Source: an uncultured Roseicyclus sp. (GTDB taxonomy: Bacteria; Pseudomonadota; Alphaproteobacteria; Rhodobacterales; Rhodobacteraceae). From it: 64,000 nucleotides of DNA. Shown here piece after piece: positions 1 to 64,000 of this stretch (its first letter is position 1; the number at the start of each line of letters is the position of its first letter). The notes under the pieces are model-generated. The model saw nothing but the letters and a program-made list of their open reading frames with translations, was not told the DNA's origin and ran no database searches. Position numbers and translations under genes: made by a program. The stretch covers positions 124,001-188,000 of the forward strand of contig CANLXA010000002.1 in assembly GCA_947494975.1 (NCBI GenBank). The letters run 5' to 3'.

Positions 1-2
1 GC

Positions 3-83
3 GCGATGGATATGACCTACGATCCCGTCACCTCGCGCGGCAAGGTGCTTGGTTTCCGACGGGTCTGGAGCGAGGGGGCCTAG
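3..83 (+). CDS. 3' end of an unrecognised gene (partial)
   Basis: Only the last 26 codons are in the window, reading ...TYDPVTSRGKVLGF... to a TAG stop. The fragment is too short to assign a family. Its stop codon overlaps the stop of the convergent DUF1203 gene by three bases, which supports this being a genuine gene end. Nothing can be said about function. Confidence 0.45.
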   Translation, partial: AMDMTYDPVTSRGKVLGFRRVWSEGA

Positions 84-547
84 GCCCGCTCGATCAGCCC
101 GGCATAACACCCGTGACCCGCATTATGGGCGTGGATGTAGCGGATCGCTGGATTGGCCAGCATCTCGCGGATCACGGGCTCCGCCGCCGCCCCGTCGACA
201 ACCCGGCCATCGGCGATCTTGTCGCGCGCATCGAAGCCCCGGAGCGACAGCAGGCGGCGGGCCATCACGGCGGGGACCTGATCGACGGCGTCGTATGTGT
301 CGGTCGCGCCTTCGATCACGTAGATCGCATGGCTGGACCGGTAGGGGGAGTGTGCCGGTTGATGCATGTGGTTGAGCAACAACAGGGTCTCGCCCACCTC
401 CGCATCGCGCATCTCGATCCGGTCGGGGTAACAATCGGGTTCGGTCGCGGTGACCCGCTCGGCGCCGTGGGTCGCAAGCTCCTCTTCGGACAAGCCAAAG
501 AGGTGGGCGAAGGGTTCGGGCGACAGACCGCGGATTCGATAGGGCAT
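80..547 (-). CDS. DUF1203 domain-containing protein
   Basis: A 155-residue soluble protein with no signal peptide or membrane segment. The pattern RGLSPEPFAHLFGL near the N-terminus, followed by CYPDRIEMRDAEVGE and a C-terminal NPAIRYIHAHNAGHGCY, is how I recognise the DUF1203 family, whose biochemical role is unknown. The ATG start is preceded by GGAGCCACCTC. It converges on the partial gene at the left edge and lies 90 bp downstream of the GT39 gene on the same strand. The length is typical for the family. Function is unknown; the family call is from memory of its conserved pattern. Confidence 0.75.
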   Translation of the reverse strand: MPYRIRGLSPEPFAHLFGLSEEELATHGAERVTATEPDCYPDRIEMRDAEVGETLLLLNHMHQPAHSPYRSSHAIYVIEGATDTYDAVDQVPAVMARRLLSLRGFDARDKIADGRVVDGAAAEPVIREMLANPAIRYIHAHNAGHGCYAGLIERA

Positions 548-637
548 TGAGGTGGCTCCGGTTTGGGGGTGATGCCGGAAAGATGTCGCCCGGCGCCGCG
601 CAACGCGACCCGGATGCTGCGCATTTTCAGTGGCGCT

Positions 638-2149
638 TCATTGATCCGGCTTGGGCAGGCAGGACGCATCGACCAGCACCGCCATGAGCCCGCGCCGCGC
701 ATACGCGCCGCCTTCGACCTCCAACGGGATGTCTTCGAGCACCACACATGCCGCAGGTTTGTAGGTGCCGACCCACATCACGGGTCCGGCGGCGTTCTGC
801 GGCGGCTGATACATCTGATCGAAGAAATGGCGGGCCGGGCCGGCGGGCCGGGCGCTGTAGACCGGAAGGGCATTGTCGCGCCCGGTATAAAGCAGATCGG
901 CCACAACATCGCGATGATCCACGGCAATGGCCTCGGCCCGCGTCCGGTCCGCTGCATCGAGGATCTGGTACGACAGGTCCGCCCGGCCCAGATGGCGCGC
1001 CATCACGGGCCGGTCCCGATAGGTGATCACCTCCGGGGCCATGTAGAGCGTGACAACGCCGATCGCGGCCACACCATTGAGCGCAATGGCGGCGATCAGA
1101 ATCCAGCTCCGCCTCAATTGGCAGAGCCATCCGACGATCAGCGGCGTGGCCGCGAGAAAGGCGGGAAAGGCCCAATTTGCGAAGGCACCTGACACAAGCG
1201 CCTGCGCGCTGACCAGGGCGAGGATCGAGAGGGCAAAGGCCAGAAGGATACGGTCATCGGGCTGCTTTGGCCGGATCGTGAGCCAGATCAGACCAGCGGC
1301 CAGAAATGGACCGATTGCCAGAATCTGGCTCACCAGAAACGTCCCGAGATTGGCCAGGCTGATCCCCGCCATTGGTGCCGTTTCAGTCATCCAACCGGCG
1401 TTCTGTGCGAGGTGGCGGATGGTCACCAGCTCATTGCCGAGGTTCCACAGAAGGTTCGGGGCAAGCACGCACAGCGACGCTCCGACCATCAGCCCCGTCT
1501 TGCGCCACCCAAGGCGCGCCGCCGGCTGAACCCATGCCGCCATGGCGAGGCCCAGATAGAAGTAGAGCCCGGCATATTTCGCCATCGCGGCCATCCCGAC
1601 GAGAGCGCCAATCGCCACCGCGCGCGCGACGGTGATCTTTCGCCACGACGTGACGTAGAGCGCCAGCGCCGCCGCATAGAAGGGCGCCGCGACCGTGTCC
1701 GTTGAGATCATGTAGCTGCCAACGGCAACAATGGGCAGCGTCAGGTAGGCCAGCGCCGTCCAGAAGGCGGCGGTGGCACCATAGAGCCGCGCGGCGATCT
1801 GCACGAGGATCGCCGCCGTCATGCCATGCAAGATGGGCGCGGAGACCCGGATCCAGAATGTTGTGTCCTGACCCGCCAGATCGGTGACGCCGCGCAGCAG
1901 GTAGGCAATCAGCGGCGGCTTGGAGAAGTACCCGAATTCAAGATCCTGTCCCCAAAGCCAGTATTGCGCCTCGTCCACGAAAAGATCGGTCTGGTCAAAA
2001 GTAAGCGTCAGGATCCGCAACGCCGTGATCAGGGCGATCACGCCATAGGCAAGCCAAGCCCGGCCGAGGGCAGGGCGGCTCAATACGGCGAAATGTTCAA
2101 GCGCGTAGGCCAAGGTCGTGTCATCTGTGCGTCCCACACCGCGCGCCAA
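638..2149 (-). CDS. GT39-type membrane glycosyltransferase (ArnT/PMT-like)
   Basis: A polytopic membrane protein of about 503 residues. Around residues 55-80 it carries FVDEAQYWLWGQDLEFGYFS followed by KPPL, the acidic loop and KPP motif of ArnT/PMT-type transferases that move sugars from polyprenyl-phosphate donors to lipid or protein acceptors on the outer face of the inner membrane. About ten hydrophobic segments follow, with a short periplasmic C-terminal domain. The frame has no ATG near the beginning; the ORF-track start is a TTG without a Shine-Dalgarno, so the true start may be one of several GTG/TTG codons a few residues in. The donor and acceptor cannot be told from the sequence, and no cell-envelope cluster surrounds it. 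Confidence 0.8.
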   Translation of the reverse strand: MARGVGRTDDTTLAYALEHFAVLSRPALGRAWLAYGVIALITALRILTLTFDQTDLFVDEAQYWLWGQDLEFGYFSKPPLIAYLLRGVTDLAGQDTTFWIRVSAPILHGMTAAILVQIAARLYGATAAFWTALAYLTLPIVAVGSYMISTDTVAAPFYAAALALYVTSWRKITVARAVAIGALVGMAAMAKYAGLYFYLGLAMAAWVQPAARLGWRKTGLMVGASLCVLAPNLLWNLGNELVTIRHLAQNAGWMTETAPMAGISLANLGTFLVSQILAIGPFLAAGLIWLTIRPKQPDDRILLAFALSILALVSAQALVSGAFANWAFPAFLAATPLIVGWLCQLRRSWILIAAIALNGVAAIGVVTLYMAPEVITYRDRPVMARHLGRADLSYQILDAADRTRAEAIAVDHRDVVADLLYTGRDNALPVYSARPAGPARHFFDQMYQPPQNAAGPVMWVGTYKPAACVVLEDIPLEVEGGAYARRGLMAVLVDASCLPKPDQ

Positions 2150-2299
2150 AGGCCGTCAGACGAGCATCGAGAGGAAACGCACATTCTTGATTGAAGCGTG
2201 CAACATGCATTCCAACGAATGCGGTGCCGCTGTCAACCAAGCGGGGTGATATCAGGTGCGGGGTCGCTGAAACCCGCCGCATCGTCGCCCTATGAGACG

Positions 2300-2329
2300 A
2301 AAAAAACGCGCAGGGCGGCACCCTGCGCG
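2300..2329 (-). terminator. Rho-independent terminator of rplY
   Basis: On the minus strand the sequence reads CGCGCAGGG-TGCCG-CCCTGCGCG followed by seven T residues. This is a perfect 9-bp GC stem with a 5-nt loop and U-tract. It starts about 30 bp past the rplY stop codon, so it almost certainly ends that transcript and separates it from the GT39 gene. Confidence 0.92.
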
Positions 2330-2357
2330 ATCAGAAATCAGGCGGATGTTCCGCAGA

Positions 2358-3026
2358 TTATTCCTCGGCGACGTCCTCTTCAGCCGGGTCGTCTTCACCC
2401 TCGGCCGGGGCGGCGGCGGCGTCTGCGTCATCGGCATCGTCTTCCGCGGACAGCAGGGCCGATGGGGCCGTGAGATTGGCAATCACGAAATCGCGGTCAA
2501 TCGTGGGCGTCGCGCCATCGGGCAAATTGACAGAGCTGATGGTGACGGTGTCGCCAATGTCCAACCCGGTCAGATCGATCACAATGGATTCCGGAATGTC
2601 AGCCGCGGTCACGCGCAGCTCGACCTCGGGACGAACCATCGTCAACACGCCGCCTTTCTTGAGGGCGGGGCATGCATCTTCGCCGATCACGTCAACGGCG
2701 ATGAAGAGGTTCACCTTCGAGGTCCGGCGCAGGCGCATGAAATCGACATGCGTGGGCAGGTCCTTCACGACGTCGCGCTGCACATTGCGGCAGATCACGC
2801 GGACATCTTCTTCGCCCTCGACCTTCATGTTGAACAGCGTCGACAGGAAACGACCCGCCTTGAGGTTCTTCAGAAGCACGTTGAAGGGGATCTGGATCGG
2901 CATCGGGTCAACCCCGCCGCCATATACGATACCGGGCACTTTGCCTTCACGGCGTGCTTGACGAGCGGCCCCCTTGCCTGTCCCCGTCCGTGCCTCGGCG
3001 ATAAGATCAGGAATCTCACCAGCCAT
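2358..3026 (-). CDS. rplY: 50S ribosomal protein bL25 (TL5/CTC long form)
   Basis: This 222-residue protein belongs to the long bL25/CTC family that binds 5S rRNA in the large ribosomal subunit. The N-terminal half has the L25 signature ([22 protein letters not shown] and YGGGVDP), then the TL5-type beta domain ([29 protein letters not shown]). It ends in an acidic Ala/Glu/Asp tail from about residue 190, usual for alphaproteobacterial versions. The ATG is preceded by a strong AGGAG eight bases upstream. The frequent neighbour pth (peptidyl-tRNA hydrolase) is not here: upstream is a divergent MFS gene. A strong intrinsic terminator follows. Confidence 0.96.
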
Positions 3027-3158
3027 AGTTGTTCTCCTAGATTATGAGCCGCCTCCAAGGGTGTCGGCTCCGGTTCAGAAGTCGCGCGTATAGGGCAGGG
3101 ACGCCGAATTGAAAAGCCCCCACTTGCGCAGATCGTCCGCCCGTGTCAGCCGTGGGCG

Positions 3159-4313
3159 ATGAGTATCCTGTCCGCCCTGTCCGTTTCCCGCCGCCCGGTG
3201 ATGGCCTTCATGATCGTTGGCTTCTTCTGGGGCAGCTTTGCCGCGCAGGTGCCGGTGCTCAAGGCGGGCATCGGGGCGGATGATACGCTTTTTGGCGTGA
3301 TCTTGCTGGGCACGTCCATCGGGCTGGCCACCACGATGTGGCTTGCGCCGATCTTCGACCGGCGGTTCGGGCGGCTGGCGATGCCGATTGCGGGGCTGAT
3401 CTTTGCGGCGGCTGCGATGGGCCCGGCGCTGGCATCGTCCCCGGTGATGTTCTTCTTCGCGATGGTCATGGCGGGCTATTGCTCGGGCATGTTGGATGTC
3501 GTGATGAATGCGCGCGTGTCCGAGTTGGAGGCGCGCCAGGGCCGGTCCCTGATGAACGCCAACCACGCCATGTTCTCCGTCGCCTACGCCATCAGCGCCC
3601 TGATGACCGGGTTCGCGCGGGAGGCCGGGTGGGACCCGGTGCAGATCTTCGCGGCCATCGCGGTTGTGATCGTCGGCCTGGCGCTGTGCTTGCGGATGGA
3701 GGTGGAGCCGATCGACGAAGAGGCGCGGCGCACCAACCGGTTTCCTTGGGCCACCGTGCTCTTGTGCGGTGCCATCGTTCTGATCGCGTTCTTCGTGGAG
3801 GCCACGGTCGAGGCGTGGTCGGCGCTCCATATCGAACGGACGCTTGGCGGGCGCGCGGCAGAGGGCGCGTTGGGCCCGGCCATTCTGGGCCTGACCATGG
3901 CGGTTGGCCGGTTCTCGGGCCAGGCCCTGACCGAGCGGTTTTCGGAAACCGCGATCATCGTGATCGGGACCGGCATGTCGTGCTGCGGCGCGCTGATTGC
4001 GGCCACCGCGCCATCGCCGCTCATCGCCTATCTGGGCTTTGGCGCCATGGGATTGGGGATCGCGGCGGTGGGCCCGGTAGGGCTTGCCATCGTCGGCCGC
4101 ATGGTGCGGCCAGAGCACCGCACCGCGGCCGTCGCGCGGGCGGCGGTGATCGGCTTCATGGGCTTCGTGCTTGCGCCATCGCTGATGGGGTTCGTGTCCG
4201 GTGCGTTCGGCCTCCGGATCGCGTTTGCAACGGTTGCATTGGTTGCGGTGATCGCACCGCTACTGGCGCTCTATCTCCGCGCCAATACGGCGCGCTACTC
4301 CCATTCCGTGTGA
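3159..4313 (+). CDS. MFS transporter (YbjJ-like)
   Basis: A 384-residue major facilitator with about 12 hydrophobic segments. The N-terminal half contains FFWGSFAAQVPVLK and the conserved loop 2-3 region DRRFGRLAMP; the stretch MNANHAMFSVAYAISAL is typical of the YbjJ/fucose-permease-like branch. It sits in the inner membrane and probably exports or takes up a small molecule, with the substrate not predictable. It is divergent from rplY (132 bp apart). Its 3' end overlaps the 3' end of the convergent lldD-like gene by 19 bp. No regulator lies beside it. Confidence 0.85.
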   Translation: MSILSALSVSRRPVMAFMIVGFFWGSFAAQVPVLKAGIGADDTLFGVILLGTSIGLATTMWLAPIFDRRFGRLAMPIAGLIFAAAAMGPALASSPVMFFFAMVMAGYCSGMLDVVMNARVSELEARQGRSLMNANHAMFSVAYAISALMTGFAREAGWDPVQIFAAIAVVIVGLALCLRMEVEPIDEEARRTNRFPWATVLLCGAIVLIAFFVEATVEAWSALHIERTLGGRAAEGALGPAILGLTMAVGRFSGQALTERFSETAIIVIGTGMSCCGALIAATAPSPLIAYLGFGAMGLGIAAVGPVGLAIVGRMVRPEHRTAAVARAAVIGFMGFVLAPSLMGFVSGAFGLRIAFATVALVAVIAPLLALYLRANTARYSHSV

Positions 4314-5458
4314 AAGTCTTTCGGCATCAACAGGTTGTGGCGGCCCAGATCGGTAATGTTCCGTTCGCCGCATAGGGCCATCGACGTATCCAGCTCCTTG
4401 TGGATGACCTGCAACGCCTCTGTCACGCCCTGCTGCCCCCGGGCGCCGAGGCCATAGACAAAGGCGCGCCCGATCATCGTGCCCTTGGCCCCCAGCGCGA
4501 TGGCCTTCAGGACATCCTGGCCCGTCCGGATCCCGCTATCGAGATGGACCTCCATCTTGTCGCCGACAACATCCATGATGCGCGGCAACATGCGGATCGA
4601 GCTGAGCGCGCCGTCCAGCTGACGGCCGCCATGGTTGGAGACAACGATTGCATCTGCACCCACATTCATCGCCTCGCGGGCATCGTCTTCATCGAGGATG
4701 CCCTTGAGGATAACCGGGCCGTCCCACCACGACCGGAACTCCTTGATCCGCTCCCAATTCAGGCTTGGGTCGAAGGCCTCCGCCGTCCATGAACTCAGCG
4801 AGCCGGGATCGGTGACACCCTTGGCATGCCCGACGATATTGCCGAAGAACCGCCGCTTGGTGCCCAACATCTCAAGGCCCCACGGGATCTTCGTCATCAT
4901 GTTGGCGATCGAGGCGGGGGTGAGTTTGGGCGGGGCGGAGAGGCCGTTTTTGATGTCCTTGTGGCGCTGCCCCATGATCTGAAGGTCGACCGTAATAACC
5001 AGCGCGGAGCAATGGGCGGCCTGCGCGCGGGCGAAGAGGCGCTTCATGAACTCATCGTCTTTCAGCGTATATACCTGAAACCAAAAGGGTTTTTGGGTGT
5101 GTTCGGCGACATCCTCGATCGAGCAGATCGACATGGTGGAGAGCGTGAAGGGCACGCCGAAGCGTTCGGCGGCGCGGGCGGCTTTGATCTCGCCATCGGC
5201 CGCCTGCATGCCGGTCAGCCCGACGGGAGCCAGCGCCACGGGCATGGCCACATCCTGGCCGACCATCCGCGTCGCGGTCGAGCGGCCCGCCATATCGCGC
5301 GCAATGCGTTGGCGCAGGCGGATCAGATTGAAATCGCTGACATTTTCGCGAAAGGTCTGCTCCGTCCAACTGCCGGATTCCGCGTAATCGTAGAACATCT
5401 TCGGCACGCGCCGTTTGTAGATGCGCTTCAGATCCTCAATCTCGGTGATGACGGGCAT
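4295..5458 (-). CDS. lldD: FMN-dependent alpha-hydroxy acid dehydrogenase (L-lactate dehydrogenase type)
   Basis: This 387-residue (beta/alpha)8 flavoenzyme oxidises an L-2-hydroxy acid, most likely L-lactate to pyruvate, passing electrons to the quinone pool. Visible motifs are LAPVGLTGMQ in the FMN-binding N-terminal region, TVDLQIMGQR with the proton-relay area, and SNHGGRQLDG with the catalytic His around residue 275, followed by DSGIRTGQD and a GTMIGRAF phosphate-binding end. The length matches LldD (about 380-395). It starts with ATG and stands alone. Divergently, 309 bp away, is a MarR gene that may control it. Glycolate or mandelate specificity cannot be excluded. Confidence 0.88.
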   Translation of the reverse strand: MPVITEIEDLKRIYKRRVPKMFYDYAESGSWTEQTFRENVSDFNLIRLRQRIARDMAGRSTATRMVGQDVAMPVALAPVGLTGMQAADGEIKAARAAERFGVPFTLSTMSICSIEDVAEHTQKPFWFQVYTLKDDEFMKRLFARAQAAHCSALVITVDLQIMGQRHKDIKNGLSAPPKLTPASIANMMTKIPWGLEMLGTKRRFFGNIVGHAKGVTDPGSLSSWTAEAFDPSLNWERIKEFRSWWDGPVILKGILDEDDAREAMNVGADAIVVSNHGGRQLDGALSSIRMLPRIMDVVGDKMEVHLDSGIRTGQDVLKAIALGAKGTMIGRAFVYGLGARGQQGVTEALQVIHKELDTSMALCGERNITDLGRHNLLMPKDFHTEWE

Positions 5459-5767
5459 GGCAAGGCACCTTCCACTATTTGGTCAAATTTATTTACCAAT
5501 CTTGTGGGCCGGAGTCCACCGCAGGATGCAAACCCGGAATGCGACCAACTGAACGCATTTGCGTTCATCTGAGCAGGCAAGTCTCGGAAAGTGCGGTCAT
5601 CTGGACAGACTCCGATGCGGTCCGGTGATCGGATCTCGATGCGTTCATCTGAACGGAGTTAACCCAACCTCTCCAAACCAACCCCCACCGCGTGCAGAGT
5701 CAGCAATTTGCGCAACACGGGTGTCGCCCATCCTATTCCGGCATCTCGCATGCACGGAGGGTTTGGG
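5459..5767. promoter_or_regulatory. lldD/marR divergent region with repeated operator-like motif
   Basis: This 309-bp gap has no gene. It holds three copies of a GCG(T/G)TCATCTG(A/G)-type motif, near 5561, 5593 and 5641. The first is part of a perfect inverted repeat, GAACGC-ATTT-GCGTTC, at 5551-5566. A repeated motif between a MarR gene and a divergent enzyme gene suggests an operator array, but the number of binding sites and the regulator are inferred. Confidence 0.5.
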
Positions 5768-6253
5768 ATGAACACCGACTCGAGGGAATGGACCCTGCGG
5801 GAGCGATCGGCACGCAATGTGCTGATGCTGCACGCACAGGTGAGCGGCTTGTCGACGATGGTGGCCGACATGCTGGAGCGGCATCTTGGCGGCGCGCGGG
5901 AGGTCGAGGTCCTCCACGTGCTCGACCACCTGAGCCGCGACGGGGACGGCATGTCGATCAGCGATCTGGCGCGGGCGATGAAATGGTCACGCCCGACCAT
6001 GTCGCGGGTGGTGGGCCGGATGCTGGAGGCCGGGCTGGTCGAAGCGGCGGTGTTCGACGACGACCCGCGGAAGCGGACGATCTGGCTGACCGAGGCAGGG
6101 CTGCGGCAGCGGGTCCTTCTGATGGAGCGGGTGGCGATGGAATTGATGAAGGTGGAGATGCACCTGCGGGCGACGAAGGTGGCGAGCCTGCGGGAAGAGG
6201 CGGGGGCGATGGTGGCGCTGTTGGAGAAGATGCGGGAGAAGAAGAGGCGGTGA
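5768..6253 (+). CDS. MarR family winged-helix regulator
   Basis: A 161-residue MarR-type repressor. The wHTH runs about residues 35-100, with SISDLARAMKWSRPTMSRVVGRM as helices 3-4 and DDDPRKRTIWLTEAG as the beta-wing. The ORF track starts 20 codons earlier, but the ATG at 5768 has GGAGG seven bases upstream and the extra N-terminal residues are not MarR-like, so I use the later start. It is divergent from lldD, with repeated motifs in between, so regulation of that gene or of itself is likely. The ligand is unknown. Confidence 0.88.
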   Translation: MNTDSREWTLRERSARNVLMLHAQVSGLSTMVADMLERHLGGAREVEVLHVLDHLSRDGDGMSISDLARAMKWSRPTMSRVVGRMLEAGLVEAAVFDDDPRKRTIWLTEAGLRQRVLLMERVAMELMKVEMHLRATKVASLREEAGAMVALLEKMREKKRR

Positions 6254-6752
6254 GGGGGAGTGTTTGCGGAGGTTGGATTGGGTGGGATCGCGGCGAATGT
6301 CGGGAGAGAGGCCAAAGTGACTGATTCTGCGCGGCACACAGTTGTCCGCTCCTTGGGACGTGTCCAAAAACATGATAAAATCAGGCGGAGTTTTGCCAAG
6401 GGTTTGCGACACGATATTTTTCAAGGATTTAGGTCGCATCTCCGGGAGTGACAAAATCGACCATTTGTGAATCCTATTGCTGTTGCAAGCGCGAGCGTAT
6501 CTGCGGCGGCACTTGGATTATGCGACAACTTTGCGAGGCTTAGGCACCGCACTTGCTGTAGGAGAAGTCGGAATGAGGTTATAGAAAATTGAAAATCTCC
6601 ACGGTTCGGTTAAAGTTCGTAATAGAGGCATGGTTGTTCAAAGAATCTCGTTTATCGGAGGCAACTAATTGGTTGCGACAGTTGCTGCTTTGTCAGCGGC
6701 GAATGCAATCCTACTTACCCATTTGTAAGGACATAGCGACGGAGAGAATTTG
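6254..6752. other. Intergenic, AT-richer, no gene seen
   Basis: About 500 bp with no ORF of convincing coding character. Base composition drops visibly compared with the flanking genes, with runs such as GATAAAATCAGG and AACTTTGCG. It marks the left edge of a low-GC patch that includes the orphan secreted protein to the right. No tRNA, IS end or terminator stood out. Confidence 0.5.
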
Positions 6753-7715
6753 ATGCGATTGATACCTGCCTTCTGCCTTTTCTTCCTTCTTGCGGTCAAC
6801 GCTTCCCATGCACAGCTAAGTCCTGAGGAACGTGACGAATTGCAGGAACGCATTGAATTCTTCTGCCAAAACGCAGACGTGGACTTCGCTAGGATCATAG
6901 AATTTGAAGGAGAAGGTTCCGTCACAGGTATTGCACGGCTCGTCGGAGGCTCACTGAGTGGGCAGATTTCAGTCCAGGACTTTGAGAACTTCTCACAACT
7001 GTCCGGTGATTTTCGCAACGAACCAACTATTTGTTTTTTTGAGGCATTTGAACTTTGGCTTCCTGTGTTCCTGCCTTCGAACCGCATAGAAGAGACTGGG
7101 TCGGTTGTCGACAGCGATGGCTCTACTCTTTCCGGAACGGTGTACGAATGGTTCGCGCTTGGCGAGTGGCCGCTGCAGCGCGTTCTAGACACATGGCCCG
7201 ACGCGCATTCAAATTTCACGGAAGTCGACTTGAATCATCCCCAAATCGAACTCGCAGGCAATTTTCGCTATATCCGGTTCACGCAAGAAGATAGGGCACT
7301 TCCTGGAAGCTATGAGCTCAGACCTGTGTTTGATAACTCGGGTGAAAACGTTGCAGTGTGGTTGTTTTACGAGTGCGAAGAAGATTGCCAAGAAGCATGC
7401 ATAATCTACGAGACTCACTTCCGGGGATGGGCAACTGACACCGGAGGTAGAGCTCCAACCGCTACGGAGATTACTGAGGATTGGCGTGAAGTGCAGGTTC
7501 GAACTCCGACCGGAATGGCGGATGCGGGATGGCGATTGAGGCGTATGGAGTACACCCAAGACCGGCTATCGGAAACCCAGTACGACGGCTTCTATACAAG
7601 ACTAAGGGTCGTCAGACGTGGTCAACGGGAAAGCTACTACGACTTCGACGATGGCGGCGAATTTTCTTGGGGCACATGCTATGCGTCGCTTATCGTTTCA
7701 TCGGATTCTGCTTGA
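6753..7715 (+). CDS. Hypothetical secreted protein, low-GC orphan
   Basis: A 320-residue protein I cannot assign. It has a clear Sec signal peptide (basic MRL, hydrophobic core FCLFFLLAV, cleavage about ASHAQ). The mature part is acidic and aromatic, with a Cys cluster (ECEEDCQEAC) near residue 210 and isolated Cys near residues 32, 90 and 310, suggesting disulfides in the periplasm. The ORF track begins at an upstream TTG; the adjacent ATG at 6753 has GGAGAG six bases before it and is preferred. Codon use is more AT-rich than its neighbours and the gene stands alone between gene-poor stretches, consistent with horizontal acquisition. Function is unknown. Confidence 0.7.
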   Translation: MRLIPAFCLFFLLAVNASHAQLSPEERDELQERIEFFCQNADVDFARIIEFEGEGSVTGIARLVGGSLSGQISVQDFENFSQLSGDFRNEPTICFFEAFELWLPVFLPSNRIEETGSVVDSDGSTLSGTVYEWFALGEWPLQRVLDTWPDAHSNFTEVDLNHPQIELAGNFRYIRFTQEDRALPGSYELRPVFDNSGENVAVWLFYECEEDCQEACIIYETHFRGWATDTGGRAPTATEITEDWREVQVRTPTGMADAGWRLRRMEYTQDRLSETQYDGFYTRLRVVRRGQRESYYDFDDGGEFSWGTCYASLIVSSDSA

Positions 7716-8265
7716 TCTGAGCTAGCCCCCGGAATTCGGACACTGACGTTAGCTACGACATGTTGTCTGCTGATCTTCAACGACCATGGTTCCCGTAGAG
7801 ATTTTTTGCGGTTTTCCAAACTGTTAAATGTGCCTGCTGGGTCCGAGTGGATGTGTAAAACAATAATAATTATAGATCATAACTGCTGACCCATAATCAG
7901 CCCTTCTCTTCTCTGCACAGACCGACCACTGCTATGTTTTGCTAGGGGTTTATGGCCATGGCGATAATGAGCGTTTTTGACACTGCCGAACCCTCCAAAG
8001 CCGACGTTGGGGCAGTCGCGGCGAAAGCTCGCAACGTCCCGCCTTCCAACCTTCTTATGACTTGTAGCTTTGTCCTTGCGGCGAATGTCGGCAAGGCGGG
8101 CTGCAAGCGCAGCATTCGAGACCAAGGTCGAGCGACCGCCTTGGGCCGTCCGCGCGAGTGCCAGCGCGCCTGATTGGCTCGATGCTGCGGCGCATCCGGT
8201 GGCCGCGAAGATGCCAAAACTCCTGATTGCTGCACGGTGTTGGATGTCAACTTCTCGAACCGGCT
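7716..8265. other. Intergenic stretch with degenerate non-coding sequence
   Basis: About 550 bp after the orphan gene. The left part is AT-rich. The right part, from about 7950, is GC-rich and gives short ORFs on both strands with no believable protein. It shares a motif (AGCTTTCGCCGCGACTGCC on the minus strand) with the plus strand of the gap near 10690 (CAGCTTTCGTCCGCAGTTGCC), so it may belong to a family of decayed intergenic repeats. I see no functional gene. Confidence 0.45.
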
Positions 8266-8877
8266 CTACCTGTGGGGGGCAAGCGCGGAGAGGATCAGCG
8301 CGCACTGCCGTTCCACAGATGAAGCGATCGGCTTCTCACCCAGGGCGGGAGAGTCTTGAAGGTCTGACATGCCGTGAATGGCGGACCACGCAAAGAACTG
8401 ATGGTCGGGCTTCGGCGGCACAATGACATCGGAGTGCGCAAGCTCGGTCAGGCACTTGCCAAGCCAGTCATAGGTTGAGGGTCGGTCCGATACTGTTCCG
8501 GGGGCCATGCCGAACGGCCCGAACATCAGACGCCATAATTCCGTACGCGCGTTCGCGAAGGTGACATAGGTCATGGCCAGCGCAGTAAACCGTTTTCGTG
8601 CATCCGCTGCATCCATTGCGACGCTGTCGAAGGGAACGGTGTGCTCAAAAGCGGCGGCCAAAGCATCGAATCCCCGCTCTGCCACACTGCGTAGAAGGGC
8701 GCTCTTGTCGGGAAAATGGCGATAGGCCGCGCCGGGTGACACACCTAGATCCCGTGCCGCCTTCCGCACGGAGAGGTCGGCCAACTCGCCATCGGTGGCA
8801 GCATTCAGGGTGTAATCAACAAGGGCTTCCTTGAGGTTGCCGTGGTGATGCGCATCGCGGGGCTTTGTCTGTACCAT
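8266..8877 (-). CDS. TetR family transcriptional regulator
   Basis: A TetR/AcrR repressor of about 203 residues. The N-terminal HTH is visible as LSVRKAARDLGVSPGAAYRHFPDKSALLRSVAERGFDAL at about residues 35-75; the C-terminal ligand domain resembles the TetR_C (WHG-type) group. I use the ATG at 8877; the track also allows GTG two codons upstream, and neither has a strong ribosome site. It is divergent from an alpha/beta hydrolase - NmrA pair. A 17-bp inverted repeat in the 74-bp gap is the likely operator for both directions. Confidence 0.88.
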   Translation of the reverse strand: MVQTKPRDAHHHGNLKEALVDYTLNAATDGELADLSVRKAARDLGVSPGAAYRHFPDKSALLRSVAERGFDALAAAFEHTVPFDSVAMDAADARKRFTALAMTYVTFANARTELWRLMFGPFGMAPGTVSDRPSTYDWLGKCLTELAHSDVIVPPKPDHQFFAWSAIHGMSDLQDSPALGEKPIASSVERQCALILSALAPHR

Positions 8878-8885
8878 ACGCACTT

Positions 8886-8936
8886 GTAATCACTGTTTAC
8901 ATGACGTGCAAGGCGGTATATGTAACCAGTGATTAC
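8886..8936. promoter_or_regulatory. Double palindromic TetR operator
   Basis: GTAATCACTGTTTACAT (8886-8902) and ATGTAACCAGTGATTAC (8920-8936) are reverse complements at 16 of 17 positions with a 17-bp spacer. Each copy is itself a near-palindrome of the form GTAA-N7-TTAC. The site fills most of the gap between the divergent TetR and hydrolase genes, the classic layout of an autoregulated TetR operator. Confidence 0.8.
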
Positions 8937-8951
8937 TTTCGGAGTCGATTG

Positions 8952-9797
8952 ATGAACGCCATGACCGAATTCACGAAAACCGCGCCCGTTTCCCATAATG
9001 TGCCGACCTCTCTGGGGCGGCTTCATGTTGTTGAAACCGGTCAGGGACCAGAGACGATTGTCCTCTGGCCATCCATCTTCACGGACCATCACATCTATGA
9101 CGATCTGGTCGCGCGCTTGGGCACCTCCCATCGCTTTGTGCTGATTGACGGCCCGGCCCATGGAAAAAGTGACGGCGGAACGGATGAATTCACCATGGAG
9201 GATTGCGCCAATGCGATGACGGAGGTGATGGATCATTTCAATCTCGACGAGGCGATTGTCGGAGGCACCTCGTGGGGTGGGATCACGGCAGCACATCTGG
9301 CACTGATGTCCCCCGCCCGCGTCAAGGCTCTCGTGCTGATGAACACGCCCATGCAGATCGACGCGACCCGTCCCGGACTCAAGTCGCGGTTCATCGCAAG
9401 CGGCGCACGGTGGATACTAAAGACGGCAACATTTCGAAACGGCGTTGCAAAGAGCTTTTTCTCAGATGATGTCCTCACGGCGAACCCCGCCTACACCCGC
9501 GCTTTCCACGACATGTTGAAGACAGCAAAGCCTTCAAGGCTGGCAACGGCGATCCGATCCGTAATTCTGCGCGGCTCACCCTTGATCGATCGTATGGCGG
9601 AGCTGACAGTTCCCACCCTCGTCATCGCCGGGAAAGAGGATGCGATGTATCCGATTGCCGTTCAGGCCGAGGCCGCACTGCGGGCCCCAAATGGTCACTT
9701 CGCACCCGTCGACGGCAAACACATCTCCGCTGTTGAACAGCCTGCGCGCGTTGCGGAGGTCATTACAAACTTCATTTCGACGGAGGCTGCACATTGA
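8952..9797 (+). CDS. Alpha/beta hydrolase
   Basis: A 281-residue single-domain alpha/beta hydrolase. The nucleophile elbow GGTSWGG lies near residue 110, the oxyanion region near LWPSIFTDHH, and the acid and histidine of the triad are likely the Asp of AGKEDAMYP and the His of GKHISAVEQP. There is no signal peptide. The start at 8952 has GGAG seven bases upstream; the longer track ORF would run through the operator. It is the first gene of a two-gene operon with the NmrA-like gene, whose start codon overlaps this stop. An ester or lactone substrate is plausible; nothing defines it. Confidence 0.87.
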   Translation: MNAMTEFTKTAPVSHNVPTSLGRLHVVETGQGPETIVLWPSIFTDHHIYDDLVARLGTSHRFVLIDGPAHGKSDGGTDEFTMEDCANAMTEVMDHFNLDEAIVGGTSWGGITAAHLALMSPARVKALVLMNTPMQIDATRPGLKSRFIASGARWILKTATFRNGVAKSFFSDDVLTANPAYTRAFHDMLKTAKPSRLATAIRSVILRGSPLIDRMAELTVPTLVIAGKEDAMYPIAVQAEAALRAPNGHFAPVDGKHISAVEQPARVAEVITNFISTEAAH

Positions 9798-10648
9798 CTT
9801 TTCTCATTCTCGGAGCCACGGGCCTGCAAGGCGGCGCTGTTGCCCGCGAAATGCTCAACCGTGGGCAATCCGTCCGCATCCTGACGCGCCGCGCAAAATC
9901 GTACAGGGCGGAGGCGCTTGCCAGGACGGGCGCAGAGGTGGTCGAAGGCGATTTGTCCAGGCCGGACACGCTGCCTGCCGCATTCAAGGGCGTTACCGGC
10001 GTTTTCTCCGTTCAGGATTTCTACGCGCCCGGCGTGGGTCTGGTGGGCGAACTGGAACAGGGCCGCGCCGTGCTTGCTGCAGCAAAGGCCGCCGGGGTTC
10101 GCCACATTGCGCAGTCGACCATGGGCGACGGCCATGCGCCCGGCGGGCCAGAACATTTCGTATCGAAGGCACTGTTGGAACGCGAGATCAAACGCAGCGG
10201 CATCGATTGGACGCTTCTGGGCACTGTCTGGTTTATGGACAACTTGCTGAATCCCGATATGAAACCCGCGCTGATGTTCCCAGTGCTCGCCGGTTCGCTT
10301 GATCGAGATACGAAATTTCAGATGCTGGCGATCGAGGACCTCGGATGGATGGCCGCCGAGGCGCTGACCGATCCAGACACCTGGAAGGGGCGAAAGATCA
10401 ACATGGCGGGCGATGTCATGACGGTTGCACAGATGAAGGACACCTACCGCGCGGTCACGGGCAAGCGACCCAAAAGCTGGCGCATTCCGCGCGCCTTGTT
10501 CCGACGGCTGGTGCCGGAATTTGCTGAACAGCTTGATTGGCACAACCGGGTGAATTTTGCATTCGGGAGCGAAGAATTGCGAAAAGCTAAACCGGATGCG
10601 TTGGGGTTGGCGGAGTTTTTCGAACAGCATTCAATCGAAGCCATGTAG
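9794..10648 (+). CDS. NmrA-like NAD(P)-binding protein
   Basis: A 284-residue atypical short-chain dehydrogenase fold. It opens with the dinucleotide-binding loop LILGATGLQGGAVA, with basic residues after beta-2 (TRRAKSYR) hinting at NADP(H). Members act as redox sensors or as quinone/azo reductases. It starts with TTG overlapping the TGA of the hydrolase (TTGA), with GGAGG seven bases upstream, so the two are translationally coupled. A catalytic Tyr-X3-Lys is not evident, as usual for NmrA. It is regulated with the hydrolase by the adjacent TetR. Enzyme versus sensor role is undecided. Confidence 0.85.
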   Translation: MTFLILGATGLQGGAVAREMLNRGQSVRILTRRAKSYRAEALARTGAEVVEGDLSRPDTLPAAFKGVTGVFSVQDFYAPGVGLVGELEQGRAVLAAAKAAGVRHIAQSTMGDGHAPGGPEHFVSKALLEREIKRSGIDWTLLGTVWFMDNLLNPDMKPALMFPVLAGSLDRDTKFQMLAIEDLGWMAAEALTDPDTWKGRKINMAGDVMTVAQMKDTYRAVTGKRPKSWRIPRALFRRLVPEFAEQLDWHNRVNFAFGSEELRKAKPDALGLAEFFEQHSIEAM

Positions 10649-10971
10649 GCGCAGGAAACAGCAGACCTTCAGATCACATAGACAAATGCCAGCTTTCGTC
10701 CGCAGTTGCCGTCATTCATCTAAGCCAGATGCTGCACCGACTATGAACGTCCGCTTCGGGGAAGCTGCATCGCAGCGACGCTGATGGGTGCTGACCGCAG
10801 CTTTGGGCCGTCGATAATTGTCAAAGGACGTTGTGCGTACTTTAAGCGACCCACCGTTTGGCATGTGCGCTGAAAGACGGCTGCAATGAACCACGCACGG
10901 AAAACTTCGATGGACGGCGCCGCAGGACAAACTGCGCGCCGCCTTTGGCAGTCGGGTTGAAGGCAAGACCG
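10649..10971. other. Intergenic, possible decayed repeat
   Basis: 323 bp between two convergent operons with no credible gene. It includes CAGCTTTCGTCCGCAGTTGCC and GAACGTCCGCTTCGGGG, motifs that recur in related form in other gaps of this window (about 7990-8060 on the other strand, 17580 and 50290). No terminator with a U-tract was found. Confidence 0.4.
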
Positions 10972-11361
10972 CTAACTCTCGTTGAGCAGATCGGTGCCGT
11001 AGGAATTATCGACCGTGCAGAGCCACCCGTGAGCCGTGTCCCGGGCGAAAACGTAGGTTGCGCGGCGGACAATCGGCTCTTTTGCCTCTCCGATGTGAAG
11101 GAGCGTTTCCATGATCACGAGGGCGGTGTCGCCGCCTTCGATCACCTGCGCTTTGCCTTGCGTGACAGACAGGGTGTTCCCGAAATGCCTGGCGATTGCC
11201 TCGAACGCGGTTCTGATCTGAGCCTTGCCTTTTGCGACCTGTCCGGGTTGTACGACCAGGGCGGCGTCTTCGGCATAGAACTCCATAAGGGCGTCAAAAT
11301 CCTCGGTCCCGATCGCTATATCGGCCTGTTTGATCAGTGTGAGAATCTCGTGTTCAAGCAT
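10972..11361 (-). CDS. SnoaL/NTF2-like (DUF4440-type) protein
   Basis: A 129-residue cone-fold protein of the NTF2-like superfamily. EDFDALMEFYAEDAALVVQPGQVAKGKAQIR is the characteristic early pattern of SgcJ/EcaC and DUF4440 members, which may be small isomerases or binding proteins. I use the internal ATG at 11361, preceded by AAAGGAACTC, instead of the track start 20 codons earlier. It overlaps the end of the DoxX-like gene by 8 bp and is the last gene of a three-gene minus-strand operon (MDR reductase, DoxX-like, this). The substrate is unknown. Confidence 0.82.
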   Translation of the reverse strand: MLEHEILTLIKQADIAIGTEDFDALMEFYAEDAALVVQPGQVAKGKAQIRTAFEAIARHFGNTLSVTQGKAQVIEGGDTALVIMETLLHIGEAKEPIVRRATYVFARDTAHGWLCTVDNSYGTDLLNES

Positions 11362-11863
11362 TTGGAGTTCCTTTCTCAAGACGCGGGGCCAAGCCGAGGC
11401 TGAAGTGCTGCTTCGTTCCATGATTGCGAACGACGAAGAACCAGGTCCACCAGATCAGAAGTGCCTGCAGCGGTGCGCGGATCAGAAGATAAACTGGCCC
11501 CAGAACATGCCCGCCCATGCCGGTGTGATTTAACGCGGCATAAACATTGACCGGGAAGAAAGCGACCAGCACGCCGATGGCAAGCAGCCCAACCGTGCGT
11601 CGGCTGGCGGGATATGCGAGGCCGACGGCAATGGCGAGTTCCAGTAGGCCCGTTGCGAAGACGAGCAGCGTGGCAAAGGGAACAAGTGGTGGAAGCATTT
11701 TTGTCATCGCTTCGGTCTCGACAAAGTGGCCAATACCGAAGAATCCAAAGGCGAGTGCGATGCCCATTGTGCCGCCGAGGCGCGTTCTGCCAGTCCCGCC
11801 TCTGGCCCTTGCGACAAATAGCGGGGCGAGTAGCAGGCAGAGGATGATGAGTGGCGTTGTCAT
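11354..11863 (-). CDS. DoxX-like integral membrane protein
   Basis: A 169-residue protein with four to five membrane segments (PLIILCLLLAPLF; ALAFGFFGIGHF; LLVFATGLLELAIAVGL; LLAIGVLVAFFPV; LLIRAPLQALLIWWTW). The segment order and the short FATGLLELAIAVGL stretch resemble the DoxX/DoxD-like family of small inner-membrane proteins linked to redox stress. It lies 21 bp downstream of the MDR reductase gene and overlaps the NTF2-like gene, so it is co-transcribed. The role is probably auxiliary to the reductase; no active site is recognisable. Confidence 0.72.
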   Translation of the reverse strand: MTTPLIILCLLLAPLFVARARGGTGRTRLGGTMGIALAFGFFGIGHFVETEAMTKMLPPLVPFATLLVFATGLLELAIAVGLAYPASRRTVGLLAIGVLVAFFPVNVYAALNHTGMGGHVLGPVYLLIRAPLQALLIWWTWFFVVRNHGTKQHFSLGLAPRLEKGTPNA

Positions 11864-11884
11864 GATATCAGGTCCTTACACGCC

Positions 11885-12865
11885 TTACACGACGACGACA
11901 TTGCCGCGCTTGCGACCGGTTTCGACATAAGCGTGCGCTTCGACCAGATCGGAGAGCGGATAGGTGCGATCCATGACAGGCGAGAACTTGTTTTCGGCCA
12001 TGAGCGCCAGAACTTCTGACAGTTCTTCGCGATGCATCTCGGGTTTCAACATGCCCGCTGCGGCGAACCTGGCTTTTCTGCCTCCAATTACCCCGGTCAG
12101 GATCATGTCGCGCAACAGCGCCAGACCAAGGACCGGACACACATAACGCCCGTTCTCGGCAAGCGCGGGTTTCGCCGCGCCGAAGGACGCCACTCCAAGA
12201 GTGTCGAAAACAACGTCATAAGCGGCCCCGCGCTTTAGAGGATCTTCGGCGTTGTAGTCCACGACGTGGTCCACTCCGAGAGAGCGGAGCATCTCCGTGT
12301 TGCGCGCGCTCGCGCTGGCGGTCACCTTTGCACCGAGAGCCTTGGCGAATTGAACCGCCGCCGTCCCGAGGCTCCCGGACCCACCAAGGATCAGCACGTT
12401 TTCACCCGGCTGAACTTGCGCCACACGGGTCAGGAAGTGCCAGGATGTCATTGCGCCATCAAAGAGCGTAGCGGCTTCTTCGTAGGAAACAGTGGTAGGT
12501 TTGGTCAGAAGGCTGCCATCTTCGTCGACGCTGATATGCGTCGCGTTGGCACCAAACTGAAGGCCGGCTTCGCCAAAGACGGCGTCACCAATACGAAACT
12601 TCGTCACTTTGTCTCCGACGGCGACGACATCGCCCGAAAAGCAAGTCCCGGCCAACCCGGCGCGAGGGCGCTTCAGTCCAAGAAAAAGTCGGACGAACTT
12701 CGGTTGCCCGGCCCGCATCATACCGTCCGCACGGGACACCGCAGAGGCCCGCACGCGGACCAGAACCTGTGCTGCGGAGGGCGTCGGCACCGGCCGCGTG
12801 ACCGGAGTAAGGACGTCCGGTCCACCGTAGCGGCTGACGTCCCAGGCGTTGAGTGTTGTGTCCAT
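11885..12865 (-). CDS. MDR-family NADPH:quinone/zinc-type oxidoreductase
   Basis: A 326-residue medium-chain reductase. The N-terminal GroES-like domain (RASAVSRADGMMRAGQP; GTCFSGDVVAVGDKVTKFRIGDAVFG) is followed by a Rossmann domain with GGSGSLGTAAVQFAKALGA near residues 155-173. Structural zinc cysteines are not apparent, so it is closer to the quinone oxidoreductase/enoyl-reductase branch than to zinc alcohol dehydrogenases. The ATG has AAGGAG upstream. It heads a three-gene operon divergent from a LysR regulator, which probably activates it in response to an electrophile or quinone. Confidence 0.87.
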   Translation of the reverse strand: MDTTLNAWDVSRYGGPDVLTPVTRPVPTPSAAQVLVRVRASAVSRADGMMRAGQPKFVRLFLGLKRPRAGLAGTCFSGDVVAVGDKVTKFRIGDAVFGEAGLQFGANATHISVDEDGSLLTKPTTVSYEEAATLFDGAMTSWHFLTRVAQVQPGENVLILGGSGSLGTAAVQFAKALGAKVTASASARNTEMLRSLGVDHVVDYNAEDPLKRGAAYDVVFDTLGVASFGAAKPALAENGRYVCPVLGLALLRDMILTGVIGGRKARFAAAGMLKPEMHREELSEVLALMAENKFSPVMDRTYPLSDLVEAHAYVETGRKRGNVVVV

Positions 12866-12911
12866 GACGATCTCCTTCGTTGTACGAAGAAGGAGATACA
12901 GGATAGGTTTC

Positions 12912-12947
12912 GATCCAATAATTGTCTATTGTAAACCAGATTGGTTC
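12912..12947. promoter_or_regulatory. Candidate LysR binding site
   Basis: In the 98-bp gap between the MDR reductase and the divergent LysR gene lies CAATA-ATTGTC-TATTG (12916-12931), a perfect 5-bp inverted repeat. It sits inside a wider GATCCAAT...ATTGGTTC pair (12912-12919 and 12940-12947). The position and dyad symmetry suit a LysR-type site; no binding data exist. Confidence 0.55.
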
Positions 12948-12963
12948 AAAAACGTTACGCTAG

Positions 12964-13845
12964 ATGGATTGGAAATCTCTCCCCGCGTTTCTCGCAGTTG
13001 CGCGATCTGGCTCGCTACGCGCTGGCGCAGAGCAAGTGGATGGCACCCATGCCACCGTGCGCCGCCAGATCGAAGGTCTGGAAGCGCAATTGGGTACAAC
13101 GCTTTTCCGCAGAAATGCCGGCGGTCTGAAATTGACGGCGTCGGGGCGGCGCCTGCTCCCTCAAGCTATCGAGGCGGAAGCTGCGCTCCTCAAAGGCTTC
13201 AACGCTGTGAAAGGACTGGATCGCGAGGCGTCGGGACAGATCCGATTGTCCGCCGATCCCCTGACGGCGCACTATCTGCTCGCGCCGGTTCTGGCGGACT
13301 TTGCCGCGCTTTACCCGGAAATCGAAATTGAGCTGAAGCTTTCCTACCTGCTGGATTCGATCGAGAAGGATGAGACGGACATTTCCATTCGTCATGTCCT
13401 CGAAGTTGAAGAAGATGCCGTTGGGCGGAAGCTTTTTCCACTGTCGCTGGGGGTGTTCGCGTCACGCAGTTATATCGATGCACAACTGCCGAATGCCGGG
13501 ACGAAAGGTAAGGGGCTGACCTGGATTGGCTACGGAGAGGTTCCCGAGTTGCAAACCATGATCGCTTCCTCCCCATTCTCGAAGGCACGCATTCGACACA
13601 TTGTCACTGACCCGCAAATGCATCTGCATCTGGCCCGGGCCGGAGCCGGAATGACATTCTTGTCCAATTGGGTTCCGACCGTGTTTCCCGAGTTGCAGCG
13701 CGTGCCCGGAACCGAGTTGGATCAGCGCCGCTCAACCTGGATCTTGCTGCACGGCGGCCTGCGTCGGATCCGGCGCGCACGGCTTTTGGTGGACTATCTG
13801 AGTGCAGCTCTACTGGAGCGACGGGCGGAATTCATTGGTCGGTGA
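12964..13845 (+). CDS. LysR family transcriptional regulator
   Basis: A 293-residue LTTR. The N-terminal winged helix (FLAVARSGSLRAGAEQVDGTHATVRRQIEGLEAQLGTTLF) occupies residues 8-50, then the linker helix and a periplasmic-binding-fold effector domain. The HTH variant THATVRRQI resembles the branch with single-domain activators of aldehyde/quinone reductases. ATG start, with no strong ribosome site. It is divergent from the MDR reductase operon, which it likely controls. The effector is unknown. Confidence 0.9.
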   Translation: MDWKSLPAFLAVARSGSLRAGAEQVDGTHATVRRQIEGLEAQLGTTLFRRNAGGLKLTASGRRLLPQAIEAEAALLKGFNAVKGLDREASGQIRLSADPLTAHYLLAPVLADFAALYPEIEIELKLSYLLDSIEKDETDISIRHVLEVEEDAVGRKLFPLSLGVFASRSYIDAQLPNAGTKGKGLTWIGYGEVPELQTMIASSPFSKARIRHIVTDPQMHLHLARAGAGMTFLSNWVPTVFPELQRVPGTELDQRRSTWILLHGGLRRIRRARLLVDYLSAALLERRAEFIGR

Positions 13846-13853
13846 GGCGGATG

Positions 13854-14225
13854 TTACCAAACAATGGCAATCGCCAAGACCAGCATGGCCGTCATGAATG
13901 GTCCCCATAGTTTGCGCTCCGCAGGGGATGGCGTGATCCAATTCAGTACCGTCGAAGCGAAGACGACGGCGACTGCCGCCCAGGCTGTCCAGCGCGGCCA
14001 ATTCGGCCAGTTTCCGTTGGCGGATAGGATAGCCATGCCGACTGCCGCCAAGATCGCAATCGATAGCGCTGCGATGATCCGCCCGCGCAACGGCAGAGGT
14101 CCTTCGACCTGGCCGCCTTGTGTCACGCGTCCCCAATGGGCTCCAAGGACAAGAGCGACCTGAAATCCAATCACCGCAGTTATACCCAAGCAGAACAGAT
14201 AAGACATAGCGATCATGTTGGCCAT
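13854..14225 (-). CDS. Small membrane protein, unknown
   Basis: A 123-residue protein with about four hydrophobic segments (YLFCLGITAVIGFQVALVLGA; IIAALSIAILAAVGMAIL; RWTAWAAVAVVFASTVLNW; GPFMTAMLVLAIAIVW). I do not recognise a family. It lies 15 bp downstream of the 2TM beta-rich gene, at the end of a four-gene minus-strand run, and ends 9 bp from the convergent LysR stop. The start could also be an internal ATG three codons in. The role is unknown. Confidence 0.65.
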   Translation of the reverse strand: MANMIAMSYLFCLGITAVIGFQVALVLGAHWGRVTQGGQVEGPLPLRGRIIAALSIAILAAVGMAILSANGNWPNWPRWTAWAAVAVVFASTVLNWITPSPAERKLWGPFMTAMLVLAIAIVW

Positions 14226-14240
14226 TGGTATGCAGGTATC

Positions 14241-14906
14241 TCAGGCCGCGCGAAATTTCGGGGTTTCGGTACACGCAATCAGCCTTTCCACGATTTCGCG
14301 CTCGCTCAAGCCTTTTTCTGCGCGTTGCAAGACCAACTCTGCATGCCGCACGCCATCTTCGTCATATCCAAAGAGCACGGACTGGGCTCTGATGTCGGTG
14401 GGGCCGGACAACCATCCGCCGCGGCTGAGCGGATCGATGTAAAGCATCGATTTGGAGTAGTGTTCGTCGCCGCTGGCAATATCTGTACGGGCGAACGTGA
14501 TCTCGTCGACACCTTGATGTTCGAATACCTGGCTGATGCTGCGAAAATATGAATCCATCTTGCCGCTTGCATCGACTCCGTATCCCGTGATGGACAGCGA
14601 GGAGACGTCCTGCGCGATGCGCCAGATGCCGTAGTTAAGCGTCCCGTTGGCCTTATAACAATAGGTCCATACGCCTTTGAGGAACCGGTTGCGGTGATAA
14701 AGCGCGAGAAGCGCATCAGAGCGGCGGATCAGCCAATAGACGAGCAGGATAAACAGTCGGAACAGGCCTACGCTGGTGAAGAAAGTGATGAACCAGCGAA
14801 CCAGAGGGCGGAGGTCTTCTATCTCGGCGAGCCGGTTGCTGAGCGCCATGATGTAGAGGACGGTCACCAGCAGGATCGCGATATTCACTTTCTCGAGAAT
14901 ATTCAT
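14241..14906 (-). CDS. 2TM + beta-rich domain protein, Cap15-like architecture
   Basis: A 221-residue protein: two N-terminal membrane helices (about residues 8-22 and 36-60) and then a soluble, strand-rich domain of about 150 residues. The soluble part begins FLKGVWTYCY and continues with alternating strands (SLSITGYGV, EITFARTDI, SKSMLYIDP, SVLFGYDEDG). Two helices followed by a small beta-barrel opening with a G-x-W motif is the layout of the S-2TMbeta/Cap15 effector family of CBASS anti-phage systems. No cyclic-nucleotide synthase is adjacent, so the resemblance may be only architectural. It is third in an operon after NmrA-like and DUF1772 genes. Confidence 0.6.
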   Translation of the reverse strand: MNILEKVNIAILLVTVLYIMALSNRLAEIEDLRPLVRWFITFFTSVGLFRLFILLVYWLIRRSDALLALYHRNRFLKGVWTYCYKANGTLNYGIWRIAQDVSSLSITGYGVDASGKMDSYFRSISQVFEHQGVDEITFARTDIASGDEHYSKSMLYIDPLSRGGWLSGPTDIRAQSVLFGYDEDGVRHAELVLQRAEKGLSEREIVERLIACTETPKFRAA

Positions 14907-14969
14907 GGCTTTGGTGCTCTCTTGTGAGGGGCGGAGGGCGGCACATCTTTTGCGCCGCCCAGGCAGGCG

Positions 14970-15479
14970 TCAGACCTGCTGCGCGTTGTTTTGGGTGATC
15001 CAAAGCAGCCCAAAAAGCAGGAGCGCGGCTGATAGGGTGCAAGCGATCGTCCGGACCGAGTTCCAGAACGTCCAACGGGGGACGTAGGTGTCCAGCCAGT
15101 AGGCGCGGGTGTTGTCAGAGGCCATTTCCATCCCTGCAAGCGCTTCGTTCATCGGAACGTTGAAGAAGACCGTCACGCCGAAACAGCCGATCAGATAGAT
15201 CAGACCGGCCAGCATGATCAGGGTTCCCGCCGGACCGCTAAGGCCGAACGCGCCGTAGGCCACAACCAGCAACGAGACAGCGGCCATGCCGAGAAAGAGC
15301 GTCATGAACACCCAGCGGAAGACCTCGCGGTTGATGACTTGCATGGCCTCGACGCCGCCGTGACCGCCCGTATTGGCGAGCGAGCGCATGATGAAGTCCG
15401 AAAAGGCGAGGAAGACCCCGCCGACAAAGGCGTAGGACAGGATGGTGAGTTGAAGGATAATGAACATGATTGGGGACAT
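14970..15479 (-). CDS. DUF1772-type (anthrone-oxygenase-like) membrane protein
   Basis: A 169-residue protein with four membrane segments. LSYAFVGGVFLAFSDFIMRSL at the start and CFGVTVFFNVPMNEALAGM in the third helix, followed by WTFWNSVRTIACTLSAALLL, match the DUF1772 pattern, a family that includes anthrone oxygenase-like proteins. The start at 15479 is preceded by AAAGGAGCAATCCG; the 25 residues the track adds upstream are unlikely to be translated. It follows the NmrA-like gene by 56 bp and is probably co-transcribed. A redox or quinone-related role fits the operon but is inference. Confidence 0.82.
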   Translation of the reverse strand: MSPIMFIILQLTILSYAFVGGVFLAFSDFIMRSLANTGGHGGVEAMQVINREVFRWVFMTLFLGMAAVSLLVVAYGAFGLSGPAGTLIMLAGLIYLIGCFGVTVFFNVPMNEALAGMEMASDNTRAYWLDTYVPRWTFWNSVRTIACTLSAALLLFGLLWITQNNAQQV

Positions 15480-15535
15480 CGGATTGCTCCTTTGAAAGAG
15501 CCGGAGCACTTGGCTCCGGCTGTAGTTGTGAGGGG

Positions 15536-16366
15536 TCAGGCAGCCGTGTTCCACGCATCACTGGCCATTGCGGTTTGGGCGAATTCGGCGAAGTCGCGCG
15601 GTTTGCGCCCCAAGGCGCGTTCCACCCCGTCGGTTATATGCGCGTTGCGGCCATCCAGCGTCTCGCGGGCAATCGAGGTGAAGACATCGGCAACGAAGTC
15701 TCCGCCCGAGGCTGCGACATTGGCGTGGAAATCCTCAAACGTGATCGGGATGTGCTGGATGGGGCGGCCAAGCGTCGTCGACAGTACCTCAGCCATCTCG
15801 GCGAAGGTCATCAGGCGCGGTCCGGTGACCTCGTAGCGCTCGCCCAGGTGACCTTCTTCGGTCAGCGCGGCGACGACCACATCGGCGATGTCGTCGATGT
15901 CGATGATCGGCTCGGCGATGTCGCCACCTGGCATCGGCAGCACACCGCCAAGGATCGGGTCACGCAGATAGCCCTCGCTGAAATTCTGCGCAAACCAGGC
16001 CGAGCGAACGATGGTGAACCCAATGCCTGAATTGCGGACGACCTCTTCGCCCTTACCGGCAAAATGCTCGCCCCGTCCGGAGAGAAGCACGATGTGCTTG
16101 AGCCCGCTGGCGGCCGCGACCTTGGTGAAACGTTCCAGTTTTTCCACCGCGCCGGGGAAGGCAAGGTCGGGGAAATAGGTGACATAGGCTTTCGAGACGC
16201 CGCTCAGGACAGGCGCCCATGTGGCAGGGTTTTCCCAATCGAACGGGGTCTCGGAAGTGCGCGATCCGCAGCGGACGGGCAGGCCCTTCGCCTCCAGTTT
16301 TGCGGCAACGCGCGCACCGGTTTTACCGGTGACACCGACGACGAGAATGGGTTGGGTATCGGTCAT
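15536..16366 (-). CDS. NmrA-family NAD(P)H oxidoreductase (azoreductase-like)
   Basis: A 276-residue Rossmann protein starting ILVVGVTGKTGARVA, the GxxGxxG loop of NmrA/HSCARG-like proteins. LSGRGEHFAGKGEEVVRNSG and IVRSAWFAQNFSEGY are the substrate-side segments. The ATG at 16366 follows AGGAGATAGAAA; the track start 38 codons upstream is discounted. It is the first gene of a run with DUF1772, 2TM and 4TM proteins, and divergent from an AraC regulator 175 bp away that likely controls it. The family includes quinone and azo reductases; the substrate is not determined. Confidence 0.87.
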   Translation of the reverse strand: MTDTQPILVVGVTGKTGARVAAKLEAKGLPVRCGSRTSETPFDWENPATWAPVLSGVSKAYVTYFPDLAFPGAVEKLERFTKVAAASGLKHIVLLSGRGEHFAGKGEEVVRNSGIGFTIVRSAWFAQNFSEGYLRDPILGGVLPMPGGDIAEPIIDIDDIADVVVAALTEEGHLGERYEVTGPRLMTFAEMAEVLSTTLGRPIQHIPITFEDFHANVAASGGDFVADVFTSIARETLDGRNAHITDGVERALGRKPRDFAEFAQTAMASDAWNTAA

Positions 16367-16541
16367 TTTTCTATCTCCTGTTGCTGGTATTCGGTGCAAC
16401 TGGGATAGACCGTGACTCAGATGAGGATATTGACCGCTGCTGCCATGGTTTTGACCGGCTGAGCCAAAGCGCACTATCACTGGAGCATTTGCAAACTATA
16501 CTCCTCGGCGCGAATTCGTCAGGAAAGGGCGAGAAGATTAC

Positions 16542-17540
16542 GTGGCATATGTGACGTCCCTGTTTGCGCGAAAGATGGTGGCCGCCGCTGGAATGGGCAT
16601 TGATCCGAAGGCGACACTGGCCCTTGCAGGGATCGATCATGACGCACCATGGGATCCGAAGGTCATGATCACCGCCGCCGCCTATTATGAGATGCTGGAG
16701 GCGATGGCCAAGCAGGTCGACGTCACCGAGTTGCCCGTACATGTGGGCGCGTCCATGCGATGTGATGAATACGGGGCACTTGGGCTGGCCTGGAAGGCGG
16801 CGCCGACCCTTGGGGGATCTTGTCGACGGATCGTGCGGTATGCGCGGTTGTGGACCGGTGTGGTAGCCTACGAGTTGCGGACACATCCACGCGGGACGCT
16901 TTTCATTTTGCATCGCGAGGGCGAGAGACGGCTTGGGCTCCGATTGTCAAACGAGGCCACCCTGGCAAGCGCAGTTGCTCTTGGCCGTCAGGTGTGCCCC
17001 GTGCCCTTCGCCCCGCTTGAGGTGTTTGCCCAACACCCGGCTCCGCGGTCTACTGCTTTTCATGAAGAGTGGTTCGGTTGCCCAGTCACGTTCAACGCTG
17101 AACTTGACGCGGTGCTGATCTCTGACGAGGCGATGGAGCGGCCCAACATTCTTGGAGACAAAGGCATCTCGCAATACCTCGCCGCACATCTTGATGCGGA
17201 GTTGGCCAGCATCAACGCGCCCCCGCCCATCGTTCGCGCGGCAAAGGACGCCATTGCCCAGTCGCTCAGCGAAGGTGCACCGCGGGTGGCGGACATTGCC
17301 AAGGGTCTGGGGTTGAGCGCGCGGTCGTTTCATCGCCGCCTGTCCGAGCACGGCATGAACTTTCAGGTGCTGACCGAAGAGACCCGCCGCGAATTGGCGG
17401 AAGGTTTGCTCAAGGACGACCGGCACTCCCTCGCCGAAGTCGCCTTCTTGACCGGTTTCTCGGAGCAAAGTTCGTTCACGCGAGCCTTTAAGCGATGGCT
17501 TGGGACCACACCGGCAAGTTATCGAAAGTCGCAGACGTAG
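16542..17540 (+). CDS. AraC family regulator
   Basis: A 332-residue AraC/XylS regulator. The N-terminal about 200 residues are of the OruR/ArgR-like arabinose-binding-domain type (GALGLAWKAAPTLGGSCRRIVRYARLW). The C-terminal double HTH includes RVADIAKGLGLSARSFHRRLSEHGMNF and the signature LAEVAFLTGFSEQSSFTRAFKRWLGTTPASYRK. It starts with GTG. It is divergent from the NmrA/DUF1772 operon and probably activates it. The inducer is unknown. Confidence 0.9.
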   Translation: MAYVTSLFARKMVAAAGMGIDPKATLALAGIDHDAPWDPKVMITAAAYYEMLEAMAKQVDVTELPVHVGASMRCDEYGALGLAWKAAPTLGGSCRRIVRYARLWTGVVAYELRTHPRGTLFILHREGERRLGLRLSNEATLASAVALGRQVCPVPFAPLEVFAQHPAPRSTAFHEEWFGCPVTFNAELDAVLISDEAMERPNILGDKGISQYLAAHLDAELASINAPPPIVRAAKDAIAQSLSEGAPRVADIAKGLGLSARSFHRRLSEHGMNFQVLTEETRRELAEGLLKDDRHSLAEVAFLTGFSEQSSFTRAFKRWLGTTPASYRKSQT

Positions 17541-17810
17541 TCAGGAACTTGAGACGAAATCGCTGTTCCGCTCACGCGGCGAACGTCCGCAATGCGGGAT
17601 GCACCTGCAGCATTCGATCACCGTCGCCAAAGGCCGCCCAGGGCCGACCTTGATCGGGCTCGGCAGTTGATTTGAGCTAACGCTGCGTCGCATTCGGCTA
17701 CTGCTGAGAGCCCAAGGCTCATCGAATTGCCGCGCGATAGTGAAAGTCCGGATTGCTGAAGGATCAGCGAGGTAGTTCTCCGTCAAGCTCCTCTACAGAT
17801 GATCACTTTG

Positions 17811-18725
17811 TTACCTCCCAGAGAGAAAATCGCGAATTGCATTCGCGACCCGCACAGGGGCCTCAATCTGTGGCGAATGACCTGCCTCGGGAAGAAGAAC
17901 CAGCTCGGCGTCGGGGATGCGGTCAGCATAGGCTTCGGCGACACCCATCGGGACAACCATATCCTCGGCGCCCCAAAGCACCAGTGTGGGCACCGCCAGG
18001 GTTTCGATCCGGTCGGACAGGTCGTGTTCAGCCCCGCCACGAACACTCTGGGCAAGCCCGTTGATGAACTCCATCCGATGGTTCGTTGTATCGATCAAAT
18101 AGTTCTTCACCGGACCGGGAACGGACGGAGGATTGTAGAGCACGCGCTGCATGAGGGCATCGAACGCGTCATGTGTGGTGATCGGCGCACCGAAACCGCC
18201 GTAGACCACGGTGTCGTCAACCACGAGCCCGGGTGCGTTGACCAGGATCAACCGGTCCACCTGATCCGGGTGCGCGAGCGTGAACGCTGCCGAGATATGG
18301 CCCCCCATGGAGTTTCCCGCGAGGAAGAAGGTATCAAGATCAAGCGCAGCCACAAAGCTTTCGACGAACGCACGTTGCCCGGCGATGCTGTAATCAAGGT
18401 CAGGGTCCGGCACATTGTCGCCGTGGCCCTGAAGGTCCGGCAGGATCACGCGATAGTCGCCTGTCAGTTCGCCCGCCGTGCCGACAAAGGAATGCCGGTC
18501 ATCGGCCATCCCATGCAACATCAGCAACGTCGGACCGTCACCACCCTCGAAGTAGTTTACGTCGTAGCCATCAATGGTGACCGTTCTTGCGGTCAGGCCC
18601 GCCCAGCTGGCAGCTTGGGATTGCGTCAGGGCTACAATCGTCCCCGGTGCGAAGAAGAAGACCCCGACGGCGGCGATCACCAGGATGGCAACGGCTCCGC
18701 CAAGCCATTTAAGCAAGCGCTTCAT
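17811..18725 (-). CDS. Membrane-anchored alpha/beta hydrolase (lipase-like)
   Basis: A 304-residue hydrolase with an N-terminal membrane anchor (KWLGGAVAILVIAAVGVFFF, residues 5-24) and a periplasmic catalytic domain. It has LMLHGMADDRHSF (oxyanion HG), the nucleophile elbow GNSMGG near residue 140, GAEDMVVP for the acid and EAGHSPQIEAP for the His. The fold is that of meta-cleavage hydrolases and Moraxella-type lipases. I choose the ATG at 18725; the track adds 28 non-hydrophobic residues. It lies 22 bp downstream of the NTF2-like gene and under the same TetR-type operator. The substrate is probably an ester or lipid. Confidence 0.86.
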   Translation of the reverse strand: MKRLLKWLGGAVAILVIAAVGVFFFAPGTIVALTQSQAASWAGLTARTVTIDGYDVNYFEGGDGPTLLMLHGMADDRHSFVGTAGELTGDYRVILPDLQGHGDNVPDPDLDYSIAGQRAFVESFVAALDLDTFFLAGNSMGGHISAAFTLAHPDQVDRLILVNAPGLVVDDTVVYGGFGAPITTHDAFDALMQRVLYNPPSVPGPVKNYLIDTTNHRMEFINGLAQSVRGGAEHDLSDRIETLAVPTLVLWGAEDMVVPMGVAEAYADRIPDAELVLLPEAGHSPQIEAPVRVANAIRDFLSGR

Positions 18726-18747
18726 GTAGGTTGTTCCAGTCTTGAGT

Positions 18748-19659
18748 TCAGTTGCCCCGAGGTCGGAAGTCTTCGAGAACTTCGACATCGATGGTTTGAA
18801 TGCGTGCAAAGCGCTCGGTCGGATCGTTCATCACGGTCCAATTGTGCCGGGTCTTTGCAACCATGACCGAGTCATCGGGAAGGATGCCGGACCAGTCGAA
18901 ATCCACCGTCACCGCATACGTGTTTTCGCCCGTTTCCTCTGCCGAGAAATTGCTGATCGCATGGGTGCTGGCCGCAACCTGAGAACCGGGACCGGCAAGC
19001 CACGCCTCAAACCCTTCGAAGTCAGTGATGACACCGCTTGAAAAGTTCAACGACATGTCATCGGCCAGAATTTCGCGCACGGGCTCCGCGTTGCGCGACG
19101 GGTCTTCGATCAGCGCCAGCCAGTAATGCACCAAGCTGCGCATCCGGTTCTCGGCATAGGCATCGACAAACTCACCGGCCTCCGGCTCGCCGTTCTGTTC
19201 GATCAGCACATTCGACAACAGCGGAAGCCCCGCCTCGCCGGGGGCGAACTCAACGGTGTAGGTCAGATCGGCTTGCCGCACCGCGTTGTCGGGCAACATG
19301 CCCTGGTTCTGATAGGTGATCTGGGCCGTCAGGGTCATGGCCCCATCTGCGCCATGGGTAATCTCCGTCGATCGGACATGATGCGCATTGTCCCATGTGT
19401 CGGGAAGCTGTGTCACCCGCTCGGCATATTCTGCGTGGCCATTGGCCGTCCCTAGGCCGGATGTGACGGTCACATCCTCGGTGAGGATATCGAGTGCGTT
19501 TTCAACACCGCCTTCTGGACGCTCGTAAAACTGATACCAACGATAATATTGTGCATGAGCAGCATGTTCCTGGAATCCCTGCCGGATTTCATCACGTGTC
19601 ATTTGTGTGACCCCTTGCGTGGCAGTGACGGCAAAGACCAGGATAGTTGAACGGCGCAT
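18748..19659 (-). CDS. Double NTF2/SnoaL-like protein
   Basis: A protein of about 303 residues with what looks like two NTF2-like cone folds in tandem. Residues about 20-150 include NALDILTEDVTVTSGLGTANGHAEYAERV; residues about 165-300 include PVREILADDMSLNFSSGVITDFEGFEAWLAG. The start is ambiguous. The ATG at 19659 (AGAGG upstream) gives a weakly hydrophobic leader; an internal ATG at 19602 (AAGGGG upstream) gives a cytosolic protein. It is the first gene after the palindrome at 19677-19704 and is followed by the membrane-anchored hydrolase. It may be a polyketide-cyclase-like isomerase or a binding protein. Confidence 0.72.
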   Translation of the reverse strand: MRRSTILVFAVTATQGVTQMTRDEIRQGFQEHAAHAQYYRWYQFYERPEGGVENALDILTEDVTVTSGLGTANGHAEYAERVTQLPDTWDNAHHVRSTEITHGADGAMTLTAQITYQNQGMLPDNAVRQADLTYTVEFAPGEAGLPLLSNVLIEQNGEPEAGEFVDAYAENRMRSLVHYWLALIEDPSRNAEPVREILADDMSLNFSSGVITDFEGFEAWLAGPGSQVAASTHAISNFSAEETGENTYAVTVDFDWSGILPDDSVMVAKTRHNWTVMNDPTERFARIQTIDVEVLEDFRPRGN

Positions 19660-19676
19660 ACAAGGCCTCTGACCCT

Positions 19677-19704
19677 TCTAAAATGAATGATTGCTCATTT
19701 TAGA
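19677..19704. promoter_or_regulatory. TetR-type palindromic operator
   Basis: TCTAAAATGA-ATGATTGC-TCATTTTAGA is a perfect 10-bp inverted repeat with an 8-bp spacer. It is AT-rich and has no U-tract, so it is not a terminator. It sits between the end of a TetR gene and the start of the NTF2-hydrolase pair, 18 bp upstream of the first start codon, where a repressor would block transcription. Confidence 0.78.
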
Positions 19705-19708
19705 TAGA

Positions 19709-20284
19709 TCAGGCTTTGATGGCGCGCCAGCACAAATCAAACACGTTTTCGGCATTGGCGGGATCAGGCTTGTCACCGCTGAACGCCGCAGCACGGCCTA
19801 GCTGCAACGCCGGGGCGGACAGCAGTGTGACGATGCCGTCGATATCGACCTCACGCACAAGGCCGTGTGTCACTGCATCCGAGATAACGGCGCGAGATTG
19901 CGCCGCCATTTCGCTGATAAGTTGTTTGTCTCCCGTGCTCAGGATCGTGTCGTTCAGAATGACCTCTACGTATAAAAAGTCGTCTGGTCGCAGATAGGAA
20001 AAGTCCAACACCGCAAACCACATCGCTTTGATTTTTGCTTCGGTGGTATCTGCGTTTTCAACGGCTTCCATCATGACGGCATGCAGGTCTGTCTTGATCG
20101 CGAGGTAGACCGCACGCAGCAATTGTTCTTTGTTGTTGTAGTACCGATAAATCGTGCCGACAGCGAGGCCAGCGCGTTTGGCAATCGCATTCACGGACGC
20201 GGCGGAGGAACCACTTTCCACGACCTCTGCAACGGTCGCTCGACGGATGTCTCCAAGCTTATCACCGGTCTTTTGCTTGGCCAT
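19709..20284 (-). CDS. TetR family transcriptional regulator
   Basis: A 191-residue TetR repressor. The HTH is VNAIAKRAGLAVGTIYRYYNNKEQLLRAVYLAIK at about residues 31-65; the C-terminal helices form the ligand domain. It is upstream of and co-directional with the NTF2-like/hydrolase pair, with a perfect palindrome between them. It may control that pair, and could be co-transcribed with it at a basal level. The ligand is unknown. Confidence 0.88.
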   Translation of the reverse strand: MAKQKTGDKLGDIRRATVAEVVESGSSAASVNAIAKRAGLAVGTIYRYYNNKEQLLRAVYLAIKTDLHAVMMEAVENADTTEAKIKAMWFAVLDFSYLRPDDFLYVEVILNDTILSTGDKQLISEMAAQSRAVISDAVTHGLVREVDIDGIVTLLSAPALQLGRAAAFSGDKPDPANAENVFDLCWRAIKA

Positions 20285-20420
20285 CCTCGTTCCTAACGTA
20301 CCCGGACATCGACTACCTTCTACCTCGTCATCACATCTGGAAAAAGCAAACCGAAACCCAAACTGCGCGAAGGTTCGTTTCGTCCCGCAGAGCCGACCGT
20401 GTGTGACCTGCCCCGGCGCG

Positions 20421-21015
20421 TCATGTCCACGACGTTGGTTGGAGGCCGCTTAGAGCCCTATCCAAGAAATGCTGCGCCACGCTCGAATGGCGGCTTTTGA
20501 AACTTCTAGTAGAGCAGTGAAACGACTTGATCTGTTTCGGGTCTTCGCCTCGCATCGTCGGGCAGTCGAGCGCACAAATGACGTCCGGTATGGCAGGTGC
20601 GCTCGCTGGCATGTTTCAGCGAACCGTTCACGAGGGCTTCTTCGATCAGGCACAAATGCCCGATCAAGACGCCGGCACCGGCTTTGGCCTCTTCCACGGC
20701 AAGGCTGTAGAGGGAAAACTTCGGACCGCGTCTCGGATCGCTTGTAGGCGTGGCTGTCGCCTTTGACCAAACCGCCCAGTCATCTGCCCATGTCTGATCG
20801 TGCAGAAGCGTCGCTGTCTTGAAGTCTGCGACCCGTTCCAGAAGTGCGGGTGCGCAGACCGGTATGATCTCATCGGCACAAATCGGGACCTGGTTGGGGG
20901 ATCCATCGGGCACATCGAAGAAAATCGCCAGATCGAACAGGTCTCTCGACAGGCTCGGCGGGGTTTCCACGGCAGTGACCGAGAAGTTGATCATGGGGAA
21001 GTGCGCTCTGACCAT
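20421..21015 (-). pseudogene. LysR regulator fragment (effector domain only, frameshifted)
   Basis: The minus strand encodes part of an LTTR effector domain: FDLAIFFDVP, ICADEIIPVCAPALLERV, LLHDQTWADDWAVW, FSLYSLAVEEAKAGAGVLIGHLCLIEEAL. These are all recognisable GcvA/LysR substrate-domain segments. The N-terminal helix-turn-helix is missing, and after LVNGSLKHASER the frame is lost, with the likely C-terminus in other frames. The truncation point is next to the operator of the nitroreductase-MarR cassette, as if that cassette or a deletion removed the first half. Confidence 0.75.
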
Positions 21016-21032
21016 GCGGCGAAAGGGGATTG

Positions 21033-21078
21033 ATTTGATACGATATCGTACTTTAAGTAGTGCGATATCGTATCAAAT
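21033..21078. promoter_or_regulatory. Double palindromic operator of the nitroreductase-marR operon
   Basis: ATTTGATACGATATCGTAC (21033-21051) and GTGCGATATCGTATCAAAT (21060-21078) are reverse complements with one mismatch, separated by TTTAAGTA. Each arm contains the palindromic core CGATATCG; in the left arm TACGATATCGTA is perfect. The site lies 12 bp before the nitroreductase ATG, so it must overlap the promoter and is the obvious target of the MarR protein encoded downstream. Confidence 0.82.
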
Positions 21079-21090
21079 GGAGATTCGAAC

Positions 21091-22233
21091 ATGACACTCT
21101 CTCGCCGGAAGACGCTCGCCCTGATCGGAGGTGGAACAATTGTCGCCGCAACGGCGGCGGCGGGCTTCCAGATCACCCGAATGCCAGCGACGGCACACCT
21201 GCCATGGGAAGCAGCCGGCCAATACGCAGATCCTCGGATGCGTGCGCTGAGCTTTGCGATCCTTGCGCCGAATCCCCACAATCGTCAGCCATGGATGGTG
21301 GACCTTGCGGCGCCCGATACGGTGGTCCTCTACGTCGACACGGCCCGGTTGCTGCCCGCGACGGATCCCTTCAATCGCCAGATTACCATTGGCTTGGGCT
21401 GTTTTCTTGAGGTCATGCGGCTAGCGGCCCTGGAAGACGGGCTTGCGGTATCGTTTGAACTCTTCCCCAACGGATCAGACCCCGATGCGTTGGACGAACG
21501 CCCGGTTGCGATTTGCCGGTTTGAGCCCACGGGTGCCGCCGCTGACCCATTGTTTGCGCAGGTTCCCCACCGTAGAAGTCTGAAAGAGCCCTATGATCTG
21601 GCTCGACCGGTTCCGGACGCGGCCATGGCAACGATCCGCGAGGCCGGCATCCATGGCACGTTGGTTGAAGGCACCAATGATCCGGACACAGTTGCGAGCT
21701 TGCGCGCGCTGAGCCGTGAGGCGCTCAGGATCGAGATCGAAACCCCGCATACCTACCAGGAAAGCGTCGACCTGTTTCGTATCGGTCGCCGCGAAGTCGA
21801 TGCAAACCCGGATGGTATCGACTTCACGGGCCCGGTGTTTGAAGGGCTCTCGATGACAGGGCTGTTCACACGCGCGTCTGTTCTGGATAGGTCATCAACC
21901 GCCTATCAGCAGGGGTTGGCGGCCGTGTTTGCCAATACGGACACGGCCATGGCGCATATCTGGCAAGTCACGCGGACGAATACCCGCGCCGATCAGATTG
22001 CGGCCGGTCGGGATTGGGTGCGCCTGAACCTTGCGGCCACGGCGCTCGGCCTAGGGATCCAACCGCTGAGCCAGGCTCTGCAGGAATACCCCGAGATGCA
22101 GAACCTCTATCGGCAGACCCATGAGCGGCTGGCACCTGCTGGCGGGACCGTGCAAATGTGGGCGAGACTTGGCTATGGCCCCGAAATCGGCCCAAGCCCG
22201 CGATGGCCGTTGGAGGAAAAGATTGTCGCATAA
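21091..22233 (+). CDS. Acg-type nitroreductase-fold oxidoreductase with Tat signal
   Basis: A 380-residue protein with an N-terminal twin-arginine signal (LSRRKTLALIGGG, then a hydrophobic Ala-rich stretch) and two nitroreductase-like halves, as in Acg family FMN-binding proteins. APNPHNRQPW near residue 60 is the typical flavin-contacting segment, with PHRRSLKEPYD in the middle and LNLAATALGLGIQPLSQALQEYPEM near the end. It would be folded with FMN and exported to the periplasm. The MarR gene overlaps its 3' end, and a palindromic operator overlaps its promoter. Some Acg proteins lack reductase activity and sequester flavin, so catalysis is not assured. Confidence 0.85.
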   Translation: MTLSRRKTLALIGGGTIVAATAAAGFQITRMPATAHLPWEAAGQYADPRMRALSFAILAPNPHNRQPWMVDLAAPDTVVLYVDTARLLPATDPFNRQITIGLGCFLEVMRLAALEDGLAVSFELFPNGSDPDALDERPVAICRFEPTGAAADPLFAQVPHRRSLKEPYDLARPVPDAAMATIREAGIHGTLVEGTNDPDTVASLRALSREALRIEIETPHTYQESVDLFRIGRREVDANPDGIDFTGPVFEGLSMTGLFTRASVLDRSSTAYQQGLAAVFANTDTAMAHIWQVTRTNTRADQIAAGRDWVRLNLAATALGLGIQPLSQALQEYPEMQNLYRQTHERLAPAGGTVQMWARLGYGPEIGPSPRWPLEEKIVA

Positions 22234-22690
22234 CACCCACGACCCCCGCCTGTATTTTCAGATGTTCAACGAAATCGGAATCATCGAGCAACTGACCCGA
22301 GCGCTCTTTGAGGCGCAATTGCCGGCGGGGGTCCTGGTGTCGCATTTCAGCGTGCTGAACCATCTGGTGCGGGTCGAGGACGGCCGCACGCCGCTTGAGC
22401 TTGCCCGGGCATTTCAGGTGCCCAAGACAACCATGAGTCATACTCTGTCCTTGCTCACCAAGCGGGGATGGATCGATATGCGCGCGAACCCTGACGATGC
22501 AAGGTCAAAGCGGGTGTGGTTGACGGATCAAGGCCGGGCGTTTCGCGATGATGCAATCAATATGCTTGCGCCACATGTCGACCGGTTGTCGGGCGCCATT
22601 CCGCCTGACCTTGTAAAGGACCTTCTGCCGAAACTGGTAAGCATTCGCCAGGTGCTCGACGCAGCGCGGGATACCGCCGTCGCGCGTTAG
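22223..22690 (+). CDS. MarR family regulator
   Basis: A 155-residue MarR protein. The winged HTH is [29 protein letters not shown] with wing [14 protein letters not shown]. No ATG fits the expected N-terminus except one 13 codons into the protein. The TTG at 22223 has a near-perfect GGAGGA six bases upstream and overlaps the nitroreductase stop by 11 bp, so I choose it and infer translational coupling. Its likely target is the palindrome upstream of the nitroreductase. The stop codon overlaps that of the convergent trpA. Confidence 0.87.
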
Positions 22691-23478
22691 GCGCGGTGGG
22701 CGCCGTCCGAAAGCGTTTTCACGAAGGCCAATACATCTGCAGTGGATTTGCCGGACGCGATCTCCGACACGATGGCCGAGCCGACGACGCAGCCATCGGC
22801 GACCGACGCGATGGCCTCAGACGCCTCAGGCGTGCGGATGCCGAAGCCGACGATGACGGGCAGGTCGGTCCTGGCCTTGATGCGGGCGACCTCGGGGCCG
22901 ACATCCTTGGCCTCGGCGGCAGCGGCGCCCGTGATGCCGGTGATCGAGACGTAGTAGACGAAGCCGGACGTGTTGGTCAGCACCTTGGGCAGGCGGGCAT
23001 CGTCGGTTGTGGGGGTGGCAAGGCGGATGAAGTTCAGGCCCGCATTTTGGGCGGGGATGCAGAGCTCCTCATCTTCTTCGGGCGGGAGGTCGACGACGAT
23101 GAGGCCGTCGATCCCGGCCTCTTTCGCGTCGCCCAGGAACGTGTCGACCCCGCGCGAATAGATCGGGTTGTAATAGCCCATCAGGACGATTGGCGTGGTG
23201 CTGTCCCCCTCCCGGAACGTGCGCGCCATCTGCAGCGTCTTTTCCAGCGTCATGCCGCCATCGAGGGCGCGCTGACCGGCGAGCTGGATCGTCGGGCCAT
23301 CGGCCATGGGATCGGTGAAGGGCAGGCCCAGTTCGATGATATCAACGCCAGCCTCCGGCAGGCCCTGCATCACGGCAAGCGCGGTGTCGTAATCCGGATC
23401 ACCGGCCATGATATAGGAAACAAAGGCTTTCTTCCCCTCGGCCCGCAGCCTGGTGAATGTGTCGTCGATACGGGTCAT
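22687..23478 (-). CDS. trpA: Tryptophan synthase alpha subunit
   Basis: A 263-residue TIM barrel that cleaves indole-3-glycerol phosphate to indole and glyceraldehyde-3-phosphate, passing indole to TrpB. Visible are the catalytic Glu in [17 protein letters not shown] (with the catalytic Asp following), the flexible loop region [12 protein letters not shown], and the phosphate-binding VGFGIRTPE. The ATG at 23478 follows AGAGGCCCCGACC; the track adds 25 residues. trpB and trpF are not adjacent, as in many alphaproteobacteria where trpA can be split off. No attenuator was seen. Confidence 0.96.
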
Positions 23479-23623
23479 GGTCGGGGCCTCTGATAGAATT
23501 CGTCCGGGGATCGTTTGCGGCAGGACGCGGCGGAAATCAATGGGCAGGCCCATCGCGGGGAAAGCGCGGGCGGGTTTCCCTGTGGGTCTGGAACCTTTCG
23601 GGGGGCGTGCCCATTTACCTGGT

Positions 23624-23809
23624 ATGAATTATATCCTCGCCCTGCTGCTCCCGCCGCTCTCCATCTTTCTGGCCGGTCGTCCGATCCTCGGGCTTCTGAT
23701 TGCGCCGGTCTGGGTGCTTGCCCTGTTCTTCTCGGGCGGGCTGACCCATCCGATGTTCATCCTGCTGGCCTGGTTCGTGATCTTTGAACGACGTGAGCGA
23801 CGCAGCTAG
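23624..23809 (+). CDS. Small two-helix membrane protein (YqaE/Pmp3-like)
   Basis: A 61-residue protein that is almost all membrane: [20 protein letters not shown], then [20 protein letters not shown] and [25 protein letters not shown] is close to the first helix of YqaE/Pmp3 proteolipids, which affect membrane potential and salt tolerance. The second half differs from canonical members, so the assignment is tentative. The start at 23624 was chosen because the upstream part of the track ORF runs antisense to trpA's 5' region. It overlaps the MATE gene by 4 bp tail to tail. Confidence 0.6.
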
Positions 23810-25131
23810 GCTGTCATCCGCCAGAACCGCCAGGGCAGGGCAATCGCGGCCACGAAAATCCCCAGCGTGTAGCCAAGCCAGAGGCCCTGCGCGCCGAGAT
23901 CGAAGATGAAGCCCAGAACATACGCCACCGGAAGCGCAAGGATCCAATAGGCGACCAGCGTGATCACGGTGGGCATGGTCATATCCGACATGCCCCGAAG
24001 CGCGCCAAGGGCCGTGCCCTGCACGCCATCGGCAATCTGCAACAGCGCCATGATGATGAAGAGGGTCACCGCCAGTTCGATCACGGCGGGGTCGGCCGAC
24101 ATCGTTTCAGCCATCGGACGACCGCCAAAGACGAAGGCCATGGCCGCAATGGCTTGCCACAGGATCACCATCACGAACGACGCTTTCAGGATCGGGCGCA
24201 GGCGCCGTGTGCTGGTGGCGCCCACGGCCTGCCCGATGCGGATCGAGACCGCGCCGGCCATGCCGAGGGGGATCACATAGGCCATGCCGGCCAGCGCATT
24301 GACGATCTGATGGGCGGCCAGCGCCTCCGCGCCGAGCCAGCCCATCATCAGACCAACGAATGCATAGGCCGCGCCTTCGCCCGCATAGCCGATGCACAGC
24401 GGGATCGCCTCCTTGGTCTGAGCCCAGACATCCGACCAGGCGACGCTTACCTTCTGCCGGAAAGCGGCCAGGCCCGGCGCGCGGCCGAGCACGATCCATG
24501 CGGCCAGAAGTGACACGCATTGCGACAGGATGGAGGCCAGCCCCGCCCCAAGAATGCCCAGGCCGAGGATATGGATGAAGGTGTAATTGGCGGGGATGTT
24601 GAAGAGCACCCCGAGATAGGACAGGCCCACGGCCGTCCAGGGCCGGTCCACCGCGTCGAACAGGGCTTTCAGCCCGAAGAACAGCGTGAAGGGCACGATC
24701 CAGATTGCCATCGAGACCCAATAGGGCAGGAGGATGGCCAGAACCTCCTCGGGCTGACCGAGGGGGCCGAGGAACGGGTAGACTGCGAGCATCAAAAGCG
24801 TGGACGCCCCGCCGCCCAGAAGGCACAGCAACAGCCCCGAGCGCAGCGCGACGGCGACGCGGGCCGGGTCCTTGGCGCCCTCCGCCTGGCTGATCTGAAC
24901 GGAGATCACGGTGATCACGCCCCAAAGTGCGGAGATCAGGATGATGAGAACCGCCGTCGTCACGCCCGCAGCGGCCAAGGGCACGGTGCCGAGGGGTGAG
25001 ATCATCGCGGTATCCACCACGCCGATCATCAGCGCGGCCATCAGGCCGACCATCAGCGGTACGGCCAGCCGGATCAGGGGCCAGATCTCAGCGCGCGTGG
25101 ACGCCGGTTGGGGAAGAGCTTGGTCTGTCAT
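23806..25131 (-). CDS. MATE family efflux transporter
   Basis: A 441-residue protein with 12 membrane segments in two repeats, an inner-membrane MATE antiporter (NorM-like) that exports cationic drugs or metabolites using Na+ or H+. Segments such as VPLMVGLMAALMIGVVDTAMISPLGTVPLAAAG, PWTAVGLSYLGVLFNIPANYTFI and AHQIVNALAGMAYVIPLGMAGAVSIRIGQAVG are diagnostic. The starting ATG has no strong ribosome site. About 130 bp upstream lies a 17-bp palindrome that might control it. The substrate cannot be predicted. Confidence 0.93.
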   Translation of the reverse strand: MTDQALPQPASTRAEIWPLIRLAVPLMVGLMAALMIGVVDTAMISPLGTVPLAAAGVTTAVLIILISALWGVITVISVQISQAEGAKDPARVAVALRSGLLLCLLGGGASTLLMLAVYPFLGPLGQPEEVLAILLPYWVSMAIWIVPFTLFFGLKALFDAVDRPWTAVGLSYLGVLFNIPANYTFIHILGLGILGAGLASILSQCVSLLAAWIVLGRAPGLAAFRQKVSVAWSDVWAQTKEAIPLCIGYAGEGAAYAFVGLMMGWLGAEALAAHQIVNALAGMAYVIPLGMAGAVSIRIGQAVGATSTRRLRPILKASFVMVILWQAIAAMAFVFGGRPMAETMSADPAVIELAVTLFIIMALLQIADGVQGTALGALRGMSDMTMPTVITLVAYWILALPVAYVLGFIFDLGAQGLWLGYTLGIFVAAIALPWRFWRMTA

Positions 25132-25431
25132 GGATCACCGTCCGGGCGGGCCCGGCATCGAAAGTCGCGTGGCGGAGCGGTGGGCTCCGCAGGTTCAGGA
25201 GGCGTTCAGCCTCGCGACGGCCGATCCATGGGTCTGATCCTTTCGTGGACGGATAACATGCTCTGCATATGAGATATGCATCCGCAAGTCGAGAGGCACC
25301 CGTGACTTGAGGACGCCGCGCCCGCCCGGTTCTGCGCGACCCTGGCACGCTATCGCGGCGCATTTATTGGTTGCCTTGCCACCGTTCCTGCACCGCCTTA
25401 GAAGGCGGCGAGTTTGCAAGGGAGCGCGGGC
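25132..25431. other. Divergent intergenic region with a 17-bp palindrome
   Basis: The 300-bp gap between the MATE gene and ychF has no gene. TGCATAT-GAG-ATATGCA at 25264-25280 is a perfect 7-bp inverted repeat and the only strong dyad here. It could be an operator for either gene. The GC-rich ORFs crossing the gap are chance frames. Confidence 0.5.
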
Positions 25432-26529
25432 ATGGGGTTCAAGATGGGTATCGTAGGGCTGCCGAATGTCGGCAAGTCGACCCTGTTCAATGCGCTGACG
25501 AAGACGGCGGCGGCGCAGGCGGCGAATTTTCCGTTTTGCACGATCGAGCCCAATGTGGGCGACGTGGCGGTGCCCGATGCGCGGCTCGACACGCTGGCGG
25601 CGATTGCGTCGTCCAAGCAGGTGGTTCCGACACGCATGACCTTTGTGGACATTGCGGGGCTTGTGAAAGGCGCGTCGAAGGGGGAGGGGCTCGGCAACCA
25701 GTTTCTGGCCAATATCCGCGAAACCGATGCCATCGCCCACGTGCTGCGCTGTTTTGAAGACGGCGACGTGACCCATGTGGACGGCCGCGTGGACCCGATT
25801 GCCGATGCGGAGACGATCGAGACCGAGCTGATGCTGGCCGATCTGGAAAGCATCGAGAAGCGATTGCAGAATATCGTGCGCAAGGTGCGCGGCGGTGACA
25901 AGGAGGCGGTGCAGAGCCAGCGCCTGATGGAGGCCGCGAAGGCCGCGCTGGAGGACGGGCGGCCGGCCCGAACGGTTGAGGTGGATGCCGAGGACGCCAA
26001 GGCGTGGGGCATGTTGCAGCTGCTGACGGCCAAGCCGGTTCTGTATGTCTGCAATGTCGAGGAGGAGAGTGCGGGGACGGGCAATTCCCAGTCCGCGCGG
26101 GTCGCGGACATGGCGGCGGCGCAGGGCAACAGCCACGTCGTGATCTCCGCCAAGATCGAAGAGGAAATCGCGCAATTATCCGCGGAAGATGCGGAGATGT
26201 TCCTTGAGGAGTTGGGGTTGGAAGAGGCGGGCCTCGACCGCCTGATCCGCGCGGGCTATGCGTTGCTGAACCTGCAGACCTATTTCACCGTCGGCCCGAA
26301 AGAGGCCCGCGCCTGGACCATCAGGGAGGGCACGCTGGCCCCCGCGGCGGCCGGTGTGATCCACGGGGATTTCGAGGCGAAATTCATCCGGGCCGAAACG
26401 ATTGCCTATGACGACTTCGTTGCCCTGGGGGGCGAAAACGCGGCCAAGGAGGCGGGCAAGATGCGGGCCGAGGGCAAGGGGTATGTCGTCAAGGACGGAG
26501 ACGTCCTGCATATCCTGCATTCCGGTTGA
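25432..26529 (+). CDS. ychF: Redox-regulated ribosome-binding ATPase YchF
   Basis: A 365-residue universally conserved Obg-family P-loop protein that binds ribosomes and hydrolyses ATP. The P-loop GLPNVGKSTLFN is at residues 8-19, the switch region NFPFCTIEPNVG follows, then DIAGLVKGASKGEGLGNQFL. The central coiled-coil insertion and the C-terminal TGS domain (LLNLQTYFTVGPKEARAWTIREG) are all present. I begin at MGFKMGIVG (25432); the track adds six residues. The gene is single and followed by a strong hairpin. Confidence 0.96.
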   Translation: MGFKMGIVGLPNVGKSTLFNALTKTAAAQAANFPFCTIEPNVGDVAVPDARLDTLAAIASSKQVVPTRMTFVDIAGLVKGASKGEGLGNQFLANIRETDAIAHVLRCFEDGDVTHVDGRVDPIADAETIETELMLADLESIEKRLQNIVRKVRGGDKEAVQSQRLMEAAKAALEDGRPARTVEVDAEDAKAWGMLQLLTAKPVLYVCNVEEESAGTGNSQSARVADMAAAQGNSHVVISAKIEEEIAQLSAEDAEMFLEELGLEEAGLDRLIRAGYALLNLQTYFTVGPKEARAWTIREGTLAPAAAGVIHGDFEAKFIRAETIAYDDFVALGGENAAKEAGKMRAEGKGYVVKDGDVLHILHSG

Positions 26530-26542
26530 GACCGGCGCGCCA

Positions 26543-26596
26543 AATGGGGGCTAGCCCCCGTCGCCAGAGGCGACTCCCCCAGAGTTTTTCAGCCAA
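26543..26596 (+). terminator. Hairpin terminator / REP-like element after ychF
   Basis: Directly past the ychF stop the sequence has GGGGGCTAGCCCCC (perfect palindrome), then GTCGCC-AGA-GGCGAC, then TCCCCCAGAGTTTTTC. The second stem followed by the T-run resembles an intrinsic terminator. Hairpins of this GGGGG...TCGCC/GGCGA...CCCCC...TTTTT form are, to my recollection, repeated in Rhodobacteraceae intergenic DNA; I have not verified that here. Confidence 0.65.
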
Positions 26597-26637
26597 GATG
26601 AAAGAGCACGACCGGCATTGAGGGCAGGGAAACTCCC

Positions 26638-27111
26638 ATGGACCATCTCGATCCTTTCCGACCCCGTCCGGTGCGGGCCTTGCCGCCGGTCGAGCGGCAG
26701 GGCTGGCGTTTGAAGCAATATGCGATTGTGTCCGACGGGCGGGCTTTTGACGCCACCGTCGCGGAGGCGGCCTGTGCCGAGGCGCTGCATCGGTTGCCGG
26801 TGGCGGGCGCCTTGAGCGATGGCGCGGGCAATCACGGCGTGGGTTTTCAGATCGTGCATTTCGCGCAGGTCGCGGTGGTGGCACCGGTATTCTATTGGCG
26901 ATGGGGCAGCGTCTTAGCGAACCTGCCGCAACTGCGCGCACGATGGGACAGGCCCGATGTGTTCGAGACCGGTGTCGCGGGCGTTGTCGGATGCGTCTGG
27001 GAGATGCAGGTCGTCGCGTTCGAGGTGGATCTGTGGCAGCGGACGATGCTTGCGGCGGCGCGTGCCGCGGACGAGCGGCTGGCGCAGTATCTGGAGGACA
27101 CGCTGGCGTAG
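26638..27111 (+). CDS. Conserved-looking hypothetical protein
   Basis: A 157-residue soluble protein with no signal peptide or recognised domain. Features are a proline-rich start (DHLDPFRPRPVRALPP), a Gly-rich middle (DGAGNHGVGFQIVHFAQ), the aromatic VFYWRWGSVL, and a Trp/Glu-containing VWEMQVVAFEVDLWQRTML helix near the end. Coding quality is good (GC3-rich, no odd codons). It stands alone 108 bp after ychF and a terminator-like hairpin, so it likely has its own promoter. Function is unknown. Confidence 0.65.
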   Translation: MDHLDPFRPRPVRALPPVERQGWRLKQYAIVSDGRAFDATVAEAACAEALHRLPVAGALSDGAGNHGVGFQIVHFAQVAVVAPVFYWRWGSVLANLPQLRARWDRPDVFETGVAGVVGCVWEMQVVAFEVDLWQRTMLAAARAADERLAQYLEDTLA

Positions 27112-27166
27112 CAGGCCGGTGTTCAGGGACGTGGCCCCGCGCTGTGGTGCGCGAGGCCAGTTCGTT

Positions 27167-27547
27167 TCACCGACCGTGGGCCGTCACCAGCGCCTGGGGG
27201 CCGGGGTTGAGGATGGTCTGGTAGCGGAACCGGATCTCGTCGATGTTGCGGACCGGGCCGCGCAGGTTGAACCAGCCGGTGCAATTGCCGGGCGTCACGA
27301 TGCGGCGAACGTTGAGGTCCTGGCTGCCGCCAAGCGCGAAGCTCACATCGACGTCGCCGAAATGCACGGCGCGGTTCGCGACGCAGAAGCGGACCTCGCG
27401 AAACAGCGCCGGGCCGGGGACGCTGATCACATCGACATCGCTGGTATCGGCGGCCACACGGGCACCGAGGACGGTGCTGGCGGAGGCGGGCAGTGCGGCG
27501 GAGGCGGCGAGGGCAACAAGGGCGAGGGTTTTGATAGTCAGTTTCAT
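27167..27547 (-). CDS. Hypothetical secreted beta-rich protein
   Basis: A 126-residue protein with a clear Sec signal (MKLTIKTLALVALAASAALPASAS). The mature about 100 residues are rich in alternating hydrophobic positions (DVDVISVPG, VRFCVANRAVHFGDVDVSFALGG) and carry two cysteines likely to pair in the periplasm. ATG start with AAAGGAATTGATCC upstream. It converges on the preceding hypothetical gene. The family is not recognised; the pattern would suit a small periplasmic beta-sandwich. Confidence 0.7.
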   Translation of the reverse strand: MKLTIKTLALVALAASAALPASASTVLGARVAADTSDVDVISVPGPALFREVRFCVANRAVHFGDVDVSFALGGSQDLNVRRIVTPGNCTGWFNLRGPVRNIDEIRFRYQTILNPGPQALVTAHGR

Positions 27548-27842
27548 GGATCAATTCCTTTGGTTTTAAAAAAGTGTGTCGAAAAATGGTGTCGACAGGG
27601 AGTGATACGCGAAGCGACGAAAATTCCGTCGCAGAGAGCGGACATTTTTTCCCGGCGAGGCGGGGAAATTCAGCCAAGATACTGACGTACAGAGATTTTT
27701 TTGTGAAGGTCCATGTGGCCTGTCATGACGTGCCGACTGGTTTCAGCTGTCGTGATTTGGTGGATCACATTTGTTGATTTGTCATTCGGCGGCAGATGCG
27801 GTGGGTTGCAATGTCCCGGTTCGGGCAAGAGGGAACGACCGT

Positions 27843-28766
27843 ATGAGCACGCCACAGGCCGATGAGACCCCCGCTGGCTTTGCATATGCCATATCGGCGT
27901 ATCTTCTGTGGGGCGCGGTCCTGCCGCTCTACCTGAAGGCCGTCTCCCACATCCCTGCGGGTGAGATCGTGGCACACCGGATCATCTGGTCTGTGCCGAT
28001 CATCGGCGCACTGATCCTGGTGACCCGGCGCACCGCAGATCTTCGCGAGGCATTGCGAAGCCCGAAGATGATCGCGATGGCGGCGCTGACGGCCTTCTTC
28101 GTATCGATCAACTGGGCCGTCTATATCTGGGCGATCTCGAACGATCAGGCCCTGGACGGCGCCCTTGGATACTACATCAACCCGCTGTTCTCGGTCTTCC
28201 TGGGGGCCGTGTTGCTGGGCGAGCCATTGTCCCGGTTGCAATGGGCCGCCGTCGCATTGGCAGGTTTGGCGGTGGTCGTATTGACTGTCGAAGAGGGGCG
28301 CCTGCCCTGGGTCGCGCTGGCATTGACCTTCAGTTGGGGCGCTTACGCGTTTTGCAAACGCAAGTTGCCCGTGGGGCCGAACCAGGGCTTCTTTCTGGAG
28401 GTGGCGATCCTGAGCATACCCGCGATCATCTGGATCGCGTGGCTTGGCGCCACCGGCCAGGGCAGGTTCCTCACCGGCGTGCCGCTCGACACCTGGCTCC
28501 TGGTCGGGTGCGGCGTGGTGACAGCCGTGCCGCTGATCCTCTATGCCAACGGTGCGAAGCTCCTGCGCCTGAGCACCATCGGCATCCTGCAATACATTGC
28601 ACCGACACTCATTTTCCTCGTTGCCGTGTTCTTGTTCAAAGAGCCATTCGGCACCGCCCGCATGATCGCCTTCCCGATGATCTGGGCGGCCTTGGCGCTC
28701 TATTCGGTGGCGTTGTTCCGCCAGGCGAGGGTGGCCAGCAGACCCGTGAAACCGGTGGCCAATTGA
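27843..28766 (+). CDS. rarD: RarD-type EamA/DMT transporter
   Basis: A 307-residue ten-helix drug/metabolite transporter. YAISAYLLWGAVLPLYLKAVSHIPAGEIVAHRIIWS at residues 12-47 is highly characteristic of RarD, as are NWAVYIWAISNDQALDGALGYYINPL and LILYANGAKLLRLSTIGILQYIAPTL. It is an inner-membrane protein; RarD was first associated with chloramphenicol sensitivity but its physiological substrate is uncertain. The start at 27843 gives the usual N-terminus; the track adds 24 residues. It lies 39 bp upstream of a tRNA-Ser gene on the same strand. Confidence 0.92.
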   Translation: MSTPQADETPAGFAYAISAYLLWGAVLPLYLKAVSHIPAGEIVAHRIIWSVPIIGALILVTRRTADLREALRSPKMIAMAALTAFFVSINWAVYIWAISNDQALDGALGYYINPLFSVFLGAVLLGEPLSRLQWAAVALAGLAVVVLTVEEGRLPWVALALTFSWGAYAFCKRKLPVGPNQGFFLEVAILSIPAIIWIAWLGATGQGRFLTGVPLDTWLLVGCGVVTAVPLILYANGAKLLRLSTIGILQYIAPTLIFLVAVFLFKEPFGTARMIAFPMIWAALALYSVALFRQARVASRPVKPVAN

Positions 28767-28805
28767 ACCTTGTTTTCCCCGGTCACCGATTATAGACGGG
28801 TCAGC

Positions 28806-28895
28806 GGAGACGTGGCCGAGTGGTCGAAGGCGCTCCCCTGCTAAGGGAGTAGGCGGGAAACCGTCTCGAGGGTTCGAATCCCTTCGTCTCCGCCA
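28806..28895 (+). tRNA. tRNA-Ser (anticodon GCU), CCA encoded
   Basis: A 90-nt class II tRNA. The acceptor GGAGACG pairs with CGTCTCC, followed by discriminator G and a genomically encoded CCA. The anticodon stem CTCCC/GGGAG holds loop CTGCTAA, anticodon GCT, reading AGC/AGU serine codons. A long variable arm follows, and GGTTCGAATCC gives the T arm. The 3' end is next to a decayed integrase, so this gene was probably an integration site. Confidence 0.97.
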
Positions 28896-29219
28896 TTTCC
28901 CTCGAAGTCGTTGACCTTTGACCACCTCACACTGGGGCGGGATTTGGCGCTTTCGCGTTGACGGCGGCTTCCGGTCCGCTTGGTTGTCTGCCTATTTTGC
29001 ACCACAATCTGCTGTGCAGACGCGGAGGGTTTCCGCCATGGGCATTGCGAGACGAGGGCGTCTCTTCCACTCCGCCGTTGCGTACCGCGCGGTGCAGGAG
29101 CGCCGAACCCCAAGAAACCGGCTGGATCAACCTTCATATCGACTCGGAGACCGTCGCCCGGAGCGACGTGCTCAAAACGGTGAACACGATGCAGCGATTG
29201 GGACTGACGCTGCCGCTTG

Positions 29220-29802
29220 GGGAGACGTCCTTCAGGGGAGGTGAGGCGTGGACACGACCGCCGTTCAGCGAGGAGTGGATCAGAACGCGTATGCTCGCCC
29301 CCGGCGCGTTGGGTGGGTTGAACGGCCGGGTATGTGCCCTGATGCTCGGCATGATCAAAGGAGGCTACCGGTCCTCCGAGGGTGCAGCGTTGATGGTGGA
29401 CACGATCCGGCTCGATTGCGATGTGCCAAACTTCTCCATCGAACCCGAAGGGCGGCGGCTTAAGAGCCGCTACGCCCGCCGCATGATCCCTCTGACCTTG
29501 TGTCGTTCGAGGCCCTCAAGCAGTATCCCCAAGGCTTCCGCAATCGGGCCACCCTGAGCGCTGCCATGAACAAGCTCGTGAGGGCGAGCGGCCTACTTGA
29601 GACGCTCCGCCATTCGTTCCATGAGCTGCGTCATGCGTTCGAAGACCGCATGCTTGCCGCTGGAATCGGCGACAGGATCAGGCGCGACCTCTTCGGTCGC
29701 CGGCTCGATCGCGACTTCCTCGACCGGGGTCACGACGGCCGGCACCCGTTCCGCTTCATCGTCTCGGTTGAAAAAGGCGTCGACCTGTCCGACCAGCGTT
29801 AG
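29220..29802 (+). pseudogene. Degraded tyrosine recombinase/integrase
   Basis: Two overlapping frames together look like the catalytic half of a tRNA-targeting phage-type integrase. The first has PPFSEEWIRTRMLAPGALGGLN, then VCALMLGMIKGGYRSSEGAALM and PNFSIEPEGRRLKSRYARRMIPL. After a frameshift, the second (about 29500 on) has YPQGFRNRATLSAAMNKLVRASGLLETLRHSFHELRHAFEDRMLAAGI, with the R-H box HELRH. The C-terminal catalytic Tyr region is out of frame or lost (LFGRRLDRDF) and the N-terminal arm-binding domain is not recognisable. It is adjacent to tRNA-Ser: a relic of an integrated element. Confidence 0.78.
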
Positions 29803-30268
29803 ACCACGCGCGATCTGATGGCCCAGATCGAGGCGGACCTGCAGACCGTTCGATTGGGTCGCCGGTGATCACTACAATACCGGGCACTCGCACAATGCCC
29901 TAGGCTGCCGGCCACCGGCTCCGGAGGCCATCGTCCCGATGGACCGAAGGCGAACCCCGGATAACGTTCAACCTGGACCACTCAAGTGGGGCTGCTCGGC
30001 GCGACGCGGTCGTTTTCCGTGGGCGCGAAAATCTGACATGTTCGGAGCACTCAAATGCCCGTCGCCACGGCGCGGCAAATGTGGATTAATCCCGGCCACA
30101 TGTATACGCCGCATGTCTTACTCGGAAGATGTGTCACACGCGTCAGAATCGTGGCTCCCGGAGATCGACGCCGTGACGATCCAATACTCGAACATTGTGC
30201 CACGCAGGAGTCACCAGACGTTAACGTTTGCGCGTTAGCCCGTGGCGAAGCATCAGTTGGAGCTCGCC
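29803..30268. other. Intergenic: relic-island remainder and fecR-like promoter region
   Basis: About 465 bp between the broken integrase and the FecR-domain gene. No credible coding sequence and no copy of the tRNA 3' end was seen, so the far boundary of the former island is not identifiable. A promoter for the FecR-CHASE2 pair should lie in its right half. Confidence 0.4.
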
Positions 30269-31210
30269 ATGATACGTTACCTGCTGGCCGCGGCCATCAC
30301 CTTCTTGTTTGTCACCACGGGAAACGCTCAAAGCTGGACCGTTGAGCGGATCAGCGCCCCGGTGCGTGCAACGGAAGATGGCACCAATTGGTATCAATTG
30401 CAGCTCGGTGACACCCTACCAGCCTCCGCCTGGATACAAACCGGTCCTCGTGGTCGATTGATACTGAGCCGGGAGTCGGAACGTGTTGTTTTCCGGCCCG
30501 ACACGCTGGCGTCGGTGGCTATGTCGCAGCCAAGCGGCCAGACCATGCGCGTGACTCAAAGAACCGGATCAGTGCTTCTCTCCATTGATCCGGCGTCAGG
30601 TCACGAAACGGAAGTGGTCACACCACATCTGGCAGCGGTCATTCTTGGCACCGTGTTTGAGGTGACCGTCGCGGGCGCTGGCAGCGCCCTTCGCGTGGAT
30701 GAAGGCTCCGTGAGCGTAAACAGTGGCGAAGACCGGGCGGTCATCGGGGCCGGTCAGCAGGCAAACGTGTCGGCGTCCGGACCTGGTGCGATCACTGTCA
30801 CACCGGCCGACGTCACAAGCCTTACATCGGCAATTGGCCGGACCTTTGCCGAGCCCTTTGGCCAGGTGCGTCGTTTGGAAGTTGGCAATCGCGGTGGCAA
30901 TGGGGGCGGCAACGGTATCGGAAACGGCGGTGGCCACGGTGCTGGCAACGGCGGTGGCGTTGGCCATGGTGCTGGCAACGGCGGTGGCGTTGGCCATGGT
31001 GCTGGCAACGGCGGTGGCGGTGGCCACGGTGCCGGAAACGGCGGTGGCAACGGCAACGGTGCTGGAAATGGCGGTGGCAACGGCAGCGGCGGCGGGAATG
31101 GCGGGGGGAACGACAACGGTGCCGGTAACGGCGGCGGGAACGGCAACGCTGCTGGAAACGGCGGTGGGAACGGTAACACTGCTGGAAACGGCGGTGGCAA
31201 CGGCACCTAG
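30269..31210 (+). CDS. Secreted FecR-domain protein with Gly/Asn repeat tail
   Basis: A 313-residue exported protein. The signal peptide is MIRYLLAAAITFLFVTTGNAQ. Residues about 22-200 form a FecR-type beta domain: LGDTLPASAWIQTGPRGRLIL, RVTQRTGSVLLSIDP, HLAAVILGTVFEVTV and ALRVDEGSVSVNS are typical. From about residue 210 the chain is a low-complexity tail of some ten AGNGGGxGxG decapeptides. The ATG at 30269 has TTGGAG upstream; the track's GTG start nine codons earlier is less likely. No TonB receptor or sigma factor adjoins. Instead the next gene, 8 bp away, is a CHASE2 sensor, suggesting the FecR domain acts with it in the periplasm. Confidence 0.85.
   Translation: MIRYLLAAAITFLFVTTGNAQSWTVERISAPVRATEDGTNWYQLQLGDTLPASAWIQTGPRGRLILSRESERVVFRPDTLASVAMSQPSGQTMRVTQRTGSVLLSIDPASGHETEVVTPHLAAVILGTVFEVTVAGAGSALRVDEGSVSVNSGEDRAVIGAGQQANVSASGPGAITVTPADVTSLTSAIGRTFAEPFGQVRRLEVGNRGGNGGGNGIGNGGGHGAGNGGGVGHGAGNGGGVGHGAGNGGGGGHGAGNGGGNGNGAGNGGGNGSGGGNGGGNDNGAGNGGGNGNAAGNGGGNGNTAGNGGGNGT
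30880..31209 (+). repeat. In-frame tandem repeat array (30-bp units) encoding the Gly/Asn tail
   Basis: About 320 bp of repeats built on GGTGCTGGCAACGGCGGTGG. Two to three consecutive 30-bp units near 30950-31015 are almost identical, and later ones diverge (AACGGC, GGGAAC variants). Each unit encodes ten residues, so unit gain or loss keeps frame. The antisense frame gives a Pro-rich ORF that is only a shadow. Confidence 0.85.
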
Positions 31211-31218
31211 GCGTTGAG

Positions 31219-34050
31219 ATGATCAGGCGTTCGCAAGAGCCATCAGGCGGCCATTCCGGCCCGTTGTTTTCGGACGTCCCATCCCCAAAGAATCGCCGCC
31301 CGGGTCTTGCGTGGCGCCCCCTGGCTGTGAGTGTGGCAGCCTTGCTGATCGGCTGGATGCTATATCTTTCGCCTTTGGTGTCCGTCGTCAACAACCGGCT
31401 CTTGGAATGGCGCATGGGCGCAACCGCCCTGACTGCGTCCGGCGAAATCGTGTTTGTCGCGATCGACCCCCGCTCTTTGCGAGAGGTGGGGAGCTGGCCT
31501 TGGTCCAGATCCGTGCACGCCGACATACTCGATCGATTGGTGGCCGCAGGCGCCAGGGACGTCTTTTTCGACATCGACTTCGCTTTCCCATCGGACGTCG
31601 AGGGGGACACTCAATTCGCTTCGGCGCTGGAACGGGCGGGCGGCGCAACGCTTCTTGCAACTTTCGCGCAGGCCGAAAGCATCGGCGCTTCCTCGACATT
31701 GAGCTACAATTTGCCCTATGCCCCGTTTCGCGAATGGAGTTGGACCGCGTCCGTCAACGTCGATAGCGATCGCGATGGGCTGATCCGCACCTACCCATCG
31801 GGCCTGCAGAACGACGGCCAGTTCACTCCTTCAGCCGCTATACTGCTCGCTGGGGGGGCGATAGATGAGGGCACCGAGTTACTGGTCAACTACTCGATCT
31901 CTCCGGCCGATATCCCTTCGCTGTCCGCGGTGGACGTGGCACGGGGCGAGTTCCCGGCGGACATGGTCAGGGGGCGTTCCGTCATAATTGGCGCCGGAGC
32001 CATCGAATTGGGTGATCATTTCGCGGTCCCCCTGCATCAGGTCATTCCCGGCGCCCTCATTCATGCGCTGGCAGCGGAAACCATCATTCTTGACGCAACC
32101 GTTTCGTGGGCCCGTGCAGATGTTTTGGCTGCAATGCTCGCGGTGCTGGTCTTGTGGATGAGCCGCGTCGCATGGAGAAGCCCCTGGCGATTTGTGAGTG
32201 TTACAGGCTTGGTCGTGATCGGGGTCGAAGCCCTGGCCCTCGTCGTGTTTCAGGCGACATTCGTCTCCTTGCCAACGGCTTTCGTACATCCCGCTCTTCT
32301 CGCCCATACCTTGCTTACGCTGGCGAATTCGCTGGATTTCAGCAAACTTCTGCTAAGTCGAAAGGACATTCAGATACGCAACAGCCAGGCTTTGCTTGAG
32401 CATCTGTTCAAGGAAAGCTCGGACGGCGTCGTAATCGTTGGTCCAAGTGGTGAGACGCTTTTGCACAGCCGGTCAGCGCAGGCAATGTTTGGCACCAACG
32501 AGGTTGGGGACATTTCTCTTCCAACCGAAGTCGTGAACCGCGCCCTTAAGATGCAGGCGGCGACCGGTCGCAACCTGGCTGAAGCGGAGCTTGGCACCGT
32601 GATCTTGCCTGGCGAGAACGGACCACGACATATCGAATACCTCGTCAGCCCGTCCTCGTTCCACGATCTCGAGCTTGGCACGCATACCACCACGGCAAAG
32701 CAGATTGCCGCGATTTCAGCCCGGGACGTTACCGACCTGAAACGTCAGGAACGAGAGATCGCTTATCTTTCGACCCACGATGAACGCACCGGAGCGCTTC
32801 GCCGTCTGCCCTTTCTCGAACTCTTTCGGCTGCGCCTGGAGACCAGCGCACCAACGGCCGTGTTCGCCTTGAAGCTGCATGGTCTGAAGGCGATCAACCT
32901 CACCTTCGGTCGCGATGTGAGTGACGATGTGCTTCGCGGGGTCGTAGAACGACTGGAAAAACTCGAAATGGGTTTGTCGGCCATTGCGCGCCTTGACGGC
33001 AACAGCTTCGCTTTCTTCATTGAGGGTGTTTCCAACCGCTGCGACTTCACATCCATGGCACGCTCCATCCGCGCGACCGTCACGAAGTTTTACGACTTGG
33101 CTGATGTCGCTGCCCAGATCGAAGCCAGTATCGGATATGTCGAAGTCGGATTGGAAAACACATTGTCCGCCGAACAGTTACTCAGCCGGGCAGAAGATGC
33201 GCTTGACGCCGGAACCTCCGGCAGCATGTCGGGTGTTTTTGCCTACGACCCTTCCGTCGCCGAGCAAAGGGCCCGGGTTCGGGCCGTGGAACGTGCCCTG
33301 CCAGGATCCGTTGAGCGAGGCGAGTTATATGTTGTGTATCAAACGCAGCACAGGCTTGAAGACGGCGCATTGATCGGGCTGGAGGCGCTGGTGCGTTGGA
33401 AGAACCCGGATCTTGGCCAAGTGTTCCCTGACGAATTCATCCCGATTGCCGAGTCAAATGGCTTCATTTCAGAGCTTGGGCGCTTTGTCCTGCACAAAGC
33501 CGTCCAGGACGCGACCAGCTTGCCGGACGAGGTTACAATGGCCGTGAATGTCTCAAGCGTTCAGTTCAGGAATGGCGATCTTCTCAGTGATGTTCAAAAT
33601 GCGCTCGCTCAAGCAGGCCTGCCACCTGAGCGGCTGTGCCTCGAATTGACTGAATCCGTTCTTCTCACGGAAGACAACGACACAATGGAAACCATGCAAG
33701 ACATCGCCATGGCCGGCGTTACATGGGCGATGGACGATTTCGGCACCGGCTTTTCGTCAATGGCCTATCTGTCCAGCCTGCCGCTTGAGAAGGTCAAGTT
33801 GGACAGATCCTTCACCATGGCATTGCACACTGATCCATCTGCCAGGGTCATCCTGCGGTCCGTGAAAGCGCTTTGCGATGGATTGGGCATCGGCCTTCTG
33901 TGCGAGGGGGTCGAGACCGACGAACACCGGAACATACTTTTGGAAGAGGGGTGCCTCGAAGGACAAGGCTATTACTACGGTCGGCCGGTTCCGCTTTCCG
34001 ATATCGTACGACCCAATCATGCGTTGCAAAGCGGCGATGCGGTTGCCTAG
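31219..34050 (+). CDS. CHASE2-PAS-GGDEF(degenerate)-EAL cyclic-di-GMP protein
   Basis: A 943-residue membrane signalling protein. One N-terminal helix (about residues 32-52) is followed by a periplasmic CHASE2 domain (DPRSLREVGSWPWSRSVHADIL; DGLIRTYP; GRSVIIGAGAIELGDHF) and three membrane helices (about 300-375). A PAS-like domain follows (about 395-510), then a diguanylate cyclase fold whose signature is RLDGNSF instead of GGDEF (about 590), so cyclase activity is unlikely. The EAL domain looks active: EALVRW (about 720), NVSSVQF, ELTES, DDFGTGFSS, KLDRSF, EGVET and GQGYYYG are all present. It probably hydrolyses c-di-GMP under control of a periplasmic signal. It is in an operon with the FecR-domain protein. 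Confidence 0.92.
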   Translation: MIRRSQEPSGGHSGPLFSDVPSPKNRRPGLAWRPLAVSVAALLIGWMLYLSPLVSVVNNRLLEWRMGATALTASGEIVFVAIDPRSLREVGSWPWSRSVHADILDRLVAAGARDVFFDIDFAFPSDVEGDTQFASALERAGGATLLATFAQAESIGASSTLSYNLPYAPFREWSWTASVNVDSDRDGLIRTYPSGLQNDGQFTPSAAILLAGGAIDEGTELLVNYSISPADIPSLSAVDVARGEFPADMVRGRSVIIGAGAIELGDHFAVPLHQVIPGALIHALAAETIILDATVSWARADVLAAMLAVLVLWMSRVAWRSPWRFVSVTGLVVIGVEALALVVFQATFVSLPTAFVHPALLAHTLLTLANSLDFSKLLLSRKDIQIRNSQALLEHLFKESSDGVVIVGPSGETLLHSRSAQAMFGTNEVGDISLPTEVVNRALKMQAATGRNLAEAELGTVILPGENGPRHIEYLVSPSSFHDLELGTHTTTAKQIAAISARDVTDLKRQEREIAYLSTHDERTGALRRLPFLELFRLRLETSAPTAVFALKLHGLKAINLTFGRDVSDDVLRGVVERLEKLEMGLSAIARLDGNSFAFFIEGVSNRCDFTSMARSIRATVTKFYDLADVAAQIEASIGYVEVGLENTLSAEQLLSRAEDALDAGTSGSMSGVFAYDPSVAEQRARVRAVERALPGSVERGELYVVYQTQHRLEDGALIGLEALVRWKNPDLGQVFPDEFIPIAESNGFISELGRFVLHKAVQDATSLPDEVTMAVNVSSVQFRNGDLLSDVQNALAQAGLPPERLCLELTESVLLTEDNDTMETMQDIAMAGVTWAMDDFGTGFSSMAYLSSLPLEKVKLDRSFTMALHTDPSARVILRSVKALCDGLGIGLLCEGVETDEHRNILLEEGCLEGQGYYYGRPVPLSDIVRPNHALQSGDAVA

Positions 34051-34169
34051 CGATTTGGGATGAATTCGGTCGGGAAATCGTCTGTTTTGGGCGGCACCAA
34101 GGCCGACATCCCCAGACGACGTTCATGAAAAGGGCTCACCGGGATGAAGGATAGTTTGCCCTCGATCAT

Positions 34170-34640
34170 CGCGCTTCACCCTGGTTCGACAGAATAATGG
34201 AGCAGAGCGATCAGGCGAAGACAGAGAGGTATCGCCAATAGTTGTTTGGCCCTGCTGATTCGCCGAGCGTTGTGGCGCCTCCCGTGCAACTTGTCCGAGG
34301 ATACATCCGTCTTGCCGCGCGTCACATGGGGTTTGACGTAAGCAGCAGGCATCAACCGAACAGCATGGCGGCGCTCGCGGCCCCGGTGATGCGCCGGCCC
34401 GCAGGCTTCCATGCCAACCACACATCGCGGAAGGGTTTCAAAGAATGCCAACAGCTTCGCGCGTTTGATCCTCTTGTTGATGATCGTATGTCCGGTGGCC
34501 GAAACGCAGTGCACCTGAAAATCATCCATGCCCATCCCTCTCGGGACATTGCTCCGCAATGCCGTGCCGATCAGTGATCCGTGACGACTGTCGTTGCTGT
34601 CATTGGCTGGCTCCTTTCCCAGCGGTCGATAACAACCGCA
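34170..34640 (-). mobile_element. IS110-family transposase remnant
   Basis: The minus strand encodes the N-terminal part of an IS110-type DEDD transposase, broken by frame changes. RIKRAKLLAFFETLPRCVVGMEACGPAHH, then HAVRLMPAAYVKPHVTRGKTD, match the recognisable ...FF..LP.C.VGMEACG(S/A)AHHWAREL...VRLM....VKPYVK..KND core. The part before it (FQVH) is frame-displaced and the region after KTD is shortened, with no C-terminal Ser domain. IS110 ends lack obvious inverted repeats, so limits are approximate. It is inactive. Confidence 0.75.
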
Positions 34641-34758
34641 CTTCGGCACGGTCGATGCCGGTGGAGCAGGAGTCATCCACACCAACCGCTATGGGCCGCT
34701 CGGCTCTTGCCGCAGGTCGTCCACCCGTTCTCCGCCTCTTGGAGTCTGATTGTGACAC

Positions 34759-35541
34759 TCAAACCGCTTCGAGGGCGGTGGTCCATTGCGCGAAAGATGA
34801 CGCTATCAGGATCTTGTCCGACCCGACGACGAAACAGCGCACACCCTTTTCGCGCCATTGATCCACAAGACCGACGCATTCCGCGGGTTCGGGCGAGAAG
34901 ACAGGCATGATCACGGGAAGACCTGCATCGACGGCTGCGGCCACCATCTCCTCAACCGCTGTGCGGACCTCCGCGTGCCGCCAATCGCCGTTCAAACCCA
35001 TGGAGACCGACAGATCGAATGGTCCGACCATCAATGCGCGCAATCCCTCCGTTGCGCAGATGTCCCTGATATTGCGGTGCCCCTCGACGGTTTCGACCAG
35101 GCCGATAATGCCGACGCGCGCCTCTTCCTCGGCCACGTAGTCCTGCCAGTTGCGGATAAAATGCCCCCCAGATCGGCAGCAAGGGCACGCCCCACGGAGG
35201 CCGTGAGGGCCAAAGCGTGTTGCCGCAACCGCGCGGGCGGCCTCTTCGCCGGACGCCAGGTTCGGGATCACGACATGCCGGATGCCCGCATCCAGCGCTT
35301 TCATGATGAGCACGGGATCATTACGCGGCACCCGGACGGCGCAGGCGATATCGTTTGCGTCGGCTGCACGGGCGAGGTTCTCGGCGGTCTGCATGCCGAA
35401 GATGCCATGTTCGCAATCGATGATCGTGAAGCCAAATCCGTTCAGGCCGATCAGGTCGATGAGTTCAGGGGCCGCGATCTGGGACCATGTGCCCAAGCTT
35501 AGCTCATCAGATGCGAGAAGTGTCCTGAGATCGCGGGTCAT
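34759..35541 (-). CDS. HpcH/HpaI family aldolase
   Basis: A 260-residue class II (metal-dependent) aldolase of the HpcH/HpaI/2-keto-3-deoxy-L-rhamnonate type. It probably cleaves or forms a 4-hydroxy-2-oxoacid to pyruvate plus an aldehyde. Motifs are FTIIDCEHG (base His), CAVRVPRNDP, IGLVETVEGH (metal Glu) and MVGPFDLSVSMG (metal Asp). The ATG at 35541 overlaps the ridA stop as ATGA. It is the last gene of a seven-gene operon with BKACE, TRAP, E1 and RidA, and would release pyruvate as an end product. The substrate is unknown. Confidence 0.88.
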   Translation of the reverse strand: MTRDLRTLLASDELSLGTWSQIAAPELIDLIGLNGFGFTIIDCEHGIFGMQTAENLARAADANDIACAVRVPRNDPVLIMKALDAGIRHVVIPNLASGEEAARAVAATRFGPHGLRGACPCCRSGGHFIRNWQDYVAEEEARVGIIGLVETVEGHRNIRDICATEGLRALMVGPFDLSVSMGLNGDWRHAEVRTAVEEMVAAAVDAGLPVIMPVFSPEPAECVGLVDQWREKGVRCFVVGSDKILIASSFAQWTTALEAV

Positions 35542-35942
35542 GCGTCGGAGAGGCCAAGGATGGCCTTGCATCTGATCTCGACGAGGATCCCCGGCATCGA
35601 GAAGCCGTTGACCGAGAAGCCGGTCCAAGTCGGGTAGCGATTGGTGAAGTATCGGTCCTTCACGGCCATGAACGTCTTCAACTCGTCCATCGATCCCGCG
35701 AACCAGCTTTCGAGCTCCACCACGTCATCGAAGCCGGCCCCCGCAGCGGCGAGAACCTTGCCTGCATTCTCGAACGCTTGAGTGAATTGCGCTTCAGCCC
35801 CATCAACCACGTTGAGGTTTTCGTCACGGCCCACCTGACCGGAGCAATAGAGCGTGTCACCCACCAGGATGCCGGGCGCGTAATGGTAGATGTCGTAAAT
35901 GTTTTCCATCCCGTCGGGGATGATGACCTTGCGGGTGGGCAT
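35538..35942 (-). CDS. RidA/YjgF family protein
   Basis: A 134-residue trimeric-fold protein of the Rid family, which hydrolyse reactive enamine/imine intermediates or related metabolites. LYCSGQVGRDENLNVVDGAEAQFTQAFENAGKVLAAAG and the C-terminal GILVEIRCKAIL carry the family pattern, with the arginine of EIRC at the position that binds the substrate carboxylate. It is five bp downstream of the E1 fusion and overlaps the aldolase start by 4 bp. Its presence suggests an imine/enamine or an unstable 2-oxo intermediate in the operon's pathway. Confidence 0.9.
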   Translation of the reverse strand: MPTRKVIIPDGMENIYDIYHYAPGILVGDTLYCSGQVGRDENLNVVDGAEAQFTQAFENAGKVLAAAGAGFDDVVELESWFAGSMDELKTFMAVKDRYFTNRYPTWTGFSVNGFSMPGILVEIRCKAILGLSDA

Positions 35943-35947
35943 TGGGT

Positions 35948-37978
35948 TTACCTCCTGTAGCAGACGGATTTCACGGCCTCGGCGATGCGGCGCGCATCGG
36001 GCATGTATTGGCGTTCCAGCCGGTCGTTGTAGGGCACCGGCATCTCGGGCGCGCCGATGCGGGCGACGGGGGCGTCGAGCCAGTCGAACGCGGACTCGGT
36101 GATGGCCGAGGCGATTTCACCGCCAAACCCGCCGAAAAGCGGCGCTTCGTGGACGACGACGGCGCGGTTGGTCTTGCGGACACTGTCGGCGATGGTGTCG
36201 ATATCGAGCGGCTTTATTGTGCGCGGGTCGATGACCTCCACGCTGATCCCTTCACCGGCCAGTTTCTCGGCGGCCAGCACGGCCCGCTCCACCATGGCGA
36301 GGGTGGCGACCACGGTGCAGTCCGTCCCCTCCCGTACGATACGCGCGCGGCCGGGTTCGAGCGCGTAGCTGTCTTCGGGCACCGGTTGGGCTTTGCCGAG
36401 GTACAGGAGCTTGTGTTCCAGAAAGACGACCGGCCCGTCATGGCGGATGGCGGCGGCCATGAGGCCCTTGGCGTCATAGGCGGAGGAGGGCGCGTAGATC
36501 TCCAGCCCCGGTACATTGGCGAAGAACGTCTCCAACGATTGGCAATGCTGCGCGGCCAGCCGGATGCCAGCGCCTTGCGGACCCCGGAAGACGATGGGCA
36601 CCTTGGCCTTTCCGCCCAACATGAAGCGCGCCTTGGCCGCCTGGTTGACGATCGCGTCCATCATCAGGGTCACGAAATCCCAAAGCTGAGCTTCCACAAC
36701 CACACGTTTGCCGCGCATGGCCGCGCCGACGCCGCAGGTGGCAATTGCGCCTTCGGAGATCGGCGTGTCGCGCACGCGGTTCGGGCCAAATTCCTCGAAA
36801 AGGCCGCGGGTGAGGCCGAAAATGCCGCCGGTTTTGCCGATGTCTTCGCCCAAGAGGATCACATCCTTGTCGCGGGCCATTTCCTGCGCGAACGCCTCCG
36901 TGATGGCCTGGGCATAGGTGATTTCGCGATTGCCCGTTGCAGGGGGAGCGGCTTGCAGCGGAGGACGCGGTGCGCTGACGAGGGCCATGGCGCCTTCCAT
37001 CTCGGGTTCCGATTGCGATTTCGCCCAGTCGATGGCCGCCTCGATCTCGGCTTCCGCGGCTTCGGTCAGCGCCGAGTACCTTGTGTCGTCGAGTTCGGAA
37101 CGTGCCGCCATGTCCGCCCCGAGGCGGATGATCGGATCGCGGGATTTCCACGCCTCCTCCTCCTCTTCGCTCCGGTAGGCGGGCAGATTGGCGCGCATGG
37201 AATGGTCATCCCAGCGATAGGTCAGCGCCTCGATCAGGGTTGGCCCATCGCCTGCGCGGGCGCGCAGAGCGGCGCGGGTGACGGCGGCATGGATTGCAGC
37301 CAGATCATTGCCGTCGACCCGTTCGTTCGGCACGCCGTAGGCGTCGGCGCGGCCCGCAATCGTGGCACCCGCCGTGACCGCCTCGGTCGCTGTCGTCAGG
37401 CCGTATTGGTTGTTTTCGCAGAAGAAGATCAGAGGCAGCTTCCAGATCGCGGCAAGGTTCATGGCCTCGTGGAACATGCCTTCATTGGCCGCGCCATCGC
37501 CGAAGAAGGTGATCCCGATGGCAACGGTGCCATCGAGTTGCTCGGCCAAGGCAGCGCCCGTGCCAAGGCCCATGCCCGCGCCAACAATTCCGTTCGCACC
37601 AAGAATGCCGTTTTCGAAATCCGCGATGTGCATGGACCCGCCCAGGCCCGCGCAATAGCCCGCTTCGCGGCCCATCAGTTCGGCGAACATCCGACCCAGA
37701 TCGGCCCCTTTTGCAATGGTGTGGCCGTGGCCCCGATGATGGGTCAGCACGAAATCCCGCGGCTCCAAAACGGCGCAGGCGCCCGCCGCGATGGCCTCTT
37801 GCCCGACACTGGAATGGGCGGTGCCCTTGATGACGCCTTGCAAGAACAGCTCCTTCGCGCGGGTCTCGAACCGGCGGATGCGCAGCATCATCTTCAGCGC
37901 GGCAAGGCGGTCGTCGGGCCCGAGCGTGTTGTTGGTGAATTCCTGGCGCAGCGTGTCGAGGATGGAGGGATCAGTCAT
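35948..37978 (-). CDS. Fused alpha/beta thiamine-diphosphate E1 dehydrogenase
   Basis: A 676-residue fusion of the two E1 subunits of 2-oxoacid dehydrogenases. Residues about 1-320 are E1 alpha: KGTAHSSVGQEAIAAG, then GGSMHI, and the ThDP/Mg motif GDGAANEGMFHEAMN...NN near residue 165. Residues about 345-676 are E1 beta: LLGEDIGKTGGIFG, DTPISEGAIATCGVGAAMRG, GPQGAG and VIDPRTIKPLD. A short Ala/Pro linker joins them. No E2 (lipoyl) or E3 gene is in the operon, so it either borrows an E2 or acts differently, for example in acetoin-type cleavage. It lies between the TRAP transporter and ridA. Confidence 0.92.
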   Translation of the reverse strand: MTDPSILDTLRQEFTNNTLGPDDRLAALKMMLRIRRFETRAKELFLQGVIKGTAHSSVGQEAIAAGACAVLEPRDFVLTHHRGHGHTIAKGADLGRMFAELMGREAGYCAGLGGSMHIADFENGILGANGIVGAGMGLGTGAALAEQLDGTVAIGITFFGDGAANEGMFHEAMNLAAIWKLPLIFFCENNQYGLTTATEAVTAGATIAGRADAYGVPNERVDGNDLAAIHAAVTRAALRARAGDGPTLIEALTYRWDDHSMRANLPAYRSEEEEEAWKSRDPIIRLGADMAARSELDDTRYSALTEAAEAEIEAAIDWAKSQSEPEMEGAMALVSAPRPPLQAAPPATGNREITYAQAITEAFAQEMARDKDVILLGEDIGKTGGIFGLTRGLFEEFGPNRVRDTPISEGAIATCGVGAAMRGKRVVVEAQLWDFVTLMMDAIVNQAAKARFMLGGKAKVPIVFRGPQGAGIRLAAQHCQSLETFFANVPGLEIYAPSSAYDAKGLMAAAIRHDGPVVFLEHKLLYLGKAQPVPEDSYALEPGRARIVREGTDCTVVATLAMVERAVLAAEKLAGEGISVEVIDPRTIKPLDIDTIADSVRKTNRAVVVHEAPLFGGFGGEIASAITESAFDWLDAPVARIGAPEMPVPYNDRLERQYMPDARRIAEAVKSVCYRR

Positions 37979-37981
37979 GCG

Positions 37982-39298
37982 TCACCCGTACACCAGCCGT
38001 GGCAGCCACAGCGATAGATCGGGCCACAGGATCACGATGACAAGCGCCATGATCTGCAGCCCGATGAACGGCCATTGCGCGGAGAAGATGTCTTGCAGAC
38101 TGACACCTTCGGGCGCGGCCCCCTTGAGGTAGAAGCAGGCCGGGCCAAAGGGGGGCGTCAGGTAGGCGATCTGCATCGACAGGTTGAAGACGATGCCGAA
38201 CCAGATCGGGTCATAGCCCAATTCCGTCAGAACCGGCAGGAAGATCGGCATGGTCAGGAACAGGATGCCGATCCAGTCGATGAAGAACCCCAGCAGGATG
38301 AAGACGCCGACCATGACCGCGAGGATCACGGACGGATTGTTGGACACGTCCGCCAGCATCGTGGAGGCGAAGTCGATCCCGCCCATCAGGTTGTAGACGC
38401 CGATCAGGGCGTTGGTGCCGAAGACCAGCCAGAACACCATGCCGCAGGTGCGCAGAGCCTGGACCATAACATCGCGGATCATCGCGTAGCTGAGCGTGCC
38501 GCGCACCCATGCGGCGACGGCGGCCCCGAAGGCCCCAAGGGCCGCGCTTTCGGTGATCGAGGCGAAGCCGAAATAGATCGAGACGAGAACCCCTGAGGCG
38601 ACCAGGATCGGCAGAATGACCCCCTTGAAGAGCGCCAGCTTCTCGCCAAGTGGCAGGTCGCGTTCCTCGGCAGAGAGGGCCGGACCCAGGGCCGGGTTGA
38701 ACCAGCATCTGGCCAAGACATATGTCGCGTAAAAGCTGGCCAGCATGAGGCCCGGCACGAGCGTGGCCAGGAACAGATGCGAAATGCTGACCTGCGCAGT
38801 CAATCCAAAGAAGATCAGGATGATCGAGGGCGGGATCATGGTGCCGAGGGAGCCGCCCGCCGTGATGATGCCAATGGCAAGCTTCTTATCATAGCCGAGC
38901 CGCAACATCTGCGGCAGCGCGATCAGGCCAAGCAGCACGATCTCGCCTCCGATGATGCCCGTGGTCGCGCCCAGGACGACCGCAACAAACACGGTCACGA
39001 CCCCGATGCCGCCGCGCAGACTGCCCGCCCAGACATGAAACGCATGATAGAGATCGCGCGCGACACCGGATTTCTCCATGAAACTGGCCATGAGCACGAA
39101 CATCGGCACGGCGATCAACTCGAAGGAGCCAATGAATTCGGCAGTTCGCGCACCGATCAGGAACAGGCCGTTCGGCCCGAAACTCGCCACCGTCAACACG
39201 ACGGCAATGGCGCCCGACACGAAGGCGACCGGAATGCCGAGGATCAGAAGCGTCATCATCGCGACGACGATGAGGATGGAAACCGTTGCGATATCCAT
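37982..39298 (-). CDS. dctM: TRAP transporter large permease (DctM)
   Basis: A 438-residue, about 12-helix subunit of a TRAP transporter that imports an organic acid using the sodium gradient. Characteristic stretches are LGIPVAFVSGAIAV, GIIGGEIVLLGLIALPQMLRLGYDKKLAIGIITAGGSLGTMIPPSI and FFIDWIGILFLTMPIFLPV. It is three bp upstream of the E1 gene and six bp after the small permease gene. The ligand is unknown but is presumably the acid fed into the surrounding enzymes. Confidence 0.94.
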   Translation of the reverse strand: MDIATVSILIVVAMMTLLILGIPVAFVSGAIAVVLTVASFGPNGLFLIGARTAEFIGSFELIAVPMFVLMASFMEKSGVARDLYHAFHVWAGSLRGGIGVVTVFVAVVLGATTGIIGGEIVLLGLIALPQMLRLGYDKKLAIGIITAGGSLGTMIPPSIILIFFGLTAQVSISHLFLATLVPGLMLASFYATYVLARCWFNPALGPALSAEERDLPLGEKLALFKGVILPILVASGVLVSIYFGFASITESAALGAFGAAVAAWVRGTLSYAMIRDVMVQALRTCGMVFWLVFGTNALIGVYNLMGGIDFASTMLADVSNNPSVILAVMVGVFILLGFFIDWIGILFLTMPIFLPVLTELGYDPIWFGIVFNLSMQIAYLTPPFGPACFYLKGAAPEGVSLQDIFSAQWPFIGLQIMALVIVILWPDLSLWLPRLVYG

Positions 39299-39303
39299 GC
39301 CTG

Positions 39304-39864
39304 TCAGGGCCTCGGCCCGATACGGGTTTCGGGGGGGATGGTGCTGTGCGGTGTGTCATCGGGCGGGTAGCTTTCCTCCCCGTGGCGCAGGAGCCGCCAC
39401 AGCCGGATCAGCACAACAATCAGAAAAAGGGTGGCCGCGAGAAACAGTGCGACCTTCAGGTATGCCGGAACGGGCGTGTTCCACGACGTACCCGAGCGTT
39501 CGGGAAACCAGGTGCCGTCGGGCATGTAGCGGAACGCCGCGCGTTGCGCGATGTTCCAGCCGGAAACGGCCAGTCCGCCCAGGAACACGATACCGCACAG
39601 ATGGCCGAGCCCCTCCAGCGCAAGGCGCGGCTTTCGCGGTAACTTGTCGGCCACGACCGAGATTCGCATGTGGCCGCGTTCGGCCATGCAGAAGGCGCCG
39701 CCGAACAGGAACGCGACTGCGCCGAGGAGTCCGGCAATCTCGTGTGCCCAGAAGGTCGGCGCGTTGAAGCCGTATCGGGCGACCACTTCCACCACCATCA
39801 TCACGACGATGATGCCGAAACCATAGGCGGCGAGCGTGCCCAGCATCAATGTGAGACGTGTCAT
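39304..39864 (-). CDS. dctQ: TRAP transporter small permease (DctQ)
   Basis: A 186-residue, four-helix protein. ARYGFNAPTFWAHEIAGLLGAVAFLFGGAFCMAERGHMRISV has the DctQ motif (W-x-x-E with the following helix and acid-rich loop). The track ORF extends 164 residues upstream through the solute-binding gene in the wrong frame; the ATG at 39864 with AAAGGGGCCATC is the real start. The protein bridges the DctP and DctM subunits at the inner membrane. Confidence 0.93.
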   Translation of the reverse strand: MTRLTLMLGTLAAYGFGIIVVMMVVEVVARYGFNAPTFWAHEIAGLLGAVAFLFGGAFCMAERGHMRISVVADKLPRKPRLALEGLGHLCGIVFLGGLAVSGWNIAQRAAFRYMPDGTWFPERSGTSWNTPVPAYLKVALFLAATLFLIVVLIRLWRLLRHGEESYPPDDTPHSTIPPETRIGPRP

Positions 39865-39922
39865 GATGGCCCCTTTCGAGATGCTTCGGGCTACCTGTTG
39901 GCAGCCCGAAGCAGCGGTATGA

Positions 39923-40924
39923 TCACATGATGCCCAACTCGGCGAGGAAGGCGCGGTGGCTCTCGACGATCTGCGCCGCACGGTCGTTGCGCGAACCCCA
40001 ATCGTCCCAGACCTCTTGAAGCATGGCGCGGAAAGTCGCGGCATCCTCATCGCTGAACGCGATGAACTCCACGCCCAGGTCGTCCCGTGCCGCAGCGATC
40101 GCGGCTTCTTCCTGTTCGGCCAGGACGGTTTCCAGAGTGGCCGAAAGCCCCTCGCAGGCGGCGGTGAATGCGGCCTGGTTCTCGGGCGAGAGGGCCTCCC
40201 ATTTCTCCATCGAGACCGACATTTCGGTGACCGGCATGGAATGCCCCGCGCGGATCGAGTAGGGCGCGTTCTGATACATCCCGAAGGCCATGTTGAGGCC
40301 GACATTGGCGAGGTCCGACGCATCCAGCACGCCGGTCTCCAGCGCGGTGATCGCATCCCCCGGCGAGAGATTGACGAGTTGCGCGCCGGCCCGCGTCAGC
40401 AGGTCCGACGGCAAGCCGCCGGGGGCGCGTATCGTGATGCCCTCGAAATCCGCGACCGAGCGGATCGGCACGGTCGACGGGATTTCCTCACCCGGCCAGT
40501 GCACGATGCAGATCAGGTGCATACCGTAATCCGCATAGAGCGCGCGCCCCAGTTCAAGGCCGCCGCCCTCGCTGAACCAGCGCGCACGGGTTTCCACGTC
40601 GGGATAGGCCGACAGGGTATCGCCGAAGACCGCGAAGGCGGGGTCGAGTCCGGCAAAGAAGGTCGGCCCGGTGTATTGGCCATCGAGAAGGCCGTTTCTG
40701 ATGGCGTCCATCGTGTCCGTGGCACCAACGACCGAGCCCGCGGGGAAGACCTGGATCTCGACCTCGCCGCCTGTCGTCTCGGCCAGTTCGGCGGCCATGT
40801 CTTCGAATGCCGTGGTGGTCGCGGCGGTCGCGCCAAGGAATGTCTGCATTCGGAAGTTTTCGGCGAAGGCGGGCATCGCCATGAGGCCAATGGCCGTTCC
40901 AAGCACAAGAGTCCGGATAGTCAT
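39923..40924 (-). CDS. dctP: TRAP solute-binding protein (DctP)
   Basis: A 333-residue periplasmic receptor with a Sec signal (MTIRTLVLGTAIGLMAMPAFAEN). Typical DctP segments are VVGATDTMDAIRNGLLDGQ, IRSVADFEGITIRAPGG (the segment usually providing the carboxylate-binding Arg) and SPGDAITALETGVLDASDL. ATG start with GGAGGAAAGAGAG upstream. It is the second gene of the operon after the BKACE gene. It belongs to the branch with VHWPGEEIPS, suggesting a 2-oxoacid or hydroxy acid ligand; this is uncertain. Confidence 0.93.
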   Translation of the reverse strand: MTIRTLVLGTAIGLMAMPAFAENFRMQTFLGATAATTTAFEDMAAELAETTGGEVEIQVFPAGSVVGATDTMDAIRNGLLDGQYTGPTFFAGLDPAFAVFGDTLSAYPDVETRARWFSEGGGLELGRALYADYGMHLICIVHWPGEEIPSTVPIRSVADFEGITIRAPGGLPSDLLTRAGAQLVNLSPGDAITALETGVLDASDLANVGLNMAFGMYQNAPYSIRAGHSMPVTEMSVSMEKWEALSPENQAAFTAACEGLSATLETVLAEQEEAAIAAARDDLGVEFIAFSDEDAATFRAMLQEVWDDWGSRNDRAAQIVESHRAFLAELGIM

Positions 40925-40964
40925 CTCTCTTTCCTCCCTGAGATGTCGGTGGTCGTGCGCGGTC

Positions 40965-41864
40965 TCATGCCGCGATACGTGGGGTTTTCATGTTGAGGAT
41001 GCGGCGCGTATCAGCCACCGTGGCGGGTTCCCGGCCAAGGCGGCGGGCCTGGGCCGCGACCTTTTCGATGACCTCCGCATTGGTCATGTGCCGTGCGCCG
41101 TCCAGGTAAGCGTAGTCACCCAGACCGATGGAAATATGCCCCCCCTGCCGGATGATCTTTTCCGTCAGCTCGAACAGGTCGCCCTTGTAGTTCACGACCG
41201 TCCAGACGGTCTCGAATTCAGGCGGCAGGAAAGCTGTGTGCGCATCAAGCCCGGCTTCGGTGCCCGGGTGACCGGCAAAGATGATTTCATCGGTCATGCA
41301 AAAACAGACATAAGCCGGCGCATCGAGCACACCCATTTTCAGGAAGTGCTCAATCTGGCGCGTGAAGCTGACGTTCCAGCTGACCAGATAAGGCGTCAGG
41401 TTGTAGTGACGGATACGCTCGGCGAAATACATCAACGTGCCAGTGGAGTTCTTGTAGATCAACTCGGTGGTGTCGTATTTGCCCGCGGCGGGGTTCCACC
41501 AATCGACGTTCACGCTGCCGGTATCCATCGGTGCAAAATCCGGCGCGGTATCGGGCGACTTCATCATCTCTTCAATGGCGGCGAACCGGCCCTTCGCATC
41601 GGCGTCATTGGCCACGTAGCCGAGGGTCGGGTGGATCAGAATATCGGATTGCGCCCGGATACCCGCATTCGTCTCCAGATAGAAATTCGGATCGTGGGAC
41701 GGCGTTCCATCCGCGTGGCGACCGTGGAAATGCACGATGGAGGCGCCTGCGTCGTAGCAGGCCTTTGCATCGGCGATGATCTCGGAAGGGAGGAACGGGA
41801 CATGCGGGTTGCCGTCTCGCGTTGCGAGCTCGTTCACGCGGGCTTCGATGATGATCTTCTCCAT
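40965..41864 (-). CDS. BKACE (beta-keto acid cleavage enzyme, DUF849)
   Basis: A 299-residue TIM-barrel enzyme. BKACE family members condense a beta-keto acid with acetyl-CoA, giving acetoacetate plus a new acyl-CoA (for example 3-keto-5-aminohexanoate or dehydrocarnitine cleavage). The zinc-binding motif is visible as IVHFHGR near residue 42, with EARVNE at the N-terminus and GHISIGLGDY near residue 250. The ATG at 41864 follows GGGAGGGTACGGA. It is the first gene of the operon, divergent from a PAS-LuxR regulator. The substrate is not predictable from the visible motifs. Confidence 0.88.
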   Translation of the reverse strand: MEKIIIEARVNELATRDGNPHVPFLPSEIIADAKACYDAGASIVHFHGRHADGTPSHDPNFYLETNAGIRAQSDILIHPTLGYVANDADAKGRFAAIEEMMKSPDTAPDFAPMDTGSVNVDWWNPAAGKYDTTELIYKNSTGTLMYFAERIRHYNLTPYLVSWNVSFTRQIEHFLKMGVLDAPAYVCFCMTDEIIFAGHPGTEAGLDAHTAFLPPEFETVWTVVNYKGDLFELTEKIIRQGGHISIGLGDYAYLDGARHMTNAEVIEKVAAQARRLGREPATVADTRRILNMKTPRIAA

Positions 41865-41938
41865 TCCGTACCCTCCCAAACGCACCCGCCAAAGGGCGAG
41901 TCGCCTCGACGATGGGCGAACGGGCTATCAGAATCCAT

Positions 41939-41994
41939 ACTTAAGTTATATATACGTTGCAAAAACCGTCCTTTCATATTACTTAAGATATATG
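41939..41994. promoter_or_regulatory. Repeated ACTTAAG-TATAT motif in the BKACE/luxR divergent promoter
   Basis: Two copies of ACTTAAG(T/A)TATAT lie 42 bp apart (41939 and 41981), each with the palindrome CTTAAG. They are in the 127-bp gap between the BKACE operon and the PAS-LuxR regulator; the second overlaps that regulator's start. Spacing of four helical turns suits two bound dimers. The link to LuxR is inferred. Confidence 0.5.
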
Positions 41995-42846
41995 ACAAGG
42001 CAATTATCAGCTGCGAATACGGTGCATGATGTCGGCGATCTTCTTGGCGGTGCGTTTGCCGGGCACACGATGCAGCGGCTCAGAACGCCGGAAGGAAAGT
42101 ATCGATACAGCTATGTAAGCGCCGGGTTGAAGGCGTCGTTCGGACTGGATCCGGCGGAGTTGATGGAACTCGACGAAGTGGACCACAGCTGGATCCACCC
42201 GGAGGATCGCCAAGGCTTTATCGATGCGCTCGAACACTCGGCTGCGGCGCTGTCCCGCCTCGACGAAGAGGTGCGCGTCGCCAAGGCCGGCGGCGGCTAC
42301 CGCTGGGTGCGCTCGGTCGGCAATCCGCGCCGATTGGCGGACGGCACCGTGATTTGGGACGGTGTTGCGTTGGATGTGACGGATCGGCACGAGGCACACG
42401 AGGCGCTGGAGCGTACGTTGCGGCAGGCCCGACAAAACGAGACATCCGAAGGACGATTTTCCTATATCGCGGCCCAGGACGTGTTGGATGGTTTGTCGCG
42501 ATTGCGCGCAGCCGTCGACCGGCTTGGTTCGGATGCTCCGGAAGTTCACGATGTGAAGGCTGTATTTTCGGATTTCGAGCGTGCCCTTTTGGCTGCCAGG
42601 GACCTGGTCGAAAAGCCCGCTACAGACGCGATAACGCGGCCACCGGCGTCCGTTTCAATCCGCACAGCGCTGACCGACAGGCAAAGAGAGATCCTTGCAG
42701 CTGTCGCGCGCGGTGCAACGAACAGGGAAATCGCTCGCGAAATGCAGATCTCGGAAGGCACCGTGAAACTCCATATCTCAGCGATCTTGAAACGACTGGG
42801 GGTACAGAACCGGACGGAGGCAGCGCTGGCATGGAGAGTCGCATGA
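41992..42846 (+). CDS. PAS-LuxR transcriptional regulator
   Basis: A 284-residue regulator. An N-terminal PAS domain (about residues 25-135; FGLDPAELMELDEVDHSWIHPEDRQGF, GYRWVRSVGNPRRLADGTVIWDGVALDVTDR) senses a signal or ligand. A helical linker and a C-terminal LuxR/NarL-type HTH (LTDRQREILAAVARGATNREIAREMQISEGTVKLHISAILKRLG) follow. No receiver domain is present. The ATG at 41992 gives a full PAS domain; the track frame extends antisense through BKACE. It is divergent from the BKACE operon, so it is the likely regulator. Confidence 0.88.
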   Translation: MTRQLSAANTVHDVGDLLGGAFAGHTMQRLRTPEGKYRYSYVSAGLKASFGLDPAELMELDEVDHSWIHPEDRQGFIDALEHSAAALSRLDEEVRVAKAGGGYRWVRSVGNPRRLADGTVIWDGVALDVTDRHEAHEALERTLRQARQNETSEGRFSYIAAQDVLDGLSRLRAAVDRLGSDAPEVHDVKAVFSDFERALLAARDLVEKPATDAITRPPASVSIRTALTDRQREILAAVARGATNREIAREMQISEGTVKLHISAILKRLGVQNRTEAALAWRVA

Positions 42847-43323
42847 GCGGTCCGATCTCTGTGCCGATGTGCCGACGACGCGACCTTGAACGAGAAAAGC
42901 ACAGGCTTCCCGACGCATTCCGGTATCAGTCAGTTCTTCGGGATCGGGCGGGACGATGTTCCATGCATCTGGTGCGAACAGAACTGAACGAATGTCTTCT
43001 CGCTCGGTGTCCTGACACGTCGGAAAGACCAGAAACGCAGCGGGTCACTGCCGGATGGGAACAACTTCCTTGCTCTTGTTCATCTTACAACTCGAGCCTG
43101 GAAGGCTGAGGTTATGAGGGAACATATCTGAATGCCTTCGATCTGATACGGTTGGGTAGTCACATACTTGGCGTAGGGGCATCCGGAGTGCCGTGCGTTG
43201 GGCCATTGTCGGATTTCGAGAAGCGACGGGGATGCGTTTTTGATCCCGCCAATGACCATGGCGGGCCGGAACAGTTGGATAGGTAGTAACGTTCAAATTC
43301 AACAACCCACCGCAGCCTTTCAC
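42847..43323. other. Intergenic, no convincing gene
   Basis: 477 bp between two convergent regulator genes. A short frame starting at 42843 (ATGA overlap) could encode about 88 residues rich in Cys/Arg, but it has no recognisable pattern and poor coding character, so I do not call it. No terminator hairpin with a U-tract was found. Confidence 0.4.
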
Positions 43324-44019
43324 CTAATCGTCAAAGTAGGCTTGGTGAGTTGTGTAAATGGCCGCAATTGTCGGCGTAAGACGATCCAGATGGGTTCGAA
43401 GGACGTCATCGGCCGTTTGCACGTCACCGCTGAAGACGGCAGTCAATAGCGATTGATGGTCCAAGTACAAGACGCCCATCGCGTCTTTGCTGGTCAACGC
43501 CAACATGCAAAGGCGATCCACCTGCGCCTTGTTCTCGGCGATGATGTCGAAGGCGAATGCCTGTTTCGCGGATGCACAGAGCAGTTTGTGAAACTCGTAG
43601 TCCAGTTCATGAAACCCATCCACATCGTCCGCCGCAACCGCACCTGCCTGTTCACGCAGATTGGCCTTCAGGGACGCATCCACCGAGGTGTCTCTATCCA
43701 TGGTTGCCGCCCGAACAACCTCCAATTCAACGGCCGTGCGCACAAAGCGGGCATTTGATATCAGCTGCCGCGAGAACGGTCGCACGACCGTCGCCCGTTG
43801 GGGGCGGACAAGAAGAAGGTTGAGGTTCGCAAGGCGGCTAAATGCCTCCCGCACGGGCTGGCGAGAGAATCCAAACGACTTCGCGACCTCTGACTCTGAA
43901 ATCTTGGTGCCAGGCAGCAAGTCGAGTCGCGTGATCCGTCCATAGAGTTCGTCAAACACCACATCACTGCTTGTCGTGCGTTCAAGGGCTCCGAGTGCTG
44001 TCATTTCCTGCATGTCCAA
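43324..44019 (-). CDS. GntR (FadR-subfamily) regulator
   Basis: A regulator of about 230 residues. The N-terminal winged helix (KISESEVAKSFGFSRQPVREAFSRLANLNLLLVRPQRATVVRPFS) is followed by an FCD ligand domain (ELEVVRAA; ELDYEFHKLLCASA; DRLCMLAL; LDHQSLLTAVFSGD). Start choice: TTG at 44019 with GAGGGA eight bases upstream, or ATG at 44013; both give the full HTH. It is divergent from the TRAP-SDR-cupin-uxuA operon and probably represses it, lifted by a sugar acid, as UxuR/ExuR-type proteins do. Confidence 0.88.
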   Translation of the reverse strand: MDMQEMTALGALERTTSSDVVFDELYGRITRLDLLPGTKISESEVAKSFGFSRQPVREAFSRLANLNLLLVRPQRATVVRPFSRQLISNARFVRTAVELEVVRAATMDRDTSVDASLKANLREQAGAVAADDVDGFHELDYEFHKLLCASAKQAFAFDIIAENKAQVDRLCMLALTSKDAMGVLYLDHQSLLTAVFSGDVQTADDVLRTHLDRLTPTIAAIYTTHQAYFDD

Positions 44020-44072
44020 CGGTTGTTTCCCTCAGTTTGGCAGGGTTTTGCAAAAAAGAACAGAGCAAACTT

Positions 44073-44161
44073 GGATACTAGAAAGAGGTAAAGCCTTTGA
44101 TTTATGGTGGAAATTGTCTTCTCCGTCCATGCTCAAATATATTTTATGTTGACTAGTATCC
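44073..44161. promoter_or_regulatory. Inverted GGATACTAG...CTAGTATCC sites, GntR operator candidates
   Basis: GGATACTAG at 44073-44081 and its exact reverse complement CTAGTATCC at 44153-44161 lie 71 bp apart in the 327-bp gap between the GntR gene and the TRAP operon. The arrangement suggests two GntR sites that could be looped. Apart from these, the gap holds only AT-rich promoter-like DNA and no gene. Confidence 0.55.
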
Positions 44162-44346
44162 CAGTTTACATATTGAGTGGCGCCATGAGCCACGGCAGGG
44201 CGGCGATGCGTGCCAGGGGAGGCGGGAAGAACTCAACTTTGGGTTTTCCATGGTCCGGCACCCAAGCCCGCACAGTTTCTGACTTGGGACCTGGCCAGCT
44301 TCTGGCTGGAATAAACAACAAATTGAATCTCATCTGGGAGGACCGA

Positions 44347-45330
44347 ATGTTCAATTTTTCAACGAAGACGATGGCCGTAACCGCCATCCTGCTGAGTAGT
44401 GTTGCAACTGCGCAGGCCGACATCACGCTGCGTGGTGCAAGTATGTTCGACGAGGACCATGCCTTCACTCAGACGCTGCGCGAATTCGAGCGGCTGGTCG
44501 CCGAAAACTACGATGGCGAGGTGAGCTTTGACCTGCGCCTGAACGGCGAACTCGGCGTCGAGTCCGACTATGTCACATACCTCAACCAAGGCGTTGCCGT
44601 GGATTACACAATCCTCGCCCCGTCCAACATGGCAGTTTTCTCGGAATCCATTCCGCTGATGGACATGCCATTCCTGTTCCGCGATCTGGAGCACTGGAAC
44701 GCAGTGCTATCCTCCGATGTTCTGGCTCCGCTGGAAGATGATCTGCGCGGGGCCGCTGGTATCGTGATCGTCGGCTACCATGGTGGCGGCGTGCGCAATC
44801 TTGCCTCGGCCGAGCCAATCACCAACATGGAAGAGCTGGCCGGACATCGTATGCGGGTGATGGGGGCGCCGATTCAGGCACAGACCTTCGACGCTGTCGG
44901 GGCTGCGCCATCGGCTATCGCCTATAACGAGGTATACAACGCGATCCAAACAGGCGTGATCGCCGGGTTTGAAAACGAGGCCGCCTCGATCCAGAATCTG
45001 AACTTCTACGAAGTGGCACCCCATATCTCGCTGACGCAGCACACGATCACCGTGCGTCCAATTGTGATGTCGGCGGCAACCTTCGACAATCTGCCCGAGG
45101 ATCTGCAGGCGGCGGTGATGCAGGCCGGTGCTGAAGCGGGCGCCTTCGGTCGCGCCCTTGAAAGCGGCGCCGACGGCGAGATTCTTCAAGAAATGCTCGA
45201 CGCAGGCCAGATCGAAGTGCACGAATTCGAAGGACGCGAGCAGATGCTCGAACTGGTTCAACCTGTGCAGGACGCTTATGCAGCCGAGCTTGGTGCGACC
45301 GAGCTGCTCGAAAGCATTCGCGGAATGTGA
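44347..45330 (+). CDS. dctP: TRAP solute-binding protein (DctP)
   Basis: A 327-residue periplasmic binding protein. The signal peptide is MFNFSTKTMAVTAILLSSVATAQA. Diagnostic segments are FPFLFRDLEHWNAVL-like LMDMPFLFRDLEHW, MEELAGHRMRVMGAPIQAQTFDAVGAAPSAIAYNEVYNAIQTGVIAGFENE and EVAPHISLTQH. This IAYNEVYNAIQTG pattern is that of TRAP receptors for uronates and sugar acids. The ATG at 44347 follows GGGAGGACCGA; the track start 81 codons earlier is not credible. It is the first gene of the operon, with the later UxuA gene pointing to hexuronates as cargo. Confidence 0.93.
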   Translation: MFNFSTKTMAVTAILLSSVATAQADITLRGASMFDEDHAFTQTLREFERLVAENYDGEVSFDLRLNGELGVESDYVTYLNQGVAVDYTILAPSNMAVFSESIPLMDMPFLFRDLEHWNAVLSSDVLAPLEDDLRGAAGIVIVGYHGGGVRNLASAEPITNMEELAGHRMRVMGAPIQAQTFDAVGAAPSAIAYNEVYNAIQTGVIAGFENEAASIQNLNFYEVAPHISLTQHTITVRPIVMSAATFDNLPEDLQAAVMQAGAEAGAFGRALESGADGEILQEMLDAGQIEVHEFEGREQMLELVQPVQDAYAAELGATELLESIRGM

Positions 45331-45426
45331 TGACCTTCTGGTCGACGGGCGGTGCAGGCTGACTGCGCCGCCCGTCCACTCACCGGTCGGCGAGGCGCGG
45401 TCAACGATCTTCGATAGGGACACAAC

Positions 45427-45921
45427 ATGCTAGGAACACTCATTGACCGCCTTTGCGCGGGCCTCCGCGTCGCGCTCGGCGTGTTGATGGGGGCGCTGGC
45501 TGTGCCGGTCGCGATGCAGGTCCTTTCGCGTTACACGGGGATCATCCCCACGTATCTCTGGACGGAAGAGCTGGCGACGTTCCTCTTCGTCTGGATCGTC
45601 ATGATCGGGTCTATCGTGGCCGTCTGGGACGGCACACATTTCGACGTGCGGATCACCCGTGACGCCAAACGCCCCTTCTTTCGCCTTCTACAGAACGGCA
45701 TCGTGCATTTCGCCATCATGCTGTTCGGCGCTCTGTTCCTGATCTACGGCATCGAATACACCGAATTCGGCGGCAATCAGCGTTCTGTCATGATGCGCGC
45801 CAACCTTGCCATCACCCACGTCTCCGTACCGATTGCCGGTGGCCTTTGGATGCTGCTGGCAGGCTATCGCCTGATGGAAGATGTGGCGGAATTCCTAAAC
45901 CGGGAAAACGCGCAGACATGA
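45427..45921 (+). CDS. dctQ: TRAP transporter small permease (DctQ)
   Basis: A 164-residue four-helix subunit. SRYTGIIPTYLWTEELATFLFVWIVMIGSIVAVWDGTHFDV contains the WTEE motif and acidic loop of DctQ. It starts 96 bp after dctP and its TGA overlaps the start of dctM (ATGA), so translation is coupled. It couples the periplasmic receptor to the large permease. Confidence 0.93.
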   Translation: MLGTLIDRLCAGLRVALGVLMGALAVPVAMQVLSRYTGIIPTYLWTEELATFLFVWIVMIGSIVAVWDGTHFDVRITRDAKRPFFRLLQNGIVHFAIMLFGALFLIYGIEYTEFGGNQRSVMMRANLAITHVSVPIAGGLWMLLAGYRLMEDVAEFLNRENAQT

Positions 45922-47231
45922 TACTCGAGACCGCCACCGCGGCCACGATGCTGATTGCCACGTTCCTGCTGCTGATCTTGATCCGCATCCCGGTGGCCTT
46001 CGCCTTGGGCCTTGCGACGATACCAGTGGTATTGCTTGAGCTGCGGCTGACACCCTTCATCGTGCTTGACCGGATGTTTCAGTCGTACAATTCGTTCATC
46101 CTTCTTGCGGTGCCGTTCTTTCTTTTGGCTGCCAACCTGATGAATTCAGGCAAGGTCACAGACCGTCTGATCGAGTTGGCGCGCGTTCTGACCGGGTGGA
46201 TGCCTGGCGGCCTTGGTCATGTGAACGTTGCCGTGTCGATGTTGTTTGCGGGCATCTCGGGCTCCTCCACGGCAGATGCGGCTGGCATAGGCAAGATCCT
46301 GATCCCCGCGATGCAGAGGGAAGGCTATGACACCCGCTTTGCCGTGGCGATCACGGCATGCTCGTCGGTCATGGGGGTCATCATCCCGCCGTCGATCCTT
46401 ATGATCGTCTGGGGCGGTGTCATGCAGGTCTCGGTCGGGGCCCTGTTTCTGGGTGGCGCGATCCCGGGTCTGATGATTGGCCTTGCCTTGATGGGTACCG
46501 TCTACGCCTTTGCAAAAGCGCGCAACTACCCGGTGATCGCCGCGCCGAACTGGACCGAATTCTGGGCTGCATGGCGCGGCGCGGCGCTCGCGCTTCTGAC
46601 ACCGGTCTTTGTGATCGGCGGGATCGTTGGTGGCCTCGTCACCCCCACGGAAAGCGCCATTATCGCGGCCGGCTATGCGCTGATCCTCGGCATGTTCGTG
46701 TATCGGACGGTCACGCCAGCGGACCTTGGCCATATCCTCTATGATACCGCTCGCTTTGCCGCCATTTCGCTTTTCGCGATTGGAACGGCGTCCGCCTTCG
46801 GATGGCTGCTGTCGTTCTACAACGCGCCGCGTCTGATGGTCAGCGTCCTGACGGCATGGGAGTTCGGGCCGTTTGGAACGGCGCTGCTGATCGCGCTTCT
46901 GTTCCTGCTGTTCGGGCTTTTCATCGATGCCATTCCGACGATCATCATCCTTGGCACGGTCCTGATGCCCGTCGCGCAGGCCGGTGGTGTCGACCCGATT
47001 GCCTTTGCCATCATCGGAATCGTGTCGCTCGCCTTCGGGTTGGTTACGCCGCCCTACGGATTATGTTTGCTGATCTCCGCCGCCATCGGCGGCCTCAACG
47101 TCATTCAGGTCCTGCGCGAGGTCGTGTTCATCCTGGCCCCGATGCTGCTCATCCTGATCCTGCTGGCGGCGTTTCCCGAAATCATCTTGTGGCTGCCCAA
47201 AGCCCTCATGCCCGGCACGTTCCCGGACTGA
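45918..47231 (+). CDS. dctM: TRAP transporter large permease (DctM)
   Basis: A 437-residue protein with about 12 helices. LIRIPVAFALGLATIPVVLL, MLFAGISGSSTADAAGIGKILIPAMQREGYDTRFAVAITACSSVMGVIIPPSI and FGLFIDAIPTIIILGTVLMPV are signature DctM segments. The start codon overlaps the dctQ stop; the track ORF's earlier start is inside dctQ. It imports the operon's substrate with sodium. Confidence 0.94.
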   Translation: MILETATAATMLIATFLLLILIRIPVAFALGLATIPVVLLELRLTPFIVLDRMFQSYNSFILLAVPFFLLAANLMNSGKVTDRLIELARVLTGWMPGGLGHVNVAVSMLFAGISGSSTADAAGIGKILIPAMQREGYDTRFAVAITACSSVMGVIIPPSILMIVWGGVMQVSVGALFLGGAIPGLMIGLALMGTVYAFAKARNYPVIAAPNWTEFWAAWRGAALALLTPVFVIGGIVGGLVTPTESAIIAAGYALILGMFVYRTVTPADLGHILYDTARFAAISLFAIGTASAFGWLLSFYNAPRLMVSVLTAWEFGPFGTALLIALLFLLFGLFIDAIPTIIILGTVLMPVAQAGGVDPIAFAIIGIVSLAFGLVTPPYGLCLLISAAIGGLNVIQVLREVVFILAPMLLILILLAAFPEIILWLPKALMPGTFPD

Positions 47232-47291
47232 CGCTGCGCTTCCCCAGTCACACACACGCGAAGCCCGCATTTCGCAAAAGGAAGGATCGAC

Positions 47292-48035
47292 ATGAAACTT
47301 GAAGGTAGAACCGCAATCGTGACCGGTGGGGGGCGTGACATTGGCCGCGCCGTTGCCGTCAAGCTTGCCTCCGAGGGCGCGCAGGTCGCAGTGAATTACT
47401 ACTCCAGTTCGACGGGGGCGGAGGAAACCGTTGCCGTGATCGAGACAGCTGGCGGCAAGGCGTTTGCCATGCAGGGCGACCTGAACAAGAAGGCGGATGT
47501 CGATGCGCTGGTCTCGCACACGGTTGAGACCTTTGGCGGCGTCGACATTCTGGTGAACAATGCCGGTGGCCTCATCGCCCGCAAGACGATTTCCGATATG
47601 CCGTTGGAGCATTGGGAGGCGGTCATGAGCCTGAACCTCACCAGTACTTTCCTGATGACGCAGGCATGCCTGGCCAAGATGACGTCCGGCGCCATCGTCA
47701 ATCTCGCAAGCCAGGCCGGTCGAGACGGGGGCGGGCCCGGCGCCGTTGCCTACGCCACGGCAAAAGGTGCCGTAATGACGATGACACGCGCCCTGGCGAA
47801 GGAGGTCGGCCCGAAAATCCGCGTCAACGCGCTGTGTCCCGGCATGATCGACACGGAATTTCACAACGTTCACACACCCGATGCCGGCCGCCGTGGGTTT
47901 GAAGCAAACGCGCCACTGAAACGACAGGGCCATGTTGAGGATGCCGCAAAGCTGGTGCTGTTTCTGGCCAGCGACGACAGTGCGTTCATTACGGGGGCCA
48001 ACATCGACATCAATGGCGGCATGTTGTTTTCATAG
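47292..48035 (+). CDS. Short-chain dehydrogenase/reductase
   Basis: A 247-residue classical SDR. The cofactor motif TGGGRDIGRAVA is near residue 11, NNAG near 86, and the catalytic Ser in VNLASQAG and YATAK (Tyr/Lys) near 152-156. The C-terminal CPGMIDTEF and SAFITGANIDINGGMLFS are as in 3-oxoacyl reductase and gluconate/2-deoxy-D-gluconate dehydrogenases. It follows the TRAP genes by 60 bp. In this context it may oxidise or reduce a uronate or aldonate (for example fructuronate to mannonate), which is inference. Confidence 0.9.
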   Translation: MKLEGRTAIVTGGGRDIGRAVAVKLASEGAQVAVNYYSSSTGAEETVAVIETAGGKAFAMQGDLNKKADVDALVSHTVETFGGVDILVNNAGGLIARKTISDMPLEHWEAVMSLNLTSTFLMTQACLAKMTSGAIVNLASQAGRDGGGPGAVAYATAKGAVMTMTRALAKEVGPKIRVNALCPGMIDTEFHNVHTPDAGRRGFEANAPLKRQGHVEDAAKLVLFLASDDSAFITGANIDINGGMLFS

Positions 48036-48053
48036 AACCAAGGAGTTCGTTTG

Positions 48054-48365
48054 GTGTCCGATTTTCCGATTGTCTCGACCGGGCAACATGTCACGCGGCA
48101 AGTGCTTTCCGATCATCCGGACCTTATGGTTGTCGCATTCAGGTTCGATGAGTCCGGTGCCGTAGGGGCCTTGCACAATCACCCGCATGTGCAATCGACC
48201 TATGTCGAAAGCGGGCGATTTCGGTTCACTTTGGGCGACCGGGAAAAGGAGGTCGGTCCGGGAGACAGCTTCGTCGTTCCCTCCGGTCAAACCCACGGCT
48301 GTGTCTGCATGGAGCCCGGAACGCTGGTAGATTGCTTCACGCCGCGCCGTGACGATTTCCTCTGA
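48054..48365 (+). CDS. Cupin-domain protein
   Basis: A single-domain cupin of about 103 residues. LHNHPHVQSTYVESGRFRFTLGDREKEVGPGDSFVVPSGQTHG has both cupin motifs with the metal-binding His residues and the Glu of motif 1. AGGAG at 48041-48045 favours the GTG at 48054, although the TTG one codon earlier is possible. Small cupins of this type occur in uronate/sugar-acid operons (KdgF-like), where they can assist ring opening of unsaturated uronates. It is 18 bp after the SDR gene. Confidence 0.85.
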   Translation: MSDFPIVSTGQHVTRQVLSDHPDLMVVAFRFDESGAVGALHNHPHVQSTYVESGRFRFTLGDREKEVGPGDSFVVPSGQTHGCVCMEPGTLVDCFTPRRDDFL

Positions 48366-48370
48366 GCGCG

Positions 48371-48808
48371 ATGCGATTTCTGGCGATCGGCGATTGCATG
48401 GTGGACCTCGCGCCTTCTGATCGAGCCGGCGTATTCACGTTTGGCTTCGCGGGGGATACGTTCAACACGGCTTGGTACTGGCTCAAATCGCGCCGTCCTT
48501 CGATGAGGAGGCCGGGTGGCCTGGCGATGCCGCCCCGGACGCGACCCTTGACCGCCTTGCACAGATCGGTGTGAGCCGCGTTGTTGGTAGGAACGAAGAG
48601 CATTCAGTTGTGCATCAGGACGGGTTTGTCCGCCGCCGAAGGTCGCGACACCACGGCCGCAGGCGACAGTTTCAATGCGGGCGTTCTGGCGGGGATCGCG
48701 ATAGGATGGGATTTGACGACAGGAGTTGCTTGCGGCTGCGGTCTGACACGCGATGTCGTTCAACGAAAAGGGGCCCTTGCCCCCGTTGCGTGGGATCCGG
48801 CGCTGTGA
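48371..48808 (+). pseudogene. kdgK: Broken 2-keto-3-deoxygluconate kinase (PfkB family)
   Basis: Three frames carry pieces of one kinase. The first gives the N-terminus LAIGDCMVDLAP ... GFAGDTFNTAWYWLK (about residues 3-39). The second gives SFDEEAGWPGDAAPDATLDRLAQIGVSRVV. The third gives the catalytic C-terminus GRDTTAAGDSFNAGVLAGIAIG. The intervening about 150 residues of a normal about 300-residue KdgK are deleted and two frame changes remain, so it is inactive. Its position between the cupin and uxuA fits the usual operon order, where KdgK phosphorylates KDG from mannonate. Confidence 0.87.
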
Positions 48809-48851
48809 GTGTCTCCTGTTTGTGGCAAACAATCCAAACGGGTGGGAGCAT

Positions 48852-50048
48852 ATGAAACAAACCTGGCGCTGGTTCGGTCCCACCGATCCTGTTTCCATCA
48901 GTGACGTCCGGCAGACGGGCGCTTCGGGCATCGTTTCAGCCCTCCACCATGTGCCAAACGGGCAGGTCTGGACGCACGGGGAGATCAGGAAACGCCAACG
49001 GGAAATCGAAATGCCCGATGGCGATCCGTCCGGCCTGACGTGGGATGTTGTCGAAAGCCTTCCAGTCTCGGAGGCGATCAAGTCGCAAAAGGGCCCCGTG
49101 AAGGAACACCTTGAGGCTTACAGGCAAAGCCTTTCGAATCTGGCGGAATGCGGCTTACGCACAATCTGCTACAACTTCATGCCGGTATTGGATTGGACAC
49201 GGACGGATTTGCGCCACCCGTTGCCACATGGCGGCCATGCCATGCGGTTCGATCTTGTGGATTTCATCGTGTTTGACTGCTTTGTCCTCGAAAGGCCGGG
49301 TGCGGTGCACGACTATTCGGCCGAGATCGTGGGCACCGCCCAAGCGCGGTTTGCCGAGCTTGGCGACAAGGGCTGCCGGACGCTTACGGCTAACATCGTT
49401 GCGGGCTTGCCGGGCGCCAACAATGCCTGGAGCCTTGATGATGTAAGGGAGTGCCTTGTCGCCTACCGTGGCACACCCCACGAGGCGCTTCGATCCAACC
49501 TCATCGATTTCCTGTCGGAAGTTGTTCCAACTGCCGAACGGCTCGGCATCCGGCTTTGCTGCCATCCGGACGATCCGCCCTTTCCTCTGCTGGGATTGCC
49601 TCGGGTTCTGTCGACCGAACAGGATTACGCCGCCGTCCTGGGTGCGGTGGACAGTCCCTCTAGCGGCGCCACGTTTTGCACCGGGTCATTGGGTGTGGCC
49701 GAAGAGTTCGACCCGGTGGCGTTCATCGCCCGGCTTGGCCATCGCATCCATTTTGTTCATTTGCGCAATACCGCGCGCTCCGGCCCCCGCGATGGTCAAC
49801 GCTACAGCTTCACGGAGGCCGAACACCTGGGCGGCGACACCGATATGGTCGCGACCATTCGTGCGCTTGTGGCACAGGAAGATCGACGCCGCGAGACGGG
49901 CCGGGCCGATTGCGAGATCCCGATGCGACCCGACCACGGCCACGCATTGCTGAGCGATCTCGTGCGTCCCGGGCAACCCGGCTATCCACTCATTGGACGG
50001 ATGCGCGGGCTTGCGGAACTTCGCGGCGTCATGCTTGGCAGCTCTTAG
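48852..50048 (+). CDS. uxuA: Mannonate dehydratase
   Basis: A 398-residue TIM-barrel enzyme that dehydrates D-mannonate to 2-keto-3-deoxygluconate in hexuronate catabolism. MKQTWRWFGPTDPVSISDVRQTGASGIVSALHHVPNGQVW is the hallmark start. LTWDVVESLPVSEAIK, CYNFMPVLDWTRTDL, CCHPDDPPFPLLGLPR (metal ligand region) and HFVHLRN are other UxuA motifs, and MRPDHGHALLSD is near the end. The ATG at 48852 follows GTGGGAGCAT; the track start lies in the kinase relic. It is the last gene of the GntR-controlled operon. Confidence 0.95.
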   Translation: MKQTWRWFGPTDPVSISDVRQTGASGIVSALHHVPNGQVWTHGEIRKRQREIEMPDGDPSGLTWDVVESLPVSEAIKSQKGPVKEHLEAYRQSLSNLAECGLRTICYNFMPVLDWTRTDLRHPLPHGGHAMRFDLVDFIVFDCFVLERPGAVHDYSAEIVGTAQARFAELGDKGCRTLTANIVAGLPGANNAWSLDDVRECLVAYRGTPHEALRSNLIDFLSEVVPTAERLGIRLCCHPDDPPFPLLGLPRVLSTEQDYAAVLGAVDSPSSGATFCTGSLGVAEEFDPVAFIARLGHRIHFVHLRNTARSGPRDGQRYSFTEAEHLGGDTDMVATIRALVAQEDRRRETGRADCEIPMRPDHGHALLSDLVRPGQPGYPLIGRMRGLAELRGVMLGSS

Positions 50049-50417
50049 ACCACCGTAAACGGCCCGGCCCCGTGTGATCGGCCTACCTTTGTTTGATGGT
50101 CGATCCACAGGCGACGCGTACACGTCGGTCCGAGACTGGTCTTTGAAGCACGACAAGTCGTGGTGAGACTGTTGCCAGACCACAAAGCCCGCCGCGTAAT
50201 CCCTTGCCCGCAACAGCATGGAGAACTCCAGCTTCGCGACACCCGTCACTTATCCGAACTGCCAACACGCATTTGGGTGGACCAATGTCCGTTTCGGCGG
50301 GCAGCGTTACTGCATATCGGACCAGCGCAACAACTGCGGGCCACACAGTCTCAACTGTTATTGGTGGTTCAATTCCTTAGCGGCCGCCCCGACACCCGGC
50401 GGGTATACCGGACCCAT
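50049..50417. other. Intergenic, possible decayed repeat
   Basis: 369 bp between convergent uxuA and DUF1513 genes. It includes CCAATGTCCGTTTCGGCGGG and related strings resembling those in the gaps at about 10745 and 17579, but no gene-like frame. No clear terminator for either side was found. Confidence 0.4.
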
Positions 50418-51530
50418 TCAACGAAATGTTGTTGCGGCCATAGGTTGCGCAATGGGAATGAGGTGATTGTCAAACGACCTTGGGTGGCTTCGCAGAAGCA
50501 CGGCTTGAGCGACGGAGCTCCAGTAGCCAACATCGCCTTCACCAGTGGCAAAACAGAATCCAGATCCGGCTCGACCGCTCAAACCACAGACATCTGGGGC
50601 AGCAATTGAGTGCGCGAAAGCCCGGCTGGCGGTATTGAAGACCTGAACCACTCCACCTCTTGGCGAACTGATGCCGACCAATCGGGCGCCGTTTGAAAAG
50701 GCAACACTGCCGGCATATCCTTGGAGTTCCAAATGATCTGCGTTGTCCGCTGCCAAGGGCTCGATAGGACTGCCTCTTTGATGCAGCCCAAGCAGCGCAG
50801 GGGCATCAAGCGGATCGCCTTGCCACTGCATGGCCAAGGCCACGGTCCCATCGGGCGCTACATCGAGATGGCGGATCGAGTTCATGCGGTAATCGGCACC
50901 CAACTCCAACTGCTCCAACACCGCCCCGTCCGGAGACACGTAGCTGAGATTGGGGCGCATTGTCGGAAGGTTCAGCTTGGCTCGACCACTATCGGGGTGG
51001 GTTTCGATACCGCCATTGGCAACGACGAGGGTTTCCGTGCCGGGCAGCCGCAGGATGTCGTGGGGACCAATGCCACCGGAGGCAATCTCAGCTACGCGGA
51101 TGTAACCCTGCCGTGCATCCCAGATGCCGATGACACCCCGGGCGGCATCAAAGTCATTCTCGGTCGTGTAGAGTGTCGATCCGTCGGCGGAGAAGGCGCC
51201 GTGTCCGTAGAAGTGGCGCCCGTCCGGTGCCGTGACGCGGGCAATCTCCGCTCCCGTGCTGCAATCAATAACAAGGGCGAACGTTCCTGGCCTGCGGGCG
51301 AAGGCTATGACCTCGGGACGGATTGGATGGGCCGCGGCGGCGTGGCCGCGGGCGGGAAGGTCGACTTCGAATATGATCTGCCCGCCAATGCCCAGTCCAC
51401 ACAATGTGTAGACCCCATCGGGGCGGAGGGCGGCGGTGACGTAGGCCGGATTTCCCGCATCGGCCCAGGTGGCTTTGGGGGCGAGGCCGGTGGCAAGAAG
51501 GCCAGCCAAGACGGCACGACGGGCAACCAT
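50418..51530 (-). CDS. DUF1513 beta-propeller-like protein
   Basis: A 370-residue exported protein. Its N-terminus (MVARRAVLAGLLATGLAPKATWADA) contains a twin-arginine-like RR and a cleavable signal. The body shows repeated propeller-like strands (VTAPDGRHFYGHGAFSADGSTLYTTENDFDAARGVIGIWDA; GGIGPHDILRLPGTETLVVANGGIETHPDSGR), the DUF1513 pattern. It is the last gene of an operon with two imelysins and a di-haem DUF1111 protein, a set usually tied to periplasmic iron uptake. Its start overlaps the imelysin stop (ATGA). The biochemical role is unknown. Confidence 0.87.
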   Translation of the reverse strand: MVARRAVLAGLLATGLAPKATWADAGNPAYVTAALRPDGVYTLCGLGIGGQIIFEVDLPARGHAAAAHPIRPEVIAFARRPGTFALVIDCSTGAEIARVTAPDGRHFYGHGAFSADGSTLYTTENDFDAARGVIGIWDARQGYIRVAEIASGGIGPHDILRLPGTETLVVANGGIETHPDSGRAKLNLPTMRPNLSYVSPDGAVLEQLELGADYRMNSIRHLDVAPDGTVALAMQWQGDPLDAPALLGLHQRGSPIEPLAADNADHLELQGYAGSVAFSNGARLVGISSPRGGVVQVFNTASRAFAHSIAAPDVCGLSGRAGSGFCFATGEGDVGYWSSVAQAVLLRSHPRSFDNHLIPIAQPMAATTFR

Positions 51531-52528
51531 CAGTCGCCATCCAGTGAGTTGAACCCAGCCGATACGCCAAGGCTTGGACCCATCTCTGTCACGATAAGCT
51601 CTCGCAACTCATTGATCCGCTGCTGGATCACCTCGATGCGAAAACGACCTTGGGGATCTGCCACACTGGCCAATGTTGGATCGTCCAGCCGCTCCAACTC
51701 CGAGATCGCCACGTCGAAGCCTGCGCGGATGTCAGCGTTGATAGCTGGGGCCGCGACCGTCAGAGCGGCTGACAACTCAGCCAACCCTTGCATGGAGATG
51801 ATCAGGTTCTGGACGGATCGCCCAGACCTGCGGGCCTCGGCCCGGTTGGGACGGGGGCGGTCGAAGGTGCCTAAGGGACGGCCAAGACGGATATCCGCGT
51901 TGAACTCCAATCCGGTCGTCAGGGCGTTGAACAGGGCCCGCATCGCCTCCGTCTGCGATTGGTAGCGGTCGTTGGTGCCCGCCATCCGCATCAGGTCCGC
52001 GTGGGTCCGGGTCCAATCCTGTTCTATCGCGGCGGTGGTCGTGGCGATGTCCGAAGCCACGACCTGAACCAGATCGCAACGGTAGGCGGCGTCCCCCCTG
52101 GTGGAGATGTCGGAATCGAACAACAGGAATTCCATGGCGTAAAACCCCCGCGCCGCGACGGAGACGCTGGCATAATCCGAGGCGATCACCGGATCGCTGG
52201 CGCCGATCAATTGCGCCAACGCCCGGGGTGTCGCTCCCCGGCTGTCGGGCCAGAACGCCAAGGCGAAGGCGCGGTTTTCCGCCTCGAACGGGCCGAACCG
52301 CAGGTGGCTGATGCGGACCCACGCATCGAAAGCTTCGTGGTAGGCCGCGACAAGCGCCGGGGACATGCAATCCTCGGCCGCCAGGGCAAGGGCCTGGCTG
52401 GCTTCTGCAAGCTGCGTCACCCCTGGCAGGACATGGTTGTTAAGGGCTGCATCGATGGCGGCTTGGTGGTCCTGAGCGGCAACTGCGGACGGAAGGGCGA
52501 CGATCAGGGCGAAGGTCGCAAGACGCAT
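51530..52528 (-). CDS. Imelysin-family protein (second copy)
   Basis: A 332-residue periplasmic protein with a signal peptide (MRLATFALIVALPSAVAAQ). It has two helical-bundle repeats of the imelysin/M75 fold. ISHLRFGPFEAENRAFALAFWPDSRG and GFYAMEFLLFDSD correspond to the family's Trp-Pro and GxHxxE segments. The usual His of GxHxxE is Tyr here (GFYAME), so metal binding may differ. It starts one base after the DUF1111 stop and overlaps DUF1513. It is probably an iron-binding uptake component without peptidase activity. Confidence 0.88.
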   Translation of the reverse strand: MRLATFALIVALPSAVAAQDHQAAIDAALNNHVLPGVTQLAEASQALALAAEDCMSPALVAAYHEAFDAWVRISHLRFGPFEAENRAFALAFWPDSRGATPRALAQLIGASDPVIASDYASVSVAARGFYAMEFLLFDSDISTRGDAAYRCDLVQVVASDIATTTAAIEQDWTRTHADLMRMAGTNDRYQSQTEAMRALFNALTTGLEFNADIRLGRPLGTFDRPRPNRAEARRSGRSVQNLIISMQGLAELSAALTVAAPAINADIRAGFDVAISELERLDDPTLASVADPQGRFRIEVIQQRINELRELIVTEMGPSLGVSAGFNSLDGD

Positions 52529-52529
52529 G

Positions 52530-54089
52530 TCACAGGCTTTCGAGGAAGGTGATCAGGGCGGCGCGATCAGCCGGCGGCATGGCAATGACGGCCTCGCGGG
52601 ACGCCTCTGCCTCTCCGCCGTGCCATAGGACGGCTTCCAACAGGTTACGGGCACGACCATCATGGAGGAAGTAGGTGTGGCCGCTGACCGTCTCCGTCAT
52701 GCCAATCCCCCAGAGTGGTGCGGTCCGCCATTCGCGGCCCGTTGCTCGTCCTTCAGGTCGGTTGTCAGCCAGTCCGTCACCCATATCGTGCAGCAACAGG
52801 TCGGTGTAGGGCCAGATCAACTGGAAGCTGGTGGCCGGATCGCGCTCCAGCCTGTGCGTGACAAAAGCAGGCGTGTGGCAGGCGGCACATTGGGCCGTGT
52901 GGAAGATCTCCCGTCCTCTGAGCACGGTTGGGTCGTCGACATCGCGGCGGGCGGGAACGGCGAGGTTCTGGCTGTAGAACGTCACCAGGTCGAGGCCAAC
53001 GTCATCGATTTCCAGCCCCTCCTGCTCGGGATCTCCCCCGTGCAGGGCAGCCACGCAATCCATTTGCATTTCGGTGCATTCGCCCCATCCGTTCGGGTGC
53101 AGTGCGTTCGAGATGCCGATATCGCCGGCGAAGGCACCGGCACTTTGTTCGCGGATCGTGGGGTTGCCTGCCTTATGGCCGAAGCGTCCCAACATCGGTT
53201 GGTTGTATTCCAGTGACCAGACGATCTGGGGGCGCCCGGAGATTCCGTCTCCATCGCGATCGTCCGGGTCGGCGTTGGCGAGGATGTCTTCCACGGGGAT
53301 CGCTTCCAACAGGCCAAGGCCAATCATCTGGTTGGCGATGCGTGGGCTGAGCATTGCATCGGGATGCAGGGGGCCGTAGCCGAGGTCGACGGCATCATAG
53401 GTGGGTTGGCGGAGCGTTGCTGTTTCGCCCCCGGACAGGGCCACCTCAATCTCTTCATACTCGATTTGAAGGGAGTATTCCGCGGCGAAGCCGGGAAGGC
53501 TGAAATCTTGCAACTGGGTGCCGTAATTCGGATCACCCTGTGTGGCGATGTAGTCCGCGATCTCGGACAAAGGGCCTGCGTTGATGGTTGGGGCAGGGAT
53601 TGAGATACGCAGGAACATCGACACGGAACTGTCGTCGGGTCCTTCCGGCGGATGGCCACGCCCGTCCTTGACGTGGCACCGCTGGCAGGACCGGGCGTTG
53701 TAGAGCGGCCCCAGACCGTCGCTCGCGAGGGTTGAGGCCGGGGCCGTCACCCAGAGCCGGCGGAACAACCCGTTCCCGACCCTGAAGTTCAACTCGCCCT
53801 CGAAGCTGAGGTTTCCCAATGGCTGTGAAAATGCATCGGCGTTCTGACGGGGCCTGACAGTGCCCGCCCCGGCCGAGTTTTCCTCGAACGGAAGGGCAAC
53901 CGTGAAATCAACGGGCGCAGCCGTGATCGCCGCGATCCGGGCCCGTTCTTCATCGGTGCGGGGAATAACATCCAGATGCACATCGGCAAGCCCCTCCCAT
54001 GCGGGTACGGGCGGGGTGGTATCGCTATTGGCCGCCAGGGCGAGAGCCAAGGCGATGGAGGCGGCGAGAAGGGGGGCTGATCGGTTCAT
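52530..54089 (-). CDS. Di-haem oxidoreductase (DUF1111 / thiol-oxidoreductase-like)
   Basis: A c-type cytochrome of about 519 residues with a signal peptide (MNRSAPLLAASIALALALAANS). Haem-binding motifs are CQRCH (near residue 150) and CAACH (near residue 400), as in the DUF1111 di-haem family related to MauG/CcpA. Between them are DGDGISGRPQIVW, RFGHKAGNPTIREQSAGAFAGDIGISN and LWGIGMTETVSGHTYFLHDGRARNL, all family-typical. The start is uncertain: ATG at 54089 or at 54104; neither has a strong SD. It lies between two imelysin genes and may oxidise Fe(II) or a partner during iron uptake (inference). Confidence 0.9.
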   Translation of the reverse strand: MNRSAPLLAASIALALALAANSDTTPPVPAWEGLADVHLDVIPRTDEERARIAAITAAPVDFTVALPFEENSAGAGTVRPRQNADAFSQPLGNLSFEGELNFRVGNGLFRRLWVTAPASTLASDGLGPLYNARSCQRCHVKDGRGHPPEGPDDSSVSMFLRISIPAPTINAGPLSEIADYIATQGDPNYGTQLQDFSLPGFAAEYSLQIEYEEIEVALSGGETATLRQPTYDAVDLGYGPLHPDAMLSPRIANQMIGLGLLEAIPVEDILANADPDDRDGDGISGRPQIVWSLEYNQPMLGRFGHKAGNPTIREQSAGAFAGDIGISNALHPNGWGECTEMQMDCVAALHGGDPEQEGLEIDDVGLDLVTFYSQNLAVPARRDVDDPTVLRGREIFHTAQCAACHTPAFVTHRLERDPATSFQLIWPYTDLLLHDMGDGLADNRPEGRATGREWRTAPLWGIGMTETVSGHTYFLHDGRARNLLEAVLWHGGEAEASREAVIAMPPADRAALITFLESL

Positions 54090-54147
54090 CTTTGCAATCC
54101 GCATCGGGTGAAGTGACATACATTGCCACTTCACCCTGCCTTGTGGG

Positions 54148-55410
54148 TTACTCGAAGACGGCGGATGGATTGTCGAGACTGTCGGATCCCTCAAAAGCGA
54201 TCGTGTCGAGGCCAAGCGCGACGACGATCCGCTCAATCGTCTGGGTCTGGGCTATGAGGCCGTTGACACCACCCATGATGAGGGCCTCACCGGCCTCATT
54301 CCCGCGTTCCAGCATCTGATCGTAGGCAAAGCCCGCCTCCGCCGCGAGGACAATCTGGCCAAGCTCGCGCATCGTCTCGGACAGGCGGATGCGCATTTCC
54401 GTGTCCAAAGCCGGATCGGTCGCGGCGACCAGATCAGACAGCGACGGCCCGCTGACGACGGTGCCGTCGGCCCGGACGTATTCGCCAAGGTAGACGTTCT
54501 GCACGCCAAGACCGTCGAGATAATGGTCGTTATGGGTGTTGTCGGCGAAGCAGGAATGCTCTTCCTCCGGGTCATTGAGCATGACGCCAAGGCGCATCCG
54601 TTCGCCCGCGACTTCCCCGTAGGAGAGCGATCCCATGCCGGTCAGCATCGCAGAGATCCCGGCGTCCGGATCGGCCATTACGGCAGCACGGGCATCGCCG
54701 CCTTCCACCCATTGGGCCGCCATCCATTCCAGATCGCTCACCAGAAGCTCGGTCGCCGCGGTCAGATACTCCGCGCGGCGGTCACAGTTGCCGCCGGTGC
54801 ACGCGTCGCCTGCTGCGAAATCCGTCCAGGGACGGTTGCCCGCACCGGGGCCGTGGCCGTTCAGGTCTTGGCCCCAAAGCAGAAACTCGATGGCGTGGTA
54901 GCCCGTGGCCACGTTCGCCTCGATCCCATCGGCCTCGTGCAGCGTCTCTTCCAAAAGGGCGGGTGTGATAATGCTGGCGTCGATCTCTGTCCCCGACAAT
55001 GTGAAGGAGGCATTGGCGATGACGTTGAGCGCGGCAAGCTCGTTCTCGTCGCTCGGGCCCCCGTATCCTCCGTCCACATAGTCGATCAGGCCTTCGTCCA
55101 GCGGCCAGGCGTTCACCCGGCCTTCCCAGTCATCGACGATGGCATTGCCGAAGCGATACACCTCGGTTTGCTGGTAAGGGACCCGTGCGGCCAGCCACGC
55201 GGCCCGGGCGGCAGTAAGCACCTCTGCCGAGGGGTTTGCGACCAGGTCCGCAACCGCCTCTTCCAGCGCTTCGGCCGTGATCAGGCTGTCTTCATAGCCC
55301 GCTGCCGCAATGTTTGCGTATGTGGTCAAGACGTCGGTGGCCTCTTGTGCCATCGCCGGTCCGGCAAAGAATGTGGCCAAGGCTGTGGTTGTCAGGATCG
55401 TTCTTTTCAT
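54148..55410 (-). CDS. Imelysin-family protein (first copy)
   Basis: A 420-residue periplasmic protein. The signal peptide is MKRTILTTTALATFFAGPAMAQE. The imelysin motifs are intact: RFGNAIVDDWEGRVNAWPLDEGLIDYVDG, and GYHAIEFLLWGQDLNG with the GxHxxE signature near residue 170, plus a CTGGNC disulfide loop. This long form matches iron-regulated imelysins such as IrpA. It is the first gene of the imelysin-DUF1111-imelysin-DUF1513 operon, with a leader of more than 200 nt containing an iron-box-like palindrome and a hairpin. Confidence 0.92.
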   Translation of the reverse strand: MKRTILTTTALATFFAGPAMAQEATDVLTTYANIAAAGYEDSLITAEALEEAVADLVANPSAEVLTAARAAWLAARVPYQQTEVYRFGNAIVDDWEGRVNAWPLDEGLIDYVDGGYGGPSDENELAALNVIANASFTLSGTEIDASIITPALLEETLHEADGIEANVATGYHAIEFLLWGQDLNGHGPGAGNRPWTDFAAGDACTGGNCDRRAEYLTAATELLVSDLEWMAAQWVEGGDARAAVMADPDAGISAMLTGMGSLSYGEVAGERMRLGVMLNDPEEEHSCFADNTHNDHYLDGLGVQNVYLGEYVRADGTVVSGPSLSDLVAATDPALDTEMRIRLSETMRELGQIVLAAEAGFAYDQMLERGNEAGEALIMGGVNGLIAQTQTIERIVVALGLDTIAFEGSDSLDNPSAVFE

Positions 55411-55504
55411 CGCGCAGTGTCCCTTGTGTGCGGTCAGTTGGATCGACTGGCTTACGCATAGGCACTGGCTGGGTCGAAGTGGGTGTGTCGGTCAGGAATT
55501 CAAA

Positions 55505-55561
55505 AGACGGCGATGCATCCGCGTTGGAACAAATACATTCCAACAGATGCGCTCGCCGTCT
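55505..55561 (-). promoter_or_regulatory. Long hairpin in the imelysin leader (attenuator or terminator)
   Basis: AGACGGCGA (55505-55513) pairs with TCGCCGTCT (55553-55561), and inside it GTTGGAA (55523-55529) pairs with TTCCAAC (55538-55544), giving a stem of over 20 bp with small bulges and an 8-nt loop. On the minus strand the stem ends in CCGTCTTTTG, a short U-run. It may terminate the upstream cupredoxin operon or attenuate the imelysin transcript. Confidence 0.6.
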
Positions 55562-55644
55562 GTTGCAGCATTGGTCCGGATTTCGGTCCGCCACTATCCA
55601 ATTCCCTGCATGCAGGAGGGCTGACTCGCCCTCTGTGGATAATC

Positions 55645-55661
55645 CTGACCTATTTAGTCAG
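55645..55661. promoter_or_regulatory. Iron-box-like palindrome (TGA-N9-TCA)
   Basis: CTGACCTATTTAGTCAG is a perfect 5-bp dyad and fits TGA-N9-TCA, the shape of the RirA/IRO and Iron-Rhodo boxes bound by Rrf2-type iron regulators in alphaproteobacteria. It lies about 235 bp upstream of the first imelysin gene in a metal-uptake region. Binding by RirA or IscR is inferred. Confidence 0.6.
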
Positions 55662-55729
55662 ATAATGCAAAGCGAGATTGGGAGACACGGCAACATGTCG
55701 CGATCTGACACATCACAGACATCCGGCAA

Positions 55730-56218
55730 TCAACTCAGGTCGATCTCTTCGAACAACGCTCTGAAAGCAGCCCTGGCTCGGTCTCGCTGCCTGACCGACC
55801 GGGCGGCATCGAGGTTGGAAAGGTCATTGCCGACAATGATCAAGCCCACCATTCCAACCTCATAGTGGGGTGTGCAGACATAGCCGTAGACCCCCGGCAC
55901 GCTCATTTCGAGGGTGACCACTTCGTCCACCCCGCCGTTCCACGGCTCGACCCCCTCGGGGATCATGCCGCGTCGGGCGGCGGTGTTGTGGCCCGTGTCG
56001 GTGGGAATGAATGTCACCACATCACCAGTGGCCGCATGTAGAATGGGTGGTTCGAACACGTTGATGTTCTGATCGTCAGAGCAAGCCGCGTTCAGCATCA
56101 TGATGACATGATGGCCGGGGGTGAGGAGGGGCACGTTATTGGCGAGGGCCACGCCGGTGAAACCCGCAAAGACACCAGCGGAGACAAGAAAATGGCGGCG
56201 GCCGGGATCAGTAGGCAT
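55730..56218 (-). CDS. Cupredoxin (pseudoazurin/plastocyanin-like), exported
   Basis: A 162-residue protein with an RR-containing leader (RRHFLVSAGVFAGFTGVALA) and a blue-copper-type domain. FEPPILHAATGDVVTFIPTDTGHNTAARRGMIPEGVEPW holds the first His ligand (GHN), and VPGVYGYVCTPHYEVGMVGLIIV holds the Cys-His-Met set. A C-terminal helix follows. It is probably periplasmic and binds copper for electron transfer. The start overlaps the end of the ABC ATPase gene by 11 bp, so it is the fourth gene of a metal-type ABC operon, an unusual pairing. Confidence 0.87.
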   Translation of the reverse strand: MPTDPGRRHFLVSAGVFAGFTGVALANNVPLLTPGHHVIMMLNAACSDDQNINVFEPPILHAATGDVVTFIPTDTGHNTAARRGMIPEGVEPWNGGVDEVVTLEMSVPGVYGYVCTPHYEVGMVGLIIVGNDLSNLDAARSVRQRDRARAAFRALFEEIDLS

Positions 56219-56975
56219 GAACGAGCAAATCCTTCCGAGGACCTACGGTCACTTCGATGTTCACGCCGTAAGTGCTGGCAATCGTGTGGCTGCGAAGAAC
56301 GACATCAGGCGGCCCTTGGGCCAGGATGCGCCCTTCACCCAACAGGATCAGGTGATCGGCGAAACGGGCCGCTAGGTTCAGGTCATGGAGCGCGACCAGC
56401 CCCGTGACTTGCCGGTCGGACATGGCATCACGGATGCGGCTCAAAACGTCGAGTTGGTGACGTAGATCGAGGGCGGATGTCGGCTCGTCGAACAGATAAA
56501 CATCTGATCGGCGAACGAGGGCCTGGACGACCGAGACCATCTGGGATTGGCCGCCAGACAACTCGCTCACGTAAGCTTCCGACAGGTGCCCGATGCCGCC
56601 CTGATGCAGCGCCTTCGCCACCGCGTCGATATCCGCGCTGCCGACTTTCCAACCGCGAAGCTGCTTTTGGGCCATCATCACCACGTCGAACACGGTGAGT
56701 GCCGCGTTCGCAGTGAAGAATTGCGGCATGAAGCACACCTGTTGCAGGCGTCTTCGGGTGGTCAGTTTGGCAAGGTCCTGATCGCCAAGGTGAACCTGTC
56801 CGCTGCTGGGCTTCAGCAACCCTGCAATCAAGCGGAACAACGTGGATTTGCCGGATGCATTGGGGCCGATCAAGGCGGTCAGCTTGCCAGTGGGCAGCGG
56901 AGCAAACCCGACACCTTTGAGGATGGGCCGGCGCCCGTATGCGAATTCCAGACCGGAGACCTGCAGACCACTCAT
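56208..56975 (-). CDS. FecE-type ABC transporter ATPase
   Basis: A 255-residue ATPase. Walker A GPNASGKST is near residue 40, the signature ELSGGQSQM near 137, Walker B VYLFDEPTSALD near 157, and the switch ALHDLNLAARF near 193. This matches FecE/BtuD-class importers of ferric siderophores, haem or cobalamin. The track ORF extends into the permease in another frame; the ATG at 56975 overlaps the permease stop (ATGA) and is used here. It works in the cytoplasm with the FecCD permease. Confidence 0.93.
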   Translation of the reverse strand: MSGLQVSGLEFAYGRRPILKGVGFAPLPTGKLTALIGPNASGKSTLFRLIAGLLKPSSGQVHLGDQDLAKLTTRRRLQQVCFMPQFFTANAALTVFDVVMMAQKQLRGWKVGSADIDAVAKALHQGGIGHLSEAYVSELSGGQSQMVSVVQALVRRSDVYLFDEPTSALDLRHQLDVLSRIRDAMSDRQVTGLVALHDLNLAARFADHLILLGEGRILAQGPPDVVLRSHTIASTYGVNIEVTVGPRKDLLVHAY

Positions 56976-58045
56976 TGCCAGTGTCTTTTGCGTTGGGTGA
57001 GGATGAGAGAGATGAAGAACGGAATACCGATCAACGACGTGATCATCCCGATGGGGTAGACGACGCCCGGTGTGATCGACTTCGATGCGATGGAGGTGCC
57101 CGACAGGATCAACGCTCCGCACAAGGCGGATAGCGGTAGAAATCCGCGCTGATCTTCGCCAACGATCAGCCGCGCGATATGTGGCCCCACGAGGCCCACA
57201 AAGGCAATCGCGCCGACGAAGGACACGGCGACCGCTGACAGGAGCGAAACCCCTGCCAAAACGGCAAGGCGTAGTCCGCTGACGTTGACGCCGAGGGCGG
57301 CGGCTTTGTCCTCTCCCATCCTGAGCGCCGTCAGAGCCCAGGACTTGTAAATGAAATAGGGCAGGACAATCGCCAACAGCGCGACGCAGATCCCGACCTT
57401 CTCCCATGTGGCCCGGGCCAGCGATCCCATTTGCCAGAAGATGAGTTGAGCCAGCTGGATCTCTGATGCACCGTATTGCAGGAACATCAACAGCGCGTTG
57501 AAGGTGAACAGCATGGCGATGCCCACCAGGATCATCGCCTCGGGCGAGACCCCGCGCAGACGGGTGAAGGCAAACAGGCCGAGCGAGGTCAGCATCGCCA
57601 TGACGAACGCATTCACCGTCACGAACAGACCACCCACGCCGGGGATCAGGGACCATCCCAGAACGATGGCGAGGGCGGCCCCGAAACTGGCGGCGGACGA
57701 AAGCCCAAGCGTGAACGGGTCCGCCAGCGGATTGTTGAGGATCGTCTGCATTTCGGCCCCAGCCACGCCAAGCATGGCGCCAACGGCAACAGCCATCAGG
57801 GCGACGGGCAGGCGAAGGCCCCAGATCACGACCGCTTCGTTCGTTGTGGCGATTGACGGTTGCAGGATGACTTGGATCACGCGCCCGATGCTCGCGTCAA
57901 ACGGGCCGGAGACGATATCCAGCAGAACGGTAAGGCAGAGGATCGCGATGGCCGTGCCGACGATCACGGCGCGCCTGGTGATCGACTTTCGGTATCCAGT
58001 CGAGATGTCGGACACACTTGGTCCGAGCACGGGTGTATCTGTCAT
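56972..58045 (-). CDS. FecCD-family ABC permease
   Basis: A 357-residue, about ten-helix permease. RLPVALMAVAVGAMLGVAGAEMQTILNNPLADPFTLGLSSAASFGAALAIVLG is the classic BtuC/FecCD motif region, and VAFVGLVGPHIARLIVGEDQRGFLPLSALCGALIL the second. It forms a homodimeric channel with two ATPase subunits. It is 71 bp after the binding-protein gene. The substrate class is an iron chelate, haem or B12; the surrounding imelysin genes favour iron. Confidence 0.94.
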   Translation of the reverse strand: MTDTPVLGPSVSDISTGYRKSITRRAVIVGTAIAILCLTVLLDIVSGPFDASIGRVIQVILQPSIATTNEAVVIWGLRLPVALMAVAVGAMLGVAGAEMQTILNNPLADPFTLGLSSAASFGAALAIVLGWSLIPGVGGLFVTVNAFVMAMLTSLGLFAFTRLRGVSPEAMILVGIAMLFTFNALLMFLQYGASEIQLAQLIFWQMGSLARATWEKVGICVALLAIVLPYFIYKSWALTALRMGEDKAAALGVNVSGLRLAVLAGVSLLSAVAVSFVGAIAFVGLVGPHIARLIVGEDQRGFLPLSALCGALILSGTSIASKSITPGVVYPIGMITSLIGIPFFISLILTQRKRHWQ

Positions 58046-58116
58046 CGAATTGATCCTGATTGGAGAGATTGGCGGCGGCCCAGAGCAATTCCCAGCCGCC
58101 GCCCATGGTCCGCTGG

Positions 58117-59271
58117 TCAGTTGGACAAGCTGACCCAGAACTGACCCTCGAAGCCATACGGCAGGAACCGATAATGAAGACGTGTCATGGTCTCTTCCGG
58201 GTCAAGGTCCGGGAACGCGTCGGGGTGTAGCCACACTGCGATCTGTTGGATGGCAACGAAGTGGAAAGGCGAGTTATAGAACTGGTGATAGATGGAATGC
58301 ATCCGGCCTTCCTCCACCGCCCGCAGGGTCTCGAACCCGGGACGCGCGGCCAGGGCTTGCAGACGTTCCTGGTTCACGGCCTCTGAACCCTCGTACCCCA
58401 GAAGTGTCGCGGTGACTTCCGGGCGAGCCTCGGACCAATTGGCACCGGTGCTCAGCATCACGTCCGGATCGGCGGCGATGATGCCTTCGAGGGTGATCTC
58501 CACACTGTAGGCGTTCGCCAGGGTGGAGCCATAGTTCACGCCCCCGGCAAGCTCGATGAAGCGGCCATAATTGTAGCTTCCGAACGTGTTGCAGCAGAAA
58601 TCCGGGTTCCAGCCTGCGGCGTTCTCCATCACGACAAGGGGGCGCTCTTCCGCCGGAATGCCGTCGACAACGTTGGTCACACGGCGCATCTCGGCGATGT
58701 AGAAGTCGATGAACTCGGCCGCGTTGGCCTCTTCCCCCAACAGGCGGCCCAAGATCAGCAGCGATGGGACGGTATTCTCCGTCGCATTGCGGCGGAAGTC
58801 GATGAAGACCACGGGCACGCCTGCTTCGTCGAGTCGTTCAATCAGGCCGGTTTCTTCGGCGTTGAACAACCCGCCCAAGTCCAGCAGAACCAGGTCGGCC
58901 TCATTCTGAAGCACGGCCTCGATGCTGAAATCGCTGGAGTATGGATTGCCGAAGTTGATCAGCCGATCCGTATCCTCGGGGAAGGCGGCCTCGAACCGGC
59001 GGAAGGCGTCGGGGTCGTAAAGGATCAGGTCGTCCTTCCACCCGATGATGTTTTCGAACGGGTTGCCGTCCTCGATGGCCGCGATGGAATACATCATCCG
59101 CCCCTCGCCGAGGACGATGCGGGTGGGACGATCGGGCAACGTCACTTCGCGGCCTGCAATATCGGTGAGAGTGAAGGCTTCGGCTTGAGCATCAGGGGCG
59201 GACGCGACCACAAGGGTTGCGCTGGCTGCTATAGCACCAAGGAAGCCGCTGAAACGTGTCTGGAACGACAT
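58117..59271 (-). CDS. FepB/BtuF-type periplasmic binding protein
   Basis: A 384-residue solute-binding protein with a Sec signal (about residues 1-30). The N-terminal domain starts FTLTDIAGREVTLPDRPTRIVL, with DLVLLDLGGLFNAEETGLIERLDEAGVPVVFIDFR as the middle helix region typical of class III binding proteins with a long rigid helix. WNPDFCCNTFGSYNYG carries adjacent cysteines, uncommon in this family. It is the first gene of the binding protein-permease-ATPase-cupredoxin operon. It likely binds a ferric siderophore or haem. Confidence 0.91.
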   Translation of the reverse strand: MSFQTRFSGFLGAIAASATLVVASAPDAQAEAFTLTDIAGREVTLPDRPTRIVLGEGRMMYSIAAIEDGNPFENIIGWKDDLILYDPDAFRRFEAAFPEDTDRLINFGNPYSSDFSIEAVLQNEADLVLLDLGGLFNAEETGLIERLDEAGVPVVFIDFRRNATENTVPSLLILGRLLGEEANAAEFIDFYIAEMRRVTNVVDGIPAEERPLVVMENAAGWNPDFCCNTFGSYNYGRFIELAGGVNYGSTLANAYSVEITLEGIIAADPDVMLSTGANWSEARPEVTATLLGYEGSEAVNQERLQALAARPGFETLRAVEEGRMHSIYHQFYNSPFHFVAIQQIAVWLHPDAFPDLDPEETMTRLHYRFLPYGFEGQFWVSLSN

Positions 59272-59754
59272 GAGCGGTCTCCGGATTATGGTGTATCCGT
59301 GTGCTAGTGCTGGTTTTCGCTAATGTCGAGTCTTTTTGTCGGAATAGATATCCGCATCCAGGAAACACCATGGATAGCATGATCTTTTCGAGCAATAGGA
59401 TTGAGTGCCAACCAATCAATGCGAGTTGCAGACAGCTCATCTCCAGTCGTGCCCCGTCAGAAGGAGGCGTCCTCCGGACCTGACCACTCCCCAGACGTCA
59501 GCTCTCGGACCATCTTTGTGCGATTGAGCAAGACGGTGTCTTTGCCAATATCGTCCGATCAGAAAATGAATCATCTTTCGAGGGCGGTGGGGTGTTTGGC
59601 AATGAAGTAGACGACCTATGAATTTGTCATGCCAGGTGACGCCTGTGGTGATCCTTCTCACCATCGGCGGCGTCGACTGCAGGGGAGAAGCGAATTCAAT
59701 TCCCGCTTATTGGTGCGCGGTACTGGACGACAACAAGCGCCCGGCAGCCGGTTA
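59272..59754. other. Intergenic, no gene seen
   Basis: 483 bp between the Mrp operon end and the binding-protein gene. It should hold the ABC operon promoter near 59300-59400, which is AT-richer, but I found no convincing iron-box or palindrome there. The left-to-right frames crossing it have no recognisable protein. Confidence 0.4.
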
Positions 59755-60129
59755 TCAGCGATCCGCCTCGCCATCGGGGGGATCATCGTAGATGGACCAG
59801 CCGAAGTCGCGATCGCTCGGGGGGAGCTCATCCTGGGGCGTATTGCGGGCGAGGTAGGCCTTTGCAATGAAGTTCGCCGTGATCGGCGCCGTGAGGAACA
59901 GGAACAGCGAGATCAGGAGTTCGTGCACCGACACGTGCCCGGTATCGACGTAGAAGAAGATGATGGAAGCCAACAGCACGCCACCGACGCCGAGCGTCGT
60001 GGCCTTGGTGGGCGCATGCAGGCGCTGGACGGTATTCTTCAGTTTCACCAGCCCGTAGGAGCCGACGAAACCGAAGATGCCACTGATGACAAGGAAGACC
60101 GAGATGAGCAGTTCAGCCGCGACGTCCAT
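59755..60129 (-). CDS. mnhG: Mrp/Pha antiporter subunit G
   Basis: A 124-residue protein with three helices. LVISGIFGFVGSYGLVKLKNTVQRLHAPTKATTLGVGGVLLASIIFF is the MnhG/PhaG signature, with RLHAPTKA conserved. It is the last gene of the operon, 9 bp after mnhF. It is a small structural subunit of the multisubunit cation/proton antiporter in the inner membrane. Confidence 0.94.
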   Translation of the reverse strand: MDVAAELLISVFLVISGIFGFVGSYGLVKLKNTVQRLHAPTKATTLGVGGVLLASIIFFYVDTGHVSVHELLISLFLFLTAPITANFIAKAYLARNTPQDELPPSDRDFGWSIYDDPPDGEADR

Positions 60130-60138
60130 GGGTCTACC

Positions 60139-60408
60139 TCACTCGATGATGTCGCCGCGCAAGAGAAAGCGGCAATAGGCGACGGTGGAGACGAAACCGA
60201 CCATGGCGACGAGCATGGCCGCCTCGAAATAGATCGCTGTGCCGCGCCAGACGCCATAGAGCACCAGCAGCGCGATCACGTTGATCACCATCGTATCGAG
60301 TGCCAGGATCCGGTCGGCGGCGTCGGGGCCCACGGCGATACGCCAGAGATCCAGCAGGAGCGCCACGCCGTAGCAGCCGGCGGCGAACATCAGGGCATAT
60401 TCGATCAT
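60139..60408 (-). CDS. mnhF: Mrp/Pha antiporter subunit F
   Basis: An 89-residue three-helix protein: LMFAAGCYGVALLLDLWRIAVGPDAADRILALDTMVINVIALLVLYG. The GPDAADRILALD stretch is the MrpF motif with a conserved Asp. It overlaps the mnhE end by 4 bp. It is part of the complex that exchanges Na+ or K+ for H+. Confidence 0.94.
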   Translation of the reverse strand: MIEYALMFAAGCYGVALLLDLWRIAVGPDAADRILALDTMVINVIALLVLYGVWRGTAIYFEAAMLVAMVGFVSTVAYCRFLLRGDIIE

Positions 60409-60896
60409 GGAAAGATCTCCTTCAGGCGGCGTTCGTAGCGCGACTTGATCTCATCCCGTACGCTGTCGGGGTCGTCGGTGTGCAGGCAATGGACAAGGAT
60501 CGCGCCACCGTCGGCGGCCAGCATGGCCGAGACCGTGCCCGGCGTCATGGTGATCGTGCCCGCCAGAACGGTGATCGCCTCGGCCGATTTGAGGTCAAGC
60601 GGGATCGGGATCCAGTGCGATCGGATATCGGGCTCGCGGCGAAACAGGATGATCATCGCGACCTGAACGTTGGCGACGATAATGTCCCATAGCACGACCA
60701 GAACGTATTCAATGATCTTGAACGGCCGGGCGAGTCTGGGTCGGTTGGGCCAATAGGCGGCGGTGACCATCGGGATGATCAGCCCGAACAGCGTTCCAAG
60801 GATGAGGTTACCCAAGGTGAACGTATTCACCAGGCCGAGCCACACCAGAACGAGGGTCAGGCTGAGGAGGGGGTGGGGCACAAGGCGTGTCAGCAT
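60405..60896 (-). CDS. mnhE: Mrp/Pha antiporter subunit E
   Basis: A 163-residue protein with two N-terminal helices and a cytoplasmic domain. IIEYVLVVLWDIIVANVQVAMIILF, then IPLDLKSAEAITVLAGTITMTPGTVSAML, are characteristic of MrpE/PhaE (the TMTPGT motif). It overlaps mnhF by 4 bp and is 3 bp after mnhD. Confidence 0.94.
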   Translation of the reverse strand: MLTRLVPHPLLSLTLVLVWLGLVNTFTLGNLILGTLFGLIIPMVTAAYWPNRPRLARPFKIIEYVLVVLWDIIVANVQVAMIILFRREPDIRSHWIPIPLDLKSAEAITVLAGTITMTPGTVSAMLAADGGAILVHCLHTDDPDSVRDEIKSRYERRLKEIFP

Positions 60897-60899
60897 GGC

Positions 60900-62456
60900 T
60901 CAGCCCTCCTCGCGGGGATCAATGACTGCGGTGACGTACCCATCGCGATCGAAGAGCTGTTCGGAGGTGTCACCCAGATACGCCGAGACAGGGCCCGCGA
61001 ACGCGGCAAGTCCGGCCAGCACGGCCAGGGCCGCCATGGTGGGTGCGATCTGCAGGGCCGTGGCTTTGGGCTGGGGTGGGGGTGCTGCTTGCACGGTGAT
61101 CTCGTCAGGGTTGAGCGTCGGCTCGGGCGCGGGCGTTGCGGTGGATTTCCAGAACAGCGCTGAGCCCGCGCGGGCGAACCCGACAATGGTCAGAAGTGAT
61201 CCCGCCAGGATGGCGGACCAGGCCCAGACCATCAAGCCGGGCTCCCGCAGCGCGTCGAGGACGAGGAGTTTGCCGAGAAACCCGCTGAGCGGTGGCATCC
61301 CTGCCATGCCGATGGCGGCGGCGAAAAAGAGGGCCGCGAAGAGGCCGTTCTGAACCGTCGCGGGCGTTGGCGTCAGCGTGTCTGCTGCGCGCTGCGTGAC
61401 CACCAGATCGGCGATCAGGAACAGGCAGGCGGTGGCGAAGGTGGAATGCACCAAGTAGTAGAGCGCCGCCGAGGTTGCGGTGGGCGAAAACGCTGCGACG
61501 GCCACCAGAAGGGTTCCCATCGAGCCGACAACCGAAAAGGCGATCAGGGGCATCAAACGCCGCGCGCCGAGCACGCCGAAGGCGCCGATTGCGATGGTCA
61601 CGATGGCGGCGGGGAAGAGCCATGTGGCGGCCAACCCTTCTGTCCCCGGAATGCCCGGGCCAAAGGCCGTCGTATGGACGCGCAAAATGGCGTAGGCGCC
61701 GACTTTCGTCATGATCGCGAAGAGGGCCGCCACAGGCGCGGGCGCGTTGGCATAGGTGGCGGGCAGCCAGAATTGCACGGGGAAGAGGGCTGCCTTCACC
61801 GCGAAGACGATCATCAGAAGGATCACTGCGACCCGGACAAGGGCAGCCTCTTCGGCGGGGATCTCGGCCACCCGCACCGCGAGATCGGCGATATTCAAGG
61901 TGCCGGTCGAGGCATAGAGCGTGCCGAGCGCGAACAGGAACAGGGTGGAGCCTGCAAGGTTCATGACCACGTATTGCAGGCCCGCGCGCATGCGGTCCCG
62001 CCCGCCGGAATGGATCATCAACCCGTAGGACGCGATCAGCAGCACCTCGAAAAACACGAACAGGTTGAAGACGTCACCGGTCAGGAACGCGCCGCAGATC
62101 CCCATCAATTGAAACTGGAAGAGCGCATGGAAATGCCGCCCGCGGGCGTCCCAGCCGGTTGCGATGGCGTGAATCAGAACAATCAGCGCAAGCGTGGCCG
62201 TCAGCAGCACCATGAGCGCCGACAGGCGGTCGAGCACCAGGACAATCCCAAAGGGGGCGGGCCAATCGCCGAGGCGATAGACGTGGGTGGTGCCATCGGC
62301 GGCAAGGGTGGTCAGCCCGACGGCAATGGCGAAGAGGGCCAGCGTGCCCGCCAGTGATGCGGTCCGCGCCAACGGCATGTCGTAGCGCATGACAAAGCCG
62401 ATCAGCGGCGCAAGGATGGCCGGGAGGAAGACCGGCAGAATGATCCAATGCATCAT
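60900..62456 (-). CDS. mnhD: Mrp/Pha antiporter subunit D (NuoN-like)
   Basis: A 518-residue, about 14-helix protein related to complex I subunits. LTGDVFNLFVFFEVLLIASYGLMIHSGG carries the conserved Glu in helix 5 (FFEV), and VKAALFPVQFWLPATYANAPAPVAALFAIMTKVGAYAI the conserved Lys residues of the proton channel. The end includes a polar loop (TATPAPEPTLNPDE). It overlaps mnhC by 4 bp. It is a core proton-translocating subunit of the antiporter. Confidence 0.95.
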   Translation of the reverse strand: MMHWIILPVFLPAILAPLIGFVMRYDMPLARTASLAGTLALFAIAVGLTTLAADGTTHVYRLGDWPAPFGIVLVLDRLSALMVLLTATLALIVLIHAIATGWDARGRHFHALFQFQLMGICGAFLTGDVFNLFVFFEVLLIASYGLMIHSGGRDRMRAGLQYVVMNLAGSTLFLFALGTLYASTGTLNIADLAVRVAEIPAEEAALVRVAVILLMIVFAVKAALFPVQFWLPATYANAPAPVAALFAIMTKVGAYAILRVHTTAFGPGIPGTEGLAATWLFPAAIVTIAIGAFGVLGARRLMPLIAFSVVGSMGTLLVAVAAFSPTATSAALYYLVHSTFATACLFLIADLVVTQRAADTLTPTPATVQNGLFAALFFAAAIGMAGMPPLSGFLGKLLVLDALREPGLMVWAWSAILAGSLLTIVGFARAGSALFWKSTATPAPEPTLNPDEITVQAAPPPQPKATALQIAPTMAALAVLAGLAAFAGPVSAYLGDTSEQLFDRDGYVTAVIDPREEG

Positions 62457-62806
62457 GCCTGCGGACCCTTCTCGTCATCTTGCTGCTCGATATCGATCTG
62501 GTCTGTCTCGGCTTCAAGAAACGCGCCAAGCCCGATCATCACCAGAACCGCCGTCATCCCGAAGGAGATGACGATCGCCGTCAGGACAAGGGCCTGGGGC
62601 AGGGGGTCGGTATAGGTCGCCTCGCCATAGCGCGACAGGATCGGGGATTGGTCGATGGCCAGCCGTCCGCTCGCGAACAAAAACACGTTCACGGCGTAGG
62701 ACAGGAGCGCGAGGCCGAGGATCACCGGAAATGTCCTCAGCCGGAGGAGGAGGTAGACCCCTCCAGCCGTGAGGACGGCAATCGTGCTTGCGACGATGAT
62801 TTCCAT
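62453..62806 (-). CDS. mnhC: Mrp/Pha antiporter subunit C (NuoK-like)
   Basis: A 117-residue three-helix protein. VASTIAVLTAGGVYLLLRLRTFPVILGLALLSYAVNVFLFASGRL, then DPLPQALVLTAIVISFGMTAVLVMI, are the NuoK/MrpC pattern (PLPQALVLTAIVI). The start at 62806 sits 1 bp after the AB gene's stop; the track adds 21 residues. An acidic tail follows the last helix. Confidence 0.94.
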   Translation of the reverse strand: MEIIVASTIAVLTAGGVYLLLRLRTFPVILGLALLSYAVNVFLFASGRLAIDQSPILSRYGEATYTDPLPQALVLTAIVISFGMTAVLVMIGLGAFLEAETDQIDIEQQDDEKGPQA

Positions 62807-62807
62807 C

Positions 62808-64000
62808 TCAGGTCTCCGTCTTGGCGTCAGTGACCTGTTCGCCGGGGTCGTAATCCATGGGCTCGACATTCACCGTCGCGCCCGCAAAACGCGCGATCCG
62901 CGACAGGCTGTAGAGCATCAGCATCACCGCGCCGAGGACCGTCAGGAACACGCCGAGATCGAAGAGCATGGCCGTGGCAAGCTCGAATTCCTCGATGGGG
63001 GGCAGGTGCACATAGGTGTAGGCGCTGGTCAGGAACGGTTGGCCCGCAAGCCATGCACCGGCCCCCGTCAGCCCCGCGATTACGACGCCGAGGCCGATCA
63101 TCGTGTGGTATTCGATCTTCTTGCGTTCCTGCGTCCATGCAAAACCGGACGCCATGTATTGCATCAGAAGCGCGATGGCGATCACGAGGCCCGCAACGAA
63201 GCCGCCGCCGGGCTCATTATGGCCGCGCAGGAAGATGTAGATGCCCACGACAACGACGATCGGCATCAGCACGCGGGTGACGACGACCATCATCAGCGGG
63301 TGCCTGTCACGCGACCGGTCTTGCGAATAGTCCATGTTCCGCAGCCGCCGCGCCGCCGGTCCATCCAGAAGCGCGTGCATAAGCGCATAGATCACAAGGC
63401 CCGCGATCCCCAGCACGATGATCTCGCCATAGGTGTCATAGCCCCGGAAGTCGACGAGGATCACGTTGACCACATTGGTGCCGCCGCCGCCCTCATAGCT
63501 GTTTTCTATGTGGTAATCCGAGATCGTCTCGATGTCCCGCATCAGGAAGGCATAGGCCAGCGCACCCACACCGCCGCCCGCCGTCAGCGCGATAAACCCG
63601 TCACGTAATTTAAGGCCGATCGGGCTTTCCCTGGGCGTGATCTTGGGCATGAAATGCAGTGCCAGCAGGAGCAACATGATCGTGACCGTCTCAACCGAGA
63701 TCTGCGTCAGCGCCAGATCAGGGGCGGAGAGGTAGGCAAAGCCCGCCGAGATCGACAGCCCGATGATCCCGATCAGAACCAAGGCCCTGAACCGGTGATG
63801 ATGCATGATTACGACCGAAGCGGTTGCCACGGTCAGCATCACCCAGACCACGGCGATAACGGGCGGCACGGGCAGGAGCCCTCGGGTGGGGGCCGATAGC
63901 CCGCTGCCGGAATAGGCGATCCATCCCAACACGACGGACGTTACGGTGAAAATGGCGAGGTAGCGGCTGATCGCGCCGTTATGGGTGGTTTCGGTGATCC
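62808..64000 (-). CDS. mnhA: Mrp/Pha antiporter fused A/B subunit, C-terminal part (partial)
   Basis: The frame is open to the right edge, giving the last about 397 residues of a large fused subunit; the track's GTG start at 63932 is internal. The portion includes the end of MrpA (LSAPDLALTQISVETVTIMLLLLALHFMP; NVVNVILVDFRGYDTYGEIIVLGIAGLVIYALM) followed by an MrpB domain (LRGHNEPGGGFVAGLVIAIALLMQYMASG; GAWLAGQPFLTSAY). A and B in one chain is the usual arrangement of Pha-type (group 2) antiporters in alphaproteobacteria. It is the first of the six subunit genes seen here. Confidence 0.93.
   Translation of the reverse strand, partial: ITETTHNGAISRYLAIFTVTSVVLGWIAYSGSGLSAPTRGLLPVPPVIAVVWVMLTVATASVVIMHHHRFRALVLIGIIGLSISAGFAYLSAPDLALTQISVETVTIMLLLLALHFMPKITPRESPIGLKLRDGFIALTAGGGVGALAYAFLMRDIETISDYHIENSYEGGGGTNVVNVILVDFRGYDTYGEIIVLGIAGLVIYALMHALLDGPAARRLRNMDYSQDRSRDRHPLMMVVVTRVLMPIVVVVGIYIFLRGHNEPGGGFVAGLVIAIALLMQYMASGFAWTQERKKIEYHTMIGLGVVIAGLTGAGAWLAGQPFLTSAYTYVHLPPIEEFELATAMLFDLGVFLTVLGAVMLMLYSLSRIARFAGATVNVEPMDYDPGEQVTDAKTET

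Follow-up and report, generated by a model that had tools for sequence, protein, structure and literature searches.

The imelysin operon and the gap in front of it

The window, a stretch of 64,000 nucleotides (G000:C2:124001-188000), carries minus-strand genes in a Rhodobacteraceae-type genome. The following genes concern us here.

50418-51530, minus strand: DUF1513 gene (PF07433, E 1.5e-115)
51530-52528, minus strand: imelysin gene 2 (PF09375, E 1.3e-52)
52530-54119, minus strand: di-haem oxidoreductase (DHOR) gene (PF06537, E 1.5e-95)
54148-55410, minus strand: imelysin gene 1 (Peptidase_M75), ATG at 55410 (PF09375, E 4.7e-87)
55730-56218, minus strand: pseudoazurin gene, the last of an upstream Fec-type ABC transporter cluster (TIGR02375, above its cut-off)

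The operon reads imelysin 1, DHOR, imelysin 2 and DUF1513, and a gap of 319 bases separates imelysin 1 from the pseudoazurin gene. Two imelysin-like proteins flanking a di-haem (EfeB/DHOR-type) oxidoreductase recall the iron-regulated, Fur-controlled imelysin operon of Pseudomonas, which has a similar gene arrangement (PMC3143127); iron control at the present locus is predicted from sequence. Unlike the Pseudomonas operon, the window has an IscR-type box instead of Fur and an additional small gene in front. Upstream of the pseudoazurin gene, the Fec-type cluster encodes a periplasmic protein, a FecCD permease and an ATPase (matches to Peripla_BP_2, FecCD and ABC_tran). The transporter/pseudoazurin cluster (55730-59271) has no strong box of its own within the window, though it adjoins a box-controlled operon.

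The gap and the start of imelysin 1 hold the features listed below.

55292-55423, minus strand: window-specific continuation of the small-gene frame beyond the imelysin start, caused by a 1-base deletion compared with congeners (open reading frame listed as 55292-55594)
55420-55425, minus strand: imelysin Shine-Dalgarno sequence AAGGGA, within the small-gene 3' end (from the sequence; conserved in congeners)
55424-55594, minus strand: small protein gene with a GTG start at 55594 and 57 codons homologous to congeners, MADRNPDQCCNRRRAHLLECICSNADASPSFEFLTDTPTSTQPVPMRKPVDPTDRTQ (dN/dS; orthologs L089, L090, L093 and L096)
55505-55561, minus strand: long stem-loop, wholly inside the small gene (MFE -35.2 kcal/mol)
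55603-55607, minus strand: small-gene Shine-Dalgarno sequence AGGGA, 8 nt ahead of the start codon (AGGG or AAGGG in relatives)
55616-55633, minus strand: short dyad GAGGGC-GAGTCA-GCCCTC, a predicted 5'-terminal transcript hairpin starting a few bases past the -10
55642-55647, minus strand: inferred -10 element CAGGAT, overlapped by the box (CAGgtA/CAGgAt in relatives)
55644-55662, no strand assigned: Iron-Rhodo-box (putative IscR operator) TCTGACTAAATAGGTCAGG, read on the minus strand (23.3 bits)
55665-55670, minus strand: inferred -35 element TTGCAT (spaced from the box as TTGACn is in relatives; matched in L112)

The iron box and its candidate reader

A sequence-only reading of the locus had noted an iron-box-like palindrome ahead of imelysin 1 and had proposed transcriptional iron control. 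The palindrome is indeed present (CTGACCTATTTAGTCAG at 55645-55661) and lies inside the 19-bp site. We scored this site with a 19-bp matrix made from imelysin promoters of other Rhodobacteraceae. Of 80 related loci fetched with imelysin, 17 have AT-rich TGA-N9-TCA copies within 300 nt of the gene, and their 20 sites served for training, with the window excluded. The window box stands well apart: the next best site in the 64 kb scored 12.8 bits, and 4.5 Mb of random sequence yielded no site equal to it. The bare TGA-N9-TCA pattern occurs 26 times in the 64 kb and is no evidence when taken alone; the genome-wide box check used this pattern only. The window site combines the TGA-N9-TCA palindrome with the AT-rich core of an Iron-Rhodo-box.

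The position of the box agrees with that of an operator. It occupies the spacer of the inferred promoter pair TTGCAT-N17-CAGGAT and reaches into the -10 (layout TTGCAT-TATC-TGACTAAATAGGTCAG), and the arrangement TTG-N3-N4-TGA-N9-TCAG is common to the window and its relatives. In many relatives the box lies at a fixed distance past TTGACn and ends in the -10, while others have a further copy upstream. IscR of Rhodobacter sphaeroides, whose only Cys lies in a CP motif, binds the Iron-Rhodo-box at sites overlapping the -35/-10 and represses hemP, irpA and others (PMC4618611). The window genome has one Rrf2 gene above the cut-off (L097), which adjoins a cysteine desulfurase gene, and the only Cys of its product lies in VPCPAV, as in the single-Cys, CP-motif type of IscR. 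Both locus and genome thus resemble the R. sphaeroides regulon in that a 19-bp TGA-N9-TCA palindrome covers the promoter of an iron operon of the irpA (imelysin) type and that IscR has a single Cys. They differ from R. sphaeroides in that the operon opens with an unrelated small gene and not with hemP, and in that iscR is without a strong box, which was looked for in front of the gene and not found.

The site over the promoter is convincingly an Iron-Rhodo-box by sequence, and a putative IscR site. A reader other than IscR (Irr or Fur/Mur) is quite unlikely: the genome does contain three FUR-family genes, but TGA-N9-TCA is the Iron-Rhodo-box, a known IscR target in this bacterial family (PMC4618611). 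RirA is not indicated either, because it would be another Rrf2 protein and the one gene above the cut-off is of the IscR type; no second Rrf2 gene passes. Of the earlier proposals, transcriptional iron control is well supported at the level of prediction by the box score, by a promoter geometry common to related loci and by a matching single-cysteine IscR in the genome.

A small gene at the head of the operon

Between the box and imelysin 1 lies a previously unannotated small gene, unseen in the sequence-only reading, which opens the operon. Congener G209 shares 81% identity with the window over 921 bases around the intergenic region; within them, positions 55414-55594 reach 90% DNA identity, against 78.5% for the pseudoazurin gene. 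One frame of about 62 codons is open in the window and in congeners G209, G199 and G202. Among the orthologs, this frame gives dN/dS values of 0.17-0.29, and most comparisons in the other two frames yield values around 1 or higher; changes at codon positions 1, 2 and 3 number 17, 12 and 38, respectively (P 2e-4, two independent pairs). AGGG or AAGGG precedes the start by 6-8 nt in all five species; the start codon is ATG, but GTG in the window. The fifth species belongs to another genus (G327) and has a diverged ortholog (45% identity) in the same place, with a clear Shine-Dalgarno sequence (AAAGGGACAGCAATG) and an ATGA overlap with imelysin. The encoded protein (consensus MADRxxDxCCNRRRELLLECxCSDADxSPSFEFLTDxxTSTQPVPMRxPVDPTDRTKRDTAx) has an Arg-rich N-terminus with one invariant Cys and a Pro-rich tail containing the conserved TSTQPVPxxxPVDPTDRT.

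The small-gene stop overlaps the imelysin start (ATGA) in four of the five species, all but that of the window. Here one base is missing (CACACAAGGG in the window versus CACCAAAAGGG), so that positions 55420-55435 are one base shorter than in three congeners (deletion near 55425); the difference reflects a true mutation or else a mistake in the assembly.

The distribution of the gene is narrow. About 1300 genome searches, partly overlapping, placed it in just 4 of the 13 congener genomes and in the one other genus. Three congeners (G203, G206 and G207) have imelysin and no intact small gene, and G203 retains a short decayed similarity at the 3' end. Judged by these comparisons, the small gene is real, but narrow and evolutionarily dispensable.

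Several other candidates were considered. Weak matches elsewhere in the order (G031, G074, G465, G537 and G622) have no imelysin nearby and were set aside as chance, and a weak match in G729 contains one stop and belongs to another family. Loci L005 and L022 (Boseongicola and Roseovarius) have open reading frames of about 60-77 codons directly upstream of imelysin, also with an ATGA overlap; as relatives of the small gene they were rejected, with non-significant scores of 0.5 and 7 bits. Congener G199 has a second, degenerate copy (L087:1461-1679; G199:C1:1883244-1883423) that has lost its ending and adjoins a truncated integrase gene. Compared with the intact copies, it gives dN/dS values of 0.42-0.52, at higher divergence.

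We consider it probable, from these sequence features, that the locus is an IscR-repressed iron operon whose first cistron encodes a small Pro-tailed protein and is probably coupled in translation to imelysin. Iron-sulfur-loaded IscR on the palindrome, over the spacer and the -10, would block transcription when iron is sufficient, and the operon would open when iron is scarce, as suggested by the box, the promoter geometry and the presence of the regulator. The transcript would start just past the box, with the GGGC/GCCC hairpin first and the small protein next. Imelysin translation most likely draws on that of the small gene, because the imelysin ribosome-binding site lies inside the small-gene end and, in the other four species, stop and start overlap. 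With one base lost near the 3' end, the frame in the window's species would overrun the imelysin start, and this tight coupling would be relaxed. Against the proposal as a whole stand the rarity of the small gene and its absence next to imelysin in three congeners, the GTG start and frameshifted end of the window copy, the iscR gene without a strong box, and the three FUR-family genes.

The small protein and the hairpins

The small protein had no match in Pfam or NCBIfam and a single, non-significant one in PHROGs. By inspection its N-terminus is polar and Arg-rich, with no signal or membrane segment visible, and from its sequence we infer a cytoplasmic protein; CXXC, RAPP and PP motifs are absent. 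The structure model (mean pLDDT 63, helix at residues 6-22, loose tail) was too weak for a fold search. HemP (PF10636) is likewise a small protein, and in several relatives its gene immediately precedes imelysin, but it is not similar to the small protein of the window, which did not match PF10636 while a HemP control from L011 did (1.6e-15).

Other small genes occupy related positions. In many Rhodobacteraceae (35 related loci, e.g. L045:5505-5981 and L004:5503-5982) imelysin is directly preceded by a gene of a family whose proteins have about 159 residues and share CxxC, GRRPxxRH and CxCxGxDE motifs; one member scanned had no Pfam or NCBIfam match. In these loci the best box is often found some 900 nt upstream of imelysin, ahead of the family gene. 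Kinship of the small protein with this 159-residue Cys protein was rejected at an hhalign probability of 0.4%. A different small protein (..F.GLS[ML]EWVFDR[YF]..) is encoded at L003:5497-5668 and L011:5591-5756, its stop overlapping or abutting the start of hemP, so small genes with stop-start overlaps at the head of iron operons may be a habit of the family.

In Rhodobacteraceae, a box and often hemP are known to head iron operons, and metal-sensing nascent-peptide leaders are known for copper. A conserved small gene overlapping the imelysin start could be either an iron-linked leader peptide or a small iron protein, and the two are directly testable. Tentatively, the protein could act independently in iron handling or regulation, as is thought for HemP-type small proteins, with the overlap reflecting compact gene packing. 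Purifying selection on the protein sequence is consistent with such a role, as are the equivalent place of hemP in several relatives and the survival of the gene in the window although the coupling is disturbed. The missing Pfam and NCBIfam matches, the non-significant PHROGs match, the dissimilarity to HemP and to the 159-residue family, and the loss of the gene in close relatives argue against it.

It is unlikely that the small gene encodes a leader peptide that works as a sensor, its nascent chain stalling or releasing ribosomes in response to the status of iron, Fe-S, haem or copper and thereby controlling the genes downstream. CruR and CutF, small Cys-containing leader genes that control metal operons during their own translation, show that the mechanism is possible (PMC9426467, PMC9973294), and the small gene resembles a leader in being the first cistron and in its conserved Cys, conserved tail and stop-start overlap. 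Like CruR (DUF2946), an upstream ORF of Bordetella pertussis (PMC9426467), it is a small metal-operon leader gene with a Cys and a conserved C-terminal end. Unlike CruR, its product has 62 instead of about 145 residues, no sequence relation and no export signal; CXXC and RAPP about 45 residues apart and a DUF2946 match, which mark that family, were not found. CutF of Rhodobacter capsulatus, from a related bacterium, shares the position in a metal operon and a Pro-containing C-terminus (PMC9973294). It differs in its Sec signal peptide, which the small protein lacks, and in a stem-loop over the next ribosome-binding site; the window stem (55505-55561) is 80 nt from the imelysin site at 55420-55425 and does not cover it. 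The parallel is therefore one of position and logic only, since the features that define both families are absent. Only one Cys is invariant, no CXXC, RAPP or PP motif is present, no signal or membrane segment is seen, and the window copy, with its frameshift, would not preserve a precise geometry for coupling by stalling. The more specific version, a cytoplasmic CruR/CutF counterpart sensing iron, Fe-S or haem as a post-transcriptional layer over IscR repression, is improbable. The IscR-repressed operon with a coupled small gene remains our preferred reading.

The long stem had been put forward as a structured leader and possible attenuator. It exists (55505-55561, 24 pairs, then UUUUG) and is more stable than shuffles of itself (z -5.2 in one run, -6.7 in another), but folds at least as stable are common in the GC-rich 64 kb (351 of 5326 same-size windows). 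Its z falls from -6.7 in the window to -2.2 in G209, -0.9 in G199, -0.3 in G202 and +0.4 in G327. Pairing persists in part (83% of cells, window included), and pair changes are no more compensatory than in shuffles, 244 of 500 of which score at least as high as the four orthologs analysed. The U-run that had been described is real as a short run, but its four U's fail a terminator scan for a GC-rich stem followed by at least five T. Rfam covariance models gave no match to the leader up to E 5. As a conserved structure the stem was rejected on the related sequences and on the distant ortholog.

We conclude that the long stem is a by-product of the sequence in the window's species and not a switch; what looks like a 'structured leader' in a single genome can turn out to be coding sequence. 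As an attenuator, the stem would be a regulated terminator or folding switch that halts transcription ahead of imelysin under iron-replete conditions; the strong stem between promoter and gene and the four U's after it speak for this. Such an attenuator is very improbable: the stem lies within a conserved coding frame and is not kept in relatives, its pair changes match those of shuffles, its U-run is too short, no competing antiterminator fold is apparent, and equally stable folds are common in the window. That the stem terminates the upstream Fec-pseudoazurin operon, downstream of whose pseudoazurin gene it lies on the same strand, is just as improbable, as it is not conserved and sits about 170 nt past the stop codon, downstream of a promoter and within a different gene; a terminator scan between the pseudoazurin gene and the stem found none.

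The GAGGGC/GCCCTC dyad had also been described, and it is present as GAGGGC-N6-GCCCTC at 55616-55633. As a genome-wide repeated operator it was rejected, an exact copy being found only here. Covariation in the dyad is matched by 86 of 500 shuffles, with five sequences only. Directly after the -10, the dyad is kept with small changes in three congeners (G209, G199 and G202) and in the other genus (G327). It may be a genuine 5'-terminal mRNA hairpin, and a role in message stability is our guess.
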